NCBI GenBank assembly: GCA_029260295.1
Contig: JAJDDN010000002.1
Span: 310,001 to 374,000, forward strand
DNA: 64,000 nt
Origin: Phycisphaerales bacterium
GTDB lineage: Bacteria > Planctomycetota > Phycisphaerae > Phycisphaerales > UBA1924
Direction: 5' to 3'
Shown here: piece after piece, positions 1 through 64,000 of the stretch
How positions within the stretch are numbered: position 1 is the stretch's first letter
How the letters are laid out: every line of letters starts with the position of its first letter
The notes under the pieces: model-generated
What the model was told of the DNA's origin: nothing
The model's database searches: none
What the model saw: only the letters and a program-made list of their open reading frames with translations
Program-made: the position numbers and the translations under genes

Positions 1-786
1 GGGGTAGCCGGCGTTGATGCCAATGAGCATGCCGAGGGCGGCCCCGGCGACACCGATGACGATTGAATAGATAAAGACCGGGCGGAGTTTGCTGGTGAGA
101 TTCAGTGCGGCGGCGCCGGGGAGGACAAGCATGGCGGCGGCGAGGACGACGCCTGCGATCTGCATGGCCATAACGACGGCGAGGGCGAGGAGGACTAGGA
201 AGGTGTTGGTGGTTCGTTTGGAGCTGAGGCCGTAGGCGTCGGTGACGGGTTCGTCGAAGGCCCAGAAGATAAACCTGCGGTGGTTGAACCAGGTGATGAA
301 CAGGATCGCGGCGGCGGCCGTGATGGCGATGGCGGCTTTGGTCCAGTCGGTGCTCAGGATATTTCCAAAGAGGATGTCTTCGATGAGGTGGTGTTGGTCT
401 TCGCTGCCGTGGGCTGCGTGGCCGTGGTCGTCGTGACCGTGTTTGGATTCGGCGAGTGTGAAGAGGACGAAGCCGAGTGCCATGGACGCGGAGAGGACGA
501 CGCCGATGGCGGTGTCGATGCGGCCGTGGTGTGATCTTGAGAGTGCGGCGATCCACAGTGCCGCGGCGATAGAAAAGGCGACGACGATTGAGAGTTGTCC
601 GATGGTGCCCATGGTGGTTGCGCCGTGGACTCCGAGGACAAGGGCGATACCGACACCACCGAAGGCGGCGTGGGAGATGCCTTGGCCGATGAAGGCAAGG
701 CGTTTGAGGACGACGAAAACGCTCAATGCACCGCCCATGACGGCGATAACGAGGGCTGCGAGGATGGCCGGTGCGAGATCGTTCAT
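1..786 (-). CDS. Metal ABC transporter permease, ABC-3 family (ZnuB/MntB-like), partial
   Basis: Inner-membrane permease of a zinc or manganese importer. The frame is open from an ATG at 786 to the left edge (262 codons), so the C-terminus is missing and the ORF track does not list it. The translation starts MNDLAPAILAALV and contains family-typical stretches such as LKRLAFIGQGISHAAFGG and a run of hydrophobic helices. Around residues 115-133 there is a histidine-rich loop (KHGHDDHGHAAHGSEDQHH) between helices, likely a metal-capture loop. The start codon overlaps the stop of the ATPase gene (ATGA), so the two are translationally coupled. A binding-protein gene, if present, lies outside the window. 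The metal (Zn or Mn) is inferred; the His-rich loop favours zinc. Confidence 0.9.
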   Translation of the reverse strand, partial: MNDLAPAILAALVIAVMGGALSVFVVLKRLAFIGQGISHAAFGGVGIALVLGVHGATTMGTIGQLSIVVAFSIAAALWIAALSRSHHGRIDTAIGVVLSASMALGFVLFTLAESKHGHDDHGHAAHGSEDQHHLIEDILFGNILSTDWTKAAIAITAAAAILFITWFNHRRFIFWAFDEPVTDAYGLSSKRTTNTFLVLLALAVVMAMQIAGVVLAAAMLVLPGAAALNLTSKLRPVFIYSIVIGVAGAALGMLIGINAGYP

Positions 787-1661
787 GATTCGTCCCCCCC
801 ACTCCCCCCAAAGTTGTCATTGTCAGTACATCCACAGTCGTGCTGGTGCTGATGGGCGTGTGCTGGGTCGTCGCACGATTCGGCGAGGTGGGCGTCGATG
901 TGAATGTCGCCGAAGACCCCCGCGACATCGTGGGCAAAGACCTGGGCGAGGACGGCGGGGGTGAGGCCATCTGGGGTGTCGTGGAAGTGGAGGCTGCGCG
1001 AAAGGCACGCAACGCGGTCGGCGACGGCGGCGATGGCTCGCATGTCGTGGGAGACGAGGATGACGGTGAGGTCGAGCTCTTTGTGGAGTGTGTCGATGAG
1101 ATTGCCGAAGCGTTGCTGCCCGGCGATGTCTACGCCGACGGTGGGCTCGTCGAGGACGAGGAGTCTGGGGTTTCCTGCGATGGCGCGGGCGATCATGACG
1201 CGTTGGAGCTGGCCGCCGGATAATGCGCCGATTGGGCGATTGGATAGGCTTTGGAGATCGACGAGTTCGATGGCGCGGTCGATGGCGGTGTTGTCGTCTG
1301 CGGAGAGTTTTTTCCAGGGCTTGGTGCGGCAGGCGCGGCCGAGGGCGACGACTTGGCGAACGCTGATTGGCCAGTCGAGGTCGGCTTCGATGCGTTGGGG
1401 GAGGTATCCGATGAGGCCTTGCTGTCTTGCTTGGGCGGGGGATTGACCGAAGACGCGGACGGAGCCTTTGGTTGGTTGGAGGATGCCGAGGATGAGTTTG
1501 ATGAGTGTGGATTTGCCGCCGCCGTTTGGGCCGAGGATTCCGAGCTTGGTGTTTTGGGCGATTGAAAAGTTTACTTGATCAATCGCGGGGGCAGCCTGCG
1601 CGTCAAATCCGGTGGCGGGGTAGGTGTAGGAGACATGGTCGATTTCGACGGCTGGCGGCAT
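783..1661 (-). CDS. Metal ABC transporter ATP-binding protein (ZnuC-like)
   Basis: Cytoplasmic ATPase that powers the neighbouring ABC-3 permease. Walker A GPNGGGKST is at residues 44-52, the signature LSGGQ at 147-151 and Walker B LLVLDEP at about 167-173, followed by the switch histidine in VSHDMRAI. At 292 residues it is longer than the usual ~250 because of a C-terminal tail rich in His, Asp and Cys (HAHQHQHDCGC), probably metal-binding. The tail ends in a glycine-rich stretch encoded by G-tracts. It overlaps the downstream permease by 4 bp. ZnuC versus MntA-type specificity cannot be settled from sequence alone. Confidence 0.9.
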   Translation of the reverse strand: MPPAVEIDHVSYTYPATGFDAQAAPAIDQVNFSIAQNTKLGILGPNGGGKSTLIKLILGILQPTKGSVRVFGQSPAQARQQGLIGYLPQRIEADLDWPISVRQVVALGRACRTKPWKKLSADDNTAIDRAIELVDLQSLSNRPIGALSGGQLQRVMIARAIAGNPRLLVLDEPTVGVDIAGQQRFGNLIDTLHKELDLTVILVSHDMRAIAAVADRVACLSRSLHFHDTPDGLTPAVLAQVFAHDVAGVFGDIHIDAHLAESCDDPAHAHQHQHDCGCTDNDNFGGSGGDES

Positions 1662-1753
1662 GGATGATTATTGAGATTGTGTTTCAAATAAACAAGCGGG
1701 CCAATGGAGAACTCGAATGGGCTGAGGATTCTGATTCGACGAATTTCGGGGCA

Positions 1754-1759
1754 TAGAAT
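1754..1759 (+). promoter_or_regulatory. Candidate -10 box of tRNA-Ala
   Basis: TAGAAT lies 18 bp before the first base of the tRNA, which suits a sigma-70 -10 element. The matching -35 (CTGATT with a 17-bp spacer) is poor, so this is a weak call. Confidence 0.3.
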
Positions 1760-1777
1760 GGATGGGATCGGGGTTGG

Positions 1778-1850
1778 GGGGCGGTAGCTCAGTTGGTAGA
1801 GCGTTCGGTTCGCAATCGAAAGGTCGGGAGTTCGACCCTCCTCCGCTCCA
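1778..1850 (+). tRNA. tRNA-Ala (anticodon CGC)
   Basis: Full cloverleaf read by hand. Acceptor GGGGCGG pairs with CCGCTCC and includes the G3-U70 wobble that is the alanine identity element. The D stem is GCTC/GAGC. The anticodon stem TTCGG/TCGAA encloses loop TTCGCAA with anticodon CGC. The T arm is GGGAG-TTCGACC-CTCCT and the discriminator base is A. CCA is not encoded. It reads GCG codons. It is convergent with ccoS, only 7 bp from that gene's stop codon. Confidence 0.95.
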
Positions 1851-1857
1851 TTAGCCC

Positions 1858-2049
1858 TTAAGCATCATCATTGGTGATGCTTTTTTCTTTGGGGTGCTCG
1901 GGCGGTGTTTCGTCGTCGTCGAAGATGGCGCGGAGGGCGGGGGTATCGAGGTCGTCGAACTGGCCCTTCTTGGCGGCGATGATGAAGGCGGCGACGCCGA
2001 GGCCGGCGAGGAGGAGGGCGACTGGGATCATGATGTAGACTACGGACAT
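1858..2049 (-). CDS. ccoS: cbb3-type cytochrome oxidase assembly protein CcoS
   Basis: Small (63 residues) single-span membrane protein needed for cofactor insertion into cbb3 oxidase. The N-terminus MSVVYIMIPVALLLAGLGVAAFI is the transmembrane helix. It is followed by the family-typical short region GQFDDLDTPALRAIFDDD and an acidic/lysine tail. The length matches the family. Its ATG abuts the ccoI stop codon with no gap, so it is the last gene of the cco operon. The 3' end doubles as the terminator of the convergent tRNA-Ala. Confidence 0.93.
   Translation of the reverse strand: MSVVYIMIPVALLLAGLGVAAFIIAAKKGQFDDLDTPALRAIFDDDETPPEHPKEKSITNDDA
1860..1886 (+). terminator. Rho-independent terminator of tRNA-Ala, inside the ccoS 3' end
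   Basis: AAGCATCA pairs with TGATGCTT, extendable by two pairs around an ATT loop, and is followed by a run of T. It starts 10 bp after the tRNA. On the other strand the same bases encode the last residues of CcoS (KSITNDDA), so the terminator is embedded in a coding sequence. Confidence 0.75.
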
Positions 2050-4515
2050 TTAGACTGACTCCGAGGAAATAGTAGCGGATTTGGTTGGTGCTACATTCTT
2101 GCCCGCCCTTGTGCAGATGGCGACCACGGTGAGCGAGCTAATGGGCATGATGATCGCGGCGATGAGGGCGGAGATGAGCCCGGCCATCGCGAGGGACGCA
2201 GCAACGGTGTTGTAGCAGACGGAGATGATGAGGCAGAGGCGGATGGTGGACATGGTGGATCTTGAGAGATCGGCGAGTTTGACGATGGGGGCAACGCCGG
2301 GCTGGATCAGGTAGACATCGGCGGCTTCGAGGGATGCTTCTGCGCCGCCGTGGACTGCGATTCCGACATCAGCCCTGGCGAGGGCGGCGGCGTCGTTTAC
2401 GCCGTCTCCGACCATGACTATTGGTGCTGAACCGGTGTTGGTTTCTTTGAGCGTTGCAATACGATTGGCTTTGGCTTCTGGGGTGACGCCGCCGTTGTGG
2501 GTTTGGATGTTGATTTGATGGGCGATGGATTCGACAATTCTTGGGTGATCGCCGGAGCAGATTTCGAGGTTCCAGCCGCGTTTTTGGAGGGATTGAGTTG
2601 ATGCGGCGGCGTCGGTGCGGAGTTGGTCGCCGACGCCGATGAGGGCGAAAGTGTTTGTTGTTGAGCCGTGGACGAGGATGGGGGTCAGGGCGCGGTCGAG
2701 GAGGCGGACGAGTTTGGGTTGGAGTTCTGGGGGGATTTCTGAGTTGGTTGAGCGGAGGACGAAGTCGACTGAGCCGACGAGGATGGATTGGTTGTTGACG
2801 GTGCCTGTGATTCCTTGTCCGGTTGTTTGATTCACATCGGTTGCTTGAAGATCTGAATCGAAGGCGGCGGCGATGGCTCTTGCGATTGGGTGGTTGGAGG
2901 ATCGCTCGATGGCGGCGGCGGCTGAGAGCAGGCTTTCGTCGCCGTAGGTATCGACGACTGTTGTTGCGCCTGCGGTGAGGGTGCCGGTTTTGTCGAGGAG
3001 CATGGTGCCGGGCTTGGCCATGAGTTCTAAAGCCGCAGCGGATTTGATGAGCATGCCGGCGCGGGCGGAGCGTCCGAGGGCGACGGACATGGCCATGGGG
3101 GTTGCGAGTCCCAAGGCACAGGGGCAGGTGACGATGAGTAGTGCCGTGGCGTGTTCGATACCGATGGCGGGGCCTTCGATCATGGTCCATGCGATGAAGG
3201 TGCCGAAGGCGAGGATGATGACGATGATGACGAAGTAGCCGGCGATGCGGTCGGCCATGCGGACGATCGGGGTTTTGTGCTCGGATGCCTGGGCGACGAG
3301 TTCCATGAGCTTGCCGATGCGGGAATGCTCCCCCACTGCTTGGACTCTTACGGTGACGGGGCTGGAGAGATTTGTAGCACCGGCGAGGGCTGGGTCACCA
3401 GCGTCAGAGGTGACGGGGACGGATTCACCGGTGAGGAGGGAGTTATCGATGGTTGTGATGCCGGCGGTGATGGTGCCGTCGGCGGGGAAGGATTCTCCGG
3501 CGGCGACTTGGACGGACATCCCGGCCTGGAGGGTTTCGATGGGGACTCGTTTGGTGTTGCCGTCGTCGTCGATGAGCGTGGCGCTGCTTGGCGTGAGGGT
3601 GAGCATAAGTTCAACGGAATCGGAGGCGGCACGCTGTTGGCGGTGCTGGATCCATCTTCCGACGAGCAGGAGGAAGACGAGTACGCCTACGGAATCGAAA
3701 TAGATCTCGCCGATGCCTCGGAAGGTGTTGAGGGTGCCCCAGATTCCGGCGCTTGCGAGGGCGAGGGCGATGGGGATGTCGAGGTGGGCGGTTCGGGTTC
3801 TGAGAGCGGCGATGGCGCCGGTGAAGAAGATGCGTCCTGGCCAGACGAGGACGGCTAGGCCCAGGGCCATGGAATACCAGCGGAAGGTGGTGCGCCAGGC
3901 GTCTGAGATGCCGTCGAACTCTCCGCCGTAGAGGGCGATGGAGAGGAGCATGATGTTGCCTGCCAGTGCGCCGGCGACGGCGACGCGGATGAGGAACTTG
4001 CGATCTTCTTTGAGACGGATCTGACGGGCTTCTTTACCTCGCGCTGGGTGGGCGGCGTATCCGAGCTTGTCGAGGGACTGGGCGACGGTTGAGAGTTTGA
4101 TGTCGCTGGGTCGATAGCGGACGCAGACTGTCCGGCGGCGGATGTTTGCCCTTGCGTCAATGACGCCATCGGCGACTCTTGGGAGGCGTTCGATGAGCCA
4201 GACGCAGGCGGCGCAGTGCATGCCCTCTAAGAGGAGTTCGACTTCGGCGGTGCCTTCGTCGGATTCGGTAACCCATGTGCTTTGGAAAGCGGGGTCGTCG
4301 AGTTCTTCGTAGTTGCTGCCTGTGGTGGCGGCGGGCTGGGCGTTTGAATCGACGGCGGATTTAATTTTGTAGTAGTTTTCGAGACCTGAGCCGTGGAGGA
4401 TGTTGTAGACCGTTTTGCATCCGTTGCAGCAGAACTGGTGCTCTGCATCTGGTTCGTAGAGGCCGGATGGGACGGGGAGTCCGCAGTGGTCGCAGATAGA
4501 TTCGTTGGCGGTCAC
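2050..4515 (-). CDS. ccoI: Copper-translocating P1B-type ATPase CcoI
   Basis: Membrane ATPase that supplies copper for the CuB site of cbb3 oxidase. The 821 residues show an N-terminal Cys-rich domain (CDHCGLP...FCCNGCKTVYNIL), then a heavy-metal-associated domain with GMHCAAC near residue 100, membrane helices, the metal-site CPC in TCPCALGLATP, the phosphorylation motif DKTGTLT and the hinge GDGVNDAAAL. The Cys-rich N-terminus before the HMA domain is typical of CcoI/FixI rather than CopA. Its start overlaps the stop of the TauE/SafE gene (ATGA). Placement between the SafE-like gene and ccoS is the standard assembly order. Confidence 0.95.
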   Translation of the reverse strand: MTANESICDHCGLPVPSGLYEPDAEHQFCCNGCKTVYNILHGSGLENYYKIKSAVDSNAQPAATTGSNYEELDDPAFQSTWVTESDEGTAEVELLLEGMHCAACVWLIERLPRVADGVIDARANIRRRTVCVRYRPSDIKLSTVAQSLDKLGYAAHPARGKEARQIRLKEDRKFLIRVAVAGALAGNIMLLSIALYGGEFDGISDAWRTTFRWYSMALGLAVLVWPGRIFFTGAIAALRTRTAHLDIPIALALASAGIWGTLNTFRGIGEIYFDSVGVLVFLLLVGRWIQHRQQRAASDSVELMLTLTPSSATLIDDDGNTKRVPIETLQAGMSVQVAAGESFPADGTITAGITTIDNSLLTGESVPVTSDAGDPALAGATNLSSPVTVRVQAVGEHSRIGKLMELVAQASEHKTPIVRMADRIAGYFVIIVIILAFGTFIAWTMIEGPAIGIEHATALLIVTCPCALGLATPMAMSVALGRSARAGMLIKSAAALELMAKPGTMLLDKTGTLTAGATTVVDTYGDESLLSAAAAIERSSNHPIARAIAAAFDSDLQATDVNQTTGQGITGTVNNQSILVGSVDFVLRSTNSEIPPELQPKLVRLLDRALTPILVHGSTTNTFALIGVGDQLRTDAAASTQSLQKRGWNLEICSGDHPRIVESIAHQINIQTHNGGVTPEAKANRIATLKETNTGSAPIVMVGDGVNDAAALARADVGIAVHGGAEASLEAADVYLIQPGVAPIVKLADLSRSTMSTIRLCLIISVCYNTVAASLAMAGLISALIAAIIMPISSLTVVAICTRAGKNVAPTKSATISSESV

Positions 4516-5327
4516 GGGGCTTCTTCAGTTTCAGCATCGCCCATGGGAAGGCCGGCTTCGCAGAGTGGGCACGCTTCATCGGGATCGGTTGGGACCGAGT
4601 CATCGGTGATGTTGAGGTTTTCGCGTGACATCTCGGGGGCTTGGAGGCGGCCCATCGCGGTGAAGGCACCGACGAGGACGACGGCACAGGCGCTGATGGC
4701 GGGGATCTTGGCGTGGAGTGGACCGGCGAACATCTGGATCCCGGCTCCGAGCGAAGCCATGACGGGGAGGGTGCCGAGCCAGAAGACGGACATGGTTAAG
4801 CCACCCCAAATTGGTGAACCGGTGCCGGCGGCGGTGAAGGCGAAGGCGTAGAGCCAGCCGCAGGGGAGGAGGGTGGTGAGGAGCCCGATGGTCATGGCTC
4901 TCTTGAACGGAGTCAGCGAAAAAGCGAGTCTTTGGCCATTCTCGACGGCTCTTTGCATGAACTTTGGTGGGCGGAGATGCTTGATGCGGAGGCCTTTGAT
5001 TCGGGCGAGGGCGATGAGTCCGAATCCGATCATGAAGACGCCGGCGAACATGGCGGCGGCGCGTTGGTAGCCGATGAATGAGCCGCCGAAGTCGAGGGCT
5101 TGACCGATGGTGCCTGCGATGACGCCTAGGAGTGTGTAGGTGGTAAGTCGTCCGCCGTGGTATGCGGATTGGAGTTTGAGTTTAGAATGTTTGGATTGAT
5201 CTTTAGCGTCGGCTCCGAGTGCGAAGAGCATGAGCCCGCCGCACATGCCTGCGCAGTGGAGCGACCCGACGAGGGAGGCCGTCAGAACGGTGCCTATGAG
5301 GATGAGCATCGGATCGTACTGGATCAT
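4512..5327 (-). CDS. Sulfite exporter TauE/SafE-family membrane protein (UreH-like)
   Basis: Polytopic inner-membrane protein of the kind commonly encoded in cbb3 operons; a role in copper handling or assembly is inferred from context. The motif GSLHCAGMCGGLM at residues 21-33 is diagnostic of this branch, and the middle has KRAMTIGLLTTLLPCGWLYAFA. The C-terminal tail carries DEACPLCEAGLP, a CxxC that could bind copper. It lies 6 bp downstream of ccoH and overlaps ccoI by 4 bp. Its length of 271 residues is slightly above the usual because of the tail. Confidence 0.85.
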   Translation of the reverse strand: MIQYDPMLILIGTVLTASLVGSLHCAGMCGGLMLFALGADAKDQSKHSKLKLQSAYHGGRLTTYTLLGVIAGTIGQALDFGGSFIGYQRAAAMFAGVFMIGFGLIALARIKGLRIKHLRPPKFMQRAVENGQRLAFSLTPFKRAMTIGLLTTLLPCGWLYAFAFTAAGTGSPIWGGLTMSVFWLGTLPVMASLGAGIQMFAGPLHAKIPAISACAVVLVGAFTAMGRLQAPEMSRENLNITDDSVPTDPDEACPLCEAGLPMGDAETEEAP

Positions 5328-5333
5328 CGGTGG

Positions 5334-5849
5334 TTAGCCCTCCAGCTCGATGGATTTGATCAGGAGTGCTTGCTCGCCGGCGTGGCGGATAGAGATGCGG
5401 AACTCCCAGAGCCCTGCAGTGTGCATGCTCTCAATGCGGGCCTGGTATTGGCCGGCTCCGGCTTCGGGGAGGACTTTGCTCAGCGGCAGGTGGGCGTTTG
5501 CTTGTGAGAAGCAGACGAGCTCGATCAGTGAGCCCTCGATTGGGCGTTGGTCGGCATCGACGATCATCACCGAGACGAGTCTTGATCCGGTGGGATCGAG
5601 CGTTGGGCTTGAGGAGATCTGGACATCCCAGCCCAGACGAGCGGCGGCGTTGAGCTGGTCTTTTTCGGAATCCCACTCAAGCGAGCGGGCGTAGTAGTCC
5701 GGCTCGATGGCTTTGGATCCTTTTCCAGCACCGAAGACGGCGGTGACGAGGACGAAGGACGCGGAGACGAGGAACATGCAAACGAGCCCGAGGGGCCAGT
5801 GAAGACCACGCTCAAAGAAGCCGCGTTTGTCGGGAGTCGAATCAGTCAT
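5334..5849 (-). CDS. ccoH: FixH/CcoH family oxidase assembly protein
   Basis: Single-span membrane protein with a periplasmic domain (171 residues). The helix HWPLGLVCMFLVSASFVLVTAV lies near residues 18-42, followed by the family-typical region EPDYYARSLEWDSEKDQLNAA. It assists maturation of cbb3 oxidase; ccoGH co-occurrence is standard. Its start overlaps the end of ccoG by 8 bp, so it is translationally coupled. The periplasmic part is divergent, as is usual for this family. Confidence 0.88.
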   Translation of the reverse strand: MTDSTPDKRGFFERGLHWPLGLVCMFLVSASFVLVTAVFGAGKGSKAIEPDYYARSLEWDSEKDQLNAAARLGWDVQISSSPTLDPTGSRLVSVMIVDADQRPIEGSLIELVCFSQANAHLPLSKVLPEAGAGQYQARIESMHTAGLWEFRISIRHAGEQALLIKSIELEG

Positions 5850-7269
5850 CTGTAGTCTCCGGGAGGGCTTTGAACTTGTGACCCTTCATTTCGAAGATCG
5901 TATCCTTGGTGTACTCGATGTTGTCTGTGATTCGGATGACGATCTCGATCTGGCTGGTTGTAAAGGCCTCTGGCTGGGCGATGACGACGAATTTTTGAGA
6001 TCCTTCTTTGCCCGGCTCAACGGTGATGGTCGCGCTGCCTCTGCTGACGGTGACGCCCTGGGGCTCGATGACCGTGATGGTGTAGGTCATGGGGACCGAT
6101 TCGCGGTTGGTGATCCGCGTGCGGAGTTGGTTGGTGATCTCGCCTGACGGGAGTGTGTAGAAGGGCAATCCCGCCTCGCGGCCGATCCAGATGTTGGCGT
6201 GGTTCTTGCTCATCAGCACAGCGATGAACCCAGCGAAGACGAGGACGAGGATCAATGGATAAATGACCACACGCGGGCGGAGCAGGTGCTGGGCCTTGTG
6301 CTCGACGGCGTTTTCTGATGAATAACGAATGAGCCCGCGCGGACGGTCGATCTTGTCCATGACCGCATCGCACGCGTCGATGCACTGAGCGCAGCCGATG
6401 CATTCGAGTTGGGAGCCCATGCGGATGTCGATGCCCGTCGGGCAGGTCTGCACGCACATGGTGCAGTCGATGCAGTCGCCGAGGACGGGGAGGGTGACAT
6501 CGGCGGATTCAGTCTTGGCTTTGCTGAGTTTGCGGCCTCTAGGGTCGCCGCGTTCTTTGTCGTAGGTGATGATGAGGGAGTCTTGATCGGTCAGTGCGCC
6601 CTGCAGTCTTGCGTAGGGGCAAACAACGCAGCAGACCTGCTCGCGGAAGAACCCGAAGTCAAAGAGCATCAGGCCGGTGGTTCCGGCGACGAGTATAAAG
6701 GCGACGGGGTGGTCGAATGGGGAGCCAAAGATCCAGGAGTGGACGACGGTGGTGCCTACGAAATAAGAAAGGAATGTTTGGGACAGGTGGAGGGAGATGA
6801 CGAGATAGATGACGAACTTTAAGAAGCGGCGGAGACCGGCGTGCTTTTTGGTTTTTTTCTTGCCTGGCGCACCCTCGAAAAGGCGTTCGATGGGGCGGTA
6901 GAGGAACTCGAGATAGACGGTCTGGGGGCACATCCAGCCGCACCAGATGCGGCCGAAGAGTGCGGTGACGAGGAAGATGGTGAAGAACACCATGATCATG
7001 AAGAGGCCGAAGAGGAGGGTGTCGTGGGAGAGGAAGGTTTTGCCGAAGAAGGTGAACTCTCGCTTCATGAGGTCGAGGAGGATCGCGGGCTTGCCGTTGA
7101 TTTGGATGAACGGGAGGAGGGAATAGGTCAGTATGAGAAGATAGGCGACGACGCGGCGGCGCAGCCAGAAGCGGCCAGGAGAAAGGCGTGGTTTGAGCCA
7201 ACGCCGGGAGCCGTCGTCGTTGAGTGTTGAAAGAACTCGCTCGTTGGGCTTGAGTAGGGATTCAGACAT
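5842..7269 (-). CDS. ccoG: cbb3 oxidase accessory protein CcoG (FixG/RdxA), 4Fe-4S ferredoxin-type
   Basis: Membrane iron-sulfur protein, a proposed Cu(II) reductase in cbb3 assembly. Using the internal ATG at 7269 (MSESLLKPNE) gives 475 residues; the ORF-track start at 7341 adds 24 residues that do not look like the family. Several membrane helices lie between residues 40 and 205. A CCVVCPYARLQGA motif follows near residue 213, and two 4Fe-4S clusters follow at about 266-305 (CIDCTMCVQTCPTG and CIGCAQCIDACD). A C-terminal Ig-like domain ends the protein. It sits 90 bp downstream of ccoP. Confidence 0.93.
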   Translation of the reverse strand: MSESLLKPNERVLSTLNDDGSRRWLKPRLSPGRFWLRRRVVAYLLILTYSLLPFIQINGKPAILLDLMKREFTFFGKTFLSHDTLLFGLFMIMVFFTIFLVTALFGRIWCGWMCPQTVYLEFLYRPIERLFEGAPGKKKTKKHAGLRRFLKFVIYLVISLHLSQTFLSYFVGTTVVHSWIFGSPFDHPVAFILVAGTTGLMLFDFGFFREQVCCVVCPYARLQGALTDQDSLIITYDKERGDPRGRKLSKAKTESADVTLPVLGDCIDCTMCVQTCPTGIDIRMGSQLECIGCAQCIDACDAVMDKIDRPRGLIRYSSENAVEHKAQHLLRPRVVIYPLILVLVFAGFIAVLMSKNHANIWIGREAGLPFYTLPSGEITNQLRTRITNRESVPMTYTITVIEPQGVTVSRGSATITVEPGKEGSQKFVVIAQPEAFTTSQIEIVIRITDNIEYTKDTIFEMKGHKFKALPETTDD

Positions 7270-7359
7270 AGAGATTCCCGGGGTCCTTGTTCTGTCCTGC
7301 CGGCAGTGGGAAACGATGAGGGGCTGTTTCCAGCCCTTCATCGGTGATTGTATCAGAAA

Positions 7360-7971
7360 TCAGCCATCTTGATCGGCTGTGATTGGTTCTGGGAATGGAG
7401 GAATTTCTTCACCCTCGACGCCGCGTGGACCTTCGAGGTTCTGGCCACGGAGAGAAGCGACATAGCCGACGACCAGAGCGATCTCGTTGTCGGTGAGCAG
7501 ATTCTTGTTGGCGGGCATCGCGCCGTTGGCGGCCCCGTTGGTGACGACATCGATCATGCCTGCGAGGTCGGTAAGATTTTTGTAGTAGTTGTCGGTGAGA
7601 TTGACCCCGATGAGGCCTTCGCCGTCCTGGCCGTGACAGAGGGTACAGGTTCCGGCGAACACTGAAGCACCTTGTGCGAGCCAGTTCTCGTCACCCATGA
7701 CGATGCGGACTTTTTCGAGGTCGTCCTCGATGGTCATCAGTGCGGCGAACTGTTTTTCGACCGCGGCGGTGCGGGTCGATTCGAGACGGTCGTGCTGGCC
7801 TGGGACCAGTGCGGTCATCTGCACGACGACGAAGTAGAGCACGCCCCAGATGATGGTGCCCCAGAAGATGAGGTGCCACCAGCCCGGTGTCGGGTTGTCG
7901 TACTCTTGGATGCCGTCGTAGTTGTGTTCGAGGAGTTCTTCTTTATGAGTTTTGTTGGTCGGATCAGCCAT
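7360..7971 (-). CDS. ccoP: cbb3 cytochrome c oxidase subunit III (CcoP), single-heme form
   Basis: Membrane-anchored c-type cytochrome that passes electrons towards CcoO/CcoN. The N-terminus holds the CcoP signature YDGIQEYDNPTPGWW and a helix at about 33-54. Only one haem-binding motif, CTLCH at 109-113, is present, with a candidate axial Met in NGAMPANK. Classical CcoP has two haem c domains and about 300 residues; this one has 203, so the second cytochrome domain is absent. It overlaps ccoQ by 8 bp. Confidence 0.92.
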   Translation of the reverse strand: MADPTNKTHKEELLEHNYDGIQEYDNPTPGWWHLIFWGTIIWGVLYFVVVQMTALVPGQHDRLESTRTAAVEKQFAALMTIEDDLEKVRIVMGDENWLAQGASVFAGTCTLCHGQDGEGLIGVNLTDNYYKNLTDLAGMIDVVTNGAANGAMPANKNLLTDNEIALVVGYVASLRGQNLEGPRGVEGEEIPPFPEPITADQDG

Positions 7972-8176
7972 GGCTCACCCCCTTATTTTCTTGGGTTGTT
8001 CCCTTTGCGAAATCAAAGTCGTCTTCGAGCGGCAGGTGGGCCTGCTGGTCGGTAACTGATCTTGGTGTTCTGAGCACGCCCCACATAATGAGTGAGAAGG
8101 CCGCGAGAAATAGGATCAGTGCGATAATCGGATAGACATCCAGATTCATGTTTGAGACAATATCAGTAAACTTCAT
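7964..8176 (-). CDS. ccoQ: CcoQ/FixQ-like small subunit of cbb3 oxidase
   Basis: Small protein of 70 residues with one hydrophobic span (VYPIIALILFLAAFSLIMWGVL) and a polar tail. Position between ccoNO and ccoP, with 4-8 bp overlaps on both sides, supports CcoQ, which stabilises the complex. Sequence conservation in this family is weak, so the call leans on context and length. Confidence 0.8.
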   Translation of the reverse strand: MKFTDIVSNMNLDVYPIIALILFLAAFSLIMWGVLRTPRSVTDQQAHLPLEDDFDFAKGTTQENKGVSHG

Positions 8177-10473
8177 TCTGAGGCCTCCTCTTCTGAAACG
8201 GGCGCATCCTTGTACAGATCAATCCCGAGGCGTTGCAGGTACGCGATGACCGCGATGACCTGCTTGTCCCAGGTTTCGTCCATCGCTGGGCCGCCCTGTT
8301 CTTCGAGTTCCATAGCAATGGTCTGGGCCTGGAACTGTGCGGCTTCGACGGCTGCACCTTCGAGGACCAAGTCACCATATGGAACACCGAGCATCGCGTT
8401 GGCGTCAACACGACCTTGGATCGCTGGGAAGTTGATGTCCTTGCTCAGCAGCCATGGGTAGCGGGGCATGATCGAGCCCGGCGAGGTGTCCGCTGGGTTC
8501 TTGAAGTGCTCGTAATGCCAGAGGTGACTCTTGCGGCCGCCCTCTCGCGCAAGGTCCGGACCGATGCGGCGCGAGCCCCACTGGAACGGACGGTCATAGA
8601 TAAACTCGCCCGGCTTGGAGTAATCGCCGTAGCGTTTGGTCTCCCAGTAGAACGGACGGATCATCTGCGAGTGACAGTTGTAACAGCCTTCTGCGATGTA
8701 AATATCCCGGCCGGCGAGTTCCAGTGGTGTATACGGCTGGACCGACGAGATGGTCGGAACATTGGATGAGATCATGAACATCGGGAGGATCTCTACGAGA
8801 CTACCGACAGAAACCGCGACCAATACATAGATGGTGAAACGCACAGGTTTGCGTTCCCAGTTGCGGTGCCAGTTGCCTTGGAGGAACTTATCGCCCTTGT
8901 GCCCAAACCCGGCATTGGCTGTCAGGCGGGATTTGGCTGGTGGATCGCCGTCGTAGTTGGCGGCAAGCGGGGCCGCGTAGTGGACGGTTTCTTCGTACTT
9001 GTCTGGACGACCTCTCCATGTCATGTAGAAGTTGTACAGAGCGAGAATCGCACCGGTGAGATACATGAGGCCACCGATGACGCGGATCCAGTACATCGGA
9101 ATCAGAACGGTGACTGTTTCGATGAAGTCTGGGTAGGCGAGGCGGCCGGTCTCGTCCCACGCACGCCACATCAGCCCTTGGGTGATGCCTGCGGTGTAGA
9201 TCGAGAGGATGTAGAGGACCATACCGATGGTGCCGATCCAGAAGTGCATGGTGGCAAGTTTGGTGGACCAGAGCTTATTCTGGAAGAGGCGAGGCATGAG
9301 CCAGTAGAGCATGCCGAAGGTCATGAAGCCGTTCCACCCCAGCACGCCCGAGTGGACATGGGCGATGGTCCAGTCGGTGTAGTGACTGAGTGAGTTGACG
9401 ACCTTGATTGAGAGCAATGGACCTTCAAAGGTGGACATGCCGTAGAAGGTCACGCCGACGACGAAGAACTTGAGGACGGGGTCACGCGCCACGCGATCCC
9501 ATGCGCCTCTGAGAGTGAGGAGCCCGTTGATCATGCCACCCCATGAAGGCATCCAGAGCATGACCGAGAAGACCATGCCGACGGTTGTTGCCCATTCTGG
9601 GAGTGCGGTGTAGTGAAGGTGGTGAGGGCCGGCCCAGATGTAGAGGAATACGAGCGACCAGAAGTGGATGATGGAGAGTTTGTAGGAGAATACAGGGCGT
9701 TCCGCTGCTTTGGGCATGAAGTAGTACATCATCCCGAGGAACGGAGTGGTCAGGAAGAATGCCACGGCGTTGTGCCCGTACCACCACTGCATGAGGGCGT
9801 CCTGTACACCCGCGTAGACCGGGTAGGACTTCATGAGGAAGGTTGGGCCCGCGAACTCACCGGTCTTGATGAGGTGGACTAGGCCGGCTGGTACCCAGAT
9901 GTTGTTGAACACATGGAGCACGGTGACGGTGACGATGGTGGCGATGTAGAACCAAAGGGCGACATACAGGTGACGCTCGCGGCGTTTGATGAGTGTGCCT
10001 AGGAAGTTGCCACCGAAGAAGACGAGCCAGACGACGGCGATTGCCAGGTCGATCGGCCATTCGAGTTCGGCGTATTCCTTGCCTTGGGTGATCCCGAGGG
10101 GAAGGGTGATCGCTGCGGAGAGAATAATGAGCTGCCAGCCCCAGAAGTGGAGACGGGAGAGCAGGTCAGAGAACATGCGTGCTTTGCAGAGCCTCTGGGT
10201 GGAGTAATAGATACCGGCGAAGACCGCATTGCCCGCAAACGCGAAGATCGCGGCGTTGGTGTGCAGCGGACGCAAGCGGCCAAAGCTCAGGAACTCGATG
10301 CCTAAGCCGGCAGCGGGGAACGCGAGCTGGAGGGCGATGATCACACCAACAAGAAGAGCGACAACGCCCCAGATGATGGTTGCCCATGAAAACATTCGAA
10401 CGATACTGTCGTCGTAGACAAAGGACTCGAGTCCTTCGCGCGACGCTTCGGTTTGAACCGCGTGCTCTGACAC
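8173..10473 (-). CDS. ccoNO: cbb3 cytochrome c oxidase, fused subunits I and II (CcoN-CcoO)
   Basis: Catalytic core of the high-affinity terminal oxidase, fused into one chain of 766 residues. I use the GTG at 10473 because GGAG stands 7 bp before it; the ORF-track ATG at 10497 has no such site. The CcoN part shows the low-spin haem ligand region RPLHTNAAIFAFAGN, the CuB/haem motifs WWYGHNAVAFF and PHHLHY, the FYGMSTFEGP helix bearing the cross-linked Tyr, and LSHYTDWTIAHVHSG. The CcoO part follows a linker and carries haem c motif CYNCH at about residue 597 and axial Met in SIMPRYPWL. First gene of the operon. Confidence 0.96.
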   Translation of the reverse strand: MSEHAVQTEASREGLESFVYDDSIVRMFSWATIIWGVVALLVGVIIALQLAFPAAGLGIEFLSFGRLRPLHTNAAIFAFAGNAVFAGIYYSTQRLCKARMFSDLLSRLHFWGWQLIILSAAITLPLGITQGKEYAELEWPIDLAIAVVWLVFFGGNFLGTLIKRRERHLYVALWFYIATIVTVTVLHVFNNIWVPAGLVHLIKTGEFAGPTFLMKSYPVYAGVQDALMQWWYGHNAVAFFLTTPFLGMMYYFMPKAAERPVFSYKLSIIHFWSLVFLYIWAGPHHLHYTALPEWATTVGMVFSVMLWMPSWGGMINGLLTLRGAWDRVARDPVLKFFVVGVTFYGMSTFEGPLLSIKVVNSLSHYTDWTIAHVHSGVLGWNGFMTFGMLYWLMPRLFQNKLWSTKLATMHFWIGTIGMVLYILSIYTAGITQGLMWRAWDETGRLAYPDFIETVTVLIPMYWIRVIGGLMYLTGAILALYNFYMTWRGRPDKYEETVHYAAPLAANYDGDPPAKSRLTANAGFGHKGDKFLQGNWHRNWERKPVRFTIYVLVAVSVGSLVEILPMFMISSNVPTISSVQPYTPLELAGRDIYIAEGCYNCHSQMIRPFYWETKRYGDYSKPGEFIYDRPFQWGSRRIGPDLAREGGRKSHLWHYEHFKNPADTSPGSIMPRYPWLLSKDINFPAIQGRVDANAMLGVPYGDLVLEGAAVEAAQFQAQTIAMELEEQGGPAMDETWDKQVIAVIAYLQRLGIDLYKDAPVSEEEASE

Positions 10474-10863
10474 TGTGATTCTCCAGATTTTTTCCACTGT
10501 GCGAATAGACGGGCACCGTGCCCGGTGTGCTCACCAGTGTAAATGGCCTCGACCGATGCATGGGGATTCAGGCCTTAAAAAGGACAAGAAACAGACCACG
10601 AACCGGATATTGAAAAGTATCGTAGAACAGTATTTTTTCCATTACCACAAATTGAAGTTAAATTCGATATGAATATCCTGTTTGGACTCGAAGTCTTGTT
10701 TTTGGGCTCTGTCGATGATTCTCGGAGCCTCAAGACCGGTTATCCGAGCCCCCTTATTCACACGGGGTTGATTCGGACTCATACTGCTCAGAACGCCCTT
10801 CGGATGGTCGATTTGGGCCAGATGAACCACCTTTGTCCACCCACCACTCCTCATGCAGATCCG
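10474..10863. other. Divergent intergenic region, cco operon promoter side
   Basis: About 390 bp between ccoNO (leftward) and a membrane-protein gene (rightward). The stretch 10570-10690 is markedly A/T-rich compared with its surroundings, which is where the cco promoter would be expected. I see no convincing -35/-10 pair and no good FNR-type palindrome. The ORF track extends the rightward gene back to 10669, but that extension does not resemble a protein family I know. Confidence 0.4.
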
Positions 10864-11487
10864 ATGGGCTGCTCTCCGCTCAATGATGCCCATTTGAGCA
10901 TGCTTGGATCGAGCGTACTCAATGCCAAACCGGTCCGCAAGGCGGCTGGGTATGCGCGGATCTCGGGATGGATGACACTGATGGCGGGGGTAGTGAGTGT
11001 GCTATTTTCTTTGACTTCGATGCCAGGATTGATCCTGGGGGTTGCTCTGGCGGCGATCGGGATGCGCGAACTGGGATTGGCTAGACGGCTCGACGCGCTC
11101 GACGACCGGGCACCGGCGGGGCTGGCGATCAATCAGCTGTTCCTTGGGGGGGCATTGATCGCCTATGCGGTGTTCAAGGCGGCGACCTATGACAGTGCTG
11201 ATTCGATCTTGGCTGGGTCGCTGGGTTCTGATCCGACCATCGCGTCGATGCCTGAGATGGCGGGGACGATTCAGGAACTGGGCCAGCTGGAGTACCTGCT
11301 GACGCTCGGGGTTTCGGGCGTACTGATCGTTGTGGCGTTTGTGATGCAGGGGGGCACTGCATTGTACTACTGGAACAAACGCAAGCGCGTGCGGACACTC
11401 CAGCAGCACACACCGGGGTGGGTGCTGGAGGTTCATCAGGTGATGAGCGATCCAAAGGCAATGGACGCGCCGCGCCGGGCGGCGTGA
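10864..11487 (+). CDS. Hypothetical integral membrane protein
   Basis: Not recognised. From the ATG at 10864 the product has 207 residues; the ORF frame is open from 10669 but the first 65 residues look non-coding. A polar N-terminus is followed by about four hydrophobic segments (SGWMTLMAGVVSVLFSL, LILGVALAAIGM, LAINQLFLGGALIAYAVF, LLTLGVSGVLIVVAFVMQGGTALYYW). A basic KRKRVRTLQQHTPGW motif then starts a cytosolic tail. It is transcribed away from the cco operon and converges with the TSNG lipoprotein gene. The start codon is uncertain. Confidence 0.6.
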   Translation: MGCSPLNDAHLSMLGSSVLNAKPVRKAAGYARISGWMTLMAGVVSVLFSLTSMPGLILGVALAAIGMRELGLARRLDALDDRAPAGLAINQLFLGGALIAYAVFKAATYDSADSILAGSLGSDPTIASMPEMAGTIQELGQLEYLLTLGVSGVLIVVAFVMQGGTALYYWNKRKRVRTLQQHTPGWVLEVHQVMSDPKAMDAPRRAA

Positions 11488-11507
11488 CTTGAACTGCTTC
11501 GTTGAAC

Positions 11508-12374
11508 TTATTCGTTGTCGGTGCGGCCGTGGATGCGGACGGAGCCGTTGGAGGTTCTGACCGCGGAGATGGTGTCACTCTCACCGAGTTGGAGTTCAAG
11601 TGTGTGCTTGGACGACTCGACCAGGTTTGCATTGACGAGCCCATCTGTTTTTATGCGGCCGTTTGTGGTGCCGACCCTTAAAATACCCTCGAATCCGTGT
11701 CCCAGATCGAGTTCGATGCGGCCGTTGGTTGTTCGCACGCGGATGGGTCCTGTGGAGCCGTCGCGAGTGGAGACATAGACATTCCCGTTGGAAGTGTCGC
11801 CTTCGACAAGGCCTTCGGCGTTTGAGATGAGGATCCGCCCGTTGCTGGTATCGAAGGCGATGTCGCCGATGGAGTCGTCAACTCTGATGGTGCCGTTGGA
11901 GGTATCGATATTCATCGGGCCTTCGTGCTGGTCGATGTGGACCGAGCCGTTGGATGTATCGACGATGAGATCGCCCGTAAGGTGCATGAGCGTGACATTG
12001 CCATTGGATGTTCTGGCGGTGATGCCCTGGGCGCCGGGGATGTAGATTTCAACATTGGCGCCTTCGCCGTTGCGTCGCTCGCCTCCGGGCCAGTCGATCC
12101 AGACCCGGAGCGAGTCATCGCCTTGCCGGTCGGCATGGACGGTGGCGAAGCTGAGTCTTTCTGCGTCTCGGCCGAAGAGTTCGACTTCGATGGCGACATC
12201 TTGGCGGTCTTCTTGGAGGGCACGGATAGAGCCGTTGGCGGTGACGATATCGAGTGCTGATTGTGGGACATGCTGGACCTTCATGATCCGCTGCTCATAC
12301 ACGCGGGGAGCGAGGGTATCGCAACCGGCCAGGACGGTTGGGATCAGTATTGCGAGGGCGGTGAGGTTTTTCAT
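11508..12374 (-). CDS. Lipoprotein with repeated TSNG motifs (DUF4097-like beta repeat protein)
   Basis: Exported, probably outer-membrane or periplasmic lipoprotein of 288 residues. The signal peptide MKNLTALAILIPTVLAGC has a clear lipobox (LAGC); I start at that Met (12374) rather than three codons earlier. The rest is a ladder of about nine copies of a 15-25-residue unit with T[ASTN]NG followed by a short beta strand (TANGSI, TSNGNV, TSNGSV, TSNGTI, TSNGRI, TSNGNV, TTNGRI, TTNGRI, TSNGSV). This is the pattern of DUF4097/DUF4098-type right-handed beta solenoids. Function unknown. It lies downstream of greA on the same strand, 161 bp away. Confidence 0.75.
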   Translation of the reverse strand: MKNLTALAILIPTVLAGCDTLAPRVYEQRIMKVQHVPQSALDIVTANGSIRALQEDRQDVAIEVELFGRDAERLSFATVHADRQGDDSLRVWIDWPGGERRNGEGANVEIYIPGAQGITARTSNGNVTLMHLTGDLIVDTSNGSVHIDQHEGPMNIDTSNGTIRVDDSIGDIAFDTSNGRILISNAEGLVEGDTSNGNVYVSTRDGSTGPIRVRTTNGRIELDLGHGFEGILRVGTTNGRIKTDGLVNANLVESSKHTLELQLGESDTISAVRTSNGSVRIHGRTDNE

Positions 12375-12495
12375 TGGGGACATGTCCGGCTCCTGCGAGG
12401 GTTGATCAACGATAGCGTACCGTATCTTTTGATACCGGCTGACACTTGGTGGGATTCAATGGTTACCAGTTTCTCAGCAATCGAAAAAACAATCA

Positions 12496-12536
12496 CTCCC
12501 TCCACGCGTGATCTTCACTTTGGGGGGGGTGGGGGT
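12496..12536 (-). repeat. C-rich dispersed repeat, copy A (downstream of greA)
   Basis: Read on the minus strand, this directly follows the greA stop: five C, A, eight C, then AAAGTGAAGATCACGCGTGG and a G/A-rich end. It matches copy B at 20667-20708 over about 40 bp with a few differences and in the same orientation to the upstream gene. Confidence 0.65.
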
Positions 12537-13006
12537 TAGATGATTTCGAGGATTTTGAAGCGTTTGACGCCTCTGGGGGCGTTGACGCGGACGGTTTCGC
12601 CGACACGGGCCTTCATGAGGGCTTCGCCCATGGGTGAAGTCGCGGTCACCTCGACGACATCGCTGTCGGCGTTGCCTGAGGCTTCGCCAACAAGCCGGTA
12701 GAGTTCGAACTCGTCCTCGTCCTCGTCTTCTTCGATGAGTTTGACCGTTGAGCCGATGAACACCACGCCCTCGGCGAGGTTGGACTCATCGACCACATGT
12801 GCGGAGCTCAGGCGTTCATCGAGGCGTTTGATCTCGGCTTCTTCCATCCCCTGCTGCTCGCGGGCGGCGTGGTATTCGGCGTTCTCTTTGAGATCCCCAA
12901 GCGCGCGGGCCTCGGCGATGCGTTCGGTAATGACAGACCGGTTACCGACAAGAAAATCGTAGCGTGTCTTGATTATTTCGCGTTCATCTGAGGTGATGAC
13001 ATCCAT
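12536..13006 (-). CDS. greA: GreA/GreB-family transcription elongation factor
   Basis: Binds the RNA polymerase secondary channel and stimulates cleavage of backtracked RNA. The N-terminal coiled coil contains the conserved ARALGDLKENAEYHAAREQQG, with the acidic tip residues present. The C-terminal FKBP-like domain ends with SPMGEALMKARVGETVRVNAPRGVKRFKILEI. The 156 residues match GreA length. An unusual acidic patch EEDEDEDEFELYRLVG lies between the domains. The start ATG is preceded by GGAG. GreA versus GreB is not fully resolved, but the KENAEYH motif fits GreA. Confidence 0.92.
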   Translation of the reverse strand: MDVITSDEREIIKTRYDFLVGNRSVITERIAEARALGDLKENAEYHAAREQQGMEEAEIKRLDERLSSAHVVDESNLAEGVVFIGSTVKLIEEDEDEDEFELYRLVGEASGNADSDVVEVTATSPMGEALMKARVGETVRVNAPRGVKRFKILEII

Positions 13007-13094
13007 GTGTAGCTCCGTCTGTTGTTGCCCGTATACATCATACTACTTAAGACAACACCGCCTTCTTTTGGCGCTGCACTGCGCAGGCGGTAGT

Positions 13095-13949
13095 TTAGGG
13101 CTTGATCCGCCTTCGTGCCACCCATCTGGCGTTCTCAAGAGCCCTTCCGAAGATCAATAAAGCCAATCCGACACAGGCGACGGCGGCGATGATGCGAAAA
13201 TGGGCGTTGTAGACGATTGCGGGCTGACCAAGAACACTGCGGTCGGCGGTGATTTCGAGGATGCCTGTGATGGGCGAGAGCATCCAGCCAAGATTGGCGT
13301 GGGCGGCTCCGATTGGGGCACCTTTGAGGGTGAGGAGTTCGACCATAGGCATACCCAGTACCATGACCAGTGCTGCAAGCATGACCAGGACACGGGTGCG
13401 GGCGTGATTGACCGAGCTGGCGATGAGAACCGAACCGATCGATACGATCCCGGCCAGAACCAGGCCCCATGCAGCGATGTGGAGCGACAGGGCAAGGACA
13501 ACCTCTGTGGACCAGCCGCCGAGAACAATCAATCGCTGCGGCCAGATCACCGCTTGTGCCGGGATTAGCATCACGATCAGATCGCGGAGGCTTGCGGCAA
13601 CAATACTTGGTCTTGGGATTGTTTGCGAGAAGCGGACCATCGGCCAGAGGATGCTCATGCCGAAGATGACGACTACGAGCATCTCGCGCGAAGCCGGGCG
13701 GGAAACGGAGGGAGAAATCGAGAACCCGCTTGAGAGACGGGCAAACATTATGGCTGTTGCTGAGAGCAAGAAGATCATCCACAGCAATGCGAAGACTCGC
13801 GGCTCGCCTCTGCGGTGCGACCAATCAATCATGTCGCCGGGCGGTTCGTTACCGAGGAGATCACGCTCACGCAGCTCCGGTTGGGGCGGCGGGAACTGGT
13901 ACGGCCCATCGGAAGGGCTTGGGGCAGGATTGGTGGGTTGATCGCTCAC
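13095..13949 (-). CDS. Hypothetical polytopic membrane protein
   Basis: Not recognised. About 284 residues with a Pro-rich cytosolic N-terminus followed by roughly seven hydrophobic segments, for example FALLWMIFLLSATAIMFA, MLVVVIFGMSILWPMV, LHIAAWGLVLAGIVSIGSVLIA and RVLVMLAALVMVLGMPMV. It ends in a short basic tail (ARRRIKP). Starts available are TTG at 13955 or GTG at 13949; neither has a strong ribosome site. It follows the FtsQ-like gene by under 30 bp on the same strand, so it may belong to the mur operon. The layout recalls ABC-2-type permease domains, but I see no defining motif. Confidence 0.55.
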   Translation of the reverse strand: MSDQPTNPAPSPSDGPYQFPPPQPELRERDLLGNEPPGDMIDWSHRRGEPRVFALLWMIFLLSATAIMFARLSSGFSISPSVSRPASREMLVVVIFGMSILWPMVRFSQTIPRPSIVAASLRDLIVMLIPAQAVIWPQRLIVLGGWSTEVVLALSLHIAAWGLVLAGIVSIGSVLIASSVNHARTRVLVMLAALVMVLGMPMVELLTLKGAPIGAAHANLGWMLSPITGILEITADRSVLGQPAIVYNAHFRIIAAVACVGLALLIFGRALENARWVARRRIKP

Positions 13950-13976
13950 TTGCAAGTTTACGCGTGGGATGGAGGA

Positions 13977-14834
13977 TTAGTTCTCGTGGCGTTGCATGGT
14001 GATGTCTGGGCCTCGGACATCGAGGATCAGGGCGCCGGCATCGATGCGCCCGGTTTTGGATTGGAGCGCGACCAGTCGTTCGAGTTTCACGGACGACGGC
14101 ATTTCTGCGGGTCGTGATCGGCCTGGGCCGCCGCCGAAGACTACGCGAGCGTCGCCGTTGGTCAGGATGTGGAGGATGCCGTGCTCGCGGTTGGTTCCCA
14201 GGTCGATACCTGTGATCTGGGCGAGGAGGTCGTTTTGTTCGAGTTCAGCGAGCAAACGGAGGGCGTCGTGGATCTCGGGCTCGTTCCACTGGTTTCCGGA
14301 GCCAGGGAATGGCAGGGCTGGATTGTGGATGACGAACTGGTTGGACTGGCCTTGGGCGTAGTCGAGTGGGAGCACATTTGCGTCGTAGTCGATGACAAAA
14401 TCTCGGCCATCGTTGCGGACTGCGGCATAAGGGACACGCCACTCGGCGTCGAGAGAAATCGAGCCGTCGTCGTTCCAGCGGGCGGTTGGTTCGCCGTTGA
14501 CCCAGCCGGTGGCGGCGAGCGCTTTGGATGCCTGGTAGAGCGGGTGCCAGCTCAGGGCTTTGCCACCGGTGAGGGATGCCTGGATATTTTTCTCGATGCG
14601 GTCGCGTTCGGCGATGGGCATCCAGATGTGGCCCGACGCGCCATGGCCCCAGTTGATGTGGACTTGTGGGTCTTGGTCGGTGATGAGCGTGGCGGCTCGG
14701 GCGTCGAGTGTTTTGATCCCCATGCCCGCGCTGACAAAGATGCCGGCCCCGCCGAGGACGACGGCGGTGATGAACGCGATCTTCTTGTTGCGCTCGGCGA
14801 TCTCTGGGTTCTTCTTTTTCTTCTTCTTGGCCAT
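13977..14834 (-). CDS. Divergent FtsQ/DivIB-like cell division protein
   Basis: Candidate bitopic divisome protein. I start at MAKKKKKKNPEI (14834), giving 285 residues; the longer ORF overlaps ddl. A highly basic cytosolic tail is followed by one membrane helix (IAFITAVVLGGAGIFVSAGMGI) and then a periplasmic part. That part includes TGWVNGEPTARWNDDGSISLDAEWRVPYAAV, which resembles the FtsQ beta-domain pattern. The call rests mainly on topology and on the position directly after murC-murB-ddl, the canonical dcw order. I cannot identify the POTRA domain with certainty. Confidence 0.6.
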   Translation of the reverse strand: MAKKKKKKNPEIAERNKKIAFITAVVLGGAGIFVSAGMGIKTLDARAATLITDQDPQVHINWGHGASGHIWMPIAERDRIEKNIQASLTGGKALSWHPLYQASKALAATGWVNGEPTARWNDDGSISLDAEWRVPYAAVRNDGRDFVIDYDANVLPLDYAQGQSNQFVIHNPALPFPGSGNQWNEPEIHDALRLLAELEQNDLLAQITGIDLGTNREHGILHILTNGDARVVFGGGPGRSRPAEMPSSVKLERLVALQSKTGRIDAGALILDVRGPDITMQRHEN

Positions 14835-14844
14835 AGGTATCTCT

Positions 14845-15795
14845 CTAGCTGTTGCGGATTGGTTCGTGTTCTCTGAGCGCGGCACTCACAAGTAGTTTGC
14901 AGAGATCTGGCATTGCGAGCCCTGCTGCATCGGCGGCTTTGGGGAGGAGCGAGGTTTGTGTGAATCCGGGCATGGTGTTGGCTTCGAGGAGCCAGGGGGT
15001 TCCGTTTTGATCGAGCATAAAATCGACGCGAGCGAGGTGCACTACGCCGATCGCTTTGCACAGGGACAAAGACCAATCGTTGAGATCGGACACCAAGTCA
15101 TCGGCTAAATCCGGGTTGACTGTGTAGATCGTGTCGTCGCGTTCGTACTTGGCTTGGTAGTCGTAGGTGCCCGACGCGGGGGCGATTTCGACGATCGGAA
15201 GGGCTTTTTGGCCGCCTTGTCCGTCGTCGATGATGCCGACGGTGAGCTCGCGGCCGGTGATCATGGGCTCGATCATGGAAACTGGTTGGTGATCTGATTG
15301 AGCGATCGAGCGGAGGGCATTGAGCCATGAATCGTGGTCAGGACATAAATAGAGACCGCAGCTTGAGCCGTCGGCGACGGGCTTGATGACCAGTGGCGGC
15401 TCGATCGGGAGCACGGCTTGGTCGGGATCAGTGATCGAATCCGGATCGAGCAGTACGGCATCCAATGTCGGAATCCCGAGCTTGGCGGCCCAGAGTTTGG
15501 TCGCCATCTTGTCCATCGCGATGCGGGAGGCTTGGGCTCTGCTCCCGACAAAGGGGCGGTCGGTGGCCTCAAGCCGTTGTTGGAGTTGTCCGCCCTCGCC
15601 GAACTTGCCGTGAAGGACGGGGAAGATGACATCGGCGTACCAAGACGCGATCTCTTCGGTGGTTGGCTCGTCCACTATAAGTAGTTTGGCATCGAGGCCG
15701 GCATTGATGCAGCCTTGGTGGACACCCATGGCACTGGCGACGGAGACTTCGCGTTCAGCGTCAGGGCCTCCGCCTAAGACGAGCACGGAGGTCAT
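14845..15795 (-). CDS. ddl: D-alanine--D-alanine ligase
   Basis: Cytosolic ATP-grasp enzyme making the D-Ala-D-Ala end of the peptidoglycan stem. The 316 residues begin MTSVLVLGGGPDAEREVSVASA, the Ddl N-terminal motif (GGxSxEREVS type). VFPVLHGKFGEGGQLQQRLE is the substrate loop, PLVIKPVADGSSCGLYLC the ATP-grasp strand, and the C-terminal metal site is WLLEANTMPGFTQTSLLPKAA. It overlaps murB by 4 bp (ATGA). The spacing to the FtsQ-like start is 10 bp. Confidence 0.96.
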   Translation of the reverse strand: MTSVLVLGGGPDAEREVSVASAMGVHQGCINAGLDAKLLIVDEPTTEEIASWYADVIFPVLHGKFGEGGQLQQRLEATDRPFVGSRAQASRIAMDKMATKLWAAKLGIPTLDAVLLDPDSITDPDQAVLPIEPPLVIKPVADGSSCGLYLCPDHDSWLNALRSIAQSDHQPVSMIEPMITGRELTVGIIDDGQGGQKALPIVEIAPASGTYDYQAKYERDDTIYTVNPDLADDLVSDLNDWSLSLCKAIGVVHLARVDFMLDQNGTPWLLEANTMPGFTQTSLLPKAADAAGLAMPDLCKLLVSAALREHEPIRNS

Positions 15796-16733
15796 GATGA
15801 TGTCTCCGGGTCCCGTGACCAGATGACGACTTCGTTTTCAAGGGTGACGCCGAAGGCATCTTGAACTTTGGTTCGAACCTGATTCATGAGTGTGACCACA
15901 TCGGATGCTTTGGCGTCTGTGGTGGTGGTGATGAAGTTGGCGTGGAGGTTGGAGACTGTTGCTCCGCCGAAGGTCATGCCTTTGCAGCCCGCGCGATCGA
16001 TGATCATCCCGGCACCGACGCGGTCGCCGGATTTGCCTATGCCTTGTACGGAATCAGTAAGCGTTGGATTTTTGAAGGCGCAGCCGGCGGATTTCTCGTT
16101 CATGGGCTGGGAGGCGGCTTTGTAGGCCATGCAATCGGCGAGTTCGGATTTGAGCTCGGCGATGTCGCCTTTCTGGAGTTGAAAGACTGCCGAGCAGACG
16201 AGGAGATGATTGAGGCCGCTGTGGCGGTAGCCGAACTCGATTTCGCTTGCCTTGAGATTATGCATCCGTCCGGCACGGTCCATCGCATGGATCTCGACGA
16301 TGTGATTGCCGATTGAGCCGAACTTGCCCCCGGCATTCATGATGCACGCGCCGCCGATCGTTGCGGGGAATCCCGCGAGACCTTGAAGACCGCTCAGACC
16401 GGCGTTGACGGTTTGAGAGATCAATCTTGGGAGAGCGACACCGGCTCCGGCGTAGACCAATCCGGACGCATCGTCGATTTCGATGTTCTTAAAGCCACCG
16501 GTTTGCATGGAGACCACGAGGTGATCGACCCCGGCTTCGTGTACTAACAGGTTTGCTCCATCACCAAGAACTTTGAGATCCGGATCCAGCTCGAGACATT
16601 GAGCAAGTTGGGCTTGAGTTTCTGGTCGCGCAAGGCGATCGGCTCGGCCCCCAATGCGGAACCAAGTGGAGATCGGGGCGTTGGTTTCGATCTGCAAAGC
16701 GTCGGTGCTGATGTGTGAACTTTGGGGGGTCAT
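15792..16733 (-). CDS. murB: UDP-N-acetylenolpyruvoylglucosamine reductase MurB
   Basis: FAD-dependent reductase forming UDP-MurNAc. The FAD-binding part shows NAPISTWFRIGGRAD and LGDGANLLVHEAG, then GLAGFPATIGGACIMNAGGKFGSIG. The catalytic proton-donor position reads SAGCAFKNP, with Cys where E. coli has Ser; this is a variant I believe occurs in other MurB proteins. The C-terminus has GMTFGGATVSNLHANFI. At 313 residues it has the shorter, type-II-like length. It is coupled to murC and ddl by ATGA overlaps on both sides. Confidence 0.96.
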   Translation of the reverse strand: MTPQSSHISTDALQIETNAPISTWFRIGGRADRLARPETQAQLAQCLELDPDLKVLGDGANLLVHEAGVDHLVVSMQTGGFKNIEIDDASGLVYAGAGVALPRLISQTVNAGLSGLQGLAGFPATIGGACIMNAGGKFGSIGNHIVEIHAMDRAGRMHNLKASEIEFGYRHSGLNHLLVCSAVFQLQKGDIAELKSELADCMAYKAASQPMNEKSAGCAFKNPTLTDSVQGIGKSGDRVGAGMIIDRAGCKGMTFGGATVSNLHANFITTTTDAKASDVVTLMNQVRTKVQDAFGVTLENEVVIWSRDPETSS

Positions 16734-18250
16734 CTATTGAGGCCCGCGTCTAGATAGCCTTGGCCGACCTGCCAGACTGGGCCAGCGCCCATTACGACAA
16801 GTAGGTCACCGGGACGGCACATGTTTTCGAGCTGTTCAATGATCGCCTCGAACGGATACAGATGCATCGCCTTGACCTTGCGGGCGCGGAGGCGGTCTAC
16901 GAGATCCGAGGAGTTCACCTTTTGACGCTCCGCTTCGGAGTCTCGCACAAAGTAGATGTGCGGGACGATCACGACATCGGCATTTTCGAAGCTCGTTGCA
17001 AACTCGTCGAGCAGGAAGCGGGTGCGGGAGTGCTGGTGGGGCTGGAAGACGCAGATGAGGCGGCCGCCGTGCTTAGCTGGGTCTTGGGAGGTTCGAAGTG
17101 CGCGGAGTGTGGCGTCGATTTCGGTGGGATGGTGGCCGTAATCGTCGATGACCTTGACGCCGTCTCGGGTGCCGAGGAGCTGAAGACGGCGATCGAGACC
17201 TGCGAAGGCGTCAAAAGATTTGGCGAGGAGATCCGGATCGGCCCCGACTGATCGCGCCAGTGCGAAAGCGACGGCGGAGTTCATCGCGTTGTGATCGCCG
17301 GGGAGCGAGAGGGTCCATGAATGGGTTTGGCCATCTGGAGACTTGATGGTGGTCTTGCCATCGGTATAGCCAACGACCCAGTCCGCACCAGGATTGAAAC
17401 CGATGGTTTCAACGGCGCACTTAAGTCCGGCGGTGACCTCGCGTCGGTAGGCTCCATCGTGTCCGATGATGAGCTTGCCGCCCTGGTCCGCATCGGGGAC
17501 GAGCTGGGCGAAGCCAGCGAATGCTTCGACAACGGCGTCGAGGGAGCCATAGATATCGAGATGGTCGGCTTCGATGGAGCTGATGGAGGCAATGGTCGGT
17601 TTGAGATGATGGAAGGAGCGGTTAAACTCGCAGGCCTCGGCGACTAGCAACCCTTGTTTTCCCCCCCACTCGCCTTCTGGTATTTGTGAAGCCCCGACGC
17701 GGCATCCGACACGCTGGCCGCCGGTAGATAGTGCGCCGTCGGCGAGTTGTTGGCAGGTGGCCCCGACGATGACGGATGGGTCGAGCTTGGCGTCGGTGAG
17801 GGCGCAGCCGAGCATGGCGGTGGTGGTTGATTTGCCGTGGGTGCCTGCGATGGCGATGCCGGTGCGACCGGTCATGCACGCGCCGAGTGCTTCGGGATAT
17901 GTCAACACGGTGAGCCCGCGGTTGATCGCTTCGAGGACCATCGGGTGGTCCGGGGCGACGGCGGCCGATGCGAGAACAATATCCGCTTCCTCGGGGAGCT
18001 GGCCGGCGGATTCATCGAAGCAGACATCGAGTCCAAAGTCTTTGAGCGCTTGGGTAACTGGTGATGGAGTTGAGTCGCAGCCGCGGACGCTAAGACCGGC
18101 TCCGCTGAGCATCCGCGCCAGCGCGGACATGCCACATCCACCGATGCCGATCATGAATGGGGTGCTGCCCCCAATTGAGAACCCGGGCGTTGAGCGTGCT
18201 TGGTCGCTGGAAGTGCCGGGGATTGGGGAGGAATCGTGGGTCATCATCAT
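16730..18250 (-). CDS. murC: UDP-N-acetylmuramate--L-alanine ligase MurC
   Basis: Adds L-Ala to UDP-MurNAc. The N-terminal Rossmann motif is MIGIGGCGMSALARML. The ATP loop is IAIAGTHGKSTTTAML, the central domain has EACEFNRSFHHLKP, and the Mur ligase C-domain contains VIDDYGHHPTEI and VFQPHQHSRT. I place the start at the first of three consecutive ATG codons (18250), giving 506 residues; the ORF track uses a GTG at 18274. A roughly 35-residue Ser/Pro-rich N-terminal extension precedes the Rossmann fold. Lead gene of the murC-murB-ddl-ftsQ-like cluster. Confidence 0.95.
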   Translation of the reverse strand: MMMTHDSSPIPGTSSDQARSTPGFSIGGSTPFMIGIGGCGMSALARMLSGAGLSVRGCDSTPSPVTQALKDFGLDVCFDESAGQLPEEADIVLASAAVAPDHPMVLEAINRGLTVLTYPEALGACMTGRTGIAIAGTHGKSTTTAMLGCALTDAKLDPSVIVGATCQQLADGALSTGGQRVGCRVGASQIPEGEWGGKQGLLVAEACEFNRSFHHLKPTIASISSIEADHLDIYGSLDAVVEAFAGFAQLVPDADQGGKLIIGHDGAYRREVTAGLKCAVETIGFNPGADWVVGYTDGKTTIKSPDGQTHSWTLSLPGDHNAMNSAVAFALARSVGADPDLLAKSFDAFAGLDRRLQLLGTRDGVKVIDDYGHHPTEIDATLRALRTSQDPAKHGGRLICVFQPHQHSRTRFLLDEFATSFENADVVIVPHIYFVRDSEAERQKVNSSDLVDRLRARKVKAMHLYPFEAIIEQLENMCRPGDLLVVMGAGPVWQVGQGYLDAGLNR

Positions 18251-18319
18251 CCACAGTATCGTCCTGATCGGCACTTTGTCATCACCAAATGGGTGAATGG
18301 CGAGAATCGATCGGTTGGG

Positions 18320-19567
18320 TTAGCAAGGAGGGGTTAATGCGGCTGGACCAAGGGTCTGGATGGTGACTTCTCCGAGTGTTCGCTGGCGGAGGTAGTCATT
18401 GAACGATTCAAGATCCACGGCTTCGATCTGCTTGATGACCTGCGCCAGTGTTCTTGGGGTGCCACGGTTGACGATGTCCCCGATCAATGCCCCGGCGCGA
18501 GCCCCGGTGGATTCGCCGCTGAAGATCACCCGGCTCTTGAGACCGATCCGGGCGCGGTCGAGCTCTTCACTGGTGACATCGCCGGCTTGCATCGCGCCGA
18601 GTTGTTCATACAAAACATCGAGCGATTCCTGGGCACGCTCCGGGGTGGTCCCGACATAGCTGGTGACGAGCCCGTGCTCTTTGGCGGCGCGGTAGCTCGC
18701 CGAGACTGAATAGCACAGGGCGCGTTTCTCGCGGACCTCGGTGAAGAGGCGCCCGGACATGCCACCAGATAGCACGCTGACTGCGAGGAGCTCGTTCATT
18801 TCGTTCTTGTGGGCTGCGGGCGGCGCGTCGTTGACGATGATGATCTGGACTTGGTTTGTGTCGTCCTCTTCGTGGGCGTAGCCGCGGGGCGCGATCGTTG
18901 AGATCTTTGGGGCCGGGGCTTTGCCGCTCCAGCTTCCGAAGTGTTCGCTGGCCAGTTCGATCGCATGGCCCGGTTCGATGGCACCGGCGATGGAGAGGAT
19001 TGCTCCGTCTGGTTTGGCGTGGGCGGCCCACCAGTCGCGGGTTGATTGGGCGGTGATGGATTGGAGCGATGATTCGGTGCCGTAGGTGCTGCGGTTGTAT
19101 GGCTCGGGCAAGTGACGCTCGCGGGCGGCGAGTACAGCGCGTTGTTGGGGGTCGTCGGCGAGCGATGCGAGCGCGTGCTGGGCCATGATTCGTGATGCTT
19201 CGAAGGAGTCGCCGGTCATCGCGGGGTTGAGGGTCATATCAGCGACGAGCGCAACGGCTTCTTCGAAACGATTGTCGAGCGTGGTCATCGACACACCGAT
19301 TGATTTGGCGGCCGGTGATGCGTCACGGACGGCACCTGCGAGATCAAAATCATCTGCTTGTTGTTGCGAGTCGCGAGTTGTAGAGCCTCGTAAAAGTAAT
19401 TCAGCGCAAATACCGACAATTCCGAGTTCATTTTTTTCTTGGTGGATAACTCCACTCGGAATCATCAAACGCATCGCAACGGATCGCATCGAATCGTTTG
19501 GTTCGATGGCAATGCGAAGTCCGTTGTCGAGTGTTGTGAGTGTGATTGAGTCGTGTGTCGTGGTCAT
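18320..19567 (-). CDS. M16 (insulinase/pitrilysin) family protein lacking the HxxEH zinc motif
   Basis: Homologue of processing peptidases (415 residues). The N-terminal half starts LDNGLRIAIEPNDSMRSVAMRLMI, as in M16 enzymes. Where the family has HFLEH before the L-L-x-K-G-T segment, this protein has GICAELLLRGST, so both zinc histidines and the catalytic Glu appear to be missing. The C-terminal half keeps the R/Y region LFTEVREKRALCYSVSASY. M16 proteins often work as an active plus an inactive subunit, but no active partner gene is adjacent here. It lies upstream of murC on the same strand, about 70 bp from the murC start. Confidence 0.85.
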   Translation of the reverse strand: MTTTHDSITLTTLDNGLRIAIEPNDSMRSVAMRLMIPSGVIHQEKNELGIVGICAELLLRGSTTRDSQQQADDFDLAGAVRDASPAAKSIGVSMTTLDNRFEEAVALVADMTLNPAMTGDSFEASRIMAQHALASLADDPQQRAVLAARERHLPEPYNRSTYGTESSLQSITAQSTRDWWAAHAKPDGAILSIAGAIEPGHAIELASEHFGSWSGKAPAPKISTIAPRGYAHEEDDTNQVQIIIVNDAPPAAHKNEMNELLAVSVLSGGMSGRLFTEVREKRALCYSVSASYRAAKEHGLVTSYVGTTPERAQESLDVLYEQLGAMQAGDVTSEELDRARIGLKSRVIFSGESTGARAGALIGDIVNRGTPRTLAQVIKQIEAVDLESFNDYLRQRTLGEVTIQTLGPAALTPPC

Positions 19568-20117
19568 GCATGATCCGGGTGTTTGAGTTGTGGAATTGAA
19601 TGATGATGCACTGATTCTTCACTCGCCGAGCGCGAAAGTCTTGCAAATGCGTTCAGTAGTACCCCCGATCTTTCGTGATTGCGCCCCAATTGCGCTGCGA
19701 ACTGCATCGATCTTGGTGGGATCGGGGTGTTTTTGTATTTTGAACGAATCGCACGAGACATTCGTGCACTTCACGGCTCTGGCTAACCAATGCGCATTGT
19801 TTTTGCGTTATCGAGCGCGAACTCTTTGATAATTGCGAGATGAACTCGTTGAAGCAAACGAGCACGAACCAGTCTCGTTTGGTTAAGCAATGCGTTTGCT
19901 TTCCCAACGCATCAGATCACAAACTTGAAAAAAAACACATGCGGTTTGGTATTCTGGTAAGATTTTGGTGAGTGATGTGCGTGTTGTTGGCACGGTTTGC
20001 TCAAGTCGTCGACCTTACGGCTCCGATGAGCATGTAAGTGTTAATAACGGAATGTGGTCCCGAACTCGAACACTCGGATCCACAACAAAGCATTTGGGTT
20101 CGAAACGGAGAGCCAAC
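19568..20117. other. Gene-free region upstream of the histone-like gene
   Basis: About 550 bp, the longest gap in the window, between divergent genes, with lower GC than its surroundings. It holds several small inverted repeats, for example GCACGA-GACAT-TCGTGC near 19749 and the palindrome CAATGCGCATTG near 19789. None has the shape of a terminator or a known RNA. A candidate promoter (TTGAAA at 19925 and extended -10 TGGTATTCT, spacer 19) would leave a leader of about 150 nt before the ATG at 20118. An unannotated small RNA is possible. Confidence 0.4.
19925..19955 (+). promoter_or_regulatory. Candidate promoter of the lysine-rich histone-like gene
   Basis: TTGAAA (-35) and TATTCT preceded by TGG (extended -10) with a 19-bp spacer, in an A-rich stretch. 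The spacer is long, so this is tentative. Confidence 0.3.
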
Positions 20118-20576
20118 ATGGCTAAGAAAAAAGCAACTCGTAAAAAAGCAACCAAGAAAAAAGCAACACGCAAAAAGGTAGCCAAAAAGGCAACCCGCAA
20201 GAAAGCAACCAAAAAGAAGGCTACAAAGAAAAAAGCAGCCAAGAAGGTAACCAAGAAGAAGGCTACCCGCAAGAAGACCGCCAAGAAGGCGACCAAAAAG
20301 AAAGCTACTAAAAAGAAAGCAACCCGTAAAAAGGTAGCAAAGAAGAAAACCAAGAAAAAAGTAGCCAAGAAGAAGACTAAGAAGAAGGCTACCAAGAAAA
20401 AAGTAGCCAAGAAGAAGACCAAGAAAAAAGCTACCAAGAAAAAGGCCACTAAAAAGAAGGCCACTAAGAAGAAGGCTACTAAAAAGAAAGCCACTAAGAA
20501 AAAAGCGACCAAAAAGAAGGCCGCTAAACGCACCACCAAAAAGAAAGCGACCCGTCGCAAGGCGACCCGTCGATGA
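20118..20576 (+). CDS. Lysine-rich histone H1-like DNA-binding protein
   Basis: Nucleoid-associated protein of 152 residues made almost only of Lys, Ala, Thr, Arg and Val in near-periodic units (KKAT, KKAA, RKKV, KKKATKKK). The true start is the ATG at 20118, preceded by GGAGAG; the ORF-track extension to 19965 is upstream leader. Such proteins resemble the C-terminal tail of eukaryotic H1 and chlamydial/Bordetella Hc1-type proteins and are expected to coat DNA non-specifically. Repeat number could vary between strains by slippage or recombination. Followed by a strong terminator, so it is probably monocistronic and highly expressed. Confidence 0.88.
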   Translation: MAKKKATRKKATKKKATRKKVAKKATRKKATKKKATKKKAAKKVTKKKATRKKTAKKATKKKATKKKATRKKVAKKKTKKKVAKKKTKKKATKKKVAKKKTKKKATKKKATKKKATKKKATKKKATKKKATKKKAAKRTTKKKATRRKATRR

Positions 20577-20633
20577 GTTGACCCTGGATTGATCAGAAAT
20601 GACCAATCCCGGGCCTATCCCAATGCCTTTCCA

Positions 20634-20663
20634 CGGAGCCGATCCACAATCGGCTCCGTTTTT
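20634..20663 (+). terminator. Rho-independent terminator of the histone-like gene
   Basis: A perfect 10-bp stem, CGGAGCCGAT with ATCGGCTCCG, around the loop CCACA, followed directly by five T. It lies 57 bp past the stop codon. Confidence 0.92.
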
Positions 20664-20666
20664 CAT

Positions 20667-20708
20667 ACCCCCAACCCCCCCCAAAGTGAAGATCATGCGT
20701 AGGGAGGG
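20667..20708 (+). repeat. C-rich dispersed repeat, copy B (after the histone-like gene terminator)
   Basis: ACCCCC, AA, eight C, then AAAGTGAAGATCATGCGT and AGGGAGGG. It aligns with copy A (12496-12536, minus strand). The core of eight C followed by AAAGTGAAGATCA is identical. Confidence 0.65.
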
Positions 20709-20739
20709 TTGCATTGAGCCTAGGGAGAGCCTCTTACAG

Positions 20740-21225
20740 CTAGGCGGCTGGGGCTCGGCTGATGAGACGGTCCATCATTGCTGAATCCGCGCCTTCCATC
20801 GGGTAATGCATCGAGAGCCCCACTTCCAACAAATGATGATCACAGATCACAAACGAGCAGGGTTCTTCGACCCTCCAGCCTACGAAACGGAGCGCACGGG
20901 CCAAGCATTCGATCGATGTGACACAGACGACCCCGTCGTGCACTCTTTCAACCGGGATGAACCCGAACTGCCATGCCTGCCTGTTTGTGATGACCGACCG
21001 GAGCTCCTGGTCAATCTCAATGGTGCACGGGTCAAGCCTGGGAGAGATCATGGCAAACTGAGCCGCCCAGGCATGCTCGATAACACCTGGATCAACACCA
21101 AAGAGTTCCTCGGCCAGCATCCCAAATGGGCGCGGGTTCGATTGCTGTTCTTTGACCACCAGATCACATTGTTCTGGTGTGAGTACCCCGTATTGAACCA
21201 ATAGGTCGCCGAGCCTTAATGCCAT
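20740..21225 (-). CDS. Stand-alone MshEN-like (GspE/PilB N-terminal) domain protein
   Basis: Protein of 161 residues starting MALRLGDLLVQYGVLTPEQCDLVVKEQQ. That is the pattern of the MshEN/GspE-II N-terminal domain (RLGDLLvekGliT.eql..al..Q), which in secretion and pilus ATPases can bind cyclic di-GMP. The second half (SVITNRQAWQFGFIPVERVHDGVVCVTS) matches the rest of that fold. No ATPase domain follows. It may be a free cyclic-di-GMP sensor or adaptor; this is inference. It converges with the histone-like gene and follows mnmE at a distance of 280 bp. Confidence 0.65.
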   Translation of the reverse strand: MALRLGDLLVQYGVLTPEQCDLVVKEQQSNPRPFGMLAEELFGVDPGVIEHAWAAQFAMISPRLDPCTIEIDQELRSVITNRQAWQFGFIPVERVHDGVVCVTSIECLARALRFVGWRVEEPCSFVICDHHLLEVGLSMHYPMEGADSAMMDRLISRAPAA

Positions 21226-21505
21226 TGCTGATCCTCCTCATTCCTGTTGCCCGATTGGGCTTCGAATGAATCCTTTTCCCGTCATCAGACTGATGACCAT
21301 GTAGAGAAACTCGACACTCAAAGGCCACTAATCGAGTGTTGGGAGCTGATTTTTAGGAGGATTCAGTTCTTGGGCGTCGTTACTATTACGCTCGATCCAG
21401 GTGTGCTTATTGCAAGAGATACATCGAAATTTCCATGCGGATCATTTGCACTCTGGATTTTGAAACTGGGAGCGGCAAGTCGGTTTGGCTGCCGATAATA
21501 CAGGG

Positions 21506-22855
21506 CTATTTGCCAACGCAGAAGGTCGCAAAGACACGCCCGATGACATCGTCGGGGGTGATCTGGCCTGTGAGTTCACCCAGGGCGTCGAGGGCGTCTC
21601 TGAGGCCGCTGGCGACGAGTTCAGGGGCATCGAGGGCATGCGAACCAGGTTCGATCCAGTTCATCGCATGACCAATCCCAGTGATCGCCTGACCGATCGC
21701 CCTTCGGTGCCTTGGTACGAATGCACCGACGCCCATGCCGGTGCGATCGCACACCGCATCGGCAATCGCACGCTTGAGAACGCCGACGCGGTGTCCATCA
21801 AGAGCACACACACTGATGGAGTGGCTCTCATCAGCAGAGCCTGCGATAAGATCGGCTTTGGTACGAACCCTGATGATGGGCTTGCCCATCGTGGCGAGTC
21901 CTTCTCGGTCGTTGAATCGCCCCGATGGGTCGCACCAGATGATCGTGTCGGCGGATTTGACACGATCTCGGGCGAGCTCTTGAGCAGATGCATCAATCGC
22001 GTCGATGGCCGAGTCGGCGAGCCCAGCGAGATCGGTGAGTTGGATTGATCCAGCACCCGGGATGTCATGTTCAAGATCAAGGATTTCGCTGATGGCGTCG
22101 CGGGTGGTGCCTGCCAGATCGCTGACAACCGCACGCTGAGAACCGAGCAGGGTGTTGAAGAGCGAGCTCTTGCCAGCGTTTGGCATCCCGCAGATCACAG
22201 CCTCAGGCTGGGTCGCGTGGATGACCGCCCCGGCGGCGTTTCCGATCTCAGCGACGAGCTGATCGCTGAGCGCGGTAAGCCGGGCCCGCAGATCGTCGGG
22301 TGCGATGGGGACGACATCGTCTTGGTCGGTGAAATCCACACCTGATTCAACCAACGCGAGCAGCAACGCGAGTTCCTCGGCCCATGCGATGCAACGGTCA
22401 CCCTGAGAGCCATCGAGAAGTTTGGCGGCGGCATCCAGAGCCTGATCCCCCACCGCTGCAATGCGAAGAGCAACACCTTCCGCCTGAGCGAGGGTTAACC
22501 GATCATTGAGGTACGCCCTTGCGCTGAACTCGCCGGGCTCGGCCCGGCTGACCCCTGGGATCTTGAAGAGTTGGTCAAGGATGCGTTCGAGGAGCTCCGG
22601 GTTTCCAACAACGAGCAACTCGGCGGTATCTTCGCCGGTGTAGCTTCGGGGTCCATCGAACCAGATGAGCTGGCAGGGGATGGTGTGCCCGCTATCGAAC
22701 TGGAATCTGGTTATATGGATGCCTCGGGCTGGATCAGCAAGATCGGTCATAGACTCAACACAAGTACGGGCATCTGTGCCTGAAATCCGGATGATTGACC
22801 GGGGGCTTTGTCCCGGGGGTGATCCGATGGCCGCGATGGTTCCGCCGGTAGGCAT
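21506..22855 (-). CDS. mnmE: tRNA uridine-5-carboxymethylaminomethyl modification GTPase MnmE
   Basis: With MnmG, modifies wobble U34 of several tRNAs. The 449 residues begin [23 protein letters not shown], the folate-binding domain. [26 protein letters not shown] is conserved, the embedded GTPase domain has G1 [11 protein letters not shown]3 DLAG and G4-like TKAD, and the protein ends in CVGK, a variant of the usual CIGK with the catalytic Cys kept. It lies 21 bp downstream of yidC; yidC-mnmE adjacency is common in bacteria. Confidence 0.95.
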
Positions 22856-22876
22856 GAGGTGACTTACTTTGGGGGA

Positions 22877-24955
22877 TTACTTGTGCTTGCCTTGGTTTCG
22901 GCGGTCATTGGGGTTAGGGGCCTGGGGGCCTCGCTCCATGAGCTGCTTCTTGGCCTCGGCGGCTTCGTTCATGCGTTGCATGAATCCGGGGCCTTTGGCT
23001 TTCTTGTCGGCGCGGATGTTCTCGATCTCAAGCATGCCGTGCTTCTTCATGTGGGCGCGGATCCATTTATTCTCGACGATGCCCATGGTGGAGTTGGTCA
23101 TGAAGTAGAGAGCCAATCCGGAGGGAGCGGTGTACATCATGACGGGGAACATGACGACCATCATGACCTTCATCATCTTCTGCTGGGACTCTTGCTCTGG
23201 GGTGAGCGTCGCCTGCGTTGGCGGGGTGAGGTATTTCTGATGCATGTAGAACACCACACCGAGAAGAAGCGGGAGGATGTTGATCGACGAGACATTGCCC
23301 CAGAGCGGGAAGGAGAAGTGCATTGCTGCGGGCAGCGGGATGGCGCCGTCAGCACTGGAGAGGTCGGCTAGGAACATCCATGAACCGCCGGAGATGGACT
23401 GGAAAATGCCATAAAACGCGGGCTCGTGCTTGAGCTCGACCGCAAAGAAGAGGGTCGCGTAGAGCGCAATCCAGACCGGAGATTGGAGCATCATCGGGAG
23501 ACACCCGAGCATGCCCATCGGGGAGATGCCTTCTTCTTTCCAGAGCTTGGACATTTCCTGCTGCATCCGCTTTGGTTCGTCTTTATATTTTTCGCGGAGG
23601 GCTTTTTGCTTTGGGGCCATGGACTGCATCTGGACACCGAAGCGCTGCATGCGGATCTGTGACCAACGGGTGATGGGGTGGAGGCAACCACGCACCAGGA
23701 CCACGAGGAGCATGATCGAGACGGCCCAGTCGCCGACGATCGAATGGAAGATCCGAAGGACAGCGATGAGGATGTTGGTCAGCCAATCGAAGGTACACCC
23801 GGCACACATTCCGCCGATGTTGTAGACGACCATGTCTGGGAGGTTGAGAGCCGCAAGGATCGGATCGTCTGCAAATACGGGTTTGGTACGCGGACCGGCG
23901 TAGACGGCGTTGGCGATGGTTGCCGTAGATCCGGGCTCCACGGTCAGGGCCGGGCTACTGGCCGCGAAAACCATCGTCGCATCGGGGGCGTTGGCGTAGG
24001 TGTTGAGCACATAGCGATCGATGGACTCGATCGAGGAAGCGATCAGGCGATCGTCGGGGTTGGTGCTCAGTGGATCGAGTACCGGGTGGAGGACAACGCT
24101 AAAGTAGCGGTCCGAGAGTGCGATCCAGCTCAGGCGAGATCCTTCCTCGATGGTTTTGGCGGTAGGCCAGACCGCCATCGGGGAGGCGTAGTACTTGTTA
24201 CCGTTGGCGTCTTTGAGTTTTTTGCCCAGCACCTTCGATCGGTTGGCGAGCTTGTCGTCGACAGTGACCTGGATCGAGGGGCCCTGCTGCTCGGCTGAGT
24301 GGAGCATGCCATAGCGGACGCGGCGGCGGTCGCCGGCGTAGCCGTTTTTGGCCTTGGGCATGTCGATCATCGCGGTGGTTTTGAACCGGAACTCATGGGG
24401 TTCTGGGCTCAGGTTTTCGACGGATTGTTCGAGCATGAACGCGTGCGGGGTGTCCCGCATGGTGTAGGTGCGGGTGACGAGTGCGATGTTGCTGCCGTCG
24501 GCGTCGATGATCAGTGCCTCAAATACACCAGGACCAAGCTGCTGCCAGACCGGCGCATCAAAGCCGGCCCCGGAGAGCTCGACATAATACCCGTCGATCT
24601 CAAGACCCAAGAGTGCGAAGGGGACGGCTGTTTGGTTCGTGGCTTCGTTGAATACAAGCTGCTGGAGGCGGATGTGATCTTTGAGCGCGACGGTTTCGTA
24701 CTCGTCAAGCAGAATGAGTTCTTCGATGCCTGCCCCAAGTTTGGAGAATCGGATCTCGATCTCGTCGTGGTCATCAACGAGCGGCACCCAGTCAGCGTTT
24801 GCCTCGCTGGGAACTGGCTTGGCGGTGTACTGAATCGTGACAGGTGTGTCAGATATGGAATCGGCGTCGTCCTGCATACCGATCGCTGGGCTCACCAATG
24901 CGGCGAGTGTCAGGAGGACCGAAAGAAACGAGATGGGGAGGATAGAAATGCGCAA
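22877..24955 (-). CDS. yidC: Membrane protein insertase YidC
   Basis: Inserts and folds inner-membrane proteins. The 692 residues include an N-terminal hydrophobic helix (MRISILPISFLSVLLTLAALV), a large periplasmic domain and the Oxa1 core. The core has SIMLLVVLVRGCLHPITRWSQ, with the conserved positively charged residue in the groove, then the coiled cytosolic hairpin MQSMAPKQKALREKYKDEPKRMQQEMSKLWKEEG and GMLGCLPMMLQSPVWIALY. A basic, Gln/Asn-rich tail follows. It is longer than E. coli YidC (548) mainly in the periplasmic domain. First gene of a yidC-mnmE pair. Confidence 0.95.
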   Translation of the reverse strand: MRISILPISFLSVLLTLAALVSPAIGMQDDADSISDTPVTIQYTAKPVPSEANADWVPLVDDHDEIEIRFSKLGAGIEELILLDEYETVALKDHIRLQQLVFNEATNQTAVPFALLGLEIDGYYVELSGAGFDAPVWQQLGPGVFEALIIDADGSNIALVTRTYTMRDTPHAFMLEQSVENLSPEPHEFRFKTTAMIDMPKAKNGYAGDRRRVRYGMLHSAEQQGPSIQVTVDDKLANRSKVLGKKLKDANGNKYYASPMAVWPTAKTIEEGSRLSWIALSDRYFSVVLHPVLDPLSTNPDDRLIASSIESIDRYVLNTYANAPDATMVFAASSPALTVEPGSTATIANAVYAGPRTKPVFADDPILAALNLPDMVVYNIGGMCAGCTFDWLTNILIAVLRIFHSIVGDWAVSIMLLVVLVRGCLHPITRWSQIRMQRFGVQMQSMAPKQKALREKYKDEPKRMQQEMSKLWKEEGISPMGMLGCLPMMLQSPVWIALYATLFFAVELKHEPAFYGIFQSISGGSWMFLADLSSADGAIPLPAAMHFSFPLWGNVSSINILPLLLGVVFYMHQKYLTPPTQATLTPEQESQQKMMKVMMVVMFPVMMYTAPSGLALYFMTNSTMGIVENKWIRAHMKKHGMLEIENIRADKKAKGPGFMQRMNEAAEAKKQLMERGPQAPNPNDRRNQGKHK

Positions 24956-25016
24956 CTGCTGGCTCGCTTTGCTCAGGCCTGACGGCCGAGGGAATGGATG
25001 GGGAATGGACTAAAAC

Positions 25017-25796
25017 TTAGCGGCCTTCAAAGAGGCGATCGCCGAGCCAGTCATGGAGTTGGGGGATGGCTTTGATTTTGTCGGCGGTCTGTTTGACATC
25101 GTACTCAACACGCACAAACTCGACCTGACCAGGTGAGATCACGGCATAGCACGCTCTGGGGTCATGATCGCGGGGCTGACCGACAGATCCGACATTCACA
25201 ATTGCTTTCTCGTCTTCAATAAACTTGAACACCGGTTCTGAGCCGATCTCAGATGGTGGATAAAAATCAGGCTCGTTGGAGAACACGCCCGGCTGGTGGG
25301 TGTGACCGACAAGGGCGATGCTTTCTACGCGGTCAAAGATCGCTTCGAGCTTGTCGGGCGCATCGCTGGCGTCTTCGGGGAATATGTATTCGTTGATCGG
25401 GCGGCGCGGCGAGGCGTGAACCGAAAGAATCGTGCTCCCGTCGCCCATCAGGTCTTCGACGGCTCGCACTCTGAGTGAACCAAGGAAATCGAAGCGGCGG
25501 GCGCGGATTGATTCGTCAGGCTCGGCTTCAAACTGCTCGCGGGTCCAGTACGCAGCGGATTCGGCGGGGGCGTTGAAGTTGGTAGGCTCGTAGACAACGG
25601 CGAAGTCGTGGTTGCCCATGAGCGCCCAGTCGCATTTCTCTTGGACAAGATCGACGCATTCGAGGGGGTCTGGGCCGTAGCCAATGATGTCGCCAAGGCA
25701 AACAATCTGGTCGATCTCTCGATTCTCGATGTCGGCCAAGACGGCTTTGAGCGCGACCGCGTTGCCATGGATATCACTCAGAACTGCGGTTCGCAC
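25017..25796 (-). CDS. Calcineurin-like metallophosphoesterase (YfcE/MJ0936-like)
   Basis: Cytosolic two-metal phosphodiesterase of 259 residues. Metal-binding motifs are in family order: SDIHGN near residue 8, GDIIGYGP, MGNHDF and VGHTHQPG. The product resembles the family of predicted phosphodiesterases often found as single genes; the substrate cannot be told. The start is a GTG. It is divergent from clpP; a palindrome (CCCTAT-N6-ATAGGG) stands 25 bp upstream and may hold the -10 region. Confidence 0.88.
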   Translation of the reverse strand: MRTAVLSDIHGNAVALKAVLADIENREIDQIVCLGDIIGYGPDPLECVDLVQEKCDWALMGNHDFAVVYEPTNFNAPAESAAYWTREQFEAEPDESIRARRFDFLGSLRVRAVEDLMGDGSTILSVHASPRRPINEYIFPEDASDAPDKLEAIFDRVESIALVGHTHQPGVFSNEPDFYPPSEIGSEPVFKFIEDEKAIVNVGSVGQPRDHDPRACYAVISPGQVEFVRVEYDVKQTADKIKAIPQLHDWLGDRLFEGR

Positions 25797-26137
25797 TGGA
25801 TCGTCTCTTTTCTCTGTCGTCCCTATCTATATATAGGGCCGAATAATTGCGGGCTTACACAGCCCGATCGTAGGGCATCAACTGTAGAAACCTGACCCCT
25901 AAAGAGCAATGAAATGGGCTAGAAACAGGGCTTGATGATGCCATTCCATGTCTCAAGGCACTGATTCTGGAATAACCATTGGCAGCGATTTGTTTTTCGA
26001 CAGGATTATGCAGGGAATATCATGCTGGGATCGTCGATTCCCGATAGATATACAGGATTACGCCCCGTAAATGGGGTATTTGGAAGGTCCGCCGGACCTT
26101 CAAGAACGCACTCTTGACACATGTCAGGGAACGACTT
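25797..26137. other. Divergent intergenic region between the phosphoesterase gene and clpP
   Basis: About 340 bp without a gene. It contains the palindrome CCCTAT-CTATAT-ATAGGG (25821-25838), a -10-like TATACA near 26049, the small hairpin CCCC-GTAAAT-GGGG (26063-26076) and the perfect hairpin at 26083-26101 just before clpP. No protein-like reading frame is visible. Confidence 0.5.
26083..26101 (+). promoter_or_regulatory. Perfect hairpin in the clpP leader
   Basis: GAAGGTCC-GCC-GGACCTTC, an 8-bp stem with a 3-nt loop, ends 36 bp before the clpP ATG. No T-run follows, so it is not a terminator. It could be an operator or an RNA structure. Confidence 0.45.
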
Positions 26138-26740
26138 ATGGCCTCAGCTTCAGTAAGTTATCAACGGACCCGCGAGATGGGAATTGACGAGCTTCTGCTC
26201 GAAAACCGGATCGTGTTCCTCGTCGGTGAGATCAACCATGCCTCGGCATCGCGCGTGATGATGCAGATGTTGTATCTGGAAAATCAACGCCGGAACCAGG
26301 AAATCAACTTCTACATCAACTCACCGGGCGGCGTTGTCGACGACACCCTCGCCCTGTACGACACGATGCGGTTCCTCACCTCTCCGATCGCGACCTACTG
26401 CATCGGCCGGGCGTATTCGGGCGGATCGGTCTTATTGACCGCGGGGACCAAGGGTCGCCGGTTTATCCTGCCTCACGCCAAGGTCATGATCCACCAGCCA
26501 TATGGCGGGATCACGGGCCAGGCAGAAGACATCCGATTGCAGGCTGAGCAGATTATTAAATCAAAGCAAACGATGATCGACATCCTTGCCGAGAACACCG
26601 GTCAGACGGCAGAACGGGTCCGCGAGGACTCGGAGCGCGACCGATACTTTGATGCCCAGGAAGCCAAGGCCTACGGCTTGGTTGACGAAGTCCTCGTCGA
26701 ACCACCCAAAGACCCCAGCACCGCACCGGCATCAAGCTAA
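26138..26740 (+). CDS. clpP1: ATP-dependent Clp protease proteolytic subunit, copy 1
   Basis: Serine peptidase of the ClpAP/ClpXP barrel. I start at the ATG 26138 (AGGGA upstream) rather than the TTG at 26114, giving 200 residues. The catalytic Ser is in GRAYSGGSVLL, His in MIHQPYGG and Asp in SERDRYFDAQEAKAYGLVD. The Ser neighbourhood (AYSGG) differs from the usual AASMG. FYINSPGG is conserved. It is followed 49 bp later by a second clpP, suggesting a hetero-oligomeric protease as known for paired ClpP proteins in other bacteria. Confidence 0.93.
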   Translation: MASASVSYQRTREMGIDELLLENRIVFLVGEINHASASRVMMQMLYLENQRRNQEINFYINSPGGVVDDTLALYDTMRFLTSPIATYCIGRAYSGGSVLLTAGTKGRRFILPHAKVMIHQPYGGITGQAEDIRLQAEQIIKSKQTMIDILAENTGQTAERVREDSERDRYFDAQEAKAYGLVDEVLVEPPKDPSTAPASS

Positions 26741-26789
26741 CTGAATTAATTGTACACACAGACCCATACACCCCAATAGGTGAACCCAT

Positions 26790-27407
26790 ATGTCTAACCC
26801 AAGTGCCCATCTGGTCCCCATCGTCATCGAGCAATCCGGTCGAGGCGAACGATCGTACGACATCTTCTCGCGGCTCCTCAAGGACCGCATCATCTTTGTC
26901 ACCGGCGGGGTGGGCGACGACATGGCCAACCTCATCGTTGCCCAGTTGCTGTTCCTAGCCAACGAAGACCCCAGCGCGGACATCTACATGTATGTCAACT
27001 CCCCAGGCGGGTCGGTCACGGCCGGGCTCGGGATTGTCGACACCATGAACTACATCAAACCCGATGTGAATACTTTCATCATCGGGCAGGCCGCATCGAT
27101 GGGCTCGGTGATCGCGTCATCGGGAACCAAAGGCAAGCGGTTCGCGCTGACCAATGCACGAAACTTGATGCATCAGCCTCTGATCTCAGGTGTCATGGAA
27201 GGGCAGGCGACCGATCTAGAGATCGAAGCCAAAGAAATGCTCCGCTTGCGTGATCGGCTTTACCAGATTTACGCCAACGCGACCGGCCAGACACAAGAAA
27301 AAGTCCACAAGGACTGCGACCGCAACCTCTGGCTCGATGATCAGGAAATGATCGAATACGGGCTGATTGACGAGGTTCTCGAAGCGATGCCTGTCAACGC
27401 CGGCTGA
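26790..27407 (+). CDS. clpP2: ATP-dependent Clp protease proteolytic subunit, copy 2
   Basis: Canonical ClpP of 205 residues: [18 protein letters not shown], catalytic Ser in [14 protein letters not shown], His in LMHQPL and Asp in [20 protein letters not shown]. It starts with [21 protein letters not shown], the typical N-terminal region. Copies 1 and 2 are only moderately alike, so this is not a recent duplication. It is cotranscribed with copy 1 and ends at a clear terminator. No clpX follows in the window. Confidence 0.95.
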
Positions 27408-27437
27408 GCATAACCAACATCTTAAACACTCCTAAAG

Positions 27438-27458
27438 CCCGGTTTCGACCGGGTTTTT
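27438..27458 (+). terminator. Rho-independent terminator after clpP2
   Basis: CCCGGT-TTCG-ACCGGG, a 6-bp stem with a stable UUCG tetraloop, followed by five T, 30 bp after the stop codon. Confidence 0.88.
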
Positions 27459-27561
27459 CGTGATCACCCGCACCCGCAAGACTTTTGGTACACTGGTGGT
27501 AATCGCCCTCTCACGCACAACCGGATTTCTGAGGGTGGAATCCGCATGAAAGGAATACACC

Positions 27562-28146
27562 ATGGTTGGCTTAGCAGAACTCTGGCTCCCGATTCTCGTT
27601 TCAGGCATCGCGGTTTTCGCGGCCAGCTCGATCATCTGGATGGTCCTGCCTCATCACAAAGCGGACATCAAAACACTCCCCGACGAGGCGGCGTTTGACA
27701 GCGCGATGAACTCACTCAACATTGAACCCGGGCTGTACATGTACCCGGGCTGCCACGGGAAGGATGTCAAATCCGCCGAGTTCCAGACCCGCTGGAAATC
27801 CGGCCCCTGGGGCATGATCACGGTCATGGGATCGGCACCGAACTTCGGGTCCAACCTCATTAAGACATTCATCATGTACCTGATCATCTCAGCGATGGCA
27901 GGATACCTCGCGGGGATCGGGACGATGCCCGGCGCTGAATACATGGATGTGTTCCGTGCGGTTGGAACCGCGGCAATCCTCGGATACTGCATGGGCGGGA
28001 TCGCCAACGATTTTTTCATGGGCAAGCCCACACGGTTCATCATGACATCGTTTTTCGATGGCGTCGTCTTCGCACTCATCACCGCGGGTGTATTTGCCTC
28101 GATGTGGCCAGAGGGCGCAGCCGCGGCTCTCCCCGGGATGCCATAA
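27562..28146 (+). CDS. Hypothetical membrane protein
   Basis: Not assigned to a named family. The 194 residues begin with a membrane helix (LPILVSGIAVFAASSIIWMVL) followed by PHHKADIKTLPDEAAF, a loop with MYPGCHGKD and WKSGPWGMITVMGSAPNFG, and three further helices. The protein looks like a conserved bacterial membrane protein with helices in the C-terminal half rich in Gly and Met. The ATG is preceded by GAAAGGAAT. It is convergent with the dehydrogenase gene with only 7 bp between stop codons. Confidence 0.7.
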   Translation: MVGLAELWLPILVSGIAVFAASSIIWMVLPHHKADIKTLPDEAAFDSAMNSLNIEPGLYMYPGCHGKDVKSAEFQTRWKSGPWGMITVMGSAPNFGSNLIKTFIMYLIISAMAGYLAGIGTMPGAEYMDVFRAVGTAAILGYCMGGIANDFFMGKPTRFIMTSFFDGVVFALITAGVFASMWPEGAAAALPGMP

Positions 28147-28153
28147 ACAGGCA

Positions 28154-29182
28154 TTAGCCCATCTGAATAAGCACGCCGATGTGTTCAGGTTCGATCGCTG
28201 CGCGCAGGCCGGTCATGACATCGTTGAACTTGACGCGTTTGGTGATGAGTCCTGAGAGGTCGATGCGTCCTGATTGCAGGGCCGCTAGGCCGTCGTTGAT
28301 TTGGCCGCATCGCGAGCCATAGATTTTGAGTTCGCGTTCGATGATGAGAGCCATGTCGTCGGGCGTTGGCGTTTGGTCTTCAACGACGGCGATGGGATGG
28401 CTCTGAAGTATGACCGAGCCGCGTGGGCGGGCCATCGCTAGGGCTGTTGAAAGAGATCCTGGCTCGGTCATGGTGTCGATCACGATGTCTTGATCCGCAC
28501 GACGCCCGACCTCTTCGAGATGCCGATGCTTGATCCCCCATTTGGCACAGAGCTCGAGACGGTCCCCGCGCCCGGTGAGCATTCGAACCGATGCGTTGAG
28601 CGAGCCCATGATCTGAGCGCAAAGCAGCGCGGTCAGATCTCCGCCCAGCACGGTGACGAAGGCTTTGCCCTCGATGTGCTGGACCCGCGAAACATGGATC
28701 GCTGCGGCGAGTTGTAATGCGAAGACCGCCCGCTCGTCTTCAATCTCATCAGGGATCGCCATGAGGTTCCGTTCAGGGATGACGAACCGATCGCTCAGGC
28801 ACCCATCAAAGCTGCGGAGCCCGAGGATGCGTCGGTCGGGATCATGATGCCCGATGCCTCGCTTGGCAAATGTTGAGTCCGGGTCGGTGATGTTGACATC
28901 ACCAACAACGCGTTGACCCACGAGCGACTCGTCATTGGCGGATTCGACCACACCGACAAACTGATGCCCCAACACGCCGTGATGCTCCGGGTTTCTGCAA
29001 GCGTGGATATCGGCCTGCGAGATGAGGACGAGGGTAGGGCGCACCAACGCCTGACCGTCCTTGGGTGTTGGGTCTGGGTAATCGGTCATCATGACCGGCT
29101 GAGCATTCTGAATGCTGAGGGCACGCACAAGATTATGATCGGTTGTTTGGCAGCGGATTGCCAGCGCGGCCCGGGAAGCCAT
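28154..29182 (-). CDS. Medium-chain dehydrogenase/reductase family protein with altered zinc sites
   Basis: MDR-type oxidoreductase of 342 residues. The catalytic domain has VLGHQFVGVVESA where zinc enzymes have GHE, and LISQADIHA where they have the Cys-containing CGTD. The Rossmann part has VTVLGGDLTALLCAQIMG. The structural-zinc lobe, normally four Cys, reads GIGHHDPDRRILGLRSFDG with no Cys cluster. It therefore appears to have lost the structural zinc and at least one catalytic ligand; substrate unknown. The N-terminus is uncertain: the first ~18 residues may not be translated. Confidence 0.75.
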   Translation of the reverse strand: MASRAALAIRCQTTDHNLVRALSIQNAQPVMMTDYPDPTPKDGQALVRPTLVLISQADIHACRNPEHHGVLGHQFVGVVESANDESLVGQRVVGDVNITDPDSTFAKRGIGHHDPDRRILGLRSFDGCLSDRFVIPERNLMAIPDEIEDERAVFALQLAAAIHVSRVQHIEGKAFVTVLGGDLTALLCAQIMGSLNASVRMLTGRGDRLELCAKWGIKHRHLEEVGRRADQDIVIDTMTEPGSLSTALAMARPRGSVILQSHPIAVVEDQTPTPDDMALIIERELKIYGSRCGQINDGLAALQSGRIDLSGLITKRVKFNDVMTGLRAAIEPEHIGVLIQMG

Positions 29183-29253
29183 TGATTCTCGGACCTAGTG
29201 GCACCGTTTGTGCCAGTTGGATCAATCTTCAGATGGCAAAGTCGCCGGCTGGA

Positions 29254-30093
29254 TCAATCATCGGTCGGATTGAGCCCGACCGGCGTTGAGGTGGTCTCAT
29301 TGGGGGGCGAACCCATAAACGGCAGGTACTCGACAATCCGTTTCTTGCGGTTGAAGACCGGGTAGGTGTAAATCTGACCGGCTGCGAAAAGATCGTCGGT
29401 GGACTTGTACCAGTTCTGCCATGCACCCAGGTCGATACCAAAGTCTTGCCCGGTCATGATCTTGAGCGAATGCTGAACCCGATTGTTGACCACCAGGCGG
29501 GTATCCCGCAATGCTGAGATTAATGATTGGACGACATACGGCTCGCGGTATTGACCCAGCGCGTCGGCCGCACCAGCGCGGACATCGGCGTTGGTTTCGT
29601 TGTCTTCGCTGATGACTCTGATCAATGGCGGGATGGCTTCGCTTGTGTGGACTCGTTGAAGTGCCCGAGCAGCAGCGATGCGGACCTTACGGTCCTCGTC
29701 GTTGAGTGCCTCAATCAAGTAGGAAGCGTGCGCCGGGTCGCCGTGGCGTCCCAGTGCGCGGATGCAGGTCGCGCGAACACCCGGGTCTTCGTCATCGGTC
29801 CCGTCGATGTAGAGCTCGAGATAGATCGGATCGCCACCGAATGGGGCAGCGGCGAGCATCGTCGTGCCCCGGTACCGGTTCTCGGCGTTGTATTCGTCAG
29901 TCGCCAAGATCGCGGCGGTCGTTGGCGAGGTCTGGGGCGCCATGATATCCCGCAGGCTTTTGGCCCCGCGTGGAGCGTTGCCCATCGTGCCACAGCCGGT
30001 TGAAGCTGCGACAAATATCGCGACAAGAATCGCCGATCCAAGAATGGACAAGCTGGAAGATCGGGCGGGTGTGATTGGGGCGGTCTGAGTCAT
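29254..30093 (-). CDS. HEAT-repeat lipoprotein
   Basis: Exported lipoprotein of 279 residues. The signal sequence (SSLSILGSAILVAIFVAAS) ends in lipobox STGC. The mature part has HEAT/PBS-lyase-type helical repeats: DPGVRATCIRALGRHGDPAHASYLIEAL, DRKVRIAAARALQRVHTSEAIPPLI and NADVRAGAADALGQYREPYVVQSLI. These repeats usually serve protein binding. The C-terminus has WYKSTDDLFAAGQIYTYPVFNRKKRIVEYLPFMGSP. A similar planctomycete-type protein class is plausible, but function is unknown. Confidence 0.8.
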   Translation of the reverse strand: MTQTAPITPARSSSLSILGSAILVAIFVAASTGCGTMGNAPRGAKSLRDIMAPQTSPTTAAILATDEYNAENRYRGTTMLAAAPFGGDPIYLELYIDGTDDEDPGVRATCIRALGRHGDPAHASYLIEALNDEDRKVRIAAARALQRVHTSEAIPPLIRVISEDNETNADVRAGAADALGQYREPYVVQSLISALRDTRLVVNNRVQHSLKIMTGQDFGIDLGAWQNWYKSTDDLFAAGQIYTYPVFNRKKRIVEYLPFMGSPPNETTSTPVGLNPTDD

Positions 30094-30135
30094 TATTGAA
30101 GTATATCGCGCTTCATCGGTTCAAGGCCGCGGGTA

Positions 30136-30948
30136 TCACAGGAGATCTGCGCTTGCTGAACGGAGCCCGATTGGGGGTCCCAAGACCTCCTTGGCAATGA
30201 TTGCCCGGCGGAGATCATTTTTAAGCATCGCACGGATGCCTGAGGACGCTGATTCAGCCTTCACATGTTGTGTTGACCCCAAAGCAATCGGGGAGTTACT
30301 CGGCCTTTTTGAGACCCTGCGAGACTCGTCTGACACCCGCCTTTGAGACCGCTGAGACACGGCCTTTGGACGCGACTTGCGACTCGTAGCGGTCTGCTGT
30401 TGAGGAGGTGTCTGAGATGAAGATCTCGATTGTGGAGCCTTCGGCTGAGCGTAGGGCTGGGGGGCCGGCCGTTTGTAGGCTTGCGCTGCCGGGGCGGGTG
30501 TGCGAGCCGGAGGGGCCGGGGTGCGTGCTTGCTGTATATTGATAGGCCTCGGCTGAGATGACCGGGCCTGAGGCTGCTGTGATCTGGCCTGGCTGGACTG
30601 AGTAGGTTGAGGCTGAACGCCGCCACTCCGCTGCTGGCGGAGCTTTTTGAGTTGCTCGATGCGCTGGGTCCGAAGCTGTTCGATACGGTCCTTGCGTGTC
30701 TGCTGTTTTTGGTCCCAGTTTGCTTTCTTGGATTGAATACCCGGCTGGGCATCAATCGCTGCACTAGACGACTGTGACCCTGTGCGGAGCGAATCTTGCT
30801 TGGCCTGACGCATTTCCTGATGGGCACGCTTCTTGGTTTGTTGTTCTTGAGCAGATTTAAACATCCTGCCGAGTGTCGAGAAGGCGCCAATTAGAATCAC
30901 AATCCCAAATGGGCTGGTTAGGAAACTGACTATGGACTGAAGATTCAT
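30136..30948 (-). CDS. Hypothetical membrane-anchored, disordered Gln/Pro/Arg-rich protein
   Basis: Not recognised. The 270 residues start with a hydrophobic anchor (IVSFLTSPFGIVILIGAFSTLGRMF), a charged helix (EQQTKKRAHQEMRQAKQ) and then about 150 residues of low complexity rich in Gln, Ser, Pro, Ala and Arg (TPAPPARTPAPAAQ, QTPPQQQTA). The last 35 residues are ordered-looking, GIRAMLKNDLRRAIIAKEVLGPPIGLR. This short C-terminal motif recalls one I associate with planctomycete proteins of unknown function. It is just upstream, in order, of the HEAT lipoprotein on the same strand. Confidence 0.6.
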   Translation of the reverse strand: MNLQSIVSFLTSPFGIVILIGAFSTLGRMFKSAQEQQTKKRAHQEMRQAKQDSLRTGSQSSSAAIDAQPGIQSKKANWDQKQQTRKDRIEQLRTQRIEQLKKLRQQRSGGVQPQPTQSSQARSQQPQARSSQPRPINIQQARTPAPPARTPAPAAQAYKRPAPQPYAQPKAPQSRSSSQTPPQQQTATSRKSRPKAVSQRSQRRVSDESRRVSKRPSNSPIALGSTQHVKAESASSGIRAMLKNDLRRAIIAKEVLGPPIGLRSASADLL

Positions 30949-30964
30949 GGTTGATCAAAGTATA

Positions 30965-31738
30965 TCAGGTTGTGGACCGGATGGTTTGAGGAATGATCAC
31001 GGGAAGCCCCTGAATCTCACCGGTCACAAACGGCGTATCAAAGACCTCACCGAGGACTCTAGGGGTCAGGACATCCCCCACGGCTCCTTGGGCGTGGACA
31101 GCCCCCTGACGATCCAGAACAATCGCCCGATCGGCAAACTGGGTGCTCAGCGAGAGATCGTGGGCGACCAATGCGACCCCGACCCCGCCAGATGCCAGTT
31201 CTTGGAAGCCGTGCATGGCTTGGAGCTGGTGCTTGGGGTCCATCGCAGAGGTTGGTTCATCGGCGAGCAAATAGGCGTTGTCATGGCCATCGAGTTGGGC
31301 CCAGCCTCGGGCGAGCGAAACGCGTTGCTGTTGGCCAACTGAGAGGGTGCCCATGGGTTTGGACGCGAGTTCGGTGAGCCCAAATCGTTCGATTGCCCGC
31401 TCGACGGCGGCGGGGTCCTTGGGCAACGCCAATCGCCCGAATGAAACCACTAGACGAACATCGAAATCGAATGCGAGCGATGATCGCTGGGCGATATAGA
31501 CAAGCCGAGATGCACGCTGAGATCCATTAAGGATCGCCAGGTTTTTTTGGTCGATCTGGACCTGTCCATCATCTGGACTGACCAACCCCGCCAAGAGGCG
31601 AATGAGGGTGGATTTGCCGGCTCCGTTCGGTCCCACGATCGCGGTGATGGTGCCGGGCTCGATGGAGCAACTCACCGCATCCAAGACCTTGGGTCCTTTG
31701 GGGTAGGCAAACGACAGATTGGTCCCGATCAGAGGCAT
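30965..31738 (-). CDS. ABC transporter ATP-binding protein (HmuV/FecE-like), orphan
   Basis: ATPase of the siderophore/haem/cobalamin importer type, 257 residues. Walker A GPNGAGKST, Q-loop region YIAQRSSLAFDFDV, variant signature LSVGQQQRVSLARG, Walker B YLLADEPTSAMDPKHQ and switch VAHDLSL. The DEPTSAMDPKHQ form fits the HmuV/BtuD group. No permease or binding protein is next to it, so partners are elsewhere. It ends 17 bp before the disordered-protein gene start and is divergent from rnr. Confidence 0.85.
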   Translation of the reverse strand: MPLIGTNLSFAYPKGPKVLDAVSCSIEPGTITAIVGPNGAGKSTLIRLLAGLVSPDDGQVQIDQKNLAILNGSQRASRLVYIAQRSSLAFDFDVRLVVSFGRLALPKDPAAVERAIERFGLTELASKPMGTLSVGQQQRVSLARGWAQLDGHDNAYLLADEPTSAMDPKHQLQAMHGFQELASGGVGVALVAHDLSLSTQFADRAIVLDRQGAVHAQGAVGDVLTPRVLGEVFDTPFVTGEIQGLPVIIPQTIRSTT

Positions 31739-31817
31739 ATGAACATGATATGAACAAGATGGGGCCTTGGTTGCCGATTATGCCCGCATATGCCAGCAAC
31801 GGTCGATACAGTGGCCC

Positions 31818-34382
31818 ATGGCAGAACAATATCGCGCCCGTTTGGTCGCCCACATCTCGCATTCGTCCTATGAACCCGCCCAGATTCCCATTGTCGCCCG
31901 CGATCTCAACATCGAGGATGTCAAAGAGTTTGGGGTTGCGGTCCGCGAGCTCGCAGCAGAGGAAATCGTGGCTCTCGACGACGCAGGCAAGATCACACTC
32001 CCCTTCCGCGAGGACGAGGGCGAGTCGATCGGTGAGTTCCGGTCTACCAAGAGTGGCTTCGGGTTCTTCTCGCCTTCAAAGACCACGCACGGCGGCGATG
32101 TATTCATCCCCCCCCATCTGACCATGGGCGCACTGGACCGTGATACCGTCCGGATCTACTACCAACGCGACCAACGACGCGAACGAAAGCTCGGCACCTT
32201 TGAACGCCAGTACTCCGGCGAAATCATCGACATCGTCGCCCGCAAACGGGCTGCGTTCTCAGGCGAGATCGACAAGCGTGACGGCCGCTGGCTTGTCTAC
32301 CCCGACGGACGCGAACTCACCGACCCGATCATCATCCGTGACGCGGAATCTAAAAATGTCAAACCCGGCGACAAGGTCGTCGTGGAAATCATCGATTATC
32401 CCGAAGGCGACTATCTTGCAGAGGGCGTGATCACCAAGGTGCTTGGTGAAGCCGGCGATCCGGATGTTGAAACCCAAGCCGTCATCGCGGCCTACGGGCT
32501 CCCGAGCAACGACTTCCCCGAATCCTGCGTCCAGCAGGCACGCGAAGCGACCCAACGCTTCGACGAAGAAATGTCGCTCTACGAATCCGATGGCATCGAA
32601 GCTCTTGATATGCGCCGCGACCTGACCGGGGATCTGATCTGCACGATCGACCCGCCGGACGCGAAGGATTATGACGATGCGATCTCGCTCAAACGGTTCG
32701 ACAACGGCGACTGGGAACTCGGGATTCATATCGCGGATGTGGCGCATTACATCGCGCCGGGAACCGAGCTCGACGAGGAAGCCAAGGAACGCGGGAACTC
32801 GGTGTACCTGCCCCGCTTGGTGATCCCGATGCTCCCCGAGGTACTCTCCAACGGCATCTGTTCGCTGCAAGAAGGCGTGCTCCGCTACGCCAAGACCGCG
32901 ATTATCCGCTACGACAAGATGGGCTATGTCAAATCCCGAGGCGTGTGCCAGTCGCTCATCAAATCCCGCAAGCGGATGACCTATCTTGAGGCCCAGGCAC
33001 TCATTGACGGTGATCTGGAAGAAGCTCGCAAGCATGCCAAGACGGATTCGCCGCACACACAAGAAATTATCGATGTGTGCAAGGACATGGATTCGCTCGC
33101 AAGATTGATCCGTGCCCGCCGCAACAAAGCCGGGATGATCCATCTGGATCTTCCCGATGTCGAGCTGATCTTTGACGACACCGGCAAGGTCATCGACGCC
33201 CAGAAAGAAGACGACGCCTTCACCCACACGATTATCGAGATGTTCATGGTCGAGGCCAACGAATCGCTCGCGACCTTGTTCGGCGATATGCGGGTCCCTG
33301 TGCTGCGAAGAACGCACCCGGAACCAACCCCAGGTGATGTTGAACAACTCAAAAAGACCGCGATGGTCGCTGGGTTCCGCATCCCCAAGAATCCATCACG
33401 CGAGGAACTCCAGACGCTGCTCAATGCAACAGCCGGGACTGGTGCTGCAAGAGCGGTGCACACAGCCGTGCTCCGCACAATGACCAAAGCGGTCTACTCA
33501 CCGGCTCTCATCGGGCACTACGCCCTTGCGTCACACGCGTACTCGCACTTCACCTCGCCGATCCGCCGCTACCCCGACCTGACGCTCCACCGGGCATTGT
33601 TTGCGTACCTCAAAAAGACCAAGAACGGCGAGAACTTCCCGCGCGACGACGCCGCCAAGGTCGCGCTGGGAAAGATACTCTGCGAGAATGATCTGTGCCC
33701 AGACATGCAGGCACTCACAGAGATCGGCAACAACTGCTCCAACACCGAGGTTAACGCGGCCCAAGCAGAACGCGAGCTCCGAGCGTTCTTGGTACTCCAG
33801 CTCATGGCCGACCATATCGGCGAGGAGTTCGAGGGCTTTGTCACCGGCGTGACACCCAAGGGTGTGTATGTCCAGATCGAAAAATACCTCGCCGATGGGA
33901 TGATCGCCAAGCACGATCTGCCGGGCGATACCACCCGCGACAAGCGGCCGCCGTCCTTTAAGATCGACGACCGCACCGGCGCTCTGGTTGATATTCACTC
34001 CGGGCGGAGTTATTCGATCGGCGACCGGGTCAGCGTGACGATCGCTCAGGTTGATCTTGCGATGCGTCGTATGGACCTGCTGATTGCCAATCCAGATAGC
34101 CGTGCCGCGGGCAAGGCCAAGAAGGGGATCGCAGGAGGCCTCAAGTTTGGCAGCGACGACGCTGGTGGGCTAGGCGAGACCGATGGCGAGGCCGCCGGGT
34201 TCAAGAAGACCCCGGGCAGTCAACGCCGGAGCCAGAAATCCAAATCGCGTGACAAGGGCAAGACCGATTACCGTCGTGATGCGGCGGGCAAAGCCGGGCC
34301 CGGCGAGAAGAAAAAGAAGAACAAACCCAAGGGCGGCGGCAAAAGCAAGGGCAAAAGCAACGGCAAGCCCAAGCAGTCCTGA
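31818..34382 (+). CDS. rnr: Ribonuclease R
   Basis: Processive 3'-5' exoribonuclease (RNB family) degrading structured RNA. Start at ATG 31818 (MAEQYRARLV) gives 854 residues; the upstream extension is not family-like. Cold-shock-type domains (STKSGFGFFSP) precede the RNB domain with catalytic acidic motif IDPPDAKDYDDAISL. RKRMTYLEAQALIDG and SHFTSPIRRYPDLTLHRAL are conserved, followed by an S1 domain (GVYVQIEKYLADGMI). The C-terminal ~70 residues are very Lys/Gly/Ser-rich, as in other RNase R proteins. It converges with thiL, with 12 bp between stops. Confidence 0.95.
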   Translation: MAEQYRARLVAHISHSSYEPAQIPIVARDLNIEDVKEFGVAVRELAAEEIVALDDAGKITLPFREDEGESIGEFRSTKSGFGFFSPSKTTHGGDVFIPPHLTMGALDRDTVRIYYQRDQRRERKLGTFERQYSGEIIDIVARKRAAFSGEIDKRDGRWLVYPDGRELTDPIIIRDAESKNVKPGDKVVVEIIDYPEGDYLAEGVITKVLGEAGDPDVETQAVIAAYGLPSNDFPESCVQQAREATQRFDEEMSLYESDGIEALDMRRDLTGDLICTIDPPDAKDYDDAISLKRFDNGDWELGIHIADVAHYIAPGTELDEEAKERGNSVYLPRLVIPMLPEVLSNGICSLQEGVLRYAKTAIIRYDKMGYVKSRGVCQSLIKSRKRMTYLEAQALIDGDLEEARKHAKTDSPHTQEIIDVCKDMDSLARLIRARRNKAGMIHLDLPDVELIFDDTGKVIDAQKEDDAFTHTIIEMFMVEANESLATLFGDMRVPVLRRTHPEPTPGDVEQLKKTAMVAGFRIPKNPSREELQTLLNATAGTGAARAVHTAVLRTMTKAVYSPALIGHYALASHAYSHFTSPIRRYPDLTLHRALFAYLKKTKNGENFPRDDAAKVALGKILCENDLCPDMQALTEIGNNCSNTEVNAAQAERELRAFLVLQLMADHIGEEFEGFVTGVTPKGVYVQIEKYLADGMIAKHDLPGDTTRDKRPPSFKIDDRTGALVDIHSGRSYSIGDRVSVTIAQVDLAMRRMDLLIANPDSRAAGKAKKGIAGGLKFGSDDAGGLGETDGEAAGFKKTPGSQRRSQKSKSRDKGKTDYRRDAAGKAGPGEKKKKNKPKGGGKSKGKSNGKPKQS

Positions 34383-34394
34383 TCAACTCTTGAT

Positions 34395-35315
34395 TCAGTG
34401 ATCCCAACCCAGTTCGCTGAGCGGATGACGCTTTCCGTGCGGATCAATCATGATCGCGCCGGGGGTTTCGCCATCATCGCACGCCCGGCACTCCCCGACT
34501 GGCCCATGCATCGGCGGATCCATCGATGGGATCTGGGTCTTTGGGTCAATGCACATGAGGAGTTCGTAGTCTTCGCCGTCACTGCACGCCTCTCGCCAAT
34601 CTTTGCATCGGTGATCAAGGGGGAGTTTGGCCGCGTCGATCTCAATGATGAGGCCCGATGCTTTTGCGATGCGGTCGCTATCGCGTCCGAGCCCGTCTGA
34701 AAGATCCATCATCGCGTGAACCCCGCGTTCTCCATGGTTGGCCGATGCCCACTGCCCGGCGTCGAGTCTTGGTTCAAAGAGCAGATGCCAGCCAGACTCA
34801 AAGCTCCCCCCCACTTGCCCCGTGAGATACAGATGATCGCCGGACCGAGCTCCACTGCGGAGTACGGGGGATGCATCATCTTGCATGGTGCCACCGATGG
34901 TGACCGTCAGGGTGAGCGGGTGATCTGGCGAGCCGTGTGATGCAATATCGCCACCAACCAATGGACAGCCCCAGTGCTTGGCCCATTTGCTCATGGCATC
35001 GAAGAGTTCGTCGGCGTGTTTGTAGTCTTTGGGGAGCACGCCGGTCGCCAGCGCCCAGCTCGGTACCCCGCCCATCGCGGCAATGTCGGAGACCGACCGC
35101 GCGACGGATTTGCGGGCGATGAGATCGATGTCCGTATCAGATTCGAAATGCCGACCCTCCACGAGTTGATCGACGGTCAAGAGCGAAATATCCCCTGAAG
35201 CGGATCGGATCACTGCACAGTCATCGCCCGGACCGACAATGATCTCCTGCCCGCCACCAAGTGCGAGCCCAATGGAGCGGGCGTAGATGTGGTCATGGAG
35301 CTGTGATTCGTTCAT
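34395..35315 (-). CDS. thiL: Thiamine-monophosphate kinase ThiL
   Basis: Phosphorylates thiamine monophosphate to the cofactor thiamine diphosphate. The 306 residues contain VGPGDDCAVI near residue 28, LTVDQLVEGRHFESDTD, KSVARSVSDIAAMGGVPSWALATGVL, GGDIASHGS, GDHLYLTGQVGG and MMDLSDGLGRDSDRIA, all diagnostic of ThiL. It stands alone, not in a thiamine operon. It converges with rnr. Confidence 0.95.
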   Translation of the reverse strand: MNESQLHDHIYARSIGLALGGGQEIIVGPGDDCAVIRSASGDISLLTVDQLVEGRHFESDTDIDLIARKSVARSVSDIAAMGGVPSWALATGVLPKDYKHADELFDAMSKWAKHWGCPLVGGDIASHGSPDHPLTLTVTIGGTMQDDASPVLRSGARSGDHLYLTGQVGGSFESGWHLLFEPRLDAGQWASANHGERGVHAMMDLSDGLGRDSDRIAKASGLIIEIDAAKLPLDHRCKDWREACSDGEDYELLMCIDPKTQIPSMDPPMHGPVGECRACDDGETPGAIMIDPHGKRHPLSELGWDH

Positions 35316-35348
35316 CAGTTTATTGTATGACCTCGCGGGTGGCGGGGA

Positions 35349-36170
35349 TCAGAGACCATCAATACCGAAAAGAGTCCCGGCCGGGAATCGAAGACCAAAG
35401 TGCTCCTCAAGAATCGCGAGCAGTTGATCGGTTGATTCGATTTCGATCTTCTCAAGCGTATCGGCTTGCTTGCGGTGTGTGTAGATCCGATTGGAGATGG
35501 AATGACGCGTGCCGTCTTTGTTGGCGATCGCGGCCATGATATTCTGCCTGAAGTTCGATTCAGGACTCGTGCTCGTCCACCAGTTCCCGACCCTGCGGTC
35601 GATCATCGGCATGGACTCTCCCGAAAACTCACACACATCGTCCCACTTGTCTCCCATCTGCAACTGGTGGAACCATCGGCCGCTGGACGGGTCATGATCG
35701 AAGCGGCGTGTGTCGTGGGGAGTCGATTGGGGATCTTTGGTGTCGAGACGGATAGGCGCGGTTGGCGTGCGTCCACCGACCCCAACATCGACCGCGTAGG
35801 GGATGCCCTCAAGTAGCACACGCGAGAAGAGGTGGGTCCGCGCGGGGATGGTGTCTCGCGGGATAGACGACCGGACACGAGCAGACAATGACTCGACCTC
35901 AAACCCGAGCGATTTGAGAACCTCGATCATCAAGCCGTTCTGCTCGAAGCAGTATCCCCCACGATGATCGGTAATGAGCTTGCGTTGTATGCTGTTGATA
36001 TCGAGATCTGGGGTTTGATTCAACAGTACATCAAAGTTCTCGAAGGGGATCGCACACGCGTGGCAGAGCTGCAACCGGCGGAGAGTTTCCAGAGTTGGCG
36101 GCGCAGAATCAGGCCCGTCATAGCCGATACGCGCAAGATATGAGGCGATATCAATGGAACCGGTGGACAT
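35349..36170 (-). CDS. Arylamine N-acetyltransferase
   Basis: Acetyl-CoA-dependent N-acetyltransferase of the NAT family. Start at MSTGSIDIASYLARIGY (36170) gives 273 residues. The catalytic triad can be read: Cys in HRGGYCFEQN, His in TRTHLF-type RTHLFSRVLL and Asp in YAVDVGVGG. IPFENFDVLL near the N-terminus is typical. The physiological substrate is unknown. It lies 63 bp downstream of the DUF2892-type gene on the same strand. Confidence 0.92.
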   Translation of the reverse strand: MSTGSIDIASYLARIGYDGPDSAPPTLETLRRLQLCHACAIPFENFDVLLNQTPDLDINSIQRKLITDHRGGYCFEQNGLMIEVLKSLGFEVESLSARVRSSIPRDTIPARTHLFSRVLLEGIPYAVDVGVGGRTPTAPIRLDTKDPQSTPHDTRRFDHDPSSGRWFHQLQMGDKWDDVCEFSGESMPMIDRRVGNWWTSTSPESNFRQNIMAAIANKDGTRHSISNRIYTHRKQADTLEKIEIESTDQLLAILEEHFGLRFPAGTLFGIDGL

Positions 36171-36233
36171 GTTTGTAGAACCCAGTCGATTGGAATGCAA
36201 AACGCTCGCAATCGCATGTTGCCAATATGTTTA

Positions 36234-36479
36234 TTACTCTTTGCTACAGCCGCAGGTGTCGCCGCAGCATTCTTTTTTGCAGGTGCTGAGCCCGCAGATC
36301 TTGTAGGCCGGGCAAAAACCGACAATCCCGGTCACGACAAAGATCACCCCCACGGCGGCGACCACGATCCCGAGGATCTCGGCACCCATCACCCCGAGCC
36401 ACATGTAAGAAGAAATAAGAGCGACGATTCCGAGCACCACGCGCAGGGCGCGATCGGCGCCACTTTCATTCGATTTCAT
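36234..36479 (-). CDS. DUF2892-type small membrane protein with Cys-rich tail
   Basis: Start at MKSNESGADRALRVVLG (36479, AGGA 8 bp upstream) gives 81 residues; the ORF-track start is too early. Two hydrophobic spans (RVVLGIVALISSYMWLG and ILGIVVAAVGVIFVVTGIVGFCPAYKICGL) match the YgaP/DUF2892 membrane domain. The end is unusually Cys-rich, STCKKECCGDTCGC, suggesting metal or persulfide chemistry. DUF2892 domains are often linked to rhodanese or thiol proteins; no rhodanese gene is near. Confidence 0.75.
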   Translation of the reverse strand: MKSNESGADRALRVVLGIVALISSYMWLGVMGAEILGIVVAAVGVIFVVTGIVGFCPAYKICGLSTCKKECCGDTCGCSKE

Positions 36480-36525
36480 AGCTGAATCCTTTCGTAGTCC
36501 ATTGCTGCAAGTGCATTCTACCGTA

Positions 36526-37443
36526 TCACACGCCAGTGTGCGAACCAGCATCTTCGAGGACGCGGTTGGCATAATCATTCATGGCGTCCCGCAGCTGATC
36601 GAAGCTGTCGAGCACATACACGATATCCTGGAAATGGTCGATCTCAAACGGGGTGTTGATGACGCGTTCCATATCAAACGCTCGGCGTTCGATCTGCCCG
36701 TTGTTGCGTCCGCCTTTGCCTTGGGGAGCACCGAGGGCGTATTGGGACTCGGCGTGAGAGGAGATGGTTCCTGAGCCATAGACCTTGAGTTTATTGTCTT
36801 CTGAGATCAATCCAAACTCAACGGTGAACCAGAAAAGCCGAGCCAGGGCTTCTTCGTGCTCTGGACCGGCCAGGAGCGCGGCTTTTCCGTAAGTCTGGAG
36901 GAAGTCAGCAAACACCGGATCAGCGTGCAGCGGGACATGGCCGAAGACATCGTGAAAGATGTCGGGTTCGGGAAGATAGTCGATTTTGTCCATCGGGCGG
37001 ATGACGACTGTTGACGGAAACTCGCGCCGGCTCAAGCAACTGAAGAATGCCTTGGGCGGGAGGTATCCCGGGACCGGACGCGACTGCCAGCCGGTGAGTT
37101 CTTTGAGGTACTCATTAATCCCCTTGATCTTGCGTCCCGACTCGTACGGATCATCCACCTCACCAAAGAGCAACGGGACACGGTCCGGTGTCAGACGGAT
37201 TGCACGCAGTCCATTGAGGTAGGTATTGGAGGCCTGCTGCTCAAGAACATCCCACCGCATCTCCCAGAGGGTCTTCCAGACATCGTGGTTGTCCTGCGTG
37301 TAGCGGTCGTAGTGCTGGGTGACATAAAACCCCTCGGTGTCGATTTGCTCAGGTGGGAGCCCGGCTGAATCGTCGGCGGCTTTCTGGGCCCGATCGAAAT
37401 CTTCGCCATCGATAATGTTGTTGTAGGAAATATCTGCTCGCAT
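36526..37443 (-). CDS. phhA: Phenylalanine 4-monooxygenase (aromatic amino acid hydroxylase)
   Basis: Non-haem iron, pterin-dependent enzyme converting Phe to Tyr. The 305 residues match bacterial monomeric forms. The iron ligands are visible: two His in EPDIFHDVFGHVPL and Glu in FWFTVEFGL. LTGWQSRPVPGYLPPKAFFSCLSRREFPSTVVIR is the substrate/pterin region. ISSHAESQYAL is also conserved. A pterin-carbinolamine dehydratase gene, its usual partner, is not in the window. The upstream 50 bp contains two runs of six C on the top strand. Confidence 0.94.
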   Translation of the reverse strand: MRADISYNNIIDGEDFDRAQKAADDSAGLPPEQIDTEGFYVTQHYDRYTQDNHDVWKTLWEMRWDVLEQQASNTYLNGLRAIRLTPDRVPLLFGEVDDPYESGRKIKGINEYLKELTGWQSRPVPGYLPPKAFFSCLSRREFPSTVVIRPMDKIDYLPEPDIFHDVFGHVPLHADPVFADFLQTYGKAALLAGPEHEEALARLFWFTVEFGLISEDNKLKVYGSGTISSHAESQYALGAPQGKGGRNNGQIERRAFDMERVINTPFEIDHFQDIVYVLDSFDQLRDAMNDYANRVLEDAGSHTGV

Positions 37444-37594
37444 AGCCGGCTCCTTGGGTTATCGACAGCCCCCCACTACACCCCCCGGCTTCCCTGTCTT
37501 ACCTATTTTACGATCGTTTGGTCCCAAGAACACGCCTGCGAGAAGAATCTATGTGGGATTCCTGATTCCTGCGACAATCTGGGTGCCCAAAGGC

Positions 37595-37623
37595 GTGACC
37601 AAACGCCCTCGATGGGGTATACT
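37595..37623 (+). promoter_or_regulatory. Promoter of tRNA-Ile
   Basis: GTGACC (-35), a 17-bp spacer and TATACT (-10). The -10 ends 10 bp before the tRNA, as expected for a sigma-70 promoter of a stable RNA. Confidence 0.65.
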
Positions 37624-37633
37624 CGTGACCCGA

Positions 37634-37707
37634 GGGCCTGTAGCTCAGTTGGCTAGAGCGCACCGCTGATAACGGTGAGGTCGACAGTTCGAGTCTGTCC
37701 AGGCCCA
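37634..37707 (+). tRNA. tRNA-Ile (anticodon GAT)
   Basis: Acceptor GGGCCTG/CAGGCCC, D arm GCTC-AGTTGGCTA-GAGC, anticodon stem CACCG/CGGTG with loop CTGATAA (GAT), T arm GACAG-TTCGAGT-CTGTC, discriminator A and no encoded CCA. It stands alone with its own promoter and terminator, not in an rRNA spacer. Confidence 0.97.
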
Positions 37708-37741
37708 TTTTCATCCTCTGGAAACATGATGAGCCAAGCTT

Positions 37742-37778
37742 CAAGGATCAGCATTTATGCTGATCCTTGTTTCGTTTT
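37742..37778 (+). terminator. Rho-independent terminator of tRNA-Ile
   Basis: CAAGGATCAGC pairs perfectly with GCTGATCCTTG around ATTTAT, followed by TTTCGTTTT. It starts 35 bp after the tRNA. Confidence 0.85.
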
Positions 37779-37818
37779 ATGCCCTCCTATCGGTCAATGC
37801 CGGGGGAAAGAATGCTTG

Positions 37819-38871
37819 TTAAAGCGATTTGATCCTCTTTGCCGCTTCGCTGATCATTGCGTCATTTAGATCCAGATGCGTCACAAACCGGAGCGTCCCC
37901 GCGCTCTCGGCATAGCACTGCACGCCGATCTTGCCGAGTTTCTGCTCCCAATCAAACGCATCCCCGGCATCATTGATCGCACTTTCCGAAAGCTTGGCAT
38001 ACACCAGATTCGTCTCGACCGTCGAGGGATCGAAATCAAACATCGACAACCCGGCGAGCTCATTAGCCATCTTCTTGGCTCTTGTATGATCATCTTGGAG
38101 CCGATCGAGATGGTGATCGATCGCATACATCCCCGCCGCGGCCAAGATCCCCGCCTGCCGCATCCCGCCGCCGAGCATCTTGCGTTTGTGTCGTGCGATC
38201 TCGATGGTTTCGGTATCACCAATAAGCAACGACCCAACCGGGCACCCGAGCCCCTTGCTCAGGCACGCGGAAATCGTGTCGGTATTGGCAGCCAGCGTTT
38301 TGAGATCAATCCCCGTTGCAATTGACGCGTTCCAGATCCGGGCGCCATCGGTATGGACCCGCAACCCGGCTCCCTTTGCCGCGGCGCAGGTCGCCTTGAG
38401 CAGATCCATCGGCCAGACGATTCCGCCGCCACGGTTGTGTGTATTCTCGACTGTAAAGAGCTTCGGCTTTGCAAAGTGAACATCCGATGGACGGATCGTG
38501 TTCTTGAGCGATTGGGCTGTCATGAGCCCTCGCTTTGGTGCATCGGCATCATCAACAAACTTGATGCTGCACCCCGCGACCGCGGCGTACCCGCCGGCCT
38601 CATAGTAAAATATATGACTCTCGCGGTGTGTCAGGATCTCGTCGCCCGGTGATGTCTGCGACAAGATCGCCAGCAGATTCGCCATCGTCCCCGATGGCAC
38701 AAACAACGCCGCCGCTTTGCCGAACATCCCCGCGACCCGCTCTTCGATCGCGATCACCGTGGGATCCGCCCGCATGACATCATCGCCCACCTCGGCACTG
38801 GCCATCGCTTGGCGCATCGCTTGGGTTGGACGGGTGACAGTATCTGATCGCAGGTCGATGGGTTGGTTCAC
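37819..38871 (-). CDS. ltaE: Low-specificity L-threonine aldolase
   Basis: PLP enzyme cleaving threonine or allo-threonine to glycine and acetaldehyde. The 350 residues start IDLRSDTVTRPTQAMRQAMASAEVGDDV, the family hallmark, followed by FVPSGTMANLLAI. The PLP region is HTDGARIWNASIATG, and the Lys that binds PLP is in SACLSKGLGCPVGSLL. Conserved KRKMLGGGMRQAGILAAAG follows. It is divergent from the SYLF gene. Confidence 0.94.
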   Translation of the reverse strand: MNQPIDLRSDTVTRPTQAMRQAMASAEVGDDVMRADPTVIAIEERVAGMFGKAAALFVPSGTMANLLAILSQTSPGDEILTHRESHIFYYEAGGYAAVAGCSIKFVDDADAPKRGLMTAQSLKNTIRPSDVHFAKPKLFTVENTHNRGGGIVWPMDLLKATCAAAKGAGLRVHTDGARIWNASIATGIDLKTLAANTDTISACLSKGLGCPVGSLLIGDTETIEIARHKRKMLGGGMRQAGILAAAGMYAIDHHLDRLQDDHTRAKKMANELAGLSMFDFDPSTVETNLVYAKLSESAINDAGDAFDWEQKLGKIGVQCYAESAGTLRFVTHLDLNDAMISEAAKRIKSL

Positions 38872-38910
38872 AGCATTATCCTCGCCTTTAGGCCATATCG
38901 GCGCGAGATC

Positions 38911-38938
38911 ATACGCGAGAGACGATCCTCTCGCATAT
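38911..38938. promoter_or_regulatory. Inverted repeat between ltaE and the SYLF gene
   Basis: ATACGCGAGAG and CTCTCGCATAT form arms matching at 10 of 11 positions around a 6-nt centre, in the 131-bp divergent promoter region. A dimeric repressor site is plausible. No T-run is present. Confidence 0.45.
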
Positions 38939-39002
38939 CTGGTAGTATGAACTAGAATACGATCCTACTTAGTCTCATCGACACGCACCCGAAGGGATAC
39001 CC

Positions 39003-39566
39003 ATGGCACACATCAACACACTCAGAACCACCACATTATTAATCGCTGGTTTCGCCCTGCTTTTTGCAAGCGGGTGTTCAACTTCGCCCGCCCCAAGAGA
39101 TACCCAATCGTTCATCAGTGAATCCGACGCGGCGATGGCGTGGTTCCACAGCAATGTCTGGGGGCTCGATGAGCAGATTGAAGCGGCCGAAGCGTACATC
39201 ATCTTCCCGAAGGTGGGCCAGTTCGGGATTATCTTCGGCGGCGGGAAGTTCGGACGCGGGATGCTCAACAACTCCGACGGCTCGCAGATCGGATGGGCCG
39301 CGGTCAACACGGGGTCCATCGGGCTCCAGGCCGGGGTTCAGGGATTTAAGATGCTGATCGTGATCGAGGACCAATACACCCTCAACAAGTTCATGGAAAA
39401 CCAGATGGAAGGATCAACCAACGCGGTCGCCGTCGCAGGAGATGAAGGCGGCAGCGCACTGGCACTATTCGACGACGGGATAGCAATCTATCAGGGAGCC
39501 AACACCGGCTTAATGGCCGGCGTCAACATCGGGCTGGATTACATCCGCTACAAGCCGCTCGACTAA
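39003..39566 (+). CDS. SYLF-domain (YSC84-like) lipoprotein
   Basis: Exported lipoprotein of 187 residues. Signal peptide LRTTTLLIAGFALLFA with lipobox ASGC. The SYLF domain is indicated by EAYIIFPKVGQFGIIFGGGKFGRGML, IGWAAVNTGSIGLQAGVQGFKMLIVIED and GLMAGVNIGLDYIRYKPLD. In other systems this domain binds lipids; bacterial roles are unclear. RBS AAGGGA precedes the ATG. Its stop overlaps the stop of the convergent DUF502 gene (the four bases CTAA serve both strands). Confidence 0.88.
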   Translation: MAHINTLRTTTLLIAGFALLFASGCSTSPAPRDTQSFISESDAAMAWFHSNVWGLDEQIEAAEAYIIFPKVGQFGIIFGGGKFGRGMLNNSDGSQIGWAAVNTGSIGLQAGVQGFKMLIVIEDQYTLNKFMENQMEGSTNAVAVAGDEGGSALALFDDGIAIYQGANTGLMAGVNIGLDYIRYKPLD

Positions 39567-40399
39567 GTCTCAGGCGAATCGGCCGGCGGCTGATCAGACT
39601 TAGATTCCAGTGTCTTAACATGATCCGGCGCCAATACGCCAGCGGTGACCACAAACCGCAGGGCTTCTTCGATGGTCATGTTCATCTCGATCGCTTGTTC
39701 TTTGCGGACATTGATCGTGAATCCAGTAAACGGGGTTGGCGAGGTCGGGATGAATACCGAGACCACGGTCCCGCCTGCGAAGTTATCGATCTGTCGCATC
39801 GAGTTTCCTGTGAGGAACCCGACGGTCCAGATGCCCTCGCGTGGGTATTCGACCAGGACGACCTGCGAAAAGGCGAGCTTGCGATCGCCGAGGACCATAT
39901 CGACGACTTGTTTGACATGGGGGTAGATCTGCTTGAACCCCGGGACCTGAGTGATCAGGTGTTCAACCCAGTTGTACACCGTTTTGCCCACGATGTTGCC
40001 CAGCAGCACACCGGCGAGATAGATCAGCATGATCGCGATGACCAGACCCGTCAGGTTCAGGTACCAATGGCTCGCCCAGAACTCGCTCAGGTACTCGGTC
40101 CGGATCTCGCGACGGAGTGAAGCATCCGTAGTCGAATCTGAAACATCACGGCTCGACCGCTCCAGCACCAACTCGTCGTCGGTGACACTGAACCAATCGG
40201 GAAGCTTCTCTTCGCTGAGCACCTGGGGGACGCCCCAGATCACCGCAACCCGGGTCGCGTTGTTGATCGGCTGGGCAACATTATTAAAGATAAACCCGAA
40301 CGCCTGCCAGAGCAGCCAGAGGGTGACAGCGGTGGGCAGGAGGATTGCGAGCCCCTTGCCGAAGAATCGTTTAAAGTCTGATCCGAATGAATCCACCAT
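39563..40399 (-). CDS. DUF502 family membrane protein
   Basis: Predicted inner-membrane protein. Start at MVDSFGSDFKRFFGKGL (40399; AGGAG 10 bp upstream) gives 278 residues. DUF502 features: FGKGLAILLPTAVTLWLLWQAFGFI, LVIAIMLIYLAGVLLGNIVGKTVYNWVEHLITQVPGFKQIYPHVKQV, VVLVEYPREGIWTVGFLTG and VSVFIPTSPTPFTGF. Function is unknown, though the family is widespread. It is divergent from galE with about 160 bp between starts. Confidence 0.9.
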   Translation of the reverse strand: MVDSFGSDFKRFFGKGLAILLPTAVTLWLLWQAFGFIFNNVAQPINNATRVAVIWGVPQVLSEEKLPDWFSVTDDELVLERSSRDVSDSTTDASLRREIRTEYLSEFWASHWYLNLTGLVIAIMLIYLAGVLLGNIVGKTVYNWVEHLITQVPGFKQIYPHVKQVVDMVLGDRKLAFSQVVLVEYPREGIWTVGFLTGNSMRQIDNFAGGTVVSVFIPTSPTPFTGFTINVRKEQAIEMNMTIEEALRFVVTAGVLAPDHVKTLESKSDQPPADSPET

Positions 40400-40559
40400 G
40401 GGATCTGGGCTCCTGTGTTGACCCGAGAGAGAATGCTTGCCCTCCATTGTACCGGTTTTGGGACTCCGAATTTCATTGACACCGTTCTTGGGTCAAGGTT
40501 CCCAACATTCTCTCCCCGGGCTGAATACGATCCCCACGAACGATCATCGGAGGTTCTTT

Positions 40560-41606
40560 ATGCGAATTTTGGTCACCGGCGGAGCCGGGTACATCGGGTC
40601 ACACGCTTGCCAACGCCTTCTGCGAGACGGACACCACATCGTCGCCCTCGACAACCTCTATCGCGGACACCGAGAGCCGATGGATATGCTCAAATCAGCA
40701 CATCCAGAGTCATTTTGCTTCGTCCATTCCGACCTCGGCGATTCAAAGGTTGTCCTAGAAACACTCAACACCCACGACCTCGACACCGTCATGCACTTCG
40801 GGGCACTCGCGTATGTCGGCGAATCTGTCGAAGACCCGTTGTGGTATTACCGCAACAACATCGCCTGCGCCATCGGGCTCCTCGATGCCTGCGACAAAGC
40901 CCACGATGGCAAAGGGATCAGCCGCTTCATCTTCTCCTCCTCCTGCGCCACCTACGGCGACCCGCCCCAGGGCATGATCCCGGTCCCCGAAACGTGTCCC
41001 CAGTCCCCCACCTCTCCCTACGGCTACACGAAGCTCCATATGGAGCATATTTTGAAGGACTACGCCACCAAACGCGATGTCGACAACAACCCACTCGCCC
41101 TGACCATGCTCCGCTACTTCAATGTCGCCGGCAGCGACCGCACCGGAATGCTCGGAGAAGACCACACCCCCGAGACCCACCTGATCCCCGTTGCAATCGA
41201 AGCGGCACTGGGCAAACGGGAATCCCTCTCCATCTTCGGAACAGACTACCCAACAGACGACGGCACCAATGTCCGCGACTATGTCCATGTTGAAGACCTC
41301 ATCGACGCCCATGTACTCGCAATGAACACCACCAAGCCCGGAGAGGTCCAAGCCTTCAATGTCGGGATCGGTAAGGGCTACTCCGTCCGACAGATCCTCG
41401 ATTCGGTCAAGCGGGTCTCGGGCGTTGATTTTCCGGTCCATGATGCCCCCCGAAGGGCCGGAGACGCGATCGCGCTGTACAACAACCCAGAGCGGATCAA
41501 ATCCACACTGGGCTGGGATGCACAGATTACGGATATCGACGAAATCGTCTCGACCGCGTTCAAATGGATGAAAGCCAACCCCAACGGGTACACCAAAGAT
41601 TCCTGA
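40560..41606 (+). CDS. galE: UDP-glucose 4-epimerase
   Basis: Interconverts UDP-glucose and UDP-galactose for surface polysaccharides. Start at ATG 40560, preceded by the strong site GGAGG; this gives 348 residues. The NAD motif is VTGGAGYIGSHACQRLL, the catalytic Ser in FSSSCATYG, Tyr/Lys in YGYTKLHMEHIL and LRYFNVAG; the C-terminal region has DGTNVRDYVHVEDL. A perfect -35-like TTGACA stands at 40476 but without a matching -10. Its TGA abuts the convergent pilin-like gene's stop, making TGATCA. Confidence 0.94.
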   Translation: MRILVTGGAGYIGSHACQRLLRDGHHIVALDNLYRGHREPMDMLKSAHPESFCFVHSDLGDSKVVLETLNTHDLDTVMHFGALAYVGESVEDPLWYYRNNIACAIGLLDACDKAHDGKGISRFIFSSSCATYGDPPQGMIPVPETCPQSPTSPYGYTKLHMEHILKDYATKRDVDNNPLALTMLRYFNVAGSDRTGMLGEDHTPETHLIPVAIEAALGKRESLSIFGTDYPTDDGTNVRDYVHVEDLIDAHVLAMNTTKPGEVQAFNVGIGKGYSVRQILDSVKRVSGVDFPVHDAPRRAGDAIALYNNPERIKSTLGWDAQITDIDEIVSTAFKWMKANPNGYTKDS

Positions 41607-42221
41607 TCAATCGAACTGCCGCGGCGATGCGCTGGCCACAAGCCGAATCGTAGGTACTTCCAAAGTAGAGCCGATCGCGACATCCTGGATGTCATCGGGC
41701 TGGATGATCAAATCGATGGTCACACGCTTGAGCTGAGGCCCGACATCGTATTCCATATCGAACTGCACCTTATTGAGCCCAACGAGCAGCGGAGCCTCGG
41801 AAGATGAATCGAACACATCGTTGGTGAATGTACTCACGACATACCAGAGCTCAAAATTCCCGGCAGTAGCCCCGTCACGCCGCTCCAGCCTGGTCACGCG
41901 ATGCACACCCGAGATCGGGTCTCTAAACGAAATAAACTCCATCCAGGTCGATTCGATATTCGGCGTGGTGATCGCATTGGCCGGGTACGGCCCGAAACTC
42001 TCGCCTGTCCGAACCATCGTTGTTACACGCTGCATCACGATCCGCGCCACCACATTGGTCGAGGCGCCCTCGGTCGTAATTTTGTAGGATTTGAACGATG
42101 CATCAAGCGCCGCCATCGTGGCCGTCAAGAGTGTTGATGTGATCACCAGCGAAATCATCACCTCAATGAGGCTAAAGCCGCCCCTAGATTGCGCGCGTCC
42201 TCTGCGATGATTGCATCTCAT
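41607..42221 (-). CDS. Prepilin-like protein, PulJ/PilW type
   Basis: Minor pseudopilin of 204 residues. The class III signal RGGFSLIEVMISLVITSTLLTATMAAL shows the prepilin peptidase site (G before FSLIE) and the hydrophobic helix with Glu at +5. The globular part is typical of PilW/PulJ-like proteins (VVARIVMQRVTTMVRTG, then a beta-rich domain). It overlaps the stop of the large PilX-like gene by 4 bp (ATGA). Last gene of the pilus operon. Confidence 0.85.
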   Translation of the reverse strand: MRCNHRRGRAQSRGGFSLIEVMISLVITSTLLTATMAALDASFKSYKITTEGASTNVVARIVMQRVTTMVRTGESFGPYPANAITTPNIESTWMEFISFRDPISGVHRVTRLERRDGATAGNFELWYVVSTFTNDVFDSSSEAPLLVGLNKVQFDMEYDVGPQLKRVTIDLIIQPDDIQDVAIGSTLEVPTIRLVASASPRQFD

Positions 42222-45112
42222 ATCGAGCCCTCCTGGTAGGTTCCCGCAACCGGCGGCATCGACAACGGAAGCATCAGCCCCGATGGCAATCGCATATTGG
42301 GATCATGCCGAATGATGATCTTCCCGTACCCATTGAACGGGACCGGGACCGACCCGGGCGGTTGCGGCTGATCATGCGGGGCATCGGCCAGCCCATCACC
42401 GGTTGTGTCATACCCAACAATCGCCACGCCGCCGACAATCGGGAGCGTCTCAGGATCAAGGGATTCGAAATCACCATCCTGGCCACCAAAGTAGCCCAGC
42501 GACGCATTGAAACCGGCCGGATTCCCGATCGGGGCCCCGGTCACATCAATCAGAGGTGCAACGCCGTATTCCGGGTCGAAGGTCAGCAGCAGCGAACCGT
42601 CAATCTGGGTATTGCCTCGGGCATCGAGCACGCCGGCGATGACCGCGCCGTTAAGCTGCACATCTTGCTCCGGTGGCGAGTTAAACGACCCGAGATCAAC
42701 CGAATAGTTCGGGAGCATCATCGAGCTCGTCAGAATATCATCCATATCACCCGAATCCGGATTCAAGAACGGGTTCCCAGGCTCAACAGGATGAACCGTT
42801 GTGAACTTGGTCGCGCCTGTAAACTGGATTTTGTTGCGGATCTGCGTGTAGTTAATCGGTGTGTCAGAAACAATCGACCCAACAAACAACGCGTCATGGA
42901 AACGGATGTTGTTTGAAAGCGTCTTGGTATCAATCACTCGCAACCCGCCGATCACCAATGGCTCAAGGAGTGTGTTGTAAGCAGCACCATAGGAAGCTAT
43001 TTCACTCTGAGGCACATCACCCTTGTCGATCGGCGAAGACCCCGGCTGGATCATCAGAATAAACTCATTGGGCGGAACTGCCGAGGCAGGCAGCATCGGA
43101 GGCGAGTTGGCCGCGTCCTCGCCGGCATCGTCCCCGTACACAATGCGCGTGTACTTCGGGATCACATCACCGTTGATGTCATGCATATTGAGCCCGTACT
43201 CTTGCCACAGGGGATGCGTGTTGTCGTCGTAGCTCCTGACATAGGTCACGCCAACGAATGTGCATCCATTAAATAGCCCGTTGAGACCCATCGGGATCTG
43301 GACATTGCGGAACACCATATTAGAGAACACCGGCCGCCAGTACACATCCGAAAAACTTGGCGAGTTGAATGGCGCCTTCTCCGAATACGCCTCGGCACTG
43401 TTATCTGGGAGCCCATCAAAATCCAAATCCTCATACACCGGCGAGAACGCAGGCGCGGTCGGATCAGCCGGGTTGTTGGCCAGCGTCCAGCCTCCAAGCG
43501 AACCGATTCCAACACCAAGCTGATCAGCAACCTGCTGCCAGAATGCGTCGCCATCGGCCGCAGCCATCAGCGCCGTCTCGGTACCGACAAAGCTCGAGGC
43601 ATTGATATCCGGAAGAAGCGTCTCATCGGCACCAAACACCAACGGCGACTCGCCCTCGCCCGGAACGATCGGTCCGTGCAGCCGCTCTTCAATCGGCCCC
43701 TGCTCGGTCTCCCAATCAGACAGAGCCACCTTGAACACCAGCGACCCGCTGACCTTGGCGTACCGATCCATCAGATCGATGTACCCGTCACGCCATCCCA
43801 GCTCAAGATCCGAATACACACTGTGAAAATCGTCGTAATCAACCGGGTTCTCGTCGGCGGGCTCGTATTGGCCGTTCCCGTTGGCGTCATTAAACCCAGA
43901 CACACCGTTCTTATTGCGATCAGGCCGGCTCAGGTCCATGAGCAGCGCGAGGTCCTCATCAATATCCTCAAACTCAGGCACCGATCCGGCCGTCTCGGCT
44001 GGCGTCCCTTCGATCAAAGCCGTGGAGAGTGTTACCCTGTTGTCCCCGTTGGTATCGTAATGCCGAATAAAGATGTCGAACTCGTCGAGATACCCATCAC
44101 CGGTCGCGTCTAAGAATGCGCCATCGGGCACCGTATCGCCATCAAGATCAACATCCGACGGGATCCCCGCCCCTTCAATCGGATGCCCGATCCTGAGCCG
44201 GTTGTCATGATCGACATCGGCCGCGGTGAGCGACGCCCAGAAGTCTTCGATCTTGGTATCAAGATCCGGGTCCAGCCCGTGGAAATCCGAACGCATCACG
44301 ATCGGGTCGCCAAAGTTGAAACTCACCTCATCATATCGTGTCCCGAGGTCGCCCTCGATGCTGACATTCTTCCCAATCAAGATCTTGGAGTGCGCCAAGA
44401 TCGCCTGATCAACCGCCTTTGTAATCTGGAAATCTCGAATGATTGTCCGCCGGATCGGCTGACTATTCCGCTGCAAGTCGTAGACGATGCCTTCAACGAT
44501 GACACGGACATACTGACCGCCAACCAGTGGCGCATACCGGATCTGGAACGCCGGCGGCGGGCTGTTCATGGTGACCTGATCCCAATCATCGATCATCACC
44601 GCTGGAGTATTGACCCAGTTCGTAGAGGCATAGACAGAGCTATCAACCCCGCCGGGGGCCGCCTGGATTTCAGGGAGTTCAAGATACCCGAGACCGGTTA
44701 TGAAGTTGACATCCGCTGCATGAATATTCACAAGAGCCTGGGAAATCCCCGTTGGAAGCCCCGCCTCAGAGTACCCCATCGTCGGGGGGAGCACCTGATG
44801 AACGCCGATATCGGTCCCGTTCCCGGTCCACAGCGCCCAAGACAAGGTCGTATCCATATCGCTCTCGGCAACAATAAACCGCGACGATGCCTCGTTGAGC
44901 CGATGCTCCGCAATCGCCAGCCCGGTCTCGGCCGCACTCATCGCACGCATCACATGCAGGTGCATGTTGGCCGTGCGGATATTGCCCGTAGACGACACCG
45001 CCATCGCGGCAATCAACGATCCAAACAGAACCAGGAACATCATTGCCAAAACCGAGGCAATCCCTCGCCGGTGGGCCGAGAGTCTAGAAATCATGCGTGC
45101 TCGTGTACTCAT
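42218..45112 (-). CDS. Giant PilX-like minor pilin protein with Asp-rich (calcium-type) loops
   Basis: About 964 residues from ATG 45112; an ATG at 45139 overlapping the upstream stop (TGATG) is an alternative. The N-terminus has RRGIASVLAMMFLVLFGSLIAAMAVSSTGNIRTA and AAETGLAIAEHRL, the PilX N-terminal pattern without a classic FTLIE. The central part carries Asp-rich loops (DLDGDTVPDG, DATGDGYLDEFD, DTNGDNRVTL, DRNKNGVSGFNDANGNGQYEPAD, DLDFDGLPD) like EF-hand/dockerin or thrombospondin type-3 sites. The C-terminus has beta-helix-like text (GAVIAGVLDARGNTQIDGSLLL). It is probably exposed at a pilus or pseudopilus tip. Confidence 0.75.
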   Translation of the reverse strand: MSTRARMISRLSAHRRGIASVLAMMFLVLFGSLIAAMAVSSTGNIRTANMHLHVMRAMSAAETGLAIAEHRLNEASSRFIVAESDMDTTLSWALWTGNGTDIGVHQVLPPTMGYSEAGLPTGISQALVNIHAADVNFITGLGYLELPEIQAAPGGVDSSVYASTNWVNTPAVMIDDWDQVTMNSPPPAFQIRYAPLVGGQYVRVIVEGIVYDLQRNSQPIRRTIIRDFQITKAVDQAILAHSKILIGKNVSIEGDLGTRYDEVSFNFGDPIVMRSDFHGLDPDLDTKIEDFWASLTAADVDHDNRLRIGHPIEGAGIPSDVDLDGDTVPDGAFLDATGDGYLDEFDIFIRHYDTNGDNRVTLSTALIEGTPAETAGSVPEFEDIDEDLALLMDLSRPDRNKNGVSGFNDANGNGQYEPADENPVDYDDFHSVYSDLELGWRDGYIDLMDRYAKVSGSLVFKVALSDWETEQGPIEERLHGPIVPGEGESPLVFGADETLLPDINASSFVGTETALMAAADGDAFWQQVADQLGVGIGSLGGWTLANNPADPTAPAFSPVYEDLDFDGLPDNSAEAYSEKAPFNSPSFSDVYWRPVFSNMVFRNVQIPMGLNGLFNGCTFVGVTYVRSYDDNTHPLWQEYGLNMHDINGDVIPKYTRIVYGDDAGEDAANSPPMLPASAVPPNEFILMIQPGSSPIDKGDVPQSEIASYGAAYNTLLEPLVIGGLRVIDTKTLSNNIRFHDALFVGSIVSDTPINYTQIRNKIQFTGATKFTTVHPVEPGNPFLNPDSGDMDDILTSSMMLPNYSVDLGSFNSPPEQDVQLNGAVIAGVLDARGNTQIDGSLLLTFDPEYGVAPLIDVTGAPIGNPAGFNASLGYFGGQDGDFESLDPETLPIVGGVAIVGYDTTGDGLADAPHDQPQPPGSVPVPFNGYGKIIIRHDPNMRLPSGLMLPLSMPPVAGTYQEGSI

Positions 45113-45138
45113 TACATTCTGTCCTTTGCTGCCGAGCA

Positions 45139-45855
45139 TCAGGGCACCACCCACATCACCTCGGTGACGAGGTCAGGTGAAATCGCATTGGCCGCCTGGT
45201 AGAAAACCCGCACCGTAACCCGGAGCGGGTACTCATCGACTTCCCTACCTGGAAAATCGCCATTGGCAATTTCAGTAAAGTTATCAGCCAGAACGACTGA
45301 AGGATCAAACGGATTGATTTTCTGAACAATCACCTGCTGCGACCAACCATACATTGCGTTGCCAGTAAATACGCCGTTGGTCGTCGAGCCTGTCTCTGTC
45401 CCGTCGATAGAAATATCCGGGATGATCTCACCAAAAGCATTCAAAGGCCCGGGTAGATCACCATCATCAAAGCCCGCTGTCCCAGTAAACGAAAATGTAA
45501 GCCCATCAAAGTCCTCGATGTCATCAAAGTCATCGACCGTCACTTCCCCCGCGTCGGGTCCCCACCCATGAAGCACCCCGCCCCCGCCGTCGTCCTCAAT
45601 GAAGAGCCCGACAACTGGATCATGCTTCGGGAGGCTCCGTGTCATCTCACGGATTTCATTGGCAAGGTAGGTCCCACTGGCCGCGTGCGACGACCACGAG
45701 TTCGCGGTGATAAACGAAGACTGCGCATCGACCATCGCCAGCACACCAACCCCAATAATCACCGTTGCCATCGCCGATTCAATAAGCGTAAAGCCACCGG
45801 GCTGGCCTTGGCTACTAAGCCGTTTTGTGTGTCGAACTGATGGCCTTGACATCAT
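45139..45855 (-). CDS. Prepilin-like protein, PilV type
   Basis: Minor pilin of 238 residues with N-terminal methylation motif GQPGGFTLIESAMATVIIGVGVLAMVDAQ: cleavage site after G, Phe at +1 and Glu at +5. SGTYLANEIREMTRSLP is typical of PilV. The middle is acidic (DDFDDIEDFDG, GFDDGDLPG). It lies upstream of the PilX-like gene, with the stop overlapping a possible start, and downstream of pilC. Confidence 0.85.
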   Translation of the reverse strand: MMSRPSVRHTKRLSSQGQPGGFTLIESAMATVIIGVGVLAMVDAQSSFITANSWSSHAASGTYLANEIREMTRSLPKHDPVVGLFIEDDGGGGVLHGWGPDAGEVTVDDFDDIEDFDGLTFSFTGTAGFDDGDLPGPLNAFGEIIPDISIDGTETGSTTNGVFTGNAMYGWSQQVIVQKINPFDPSVVLADNFTEIANGDFPGREVDEYPLRVTVRVFYQAANAISPDLVTEVMWVVP

Positions 45856-45910
45856 GTGCTCCCTGCACTGCCCCCGTGGTAAACTGCGGTTCTCATACTA
45901 ATATCATCGT

Positions 45911-47137
45911 TTACGAAACGATCTGGCTCATCTTGAAGATCGGGAGAATAATCGCCATTGCGATGAATCCAACGACTGAACCCATTAGGATGATCATGAT
46001 GGGCTCAATCATTCCGGTAACCATTTTGATATGGTCCTTGAGCTGCTGCCCGTAATAGATTGAAATCTCGTCGAGCACCTCGCCGAGCTTACCGGACTCC
46101 TCACCCGCCGCGATCATCTGCACAACAGATTTAGGCAGCAGCGAACTGCTCTGGAGCGGCTCGGCGATCTTCCGCCCCTGCTTGACCGAGCCGTGCACCT
46201 TCCGCCACATCCCTTCAAACAACCTGTTGCCCGAAATATCACCCGTAATCCGCAGCGTATCGAGCATCGGGACACCCGCATTGATCAGCTGCCCCATGGT
46301 CTGCAGCGACCGTGTGATATACAGCGAACGGAACAAGTTCTTGAGAATAGGGATCGAGAGCTTCGTGCGATCGATCCAGAACGCGCCGATCTCGGTCCTC
46401 GAGAACGCGAAGAACAAACCCGCCAGCACAAGCAGCCCACCGATCAAGAATGGCCACTGCGAAAGAAGAACCTGAGAGAGCATCATCAGGAAGTTTGTCG
46501 CCCAAGGCAACACATCCTCCTTGCCCTCAAAGACCGTGTAGAACTTGGGCAACACAAAGGTCATCAAGAAAATCGTCACGGTAACCGCCATCCCGCCGAT
46601 AATCGCGGGATAGATCGAGGCCCCGATGACCATCTTCCGGGTCTCGATCTGCTGACCAATATACCCAGCAATCCGTACCAACATTTCCGAGAACGAGCCG
46701 GACATCTCAGATGCCCGAACCATATTGACATACAGAGGCGAGAACAGCTTGGGGTGCTTGGCAAGCGCATCGGAGAACTGCTTGCCCGCCTCGACATCGG
46801 CCTTGAGTTCCTCGATCACCTTGCGGAACATTTTGTGATCGGTCTGATCAGCGATCCCGTCAAGAGCCGCACGGAGATTGATACCCGCCCGGATCATCAC
46901 CGCCAGCTGCGTCGTAAAGTCCAGCACATTCTTCTGCGAGGGTTTCTTTGAGTTCAGATCATTGAGCGTCTTCAAGATCCCCGTCTGACCCAGCCCCTCC
47001 TTGGCTTGGTCTACTGACATCACATGAACACCCTGGTTCCGAAGGACCGCCGCCGCTGAAGCCGCGGTATCAGCCGAAAGGACACCCGTCCGGATCTTTC
47101 CGTCGGCTGCTCTGACCTGGTATTTGTAGCTTGGCAT
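45911..47137 (-). CDS. pilC: Type IV pilus/type II secretion inner-membrane platform protein (PilC/GspF)
   Basis: Membrane platform that couples the motor ATPases to pilin assembly. The 408 residues start MPSYKYQVRAADGKIRTGVL, and the two duplicated T2SF domains contain FTTQLAVMIRAGINLRAALDGIADQ and RSLQTMGQLINAGVPMLDTLRI, separated by membrane helices. The C-terminus has MIAAGEESGKLGEVLDEISIYYGQQL followed by a last helix. It lies 37 bp downstream of pilT with GGAG before the ATG. Whether the machine is a pilus or a secretion pseudopilus cannot be told; pilT favours a pilus. Confidence 0.94.
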   Translation of the reverse strand: MPSYKYQVRAADGKIRTGVLSADTAASAAAVLRNQGVHVMSVDQAKEGLGQTGILKTLNDLNSKKPSQKNVLDFTTQLAVMIRAGINLRAALDGIADQTDHKMFRKVIEELKADVEAGKQFSDALAKHPKLFSPLYVNMVRASEMSGSFSEMLVRIAGYIGQQIETRKMVIGASIYPAIIGGMAVTVTIFLMTFVLPKFYTVFEGKEDVLPWATNFLMMLSQVLLSQWPFLIGGLLVLAGLFFAFSRTEIGAFWIDRTKLSIPILKNLFRSLYITRSLQTMGQLINAGVPMLDTLRITGDISGNRLFEGMWRKVHGSVKQGRKIAEPLQSSSLLPKSVVQMIAAGEESGKLGEVLDEISIYYGQQLKDHIKMVTGMIEPIMIILMGSVVGFIAMAIILPIFKMSQIVS

Positions 47138-47174
47138 GAAGAATCTCCGTCCGCCTCAACAGGCAATCTACTCT

Positions 47175-48230
47175 CTAGGCAACCAGTTGACGCTCGAGCT
47201 TGTCTGGGAACACGGCCTTGGCAATCGCGTCTTCCTTACTAATCGTCCCGTTGAAATACAACTCCGCGATTGATGAATCCAGCGAACACATCCCGATCGC
47301 CCGGCTCGTCTCGATCACATTGGGGATCTCGAAAATCTTGTTCTCACGGATCATGTTCCGGACCGCGGGCGTGCACAGCAGCGTCTCTACAGCAGGCACC
47401 ATCCCGGGACGATCGCTCCGCGTAAACAGTGTCTGCGAGATCACCGCCTGCAGCGTCGTAGACAGCATCGAACGGATCTGGTTCTGCTGCCCCGATGGAT
47501 ACATATCAATAATACGAGACACCGTCTGCGAGGTATTGACCGTATGGAGCGTTGACAACACCAAGTGACCAGTCTCGGCAGCACTGATCGCAAGCGAGGT
47601 CGTCTCAAGGTCACGCATTTCGCCCACCAGAATAATGTCCGGGTCCTGACGCAACGCGTGCTTGAGCCCCGATGTAAACGAGGACATATCCCGACCGAGC
47701 TCCCGTTGTTCGATCAGACACTGATCCGATTCGAACATATATTCAACCGGGTCTTCGAGCGTAATGATGTGCTTGGCGTACCGCTCGTTCATCGCCTGGA
47801 TCATCGCGGCGAGCGTCGTTGATTTACCAGAACCAGTATCGCCGGTCACCAGCACAAGCCCGCGGGGCAGATATGTCAACCGAGCAATCACCTCTGGGAG
47901 CGCGAGCGCCTCGAGCGGCGGAACCTTGGTCTTAATCGCACGCATCGCAAGCCCGATCGTGCCTTTTTGAAGGTGTGCATTGACACGGTACCGGGCCAAA
48001 CCTTCCACCGCGTACGAGAAGTCCGCGTCCTGTTCTTCGTCGAACGCCTTCCGCACATGCTTGTTGGCGATCCGCTCGAACATCGCCGAGACGACTTCCT
48101 GCGACAACGGGGTTTCGCTCAGCTTAGTAATCACCTGGTGAATACGAACCATCGGTGGCTCACCAGCGATGATATGAATGTCAGAAGCATCGGCCTCATG
48201 GGCCTGACGAAGAATGGCATCGAGTTCCAC
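47175..48230 (-). CDS. pilT: Twitching motility ATPase PilT
   Basis: Hexameric retraction ATPase of 351 residues. Walker A GDTGSGKSTTLAAM, Asp box LEDPVEYMF, Walker B ILVGEMRDLET and His box TGHLVLSTLHT. The C-terminus has AVRNMIRENKIFEIPN, matching the PilT AIRNLIRE motif. A retraction motor implies dynamic pili (motility or uptake). It is the first of five collinear pilus genes; pilB, pilD and pilM-Q are not in the window. Confidence 0.95.
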   Translation of the reverse strand: MELDAILRQAHEADASDIHIIAGEPPMVRIHQVITKLSETPLSQEVVSAMFERIANKHVRKAFDEEQDADFSYAVEGLARYRVNAHLQKGTIGLAMRAIKTKVPPLEALALPEVIARLTYLPRGLVLVTGDTGSGKSTTLAAMIQAMNERYAKHIITLEDPVEYMFESDQCLIEQRELGRDMSSFTSGLKHALRQDPDIILVGEMRDLETTSLAISAAETGHLVLSTLHTVNTSQTVSRIIDMYPSGQQNQIRSMLSTTLQAVISQTLFTRSDRPGMVPAVETLLCTPAVRNMIRENKIFEIPNVIETSRAIGMCSLDSSIAELYFNGTISKEDAIAKAVFPDKLERQLVA

Positions 48231-48492
48231 GGCAATATCTCCCGGGGTGGGGTGTGAATCAAGCGTCTGATGGCAGCACCCAAAGCACCGCCATCAACCA
48301 AATCATCGGCCTCTTGGGGCAATCGATTGATCCGAGTCCGTGTTGAGTATGGGAAAGCGGGGCCGTCTGTGCGGGCAAATCTCCCCAAGCCTGAACTCAA
48401 GCCCCCGCACACCCGTTAGTCTTTGACAAAGACACCCGATAATGCAGCCGCACCCCGGCTCAAGCCCGGTCCCTGCCCAATCTCAATATAGA

Positions 48493-48951
48493 TCAACGAG
48501 CGATCGCCTCACGGGCCTGGACCGCCAAAACATCGACCCGCTCGTTCTCCGGGTGCCCATCATGACCCCGCACCCAGTGAAAGCTGATCTGGTGGACCTT
48601 GCGGAGCTCATCGAGCTGCTTCCAGTGGTCCACATTCTTCACAGGCTTCTTGGCCGCCGTCTTCCACCCGCGCTTCTTCCACCCGTCGAGCCAGGTCTCG
48701 AGCCCCTTGAGCACATACTGCGAATCCGAATACAGCTCGACGATGCTCGGCGATTGCAGGTCCCCAAGACCCTCGATGACAGCCTGCAGCTCCATCCGGT
48801 TGTTGGTGGTGTCATGCTCAGCCCCCGACATCTCCCGAGACTTGCCCGTCCGTGGATGCACCAACAAATACGCCCACCCCCCAGGCCCCGGATTGCCCGA
48901 ACAGGCGCCATCGGTAAACAAATTAACCTTGCTCTTTGGTGTATCACTCAT
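48493..48951 (-). CDS. rnhA: Ribonuclease HI
   Basis: Degrades RNA in RNA-DNA hybrids. Start at [26 protein letters not shown] (48951) gives 152 residues; an ATG 4 codons earlier is possible. The four catalytic acids are visible: D in [10 protein letters not shown] in [10 protein letters not shown] in [10 protein letters not shown] and D in NERVDVLA. It is divergent from purL with 49 bp between starts. It precedes pilT on the same strand after 262 bp that hold no visible gene or terminator. Confidence 0.95.
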
Positions 48952-49000
48952 CGCGCGGATCATACCCCCCAAACCCCGCCCGGTTGGTCTAGGATCGACC

Positions 49001-51955
49001 ATGAGCAACGCACCCGCAACAGCAGCCAGTGTTCAGAGCAGAGTTCATCGCATCCAGATCCACCCAACAGACCACGCCGGCGACCCACGCGCCAGCGAGT
49101 TCATCCACCGGGCAGAGCTTCTGGGAACCACCATATCCAGAGCCACCAGCGCGCGGATTTATCTCATAGAAGCCGACCTCGATAGCGACCAACTCGACGC
49201 CGTCGTCACACAACTCCTCTGCAATCCAGTGGTTGAAACAGTCACCCTCGGCTCTTCAACCCCCCACCCCGATGCCGTCCTCACCGAAGTCCACCCACTC
49301 CCCGGAGTTATGGACCCGCCCGCCCAATCCACCGCCGCCGCCATCAAAGCATTGACAGGCATCGACGCGATGGTCTCCACCGGGTACCGCTACGAAATCT
49401 TCGGGCTTACAGAATCAGAAGCCCATTCCATCGCTCAGCGGGTGCTCGCCAACCCCATCGTCTCCTCGGTCCACATGGAGCCGTACTCACCAGACGAACT
49501 CCCCAAAGGCCACGACCATGGCTTCACCCTCACCCATGTCCCCATCCGCGAGCTTTCCGACGATCAACTCGAAACCCTCTCCCGCGATGGGCACCTCTTC
49601 CTCGACCTCCACGAGATGCAGGCCATCCGCCACGAGTACCAAACCCTTGGCCGCGAACCAACCGACATCGAACTCGAAACCCTCGCCCAGACCTGGTCCG
49701 AGCACTGCGTCCACAAAACGCTCAAAGCCACCATCCACTACACCGGCCCAAACTATCTTGATCAGAATGGCGAAGGCATCGACTGGTCCACCCGACCCCA
49801 CCACGAGGTCCACGATGACGGCTCAGTCACCATCCACAATCTCCTCAAAGCCACGGTCGCCGCCGCGACCTTCGAGCTCATCGAAGAAGGCATCGACTGG
49901 ACACAGTCTGTATTCGTAGACAACGCCGGCATCGTCAAGTTCGACGACGACCACTCCGTCTGCATCAAGGTCGAAACCCACAACCACCCCAGCGCCCTCG
50001 AACCCTACGGCGGCGCCGCCACCGGCATCGGAGGCTGCATCCGTGACATCATGGGCACCGGACTCGCCGCCAAACCCATCGCCAGCACCGATGTATTCTG
50101 TGTCGCCCATCCAGACATCAACAACATCCCCGACGGCTGCCTCCATCCAAAGCGCGTTCTCTCCGAAATCGTCGGGGGCGTCCGCGACTACGGCAACCGC
50201 ATGGGCATCCCCACCGTCAACGGAGCAGTCTCTTTCGACGACCGCTACATCGGAAACCCACTCGTCTATGTCGGATGCATCGGGATCATGCCAAGCGATC
50301 TCATCAGCGGCGACGCCCAGCAAGACGACCGCATCATCGCCCTGGGCGGACGCACCGGACGCGACGGCATCCACGGCGCGACCTTCAGCTCCGCCGAACT
50401 CACCGACACCCACGCCGACGAGTTCAGCCACGCTGTGCAAATCGGCAACGCGATCGAAGAAAAACGAACCCTCGATGCCATCCTCCGCGCCCGCGACTAC
50501 GACGGCGGCCCCCTCTTCACCTCAATCACCGACTGCGGAGCCGGCGGGTTCTCCTCAGCCGTCGGCGAAATGGGCGAGCAGATCGGTGCCGATGTGCATC
50601 TCGACCGCGCCCCGCTCAAATACAACGGGCTCACCTACGACGAGATCTGGATCTCCGAAGCCCAAGAACGCATGGTTCTGGCGGTCCCAGAGAAAAACCT
50701 CACCAAACTCCGCCAGATCTGCGAGCAAGAACATGTCGAGATGGCCGACCTCGGACACTTCGGCACCCCCGGCGCCGAACTGGTCCTCAACTACCACGGC
50801 ACTCAAGTCGGCCGCCTCCCCATGAAGTTCCTCCACGACGGCATCCCCACCCCAACCCGCACCGCGACATGGACTCCAAAGCCAACCACCGAATCAAAAC
50901 CCAACGACTCCAAAGTTGATCTTGGCGACGCCCTCCTCAAACTCCTCGCCCATCCAAACATCGCCAGTAAACACTGGATCATCCGCCAGTACGACCACGA
51001 GGTCCAAGGCAATACCGTCATCAAACCCCTCGTCGGTCCACGCGGGATCGGCCCGAGCGATGCGTCAGTCATTGAACCGGTCCCGGGAACAGGCCGGGGG
51101 CTTGCAGTTGGGTGCGGATTGGTCACAGGGCTCTCCGATGATCCGTACCAGATGACACTCGCCGCCATCGACGAATGCATCCGCAACCTCGTCTGCGTCG
51201 GTACCGATCCGGATCAAGTCGCAATCCTCGACAACTTCTGCTGGCCGAGCTGCAAGAAGCCTGAGAACCTGGGTTCCCTCGTCCGCGCCGCCCACGCGTG
51301 CTACGACGGCGCCAAGGCCTACAAAACACCATTCGTCTCAGGCAAAGACTCGCTCAACAACCAGTTCACCACCAAAGACGGCCAAACAATAGAAATCCCA
51401 CCAACACTCCTCATCACAGGGATGGGCATCGTCCCATCGCTCAACAACATCGTCACCAGCGACGCAAAAACCCCGGGCAATACCGTCGTCCTCGTCGGCA
51501 AGCACCAAAGCGAATCACTCGGCGGCTCCCACGCCCAGATGCTCGGCTTCGCGCCCAAAGGCTCAACACAACCAACAGTCGATCTTAAAACCGGCCCCGC
51601 CCTCGCAAGAGCGATGCACCAAGCCATCAACGCCGGGCTCGTCCAAAGCGCCCACGATGTCTCCGACGGCGGCATGCTCACAGCACTCGCAGAAATGCTT
51701 ATCGCCGGATCATCCACGGATTCGCCGATCGGCTTTGCGGGCTCGGTTGATTTAAATCTTGGTCTGGCTCTGGCCGAATCGCCATCGTGCTATGTGATCG
51801 AAACATCCGACCCAGAAGGGCTCGCCAAAGCCCTCGCCGATCACCCGGTGCTCGCCCTCGGGAAACTCAACGATTCAGATCGGCTCACATGGTCAGGATT
51901 CGATCTCAGTGTCGAGCAGCTCACCGCCGCGTGGCGCAGCACCCTCGACTGGTAA
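49001..51955 (+). CDS. purL: Phosphoribosylformylglycinamidine synthase, PurS-like region fused to PurL
   Basis: Fourth step of purine synthesis. Start at ATG 49001 (MSNAPATAA) gives 984 residues; the upstream part of the ORF is antisense to rnhA. The N-terminal ~240 residues contain two PurS-like ferredoxin folds, [28 protein letters not shown]...NPVVETV and a second ending [22 protein letters not shown]. The PurL core follows: [52 protein letters not shown] and [14 protein letters not shown]. The C-terminus lacks a glutaminase domain, so a separate PurQ is expected elsewhere. Confidence 0.93.
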
Positions 51956-51966
51956 CGGAGCAATCA

Positions 51967-53910
51967 TTAAGCAGCTCTGGTAGATGGTTGCATCAACACA
52001 TTCATCCACTTGCCGAGGTTCTTGACAAAATCATTCTTGGAGATGCATTCGGTTACGCCAAGTTTCGCGACTTCGGCTCGGGTTTCCTCGCAATCATGGG
52101 CCGTGAGCACAAAGAACGGGATCTCTTTATGCAGACCAAGACCACTGAACTTCCGGTAAACATCCAGCCCATTGCACCCGGGAAGATTCAGATCACACAC
52201 AATCAGATCCGCGGGCGACTCTCCTCGTTCAACCATGCTCTCAAAGAACTCACACGCTTCCATACCATTCATAATCCATCGCACATCCGCGTTGGTCTTC
52301 CTTTTGAGAAGCGTCATCACTAATGTAGCAGCAAGCGCGTCGTCTTCGATCAACACAATCTGTTGCGTCCCACCACCGGTAGGAATGAGATCTGACAAAC
52401 CATCGCTCTTAGAAGGTGCCTCTAAACTTGATTCAGTTGCAGACCCGGGAATCCAGACCTGCACATTATTCCGCCCCGCTTCTTTGGCCGCATATACGCC
52501 CGCATCAGCCTCACTAACCATCTGCCCCGCGTTCTTCAACCGATCCACAGGCCCTGCATCAACTGCAGAAACACCGACACTCACTCGAACTGAAAGTTCG
52601 TCAGGCCCCTCATCACATCCACGGATATCAAACGGTTTATTAGCTATCTCACTCCGAACACGCTCTGCAATCTCAGTCGCCTCGCGCACTGTGCACCCCG
52701 GCAAAATCACCGAGAACTCTTCCCCTCCATACCGACACACGCACCCCTTGTCCCCAACCGTCTCGGTCGCCCGCCTGGCAAGTTCGACTAATACAGCGTC
52801 GCCAACAGCGTGGCCATGCGTATCGTTCACATTCTTGAACTTGTCAGCATCAAAGAAAAGAACCGCAAAGTCTCTGCCAGTCTCTTTATGCTCCGCGAAC
52901 TCGCTTTCCATCTGAGCATCAAACTCTTTCCGATTCGGGATACCCGTCAATCCATCGGTAAACGCTTGTTTCTCGAGCGATTCGGTCTGTCGCTGCATCG
53001 AAATCTGATGCTCCAGACCGCGTTCCTGAGCTTGGCTCATCAGCAACTGAACATCTTTGAGATCCCCAATCTCGGTATTAAAGAGAGAAGCCAGTTCCTT
53101 TGCAGATTCATTGACATCTACGAGCAACTCAGACATATCTATCTTCTGTTTCGGGAACCAAGCCGCGGTTTGCCGCTCGATCCTCCGAATCACAGAACTG
53201 GGCGTCTTTGCACTCAACGCCTCGGCGACCTGCGTCCCAAGAGACACCGCACGGATCATCTCAATATCACCGGACTTGGCCTTCTCCGGATCATGATGGT
53301 ACGCGATCGCCTCGGCAATATTCTCCGGAAGCGACCACTTCCGAGCGAGCGCAGCCCCCACAGTTGCATGCGTAAATCCAAAGTTTGTAGTCTCAATCGG
53401 GCTCACATTCCCATGCTCTATATCACGGATCGTGTCGAGGTACCGCCCACGGATTGCGGTAAATGTCGCCAGCATCCCCATGTCCTGAAACAACGCCGCG
53501 GAAAAAACCTCATCTTTGTCAGAGATCCCAAACCGCTCGGCAATGGCCCGAGAAGCCGTCGCTCCCATGAGCGTCCGTCTCCAATGCCCGATCATATCAA
53601 ACCCGTCATGATCCGTGTTTGAAGTGGTCTCGACAAGTGAGAACCCGAGTACCAATGATTTGACAGTATTGAGCCCGAGATACCCCATCGCTCGATCAAT
53701 TGAACCACACCTATTGGCCAGTCCGTAATAACTTGAGTTGACCGTTTTGAGCACCTTCCCTGCGAGCGCTTGGTCCTGTTGAACAGTCTTTGCGATTTCA
53801 CTGATCTGAACATCGGGATTTCCCGTCAGTTCAATCAGTTTGGCCGCCACAGCGGGCAGCGAAGGGAGCGATGGACAGTTAAGAACATCTTCAATCTGTA
53901 TCTGACTCAT
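51967..53910 (-). CDS. HDOD-GGDEF-receiver signalling protein
   Basis: Three-domain regulator of 647 residues from MSQIQIEDVL (53910). HDOD domain at the N-terminus: LPSLPAVAAKLIELTGNPDVQISEIAKTVQQDQALAGKVLKTVNS and a later HHDPEKA. A GGDEF diguanylate cyclase domain follows with FFDADKFKNVNDTHGHAVGD and active-site CRYGGEEFSVI. A C-terminal receiver domain has IVLIEDDALAA, phospho-acceptor D in VCDLNLPGCNG and conserved Lys in ISKND. An intact GGEEF suggests cyclic-di-GMP synthesis. It ends 11 bp from the convergent purL stop and lies downstream of the sigma-54 regulator on the same strand. Confidence 0.93.
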   Translation of the reverse strand: MSQIQIEDVLNCPSLPSLPAVAAKLIELTGNPDVQISEIAKTVQQDQALAGKVLKTVNSSYYGLANRCGSIDRAMGYLGLNTVKSLVLGFSLVETTSNTDHDGFDMIGHWRRTLMGATASRAIAERFGISDKDEVFSAALFQDMGMLATFTAIRGRYLDTIRDIEHGNVSPIETTNFGFTHATVGAALARKWSLPENIAEAIAYHHDPEKAKSGDIEMIRAVSLGTQVAEALSAKTPSSVIRRIERQTAAWFPKQKIDMSELLVDVNESAKELASLFNTEIGDLKDVQLLMSQAQERGLEHQISMQRQTESLEKQAFTDGLTGIPNRKEFDAQMESEFAEHKETGRDFAVLFFDADKFKNVNDTHGHAVGDAVLVELARRATETVGDKGCVCRYGGEEFSVILPGCTVREATEIAERVRSEIANKPFDIRGCDEGPDELSVRVSVGVSAVDAGPVDRLKNAGQMVSEADAGVYAAKEAGRNNVQVWIPGSATESSLEAPSKSDGLSDLIPTGGGTQQIVLIEDDALAATLVMTLLKRKTNADVRWIMNGMEACEFFESMVERGESPADLIVCDLNLPGCNGLDVYRKFSGLGLHKEIPFFVLTAHDCEETRAEVAKLGVTECISKNDFVKNLGKWMNVLMQPSTRAA

Positions 53911-54097
53911 GCGGAGAACCCCTGTGTGTAGAGAACCCGACCACACCGATTGATGTAACCGATTCCTATCCCCACATTCGGTGAGGTCGCACACAGAAAT
54001 GAACATTCGTATTCAGAAGTGGGTAAATTATCTCATTGATTTTGTGTAACACTCATCGATCTCAAAATTAACCAATCTGCAAGTGATGAGTACGCAA

Positions 54098-55537
54098 TTA
54101 TCGGAGCCCGTATTCGTTGAGTTTGCGGTACAAAGTCCGTTCCCCAATCCCCAGCATTTTGGCCGCCTGCTCACGGTTCCCGCCCGTCAGCTTGAGCGTT
54201 TCCCGGATCGCCTGCCGCTCAAGTTGCTCTAGGCTCGTCCCCGCCAAAGATCCGATTGAATAGGACCCATTCCCCCCAGCCAAATCGGATTCCCGGACCT
54301 CATCAGGCACAAACTCAACCCCGATTATTGACCCGCTCTGACCCCCACTCATCACCACCATCGTCTGCACAGTATTGAGAAGCTGCCGAACATTACCGGG
54401 CCAGTCGTACGCCGTCAATCGAAGCATCGCCGCATCCGACATCTCGGGAAGCGCCTTGCCCGGATTCAGTTCACCAGCAAACCGGCTCACCGCATGCCGA
54501 ACAATCCTCGGAATATCCTCCCGCCGGTCCCGCAGCGCCGGCAGATTCACAACCGTCCCCTTAATCCGAAAATACAAATCCTGACGGAAGGTCCCGTCCT
54601 TGATCATCTGTTCGAGATCCTTATTGGTCGCGCTGACCAATCGGACATCAACCTTCCGCAACTCGTTGGACCCGAGCCGAACAACCTCCCCAGACTCAAG
54701 CACCCGAAGCAACTTCGCCTGCATCGCCAAAGGCATGTCCCCGATCTCATCGAGAAACAGCGTCCCCCCATTGGCGTACTCAAACACCCCCTCCCGATCC
54801 TTCTCCGCACCGGTAAACGCCCCCCGCACATGCCCAAACAACTCGTCCTCAAGCAGATTCTCCGCCTGACCAGCACAGTTCATCGACTTAAACTTCTTCC
54901 CATCCCGGGCCGAGTTCCGATGCACGGCCTGAGCAATCAGCTCCTTCCCCGTCCCGCTCTCACCCGACACCAACACCGAAATATTCGACCGCGCCACCGT
55001 CCGCACGGTCTCAATAATCTTCCGCATCGACTCAGCACCAGCAATGATCCCCGCAAACCCCTCGTGCTGAACCAGATCCTTGAGTTCCTCAGACTCACTC
55101 CGAAGCACCGCCTGCTCCGCAGCACGCTTGACCACCGACCGCAGCACCACCAGATCCAAAGGCTTCTCAACAAAGTCAAACGCCCCATGCTTAAACGCAT
55201 CGCGGGCCGTCGGTACATCGCCGTGGGCCGTGACCATAATCGTCTCGGCATCGGGCTGATGCTTGCTTGCGAGTTCCAAAACCTTCATCCCCGCATTGGA
55301 CCCGTCGCCATTCACCCCATGCACCCCCGCGCTCTCGGGCATCCGGAGATCCGTGATGATCACATCGAACTTCCCAGCCGTGATCTCTTCATAGGCCCGC
55401 TCAACCGTATTGACAGTCGTGCACACATGCCCCGGCCGGCGCAACGAATCAACAATCACATCGGCGTGCTCGATCTCGTCTTCAACGATCAGCACCTGGG
55501 CGATCACGGGCTCATGTTTGGTATCGGTATCTGCCAT
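54098..55537 (-). CDS. Sigma-54-dependent response regulator, NtrC family
   Basis: Transcription activator of 479 residues. The receiver domain has VLIVEDEIEHADVIV and phospho-acceptor in VIITDLRMPES. The AAA+ domain has Walker A GESGTGKE, the sigma-54 contact loop GAFTGAEKD and Walker B GGTLFLDEIGDMPL. A C-terminal Fis-type helix-turn-helix reads LTGGNREQAAKMLGIGERTLYRKLNEYGL. The partner kinase is not in the window. I found no -24/-12 promoter near the pilus genes, so the target genes are unknown. Confidence 0.95.
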   Translation of the reverse strand: MADTDTKHEPVIAQVLIVEDEIEHADVIVDSLRRPGHVCTTVNTVERAYEEITAGKFDVIITDLRMPESAGVHGVNGDGSNAGMKVLELASKHQPDAETIMVTAHGDVPTARDAFKHGAFDFVEKPLDLVVLRSVVKRAAEQAVLRSESEELKDLVQHEGFAGIIAGAESMRKIIETVRTVARSNISVLVSGESGTGKELIAQAVHRNSARDGKKFKSMNCAGQAENLLEDELFGHVRGAFTGAEKDREGVFEYANGGTLFLDEIGDMPLAMQAKLLRVLESGEVVRLGSNELRKVDVRLVSATNKDLEQMIKDGTFRQDLYFRIKGTVVNLPALRDRREDIPRIVRHAVSRFAGELNPGKALPEMSDAAMLRLTAYDWPGNVRQLLNTVQTMVVMSGGQSGSIIGVEFVPDEVRESDLAGGNGSYSIGSLAGTSLEQLERQAIRETLKLTGGNREQAAKMLGIGERTLYRKLNEYGLR

Positions 55538-55579
55538 TGCTCTATGGTAGGGGCCGCCCGAGTTTGTGTCTGAGGATAA

Positions 55580-55653
55580 ACGAGCCGCGACCGTAAGGGA
55601 GTGGTCTTCTAAGCGTCAACTCACGATCCCACTCCCTCACGGTCGCGGCTCGT
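55580..55653. repeat. Long inverted repeat, 25-bp arms with 24-nt loop
   Basis: The arm ACGAGCCGCGACCGT, continuing AAGGGAGTGG, is complementary to the right arm ending GGTCGCGGCTCGT at 24 of 25 positions (one A-C mismatch at 55595/55638). It lies between the sigma-54 regulator start and the ruvC stop. No T-run follows on either side. It resembles REP/MITE-like palindromes rather than a terminator. Confidence 0.85.
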
Positions 55654-55670
55654 AAGCCAATAAAAACCAC

Positions 55671-56174
55671 CTACAAAGTCAGCACACCGAGCTGATGCCT
55701 CCGCAGGGCACACGCCGCGATCGCCAGAGCATCCGCCAGATCCGCCGGCTTAGGGAGTTCTGGAAGATCAAACATCGACTGCACCGACAACTGCATCTGC
55801 TCCTTGGTCGCCCGCCCAGACCCCGCCATCGCCTTCTTGACCTCCGCCGGCTTGAGTTCCACAACCTCGATCCCCGCCGACCGAGCCGCCAGCAAGATCA
55901 CGCCACGCGCGTGGGCCATCTTAATAACCGTCGCCGGGTGATCTTTATGAGCAAACATCCCCTCAATCGCCACCAGATCTGGGCTCACCCGCTCAATAAG
56001 CTCGCAGACATCGGTATGGAGTTCCACCAGCCGATCCCCCATCGGAGGCACCGGTGACCCGCTCTTAGTCAACCGAAACACCCCCGCCTCAACAATCGCT
56101 GGCCGAATCGAATCCCCCGAGATGCACCCATAGCCGGTAATCGACAAACCAGGATCAAAGCCAAGGACTCGCAT
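55671..56174 (-). CDS. ruvC: Crossover junction endodeoxyribonuclease RuvC
   Basis: Holliday junction resolvase of 167 residues. It starts MRVLGFDPGLSITGYGCI with the first catalytic Asp. The second acid is in LVAIEGMFAHKDHPATVIKMAHARGVILLAA, and the last pair is in KPADLADALAIAACALRRH. ELKPAEVKKAMAGSGRATKEQMQ is conserved. ruvA and ruvB are not adjacent. The 21-bp spacer to the upstream protease gene is nearly the same as the spacer between the two protease genes. Confidence 0.95.
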   Translation of the reverse strand: MRVLGFDPGLSITGYGCISGDSIRPAIVEAGVFRLTKSGSPVPPMGDRLVELHTDVCELIERVSPDLVAIEGMFAHKDHPATVIKMAHARGVILLAARSAGIEVVELKPAEVKKAMAGSGRATKEQMQLSVQSMFDLPELPKPADLADALAIAACALRRHQLGVLTL

Positions 56175-56195
56175 AGATTCAGTATAGTGGATTAC

Positions 56196-56981
56196 TCAGG
56201 GCTCGGTGATCAGATCAAACGGAATGCGGTACGCGGGAAGAATAAAGATTTGATCCTCAAGTAGCGTTGTGCCTTTATCCGTCATGGCACTGACATTCCC
56301 AGTAGCGTTGGCGATTCCTGCAAGCACCAGCGTGCCATCGGTATAGACGCCGATGAGCGGACTCCCCGACAATCGAAGCCCCGAACGCTTTTTTTCTGAA
56401 AGAGAAATTATTATATATTTCCTGTTGTCATCAATTAACCAGATTTTCATGGGGATGGCAACGACTTCGTCGCTCCCTGATCGTCGCGACACCAGCGTCA
56501 AGTTCCGTAGGTCATCTACACGCTCAAACTCAAGTGGTTCGAGCTGAGCATAATCTAGAATGGGCTCTGCAATGTGTAAGAATAGATAGTCCCCTTGTAT
56601 ATCTTCATCAACAACCTGTTTATCCCCCGGCTCACGATGACGACGATTCCCGCTCCAACCATCACCAATGATGCTGTAATCAATTGCATGCCCATTCATC
56701 TTCAGTGGATGTCCTGGCTCAGGATCATACAAAAAAGCATGGGCCGCTGTTAATACGGTATGTTCCCCGATCGCTACCCCGGTCAATATCCCATGCGACA
56801 TATACAGATCCGGGTCGTCATAAAGCCGCAAGTTCTTGATCTCAACAACCCCCCGAGTAGCCCCCGCAGGCGGCGCGTACAAACACCCGCCGCTCAAAGT
56901 CACAAAGAGCATGAAACAGCAGACACGAAGTAAGCTGTAAATTGAAGTTGAGGATCCGGTATCAATACTAATGATTCGCAT
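56196..56981 (-). CDS. Trypsin-like serine protease lipoprotein, copy A
   Basis: Predicted exported protease of 261 residues. After a hydrophobic segment (LLRVCCFMLFVTLS) comes lipobox SGGC and then LYAPPAGATRGVVEIKN. The chymotrypsin-type triad is readable: His in VLTAAHAF, Asp in GDYLFLHI and Ser in RLSGSPLIG. It is a paralogue of copy B immediately upstream. Its first 15 residues, MRIISIDTGSSTSIY, have no match in copy B but resemble the RuvC start (MRVLGFDPGLSITGY), pointing to a duplication breakpoint inside ruvC. Substrate unknown. Confidence 0.75.
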   Translation of the reverse strand: MRIISIDTGSSTSIYSLLRVCCFMLFVTLSGGCLYAPPAGATRGVVEIKNLRLYDDPDLYMSHGILTGVAIGEHTVLTAAHAFLYDPEPGHPLKMNGHAIDYSIIGDGWSGNRRHREPGDKQVVDEDIQGDYLFLHIAEPILDYAQLEPLEFERVDDLRNLTLVSRRSGSDEVVAIPMKIWLIDDNRKYIIISLSEKKRSGLRLSGSPLIGVYTDGTLVLAGIANATGNVSAMTDKGTTLLEDQIFILPAYRIPFDLITEP

Positions 56982-57002
56982 GGGGCCAGTATAGTGGAAT
57001 GC

Positions 57003-57758
57003 TTAGGGCTCGGCGATCAGATCAAACGGAATCCGGTACGCGGGAAGAATAAAGAACTGATGATCAAGTCTCCGCTGCTTGCCATCGATCTCCATCAATA
57101 CATCCCCATGTGAAGTTTCGATCCCCACCAGCACCAGCGTGCCATCCTCATAGGTCCCAATAAGCGGACTCCCCGAGAAATAAAAACCATCACGGGCCCA
57201 CCGGGGCAAATCGAGGGTGATGTCCTTCCGATCGTTTCCATAGTTCACCCTCTTGGGCACAATCGCCTTCACTTCACCAGTGTCTTTTCGCCGTGTCACA
57301 AGGTAAAGATTACGAATTTCGCCAATCCGCTCATACTCCAACGGCACAAGCCGAGCAAAATCTGAAAACGGCTCGGTCGTTTTCAGGAGTACATAATCCT
57401 CCTGAATCACATCCCCGTATGCGGGCTTGTCCTCAAGAGCCCAATCGCCACGAATCCCCTCCCAACCATCAGCAATAATGGTGTACTCAAGGGTTCGCCC
57501 ATCAATCGTGATCGGATGATCCGATTCGGGCTCATCCTCAAAGGTATGGGCGACCGTCAAGACCGTATGCTCCCCAATAAAAATCCCGGTCAATGTATTG
57601 GTCAATGTAATACTCTGACCGGGATGATCCCCCTCCCACACCCATGTATCCTTGATCTCAACAACCCCCCGGGTCAAACCCGCAGGCGGCGCGTGCAAAC
57701 ACCCAGCAAGCGGAATCACACACAAAACCAACACCACATAACACATAACTCGTTTCAT
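57003..57758 (-). CDS. Trypsin-like serine protease lipoprotein, copy B
   Basis: Paralogue of copy A, 251 residues. It has a normal lipoprotein signal (MKRVMCYVVLVLCVIPLAGC) followed by LHAPPAGLTRGVVEIKD. The triad candidates are His in VLTVAHTF, Asp in EDYVLLKT and Ser in FSGSPLIGTY. It ends FFILPAYRIPFDLIAEP, nearly identical to copy A's end. The orthodox signal peptide suggests this is the ancestral form. It lies 7 bp downstream of riboflavin synthase on the same strand. The family resembles remote trypsin-like proteins; activity is inferred from motifs only. Confidence 0.75.
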   Translation of the reverse strand: MKRVMCYVVLVLCVIPLAGCLHAPPAGLTRGVVEIKDTWVWEGDHPGQSITLTNTLTGIFIGEHTVLTVAHTFEDEPESDHPITIDGRTLEYTIIADGWEGIRGDWALEDKPAYGDVIQEDYVLLKTTEPFSDFARLVPLEYERIGEIRNLYLVTRRKDTGEVKAIVPKRVNYGNDRKDITLDLPRWARDGFYFSGSPLIGTYEDGTLVLVGIETSHGDVLMEIDGKQRRLDHQFFILPAYRIPFDLIAEP

Positions 57759-57765
57759 TCAACGC

Positions 57766-58371
57766 TCAGTTCTGGATATTCATCCGCTCGACCGTATGCA
57801 CAATCGTCTTGACCATCGCATCCGCCTCGATGTTCACCGGATCCCCCACCACCCGATCCCCAAGCGTCGTCCGATCAAGCGTCTCAGGAATCAACGCCAC
57901 CTCGATCCAGCACCCATCAGCATCCAGAGCCGCGATGGTCAATGAGATCCCATCAATCGCCACCGATCCCTTCGGAATCATCCATCGCATCAGATCCCCC
58001 CCCAAAGTAATCCGAACCCGGTAGCCGTCCAAGTCCTCAATCCCGATCACCTTGCCAACCCCGTCAACATGCCCCTGGACCTGATGCCCATCGAGCCCGT
58101 CGCCCACCCGCAACGACCGCTCCAGATTTACCCGATCCCCGGCACCCCATCCCCCCAGCGTGGTCTTCCCTGATGTCTCCGGGATCGCGTCAAAGCTCCA
58201 CAATCCCCCCTCATCGCTCACCAGCGTCAAACAGCACCCGTTATTCGCTATCGAATCCCCCGCGGCAGGCGAATGGTCCCACCCAGCGGGATCAATCACA
58301 ATACGGATCCCATCCTCAGTCTTAGCCAAAGAATGAACCGTCCCGATCGCCTGCACAATACCTGTAAACAT
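57766..58371 (-). CDS. ribE: Riboflavin synthase, alpha subunit
   Basis: Converts two 6,7-dimethyl-8-ribityllumazine to riboflavin. Start at MFTGIVQAIG (58371), the invariant N-terminus of the family, gives 201 residues. The two lumazine-binding repeats are recognisable: SIANNGCCLTLVS with DAIPETSGKTTLGGWGAGDRVNLERSLRVGDGLDGHQVQGHVDG, then SVAIDGISLTIAALDADGCWIEVALIPETLDRTTLGDRVVGDPVNIEADAMVK. No FMN riboswitch is visible upstream. It is divergent from the propeller lipoprotein. Confidence 0.95.
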   Translation of the reverse strand: MFTGIVQAIGTVHSLAKTEDGIRIVIDPAGWDHSPAAGDSIANNGCCLTLVSDEGGLWSFDAIPETSGKTTLGGWGAGDRVNLERSLRVGDGLDGHQVQGHVDGVGKVIGIEDLDGYRVRITLGGDLMRWMIPKGSVAIDGISLTIAALDADGCWIEVALIPETLDRTTLGDRVVGDPVNIEADAMVKTIVHTVERMNIQN

Positions 58372-58521
58372 GCAGAACCCTAGGACCATCGCTGCGGATG
58401 GTCATCCCGGAGGACAATTCCGCCTCTTCAGGGCCCCAGCCCCCAAACCGCCCCCCAACCCCCCTATCCTACCTGACGCGTCCGGGCCGCCGATCGGCCC
58501 CACAATGGAGATGGACCCAAA

Positions 58522-59679
58522 ATGACTATTGATCTGACAAGATGCTGTGTTTCGCTGATCGCCTTGAGCCTCCTCGGGGCTGTCTCGGCATGCTCGACGA
58601 CCCAAAGCACCAGCAACAACTCCAGCGACAGCGCCAACAACAGCGTCACCTCCCAACCCTCCTCAGATGAGTGGTCAATCAACCACGACAGCTGGCACAA
58701 TCTCGGATACCGCTGGGAGTGGACCGGCTTCCCATTGATGCAAGCCGGCGCCGGGCTCACCGACGCGGTCGCCTACAAAGACTCCATCGTCACCACAGCA
58801 TCAGACACCACCGTCACCTGCCTCGAATCCTCCACAGGCAAAGTCCGCTGGGCCAAGCAGCTCGACCGCCCAACAACCCAGCTCTTCGAACCAACCCGCG
58901 TAAACAACACCCTCTTCATCTGTTCAGACACCGAGCTCTACGAGATCAGCATCAAGAACGGCAACACACTCGACCGCGATAGTGTCCACGGCATCATCAA
59001 CACCAAGCCACTCATCATGGGCAACCTCGCCCTCTTCGGGACCATCGCCAACGAGCTCTACGCCTTCGAGCTCAGAAACGACTTCAAACTCTGGTCCTAC
59101 AAGTTCGATGGCCAGATCGAATCGCCACCCGTTGACATCGACGGCCAATCAATCGCCATGATCTCCGCAGGCGGCGACCTCCGGATCCTCAGCGCCCGCG
59201 ACGGCAGCTCGATCACCAAAACAAACATCGCCGGCGGCTCCGTCGCCTCCATGCTCGTAGACAACCAATCCGTCTACATCCCCTCCACAGACCAATCCAT
59301 CTACGCTTTCAACATCAACGACGGCTTCCGCCAGTGGCGCAAACGCACCAGCGAACCCGTTCTCGTCCAGCCCGTCATCCACGACGGCGTGATGTTCGCC
59401 TCAACCGCAGACGACGGCCTCATCGCCATCGACGCGATCTCAGGCGAGACCCTCTGGAGCAACGCCTCCATCCAAGGCTGGGTCGTCTCGCTCGCCAACG
59501 GCGATGAACTCATGGTCTGGACAGGCAAAGCACTCGCCGCCGTAGACAAAGACTCGGGCGAAATCATCGCCACCGCGAACCTCAACGACGCCGCAGGCGT
59601 GCGGGCAGACGATTTCATCGACGGCAACCTCTATGTCATCACCGCAGACGGCGCGATCGCCAAGTTCAGCCTCCGCTAA
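58522..59679 (+). CDS. PQQ-binding-like beta-propeller lipoprotein (BamB-like)
   Basis: Exported protein of 385 residues. Signal peptide MTIDLTRCCVSLIALSLLGA with lipobox VSAC. The mature part repeats propeller blades with the A-x-D-x-x-[ST]G-x-x-x-W pattern: LESSTGKVRWAKQL, YAFNINDGFRQWRKR, IAIDAISGETLWSN and DKDSGEIIATANL. This fold is shared by BamB and by many planctomycete surface proteins. A role in outer-membrane assembly is possible but not shown. It lies 33 bp upstream of purH. Confidence 0.85.
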   Translation: MTIDLTRCCVSLIALSLLGAVSACSTTQSTSNNSSDSANNSVTSQPSSDEWSINHDSWHNLGYRWEWTGFPLMQAGAGLTDAVAYKDSIVTTASDTTVTCLESSTGKVRWAKQLDRPTTQLFEPTRVNNTLFICSDTELYEISIKNGNTLDRDSVHGIINTKPLIMGNLALFGTIANELYAFELRNDFKLWSYKFDGQIESPPVDIDGQSIAMISAGGDLRILSARDGSSITKTNIAGGSVASMLVDNQSVYIPSTDQSIYAFNINDGFRQWRKRTSEPVLVQPVIHDGVMFASTADDGLIAIDAISGETLWSNASIQGWVVSLANGDELMVWTGKALAAVDKDSGEIIATANLNDAAGVRADDFIDGNLYVITADGAIAKFSLR

Positions 59680-59712
59680 TCATCCAAACCCCAACCCGCA
59701 CAGGATCACCAC

Positions 59713-61326
59713 ATGATGACCGATGCACCCGCTCAAGCCACCAGCAACCCGGTGGTCCGTATCACGCGCGCACTCATTTCAGTCTCCGACAAATCAGGAA
59801 TCATCGAACTCGCCAAAACCCTCGCCAACCTCGGCGTACAGATCATCTCCACCGGAGGCACCGCCAAAGCCATCGCCGATGCCGGCATCCCCGTCACCGG
59901 GATCGAAGAAGTCACCGGATTCCCCGAAATGATGGACGGCCGCGTCAAAACGCTCCACCCCAAAATCCACGGCGGACTCCTCGCTCGCCGCGACGACCAA
60001 TCACACATCGACTCGATGACCGAGCACGACATCTCGCCGATCGACCTTGTCATCGTCAACCTCTATCCCTTCGAAGCCACCATCGCCAAAGCAGGCGTCA
60101 CCGACCAAGAAGCCATCGAACAAATCGACATCGGCGGCCCCTCAATGGTCCGCTCAGCCGCCAAAAACCACCAATCCGTCGCCATCGTCACCCACCCATC
60201 ACAATACGAAGCACTCATCAACGAACTCCGCGAACACAACGGCTCAACAACCCTAGAACTCCGCACAAAGCTCGCAGCAGATGCCTTTACCGCCACCGCC
60301 CACTACGACGCCGCGATCAGCACCTGGATGAACAAAGACGACACCACTCTTCCAAACAAGCTCACCGTCGGCCTCACCAAAGTCGACGACCTCCGCTACG
60401 GCGAGAACCCCCACCAATCCGCCGCCCTCTACCAAACCGGCCAATCACAACCGGGCACGCTCATCAACGCCAACCAACTCCACGGCAAGCCCCTGAGCTT
60501 CAACAACATCAACGACGCCAGCGCAGCACTCGAACTCGTCCGCAGTTTAAAGCTGGCCGCTCCAAGCCAACACGCCGCCTGCGTCCTCAAACACACCAAC
60601 CCCTGCGGCGCTGCGTGCGGTCGCACCAGCCACGAAGCCGTCGATGCCGCCATCGCCGGCGACCCCATGGCCGCCTTCGGGGGAATCCTCGCGACAAGCA
60701 CCCCGATCGATCTGCAGTCCGCAAAGCGCATCACCGCCGAGGGCACATTCTTCGAGGTCGTCATCGCCCCGTCGTTTGCACCCGACGCTCTCGAACTCCT
60801 CGCCGGCCGCTGGAAGAATCTCCGCATCCTCGAAACCGGCGATGTGGCCCCCGACATCACCCGCGAAATGAAATGGATCCCCGGCGGCATGCTCGTCCAA
60901 GACCGCGACCTTGTCGTCCCCGATCCAAACTCATGGGTCCACGCCGCGGGTCCAAAGCCAAGCGACGAAATCCTCCAAGCCGCCGCCATCCTCGAACCGA
61001 TCTGCACCGCTCTCTCATCCAACGCCGTGCTCATCGGAGGCATCGAATCTGATCGCGTCCGCTTGTTCGGTGCTGGTGCTGGACAGATGGACCGAGTCGC
61101 TTCATGCCTTGGCGCGATCCGCAAAGCTGGCGACTTGTCCAAGGGTTCTATCGCCGTCTCCGACGCGTTCTTCCCCTTCAGCGACGGCCCCCAACTCCTC
61201 ATCGATGCGGGCGTTTCCACCATCGTTCACCCAGGCGGATCCAAACGCGACAGCGACACTTTCGATCTCTGCAACCAGCACAACATCACCTGCCTAACCA
61301 CAGGCACCAGACACTTCCGCCACTAA
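59713..61326 (+). CDS. purH: Bifunctional AICAR formyltransferase/IMP cyclohydrolase
   Basis: Final two steps of IMP synthesis, 537 residues. The N-terminal cyclohydrolase domain has ALISVSDKSGIIELAKTLANLGVQIISTGGTAKAI, TGFPEMMDGRVKTLHPKIHGGLLARRD and NLYPFEATIAK. The formyltransferase domain has LRYGENPHQSAALY, LKHTNPCGAACG with catalytic Lys/His, DPMAAFGGILA, and DAFFPFSDGPQLLIDAGVSTIVHPGGSKRDSDTF. The C-terminus ends TGTRHFRH as in the family. purL is 8 kb away, so purine genes are scattered. Confidence 0.96.
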   Translation: MMTDAPAQATSNPVVRITRALISVSDKSGIIELAKTLANLGVQIISTGGTAKAIADAGIPVTGIEEVTGFPEMMDGRVKTLHPKIHGGLLARRDDQSHIDSMTEHDISPIDLVIVNLYPFEATIAKAGVTDQEAIEQIDIGGPSMVRSAAKNHQSVAIVTHPSQYEALINELREHNGSTTLELRTKLAADAFTATAHYDAAISTWMNKDDTTLPNKLTVGLTKVDDLRYGENPHQSAALYQTGQSQPGTLINANQLHGKPLSFNNINDASAALELVRSLKLAAPSQHAACVLKHTNPCGAACGRTSHEAVDAAIAGDPMAAFGGILATSTPIDLQSAKRITAEGTFFEVVIAPSFAPDALELLAGRWKNLRILETGDVAPDITREMKWIPGGMLVQDRDLVVPDPNSWVHAAGPKPSDEILQAAAILEPICTALSSNAVLIGGIESDRVRLFGAGAGQMDRVASCLGAIRKAGDLSKGSIAVSDAFFPFSDGPQLLIDAGVSTIVHPGGSKRDSDTFDLCNQHNITCLTTGTRHFRH

Positions 61327-61425
61327 AACCACAGCCAATAACACCCGTTAGCCCAATACTTCCGCGCGATCGGTGCGTATTGAGTTGAAATACGCGACAA
61401 AAAATGGTATAAATGAACTATTACC

Positions 61426-62169
61426 ATGTCCCGTCGTCCTCAGAAAAAACCGAGACGATCCAAGGCCCTCCGTTCTGGGCGTGGGCAGCGTGCCGAATCA
61501 TTCCCAACCCCCCAAACCTCAACAGCCCTCGCACTCGAGTACAACCAGCTCCTGAGCGGGCTTGATTCGAAAGTTTTAGTCCTAAACAAAATGTACATGG
61601 CTGTCCGCGTCATCACCGCACGCCGTGCCTTTATACTCCTATCGCGAGAAACCGCCGAGGTCATCCACGCCGACGATGGCTCATACGCAAACTACGACTT
61701 CTCCACCTGGGCCGAGCTCTCCGAACTCCGCAAAGAGTTTGAGCCAGACAACTACGACTGGGTCAAGACCGTCCGCTTCGACATCGCAGTACCAAGAATC
61801 ATCCGCCTCGTCGGCTACGACAAACTCCCCCAGCAGCGTGTCAAACTCAACCGCCGAAACCTCTTCGCCCGCGATCACAACCGCTGCCAGTACTGCGGCA
61901 AGCACTTCAACACCTCCGAACTCTCCATCGACCATGTCAAACCCCGCACCCAGAACGGCCCCGACACCTGGGAAAACCTCGTGTGCGCCTGCACAAGCTG
62001 CAACTCCCGCAAGGGCGGCCGCACCCCCCAGCAAGCCCACATGAAACTCATCAAAGAACCGGTCCAACCAAAGCGCAACCCCCTCATCTCCATGCGCCTG
62101 AGCAGCGAACGCTACGCCTCCTGGAAAGCGTTTTTAGACGAAGCCTACTGGTCCGTCGAACTCAAGTAA
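61426..62169 (+). CDS. HNH endonuclease family protein
   Basis: Protein of 247 residues with a C-terminal HNH module: RNRCQYCGKHFNTSELSIDHVKPRTQNGPDTWENLVCACTSCNSRKGGRT is represented by CQYCG, IDHVKP, NLV and CTSCNSRKG, the zinc-finger-type HNH. An N-terminal ~130-residue domain precedes it (KVLVLNKMYMAVRVITARRAFILLSRETAEVI), which is also seen in single-copy chromosomal HNH proteins of unknown role in many bacteria. A basic tail opens the protein (MSRRPQKKPRRSKALRSGRG). Not obviously a restriction enzyme; no methylase is near. Confidence 0.88.
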   Translation: MSRRPQKKPRRSKALRSGRGQRAESFPTPQTSTALALEYNQLLSGLDSKVLVLNKMYMAVRVITARRAFILLSRETAEVIHADDGSYANYDFSTWAELSELRKEFEPDNYDWVKTVRFDIAVPRIIRLVGYDKLPQQRVKLNRRNLFARDHNRCQYCGKHFNTSELSIDHVKPRTQNGPDTWENLVCACTSCNSRKGGRTPQQAHMKLIKEPVQPKRNPLISMRLSSERYASWKAFLDEAYWSVELK

Positions 62170-62200
62170 GCCCGCCGCCGGCCGCGTGATATAATCGCGT

Positions 62201-62968
62201 ATGAATATTAAATCATCTCTATGCGTTGCCCTGTTGTCCGCCGGATTCATTTCGGCAACCCCTGCAACTGCTCAGGACACACCAGACCAAGACAAACCAA
62301 ACAAGACCCCCGAGCAACTCAAAGAACGACTCAAACTCCAACGCACATCCGCGATGAGTTCTTCAATCCAGTTCAAGCTTATGCCGACACTCTCCAAACT
62401 CCAATCAAAGGCAATCCCCCTGACCCATCAGCAAATCATCTACACAATTCTCGCCAACACCAACGAATCAGCAAGCCATCAGATGCGCGGCCAGTCAGAG
62501 AATCAGTTATACACACACGACGACGGGCGCGAAGCCGTCTATGACAAAGACGGCGAACTCGTCAAGAACGGCTACAACGACGGCTCATACAACTACGCCC
62601 ACCCAAAGGACGAACCCCTCCTCCACTTCAGTCTCGACACCTCGCCCTGGCTCCTGTGGGGCATGGGCGAAGACGACCCGACAACCATCGAAGAACGAAC
62701 CTACGCATACATGGGCGATCTTGAAGGCGGCATCCGCAGAGCCAACGCCATGCTCCCCCTCGACACACTCCCAGAAGATCACAAATGGCCGGAGATCAGC
62801 CAGATGCAAACACTGGCGATCTTTGCCAAAGCAATCGAGCTCGGAGATGCCGAGGAAATCTATACACTCTTTGAAAATGATCACGAACTAACAGACAAAG
62901 AAATCATCCGCGTGCTCACCAAGCTCAATGCCGGATTTGACATCGTATACAACATCCCAGACCCTTAA
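62201..62968 (+). CDS. Secreted protein of unknown function
   Basis: Not recognised. The 255 residues begin with a Sec signal peptide (MNIKSSLCVALLSAGFISATPATAQ, cleavage after AQ likely). A Lys/Glu/Asp-rich linker follows. The middle contains EAVYDKDGELVKNGYNDGSYNYAHP then HFSLDTSPWLLWGMGEDDPTT, a YDKDGxLV...G[ST]YNY...H...D..PW..WG pattern I have seen in secreted bacterial proteins but cannot name. The C-terminal part is helical and acidic. It converges with the asparaginase gene with 5 bp between stops. Confidence 0.65.
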   Translation: MNIKSSLCVALLSAGFISATPATAQDTPDQDKPNKTPEQLKERLKLQRTSAMSSSIQFKLMPTLSKLQSKAIPLTHQQIIYTILANTNESASHQMRGQSENQLYTHDDGREAVYDKDGELVKNGYNDGSYNYAHPKDEPLLHFSLDTSPWLLWGMGEDDPTTIEERTYAYMGDLEGGIRRANAMLPLDTLPEDHKWPEISQMQTLAIFAKAIELGDAEEIYTLFENDHELTDKEIIRVLTKLNAGFDIVYNIPDP

Positions 62969-62973
62969 ACCAA

Positions 62974-64000
62974 CTACTCAAAAACAGAAGCACACGCCAC
63001 CTTCCGGCTCCCCTGCCCGTCAGCCACCGCGTATTTCGCGCCCGGGAACATCGCCGCCGATCCATGCACCCCGTCCTTGCGGAGCGCATACATGATGACA
63101 TTGAACTTCGGGCGGCCGTCGTTGCCGGTTAGCCGTTTCTGCAATCTAGATTTCTTTGCGATCCCCCTGAGAACATGCACACACGCTTCGGAGGGTTCCA
63201 TCCCGGACTCCATCGCCCGCACCACCGCAAAGGCCCCGCACGACTGGATCACGGATTCCCCACGCCCCGTCGCCCCCGCAGATCCAACCTCATTATCCAC
63301 ATACATCCCCGCCCCGATGATCGGCGAGTCCCCAACCCGACCCGGGATCTTGTAACTCAGCCCGCTCGTCGTCGTGCACGCCGACACATCCCCACCACCA
63401 TCCACGGCCCCGCAATGGATCGTGCCATAAGTAAACGCCGCGGATTCAGACCCCTTACCCATCGCAACCTGTGTCCCCTCAGGGTTCCAATCCCGCTCGG
63501 ATTCATCGAGCCAATCATCACGCGATGAGTTGTTCATCTTCCATTTGAGCCACACCTTCCGCGCCTGATCCGAGAGCATGTCCTTCGCCGGGAACCCGTG
63601 CGCCCGCGCAAACCGCCGCGCCCCATCCCCGACGATCATCACATGATCCGTCGTCTGCAGCACCTTGAGCGCCACCTGCGCCGCATGCAATGTATCTTCG
63701 AGCGCACCGACCGACCCCGCCTTGTGCGTCGGCCCGTGCATCACAGACGCATCGAGCTGAACAACCCCGTCCTCATTGGGCAAACCACCATACCCGACAC
63801 TCATATCACCGGGATCAGCCTCAACAATCCCCACACCACTGACCACCGCCAACGCCGTATCGGCCCCGTTGATCACCATCTGATAGGCGCGTTCAACCGC
63901 CCGGATCCCGTTCCCAGATGAAATCACCACAGGCCCGCCCGGCCCGCGCCGAGAAAATGCCCCGACTTCACCGGCCCCAGCAGATCCCACAAGCCCAGCC
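62974..64000 (-). CDS. Glycosylasparaginase / isoaspartyl peptidase family (Ntn hydrolase), partial at right edge
   Basis: N-terminal nucleophile hydrolase cleaving GlcNAc-Asn or similar amides. The frame stays open beyond 63990 to the window edge (...AGLVGSAGAGEVGAFSRRG), so the true start is outside and the GTG of the ORF track is not convincing; the edge sequence looks like the end of a secretion signal. The mature part has SSGNGIRAVERAYQMVING, SVGYGGLPNEDGVVQLDASVMHG, nucleophile region GTIHCGAVDGGGDVSACTTTSGLSYKIPGRVGDSPIIGAGMYVDNE and GATGRGESVIQSCGA. The usual HDT before the Thr nucleophile reads YGT here. Confidence 0.88.
   Translation of the reverse strand, partial: AGLVGSAGAGEVGAFSRRGPGGPVVISSGNGIRAVERAYQMVINGADTALAVVSGVGIVEADPGDMSVGYGGLPNEDGVVQLDASVMHGPTHKAGSVGALEDTLHAAQVALKVLQTTDHVMIVGDGARRFARAHGFPAKDMLSDQARKVWLKWKMNNSSRDDWLDESERDWNPEGTQVAMGKGSESAAFTYGTIHCGAVDGGGDVSACTTTSGLSYKIPGRVGDSPIIGAGMYVDNEVGSAGATGRGESVIQSCGAFAVVRAMESGMEPSEACVHVLRGIAKKSRLQKRLTGNDGRPKFNVIMYALRKDGVHGSAAMFPGAKYAVADGQGSRKVACASVFE

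Follow-up and report, generated by a model that had tools for sequence, protein, structure and literature searches.

A trypsin-like lipoprotein gene with a ruvC-like start between ribE and ruvC in a Phycisphaerales bacterium

Selection experiments are a familiar source of hybrid genes that arose when a duplication spanned the boundary between two genes. Natural, long-lived hybrids whose borrowed codons are still recognisable are, to our knowledge, seldom documented. In Staphylococcus aureus, tandem duplications with short junctions have produced the fusions rplK'-'sigH and nusG'-'sigH, in which sigH is joined to the initial 42–50 codons of the downstream rplK or nusG and uses the promoter and start codon of that downstream gene, with intact copies remaining (PMC3486894). 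In the Escherichia coli long-term evolution experiment, the rnk-citG tandem duplication that activates citT brings a copied gene under the promoter of a neighbour and creates a truncated fusion ORF (PMC5918244). Leaderless promoters have been described in Mycobacterium tuberculosis, where a TANNNT −10 motif is centred 7–12 bp before a start site that is also the start codon (PMC3898074).

The locus described here lies on the minus strand of a 64,000-nucleotide stretch of DNA from a Phycisphaerales bacterium (the window; genome G000, contig positions 310001–374000), in the order ribE, protease B, protease A, ruvC. Protease A is chimeric, with protease B and ruvC both intact on either side of it. 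The capture of its promoter, start codon and about nine codons from ruvC is well supported. Chimera formation by duplication is an already known mechanism, and nusG'-'sigH appears to be a close analogue: there, too, the breakpoint lies just inside the downstream gene, and the promoter, start and first codons of that gene are taken in frame (PMC3486894). The S. aureus case is laboratory-selected and reversible, and its 42–50 captured codons come with a ribosome-binding site (PMC3486894). Protease A, in contrast, is fixed and old, has about nine captured codons and an apparently leaderless promoter, and encodes a lipoprotein with those codons in its signal peptide. The rnk-citG duplication is a looser parallel, in that a copied gene comes under a neighbour's promoter, but citT is unfused, the promoter is that of a gene at the opposite end of the duplicated segment, and the event is very recent and unstable (PMC5918244). 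We found no paper on a ribE–protease–ruvC locus.

The locus and its trypsin-like lipoproteins

The features of the locus are listed in Table 1. The B-to-A and A-to-ruvC spacers are each exactly 21 bp long, and CAGTATAGTGGA is present in both. Gene order, coordinates and the equal spacers with their common sequence had been given in the initial annotation of this DNA and are borne out.

Table 1. Coordinates (window positions) of features between ribE and ruvC
Feature	Position	Strand	Basis or remark
ribE, riboflavin synthase alpha chain	57766..58371	-	Next gene upstream; MFTGIVQ used as start; from sequence and tblastn searches of congeners
Protease B, 251-aa trypsin-like lipoprotein	57003..57758	-	ORF; weak Trypsin match; ordinary short family N-terminus (MKRVMCYVVLVLCVIPLAG-C)
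Protease B 3' end, left copy of direct repeat	57003..57061	-	54/59 identical to protease A 3' end
B-to-A spacer, predicted copy of ruvC core promoter	56982..57002	-	-10-like TATACT at 56988-56993, 6 nt 5' of ATG
Protease A, 261-aa trypsin-like lipoprotein	56196..56981	-	Putative triad H81, D131, S207 invariant in family
Captured ruvC start in protease A, ATG and codons 2-9 (MRIISIDTG)	56955..56981	-	PWM scan, codon shuffles
Linker, codons 10-18 of protease A, place of join	56928..56954	-	Without significant match to ruvC or ribE-B junction
Lipobox LSGGC of protease A, Cys33	56883..56897	-	Sequence; GC invariant in all six proteins
Protease A putative triad codon H81	56739-56741	-
Protease A putative triad codon D131	56589-56591	-
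Protease A putative triad codon S207	56361-56363	-
Protease A 3' end, right copy of direct repeat	56196..56254	-	B-like, though the middle of A is not
A-to-ruvC spacer, predicted ruvC core promoter	56175..56195	-	TATACT at 56181-56186, 6 nt 5' of ATG; TANNNT-type box conserved at ruvC across genus
First 27 nt of ruvC, source type of captured start	56148-56174	-
ruvC, Holliday junction endonuclease	55671..56174	-	Pfam RuvC E = 4.5e-34

Judging from their sequences, A and B are probably divergent trypsin-like lipoproteins with predicted protease activity. Trypsin or Trypsin_2 matches are weak but consistent in most members of the family, with the best member reaching E = 1.7e-5 (Trypsin_2). Protease A scores 13.7 bits against a cut-off of 27.6 and protease B 14.1 bits against 20.6, and because both lie under the curated Pfam cut-offs we name the proteins only ‘trypsin-like’. 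An ordered H-D-S set, within the motifs TAAH, D..LL and SGSP, is invariant in the six members and follows the order of the trypsin-like serine peptidases (PF00089 / PF13365); unlike those, A and B score under the cut-offs and the family is restricted to one genus. A profile search of the PDB returned only matches with E > 0.05, among which several trypsin-fold proteases matched over the His region without reaching significance. The AlphaFold model of A, built from the six-sequence alignment, had a mean pLDDT of 45 and was too poor for judging whether A has the double beta-barrel fold of such peptidases.

The signal peptide of A is 32 residues long, compared with 19–20 in the other members. Bacterial lipoproteins (PROSITE rule) have a positive residue near the N-terminus, then a hydrophobic stretch and a lipobox Cys within about 35 residues. 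Protease A conforms marginally: the early positive charge is R2, a residue that comes from ruvC; hydrophobic residues run from position 17; and the LSGGC lipobox places Cys33 near the usual limit. Export of A is plausible on these features.

The ruvC-like start and its promoter

The initial annotation had likened the start of A to that of RuvC, at about 60 per cent over 45 bases. The count is correct (27/45 nt identical to the genome's own ruvC), and the likeness is concentrated in the first 27 nt (19/27), which match significantly at the DNA level; codons 10–15 (8/18 in the next 18 nt) show no clear homology to ruvC. The best single match to these 27 nt, at 23/27, is the ruvC of the congener G015. 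RuvC begins MRILGIDPG in G015 and MRVLGFDPG in G000, compared with MRIISIDTG in protease A, and the captured codons thus look more like the ruvC of another clade than like the genome's own.

We scanned both strands of the window with a position profile of ruvC starts made from 17 congeners, leaving G000 out. Over +1 to +27, the true ruvC ranked first (41.2) and protease A second (25.7), and the best other among 127,948 positions scored 10.7. When ATG and the following CGA were ignored (+7 to +27), A again ranked second, barely above the next site (15.2 versus 14.9), and over +28 to +45 it ranked only 2841 of 127,966. The start of A also beat all 2000 sequences in a codon-shuffle control (P = 0.0005), and among 804 other ATG starts taken from these loci as background none reached a score of 16, compared with 19 for protease A. 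The match keeps the ruvC reading frame and joins without a break to the copied promoter, at the same 6-nt spacing. These results uphold the proposal that A uses the start codon and first codons of ruvC, for about nine codons. In the proteases of G001, G017 and G015 and in protease B, a ruvC-derived start was unsupported (codon-shuffle P of 0.07–1).

There is no other in-frame ATG, GTG or TTG from the stop of B to M24 of protease A, which lies nine residues ahead of the lipobox Cys33. Since no other in-frame start fits, any production of A would almost certainly begin at the borrowed ATG. Comparison of linker codons 10–18 with ruvC and with the ribE–B junction gave no significant match; the join is eroded, and breakpoints or microhomology are no longer readable there.

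The initial annotation did not say what the repeated spacer is: the CAGTATAGTGGA in both copies is predicted to be the ruvC core promoter. A TANNNT-type box, usually TA(T/C/A)ACT, is found 6–7 nt 5' of the ruvC ATG in G000 and 17 congeners, and it is kept whether the adjoining upstream gene is ribE, a small membrane-protein gene or a protease. (The ruvC of G014 was left out, as a run of N, an assembly gap at L073 between ribE and ruvC, falls within its start region.) Because the box precedes ruvC in congeners with and without the protease, the spacer belongs to ruvC.

Protease A and ruvC share the geometry of TATACT, 6 nt and ATG, which leaves no room for a Shine-Dalgarno leader. Boxes of the TANNNT type lie 5–8 nt upstream of 9 of the 54 gene starts in the window, where 0.9 are expected (1.6 per cent of all ATG/GTG positions; P = 2e-7). 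Examples are found at 55537, 7341, 35315, 30093, 30948, 31738 and 62200, at about ten times background. Leaderless starts seem common in this planctomycete, and the position of the box together with this enrichment suggests that the protease A transcript is probably leaderless. The geometry is that of the leaderless promoters mapped in M. tuberculosis (PMC3898074); in this planctomycete it is read from motif position and enrichment.

Divergence of A from B, and the congeners

The initial annotation described the mature parts of A and B, like their last ~17 residues, as almost exactly shared. Only the second description stands. The two proteins are 47–49 per cent identical (49 per cent over 249 residues) and their DNA 59 per cent, and only two stretches are close, the ~54 nt at the N-terminal end of the mature part (85 per cent) and the last 42–59 nt (92–95 per cent; 40/42 and 54/59 nt identical). 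The 3' end of A is nearly as similar to those of G001 (38/42) and G017 (37/42), with 55–59 per cent identity in the middle of the gene. Between A and B, the contrast of 3' end and middle (56 per cent) is strong (Fisher P = 4e-8), and no such contrast is seen among the B-type genes (P = 0.45 and 0.11). The direct repeats that flank A are ~107 bp long, made up of 59 bp of protease 3' end, the 21-bp spacer and 27 bp of start, and are identical at 88/107 positions. Protease A thus appears to be a mosaic: after the ruvC start come a linker, a central protease part that is old, and a 3' end that is B-like and runs into the promoter repeat. Gene conversion could readily act on these repeats, and recombination between them could remove A precisely and so bring back the arrangement seen in G001.

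In a tree of the six protease sequences, without an outgroup, B groups with the genes of G001 and G017 (support 100/99) and A falls outside this clade. A clade of A and B was rejected by the AU test (P = 0.001 for protein, 0.008 for DNA), as was one of A, B and G001. At 6 of 14 diagnostic sites, where the B-type and the G015/G013 proteins are each uniform, A has the G015/G013 residue; it lacks a three-residue insertion of the B-type proteins and is closer in protein sequence to G015 and G013 than B is. Its closest sampled relatives are only 46–50 per cent identical in amino acids. By these sequence comparisons A is homologous to B but not its sister, and its origin as a recent copy of B is rejected.

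We searched 163 genomes of the bacterial family. The proteases occur in 5 of 21 species of the genus and in 0 of 142 other genomes, and every one sits only between ribE and ruvC; no orthologue of A with ruvC elsewhere was found. The 163 genomes and the GTDB contig set yielded the same four congeners only, with nothing outside the genus, and the named records with this family are Phycisphaerales/Planctomycetota MAGs. As the initial annotation had anticipated, relatives with a single protease gene beside ruvC exist: G001, a sister whose RuvC is 95 per cent identical to that of G000, and G017 each have one B-type gene directly behind ribE and 21 bp before ruvC. G013 and G015 have one more distant protease gene each. 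In the remaining congeners ribE directly precedes ruvC, or a small membrane-protein gene lies between them. These membrane proteins (about 105–125 aa) form one apparent family and fill the slot in G002 (L065), G005 (L067), G012 (L071) and G020 (L078). The ribE–ruvC interval appears to be a patchy accessory-gene slot in the genus. Elsewhere in a congener genome, a weak protease match (G010:C15:25884-26114, L037; E = 6e-5, 32 per cent over 80 aa) falls in a short frame with three TAG stops and is possibly a decayed protease copy, or chance.

In G013 (L072) the order is ribE-TAAGATCGTGTATACTCACCTATGCGAA-protease, and from the last part of ribE up to and including ATGCGAA, with the promoter between them, this junction aligns with the ribE–ruvC junction of its protease-free sister G016 (L075). 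Because of this match, we place the G013 protease behind the original ruvC promoter, with ruvC behind another copy. Beyond ATGCGAA the similarity of the G013 protease to ruvC is weak and only suggestive (P = 0.013). The two sisters thus differ as ribE–promoter–protease–promoter–ruvC and ribE–promoter–ruvC, by a gain or by a precise loss between repeats. The G015 protease has a TATACC box 5 nt upstream and no ruvC codons at its start, and a box of this kind is absent from the B-type genes. This pattern could have arisen from a single old capture common to the A-type genes or from recurrent captures.

Origin and significance of protease A

Our preferred reading of protease A is that of an old paralogue (or xenologue) of mosaic make-up, whose 5' end came from ruvC and whose 3' end was later homogenised with B. 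We consider it probable that an ancestral short-junction tandem duplication, running from the interior of the protease 5' end to just inside ruvC, gave rise to the chimera. The rest of A would come from the genus-specific trypsin-like lipoprotein gene. The upstream, B-type copy would have kept its old start behind ribE, and the downstream, A-type copy would have received the ruvC promoter and ATG. The event would be older than the split of G000, G001 and G017. Afterwards G001 and G017 would have retained B, G013 (perhaps also G015) an A-type gene behind the ruvC promoter, G000 both, and most congeners neither. Later recombination between the direct repeats would have made the 3' ends alike, and it could also excise A precisely. 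On a tree of six sequences without an outgroup, the duplication may either predate or postdate the separation from the G013/G015 clade, and the weak ruvC similarity in G013 and the lack of ruvC codons in G015 stop short of proving one shared event. Differential loss in several lineages would also be required.

The initial annotation had proposed a duplication of the protease–ruvC pair with a breakpoint inside ruvC. The ruvC 5' end in frame before the signal sequence of A agrees with this, but the rejection of an A+B clade speaks against the present B–ruvC pair as the parent. The version in which the pair was duplicated recently and simply in the G000 lineage, and A then diverged fast, would explain the gene order, the equal spacers, the ruvC-like start, the near-identical 3' ends and the single copy in the sister genome. 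We judge it very unlikely, given the AU tests, the diagnostic sites and the missing insertion; a copy of B that had diverged fast should also lie farther from G015 and G013 than B does, whereas A is nearer. Recent duplication with an accelerated copy A was rejected by the trees, AU tests and diagnostic sites. Because A is not the sister of B, has codons like those of another clade and a mosaic 3' end, and because the G013 protease stands behind the original promoter, the joining should be older or have come by recombination from another lineage. Under the latter alternative, the G000 lineage first had ribE–B–ruvC like G001, and a unit of ruvC promoter-start, A-type protease and ruvC promoter recombined in at shared promoter/ruvC sequence, making A and B xenologues. 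Such an import would fit the position of A outside the B clade, the presence of B only in G001, the direct repeats around the unit, and a B-like 3' end and flank, as a crossover there would leave them. The better fit of the captured codons to G015-clade ruvC points the same way, but two substitutions of a common kind, Val to Ile and Phe to Ile, largely explain it. No sampled genome holds a close relative of A, and the duplication-fusion must still have occurred somewhere. We think import unlikely, though it deserves serious consideration, and favour an old duplication with losses mainly because no unseen donor is needed. Coincidence or convergence would make the start an ordinary one resembling RuvC MRIxxIDxG and the spacer a conserved downstream flank of a duplicated protease. 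The coding match does span only 27 nt, and lipoproteins often begin with MR or MK, but the profile rank, the shuffles, the background starts and the in-frame continuity with the promoter make this explanation exceedingly improbable.

A broader and rather doubtful idea is that the duplicated ruvC promoter and start act as a docking repeat, by which promoter-start–protease–promoter units could enter and leave the ribE–ruvC slot cleanly through homologous recombination. Leaderless promoter capture would then have repeatedly created and moved accessory genes there (A in G000, the G013 protease and perhaps that of G015).

Protease A adds to the known cases a natural one that is fixed, old and mosaic and whose start is apparently leaderless. 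Its source gene lies alongside, and relatives with an empty slot or a single protease copy are available for comparison. What was borrowed seems to amount to an entire leaderless start, with promoter, ATG and a few codons. Such promoters may lend themselves unusually well to capture, since neither a leader nor a ribosome-binding site need travel with them. In protease A, the catalytic-motif codons of a DNA-repair enzyme would have been reused as the front of a predicted signal peptide, where they now form the start of a lengthened n-region.
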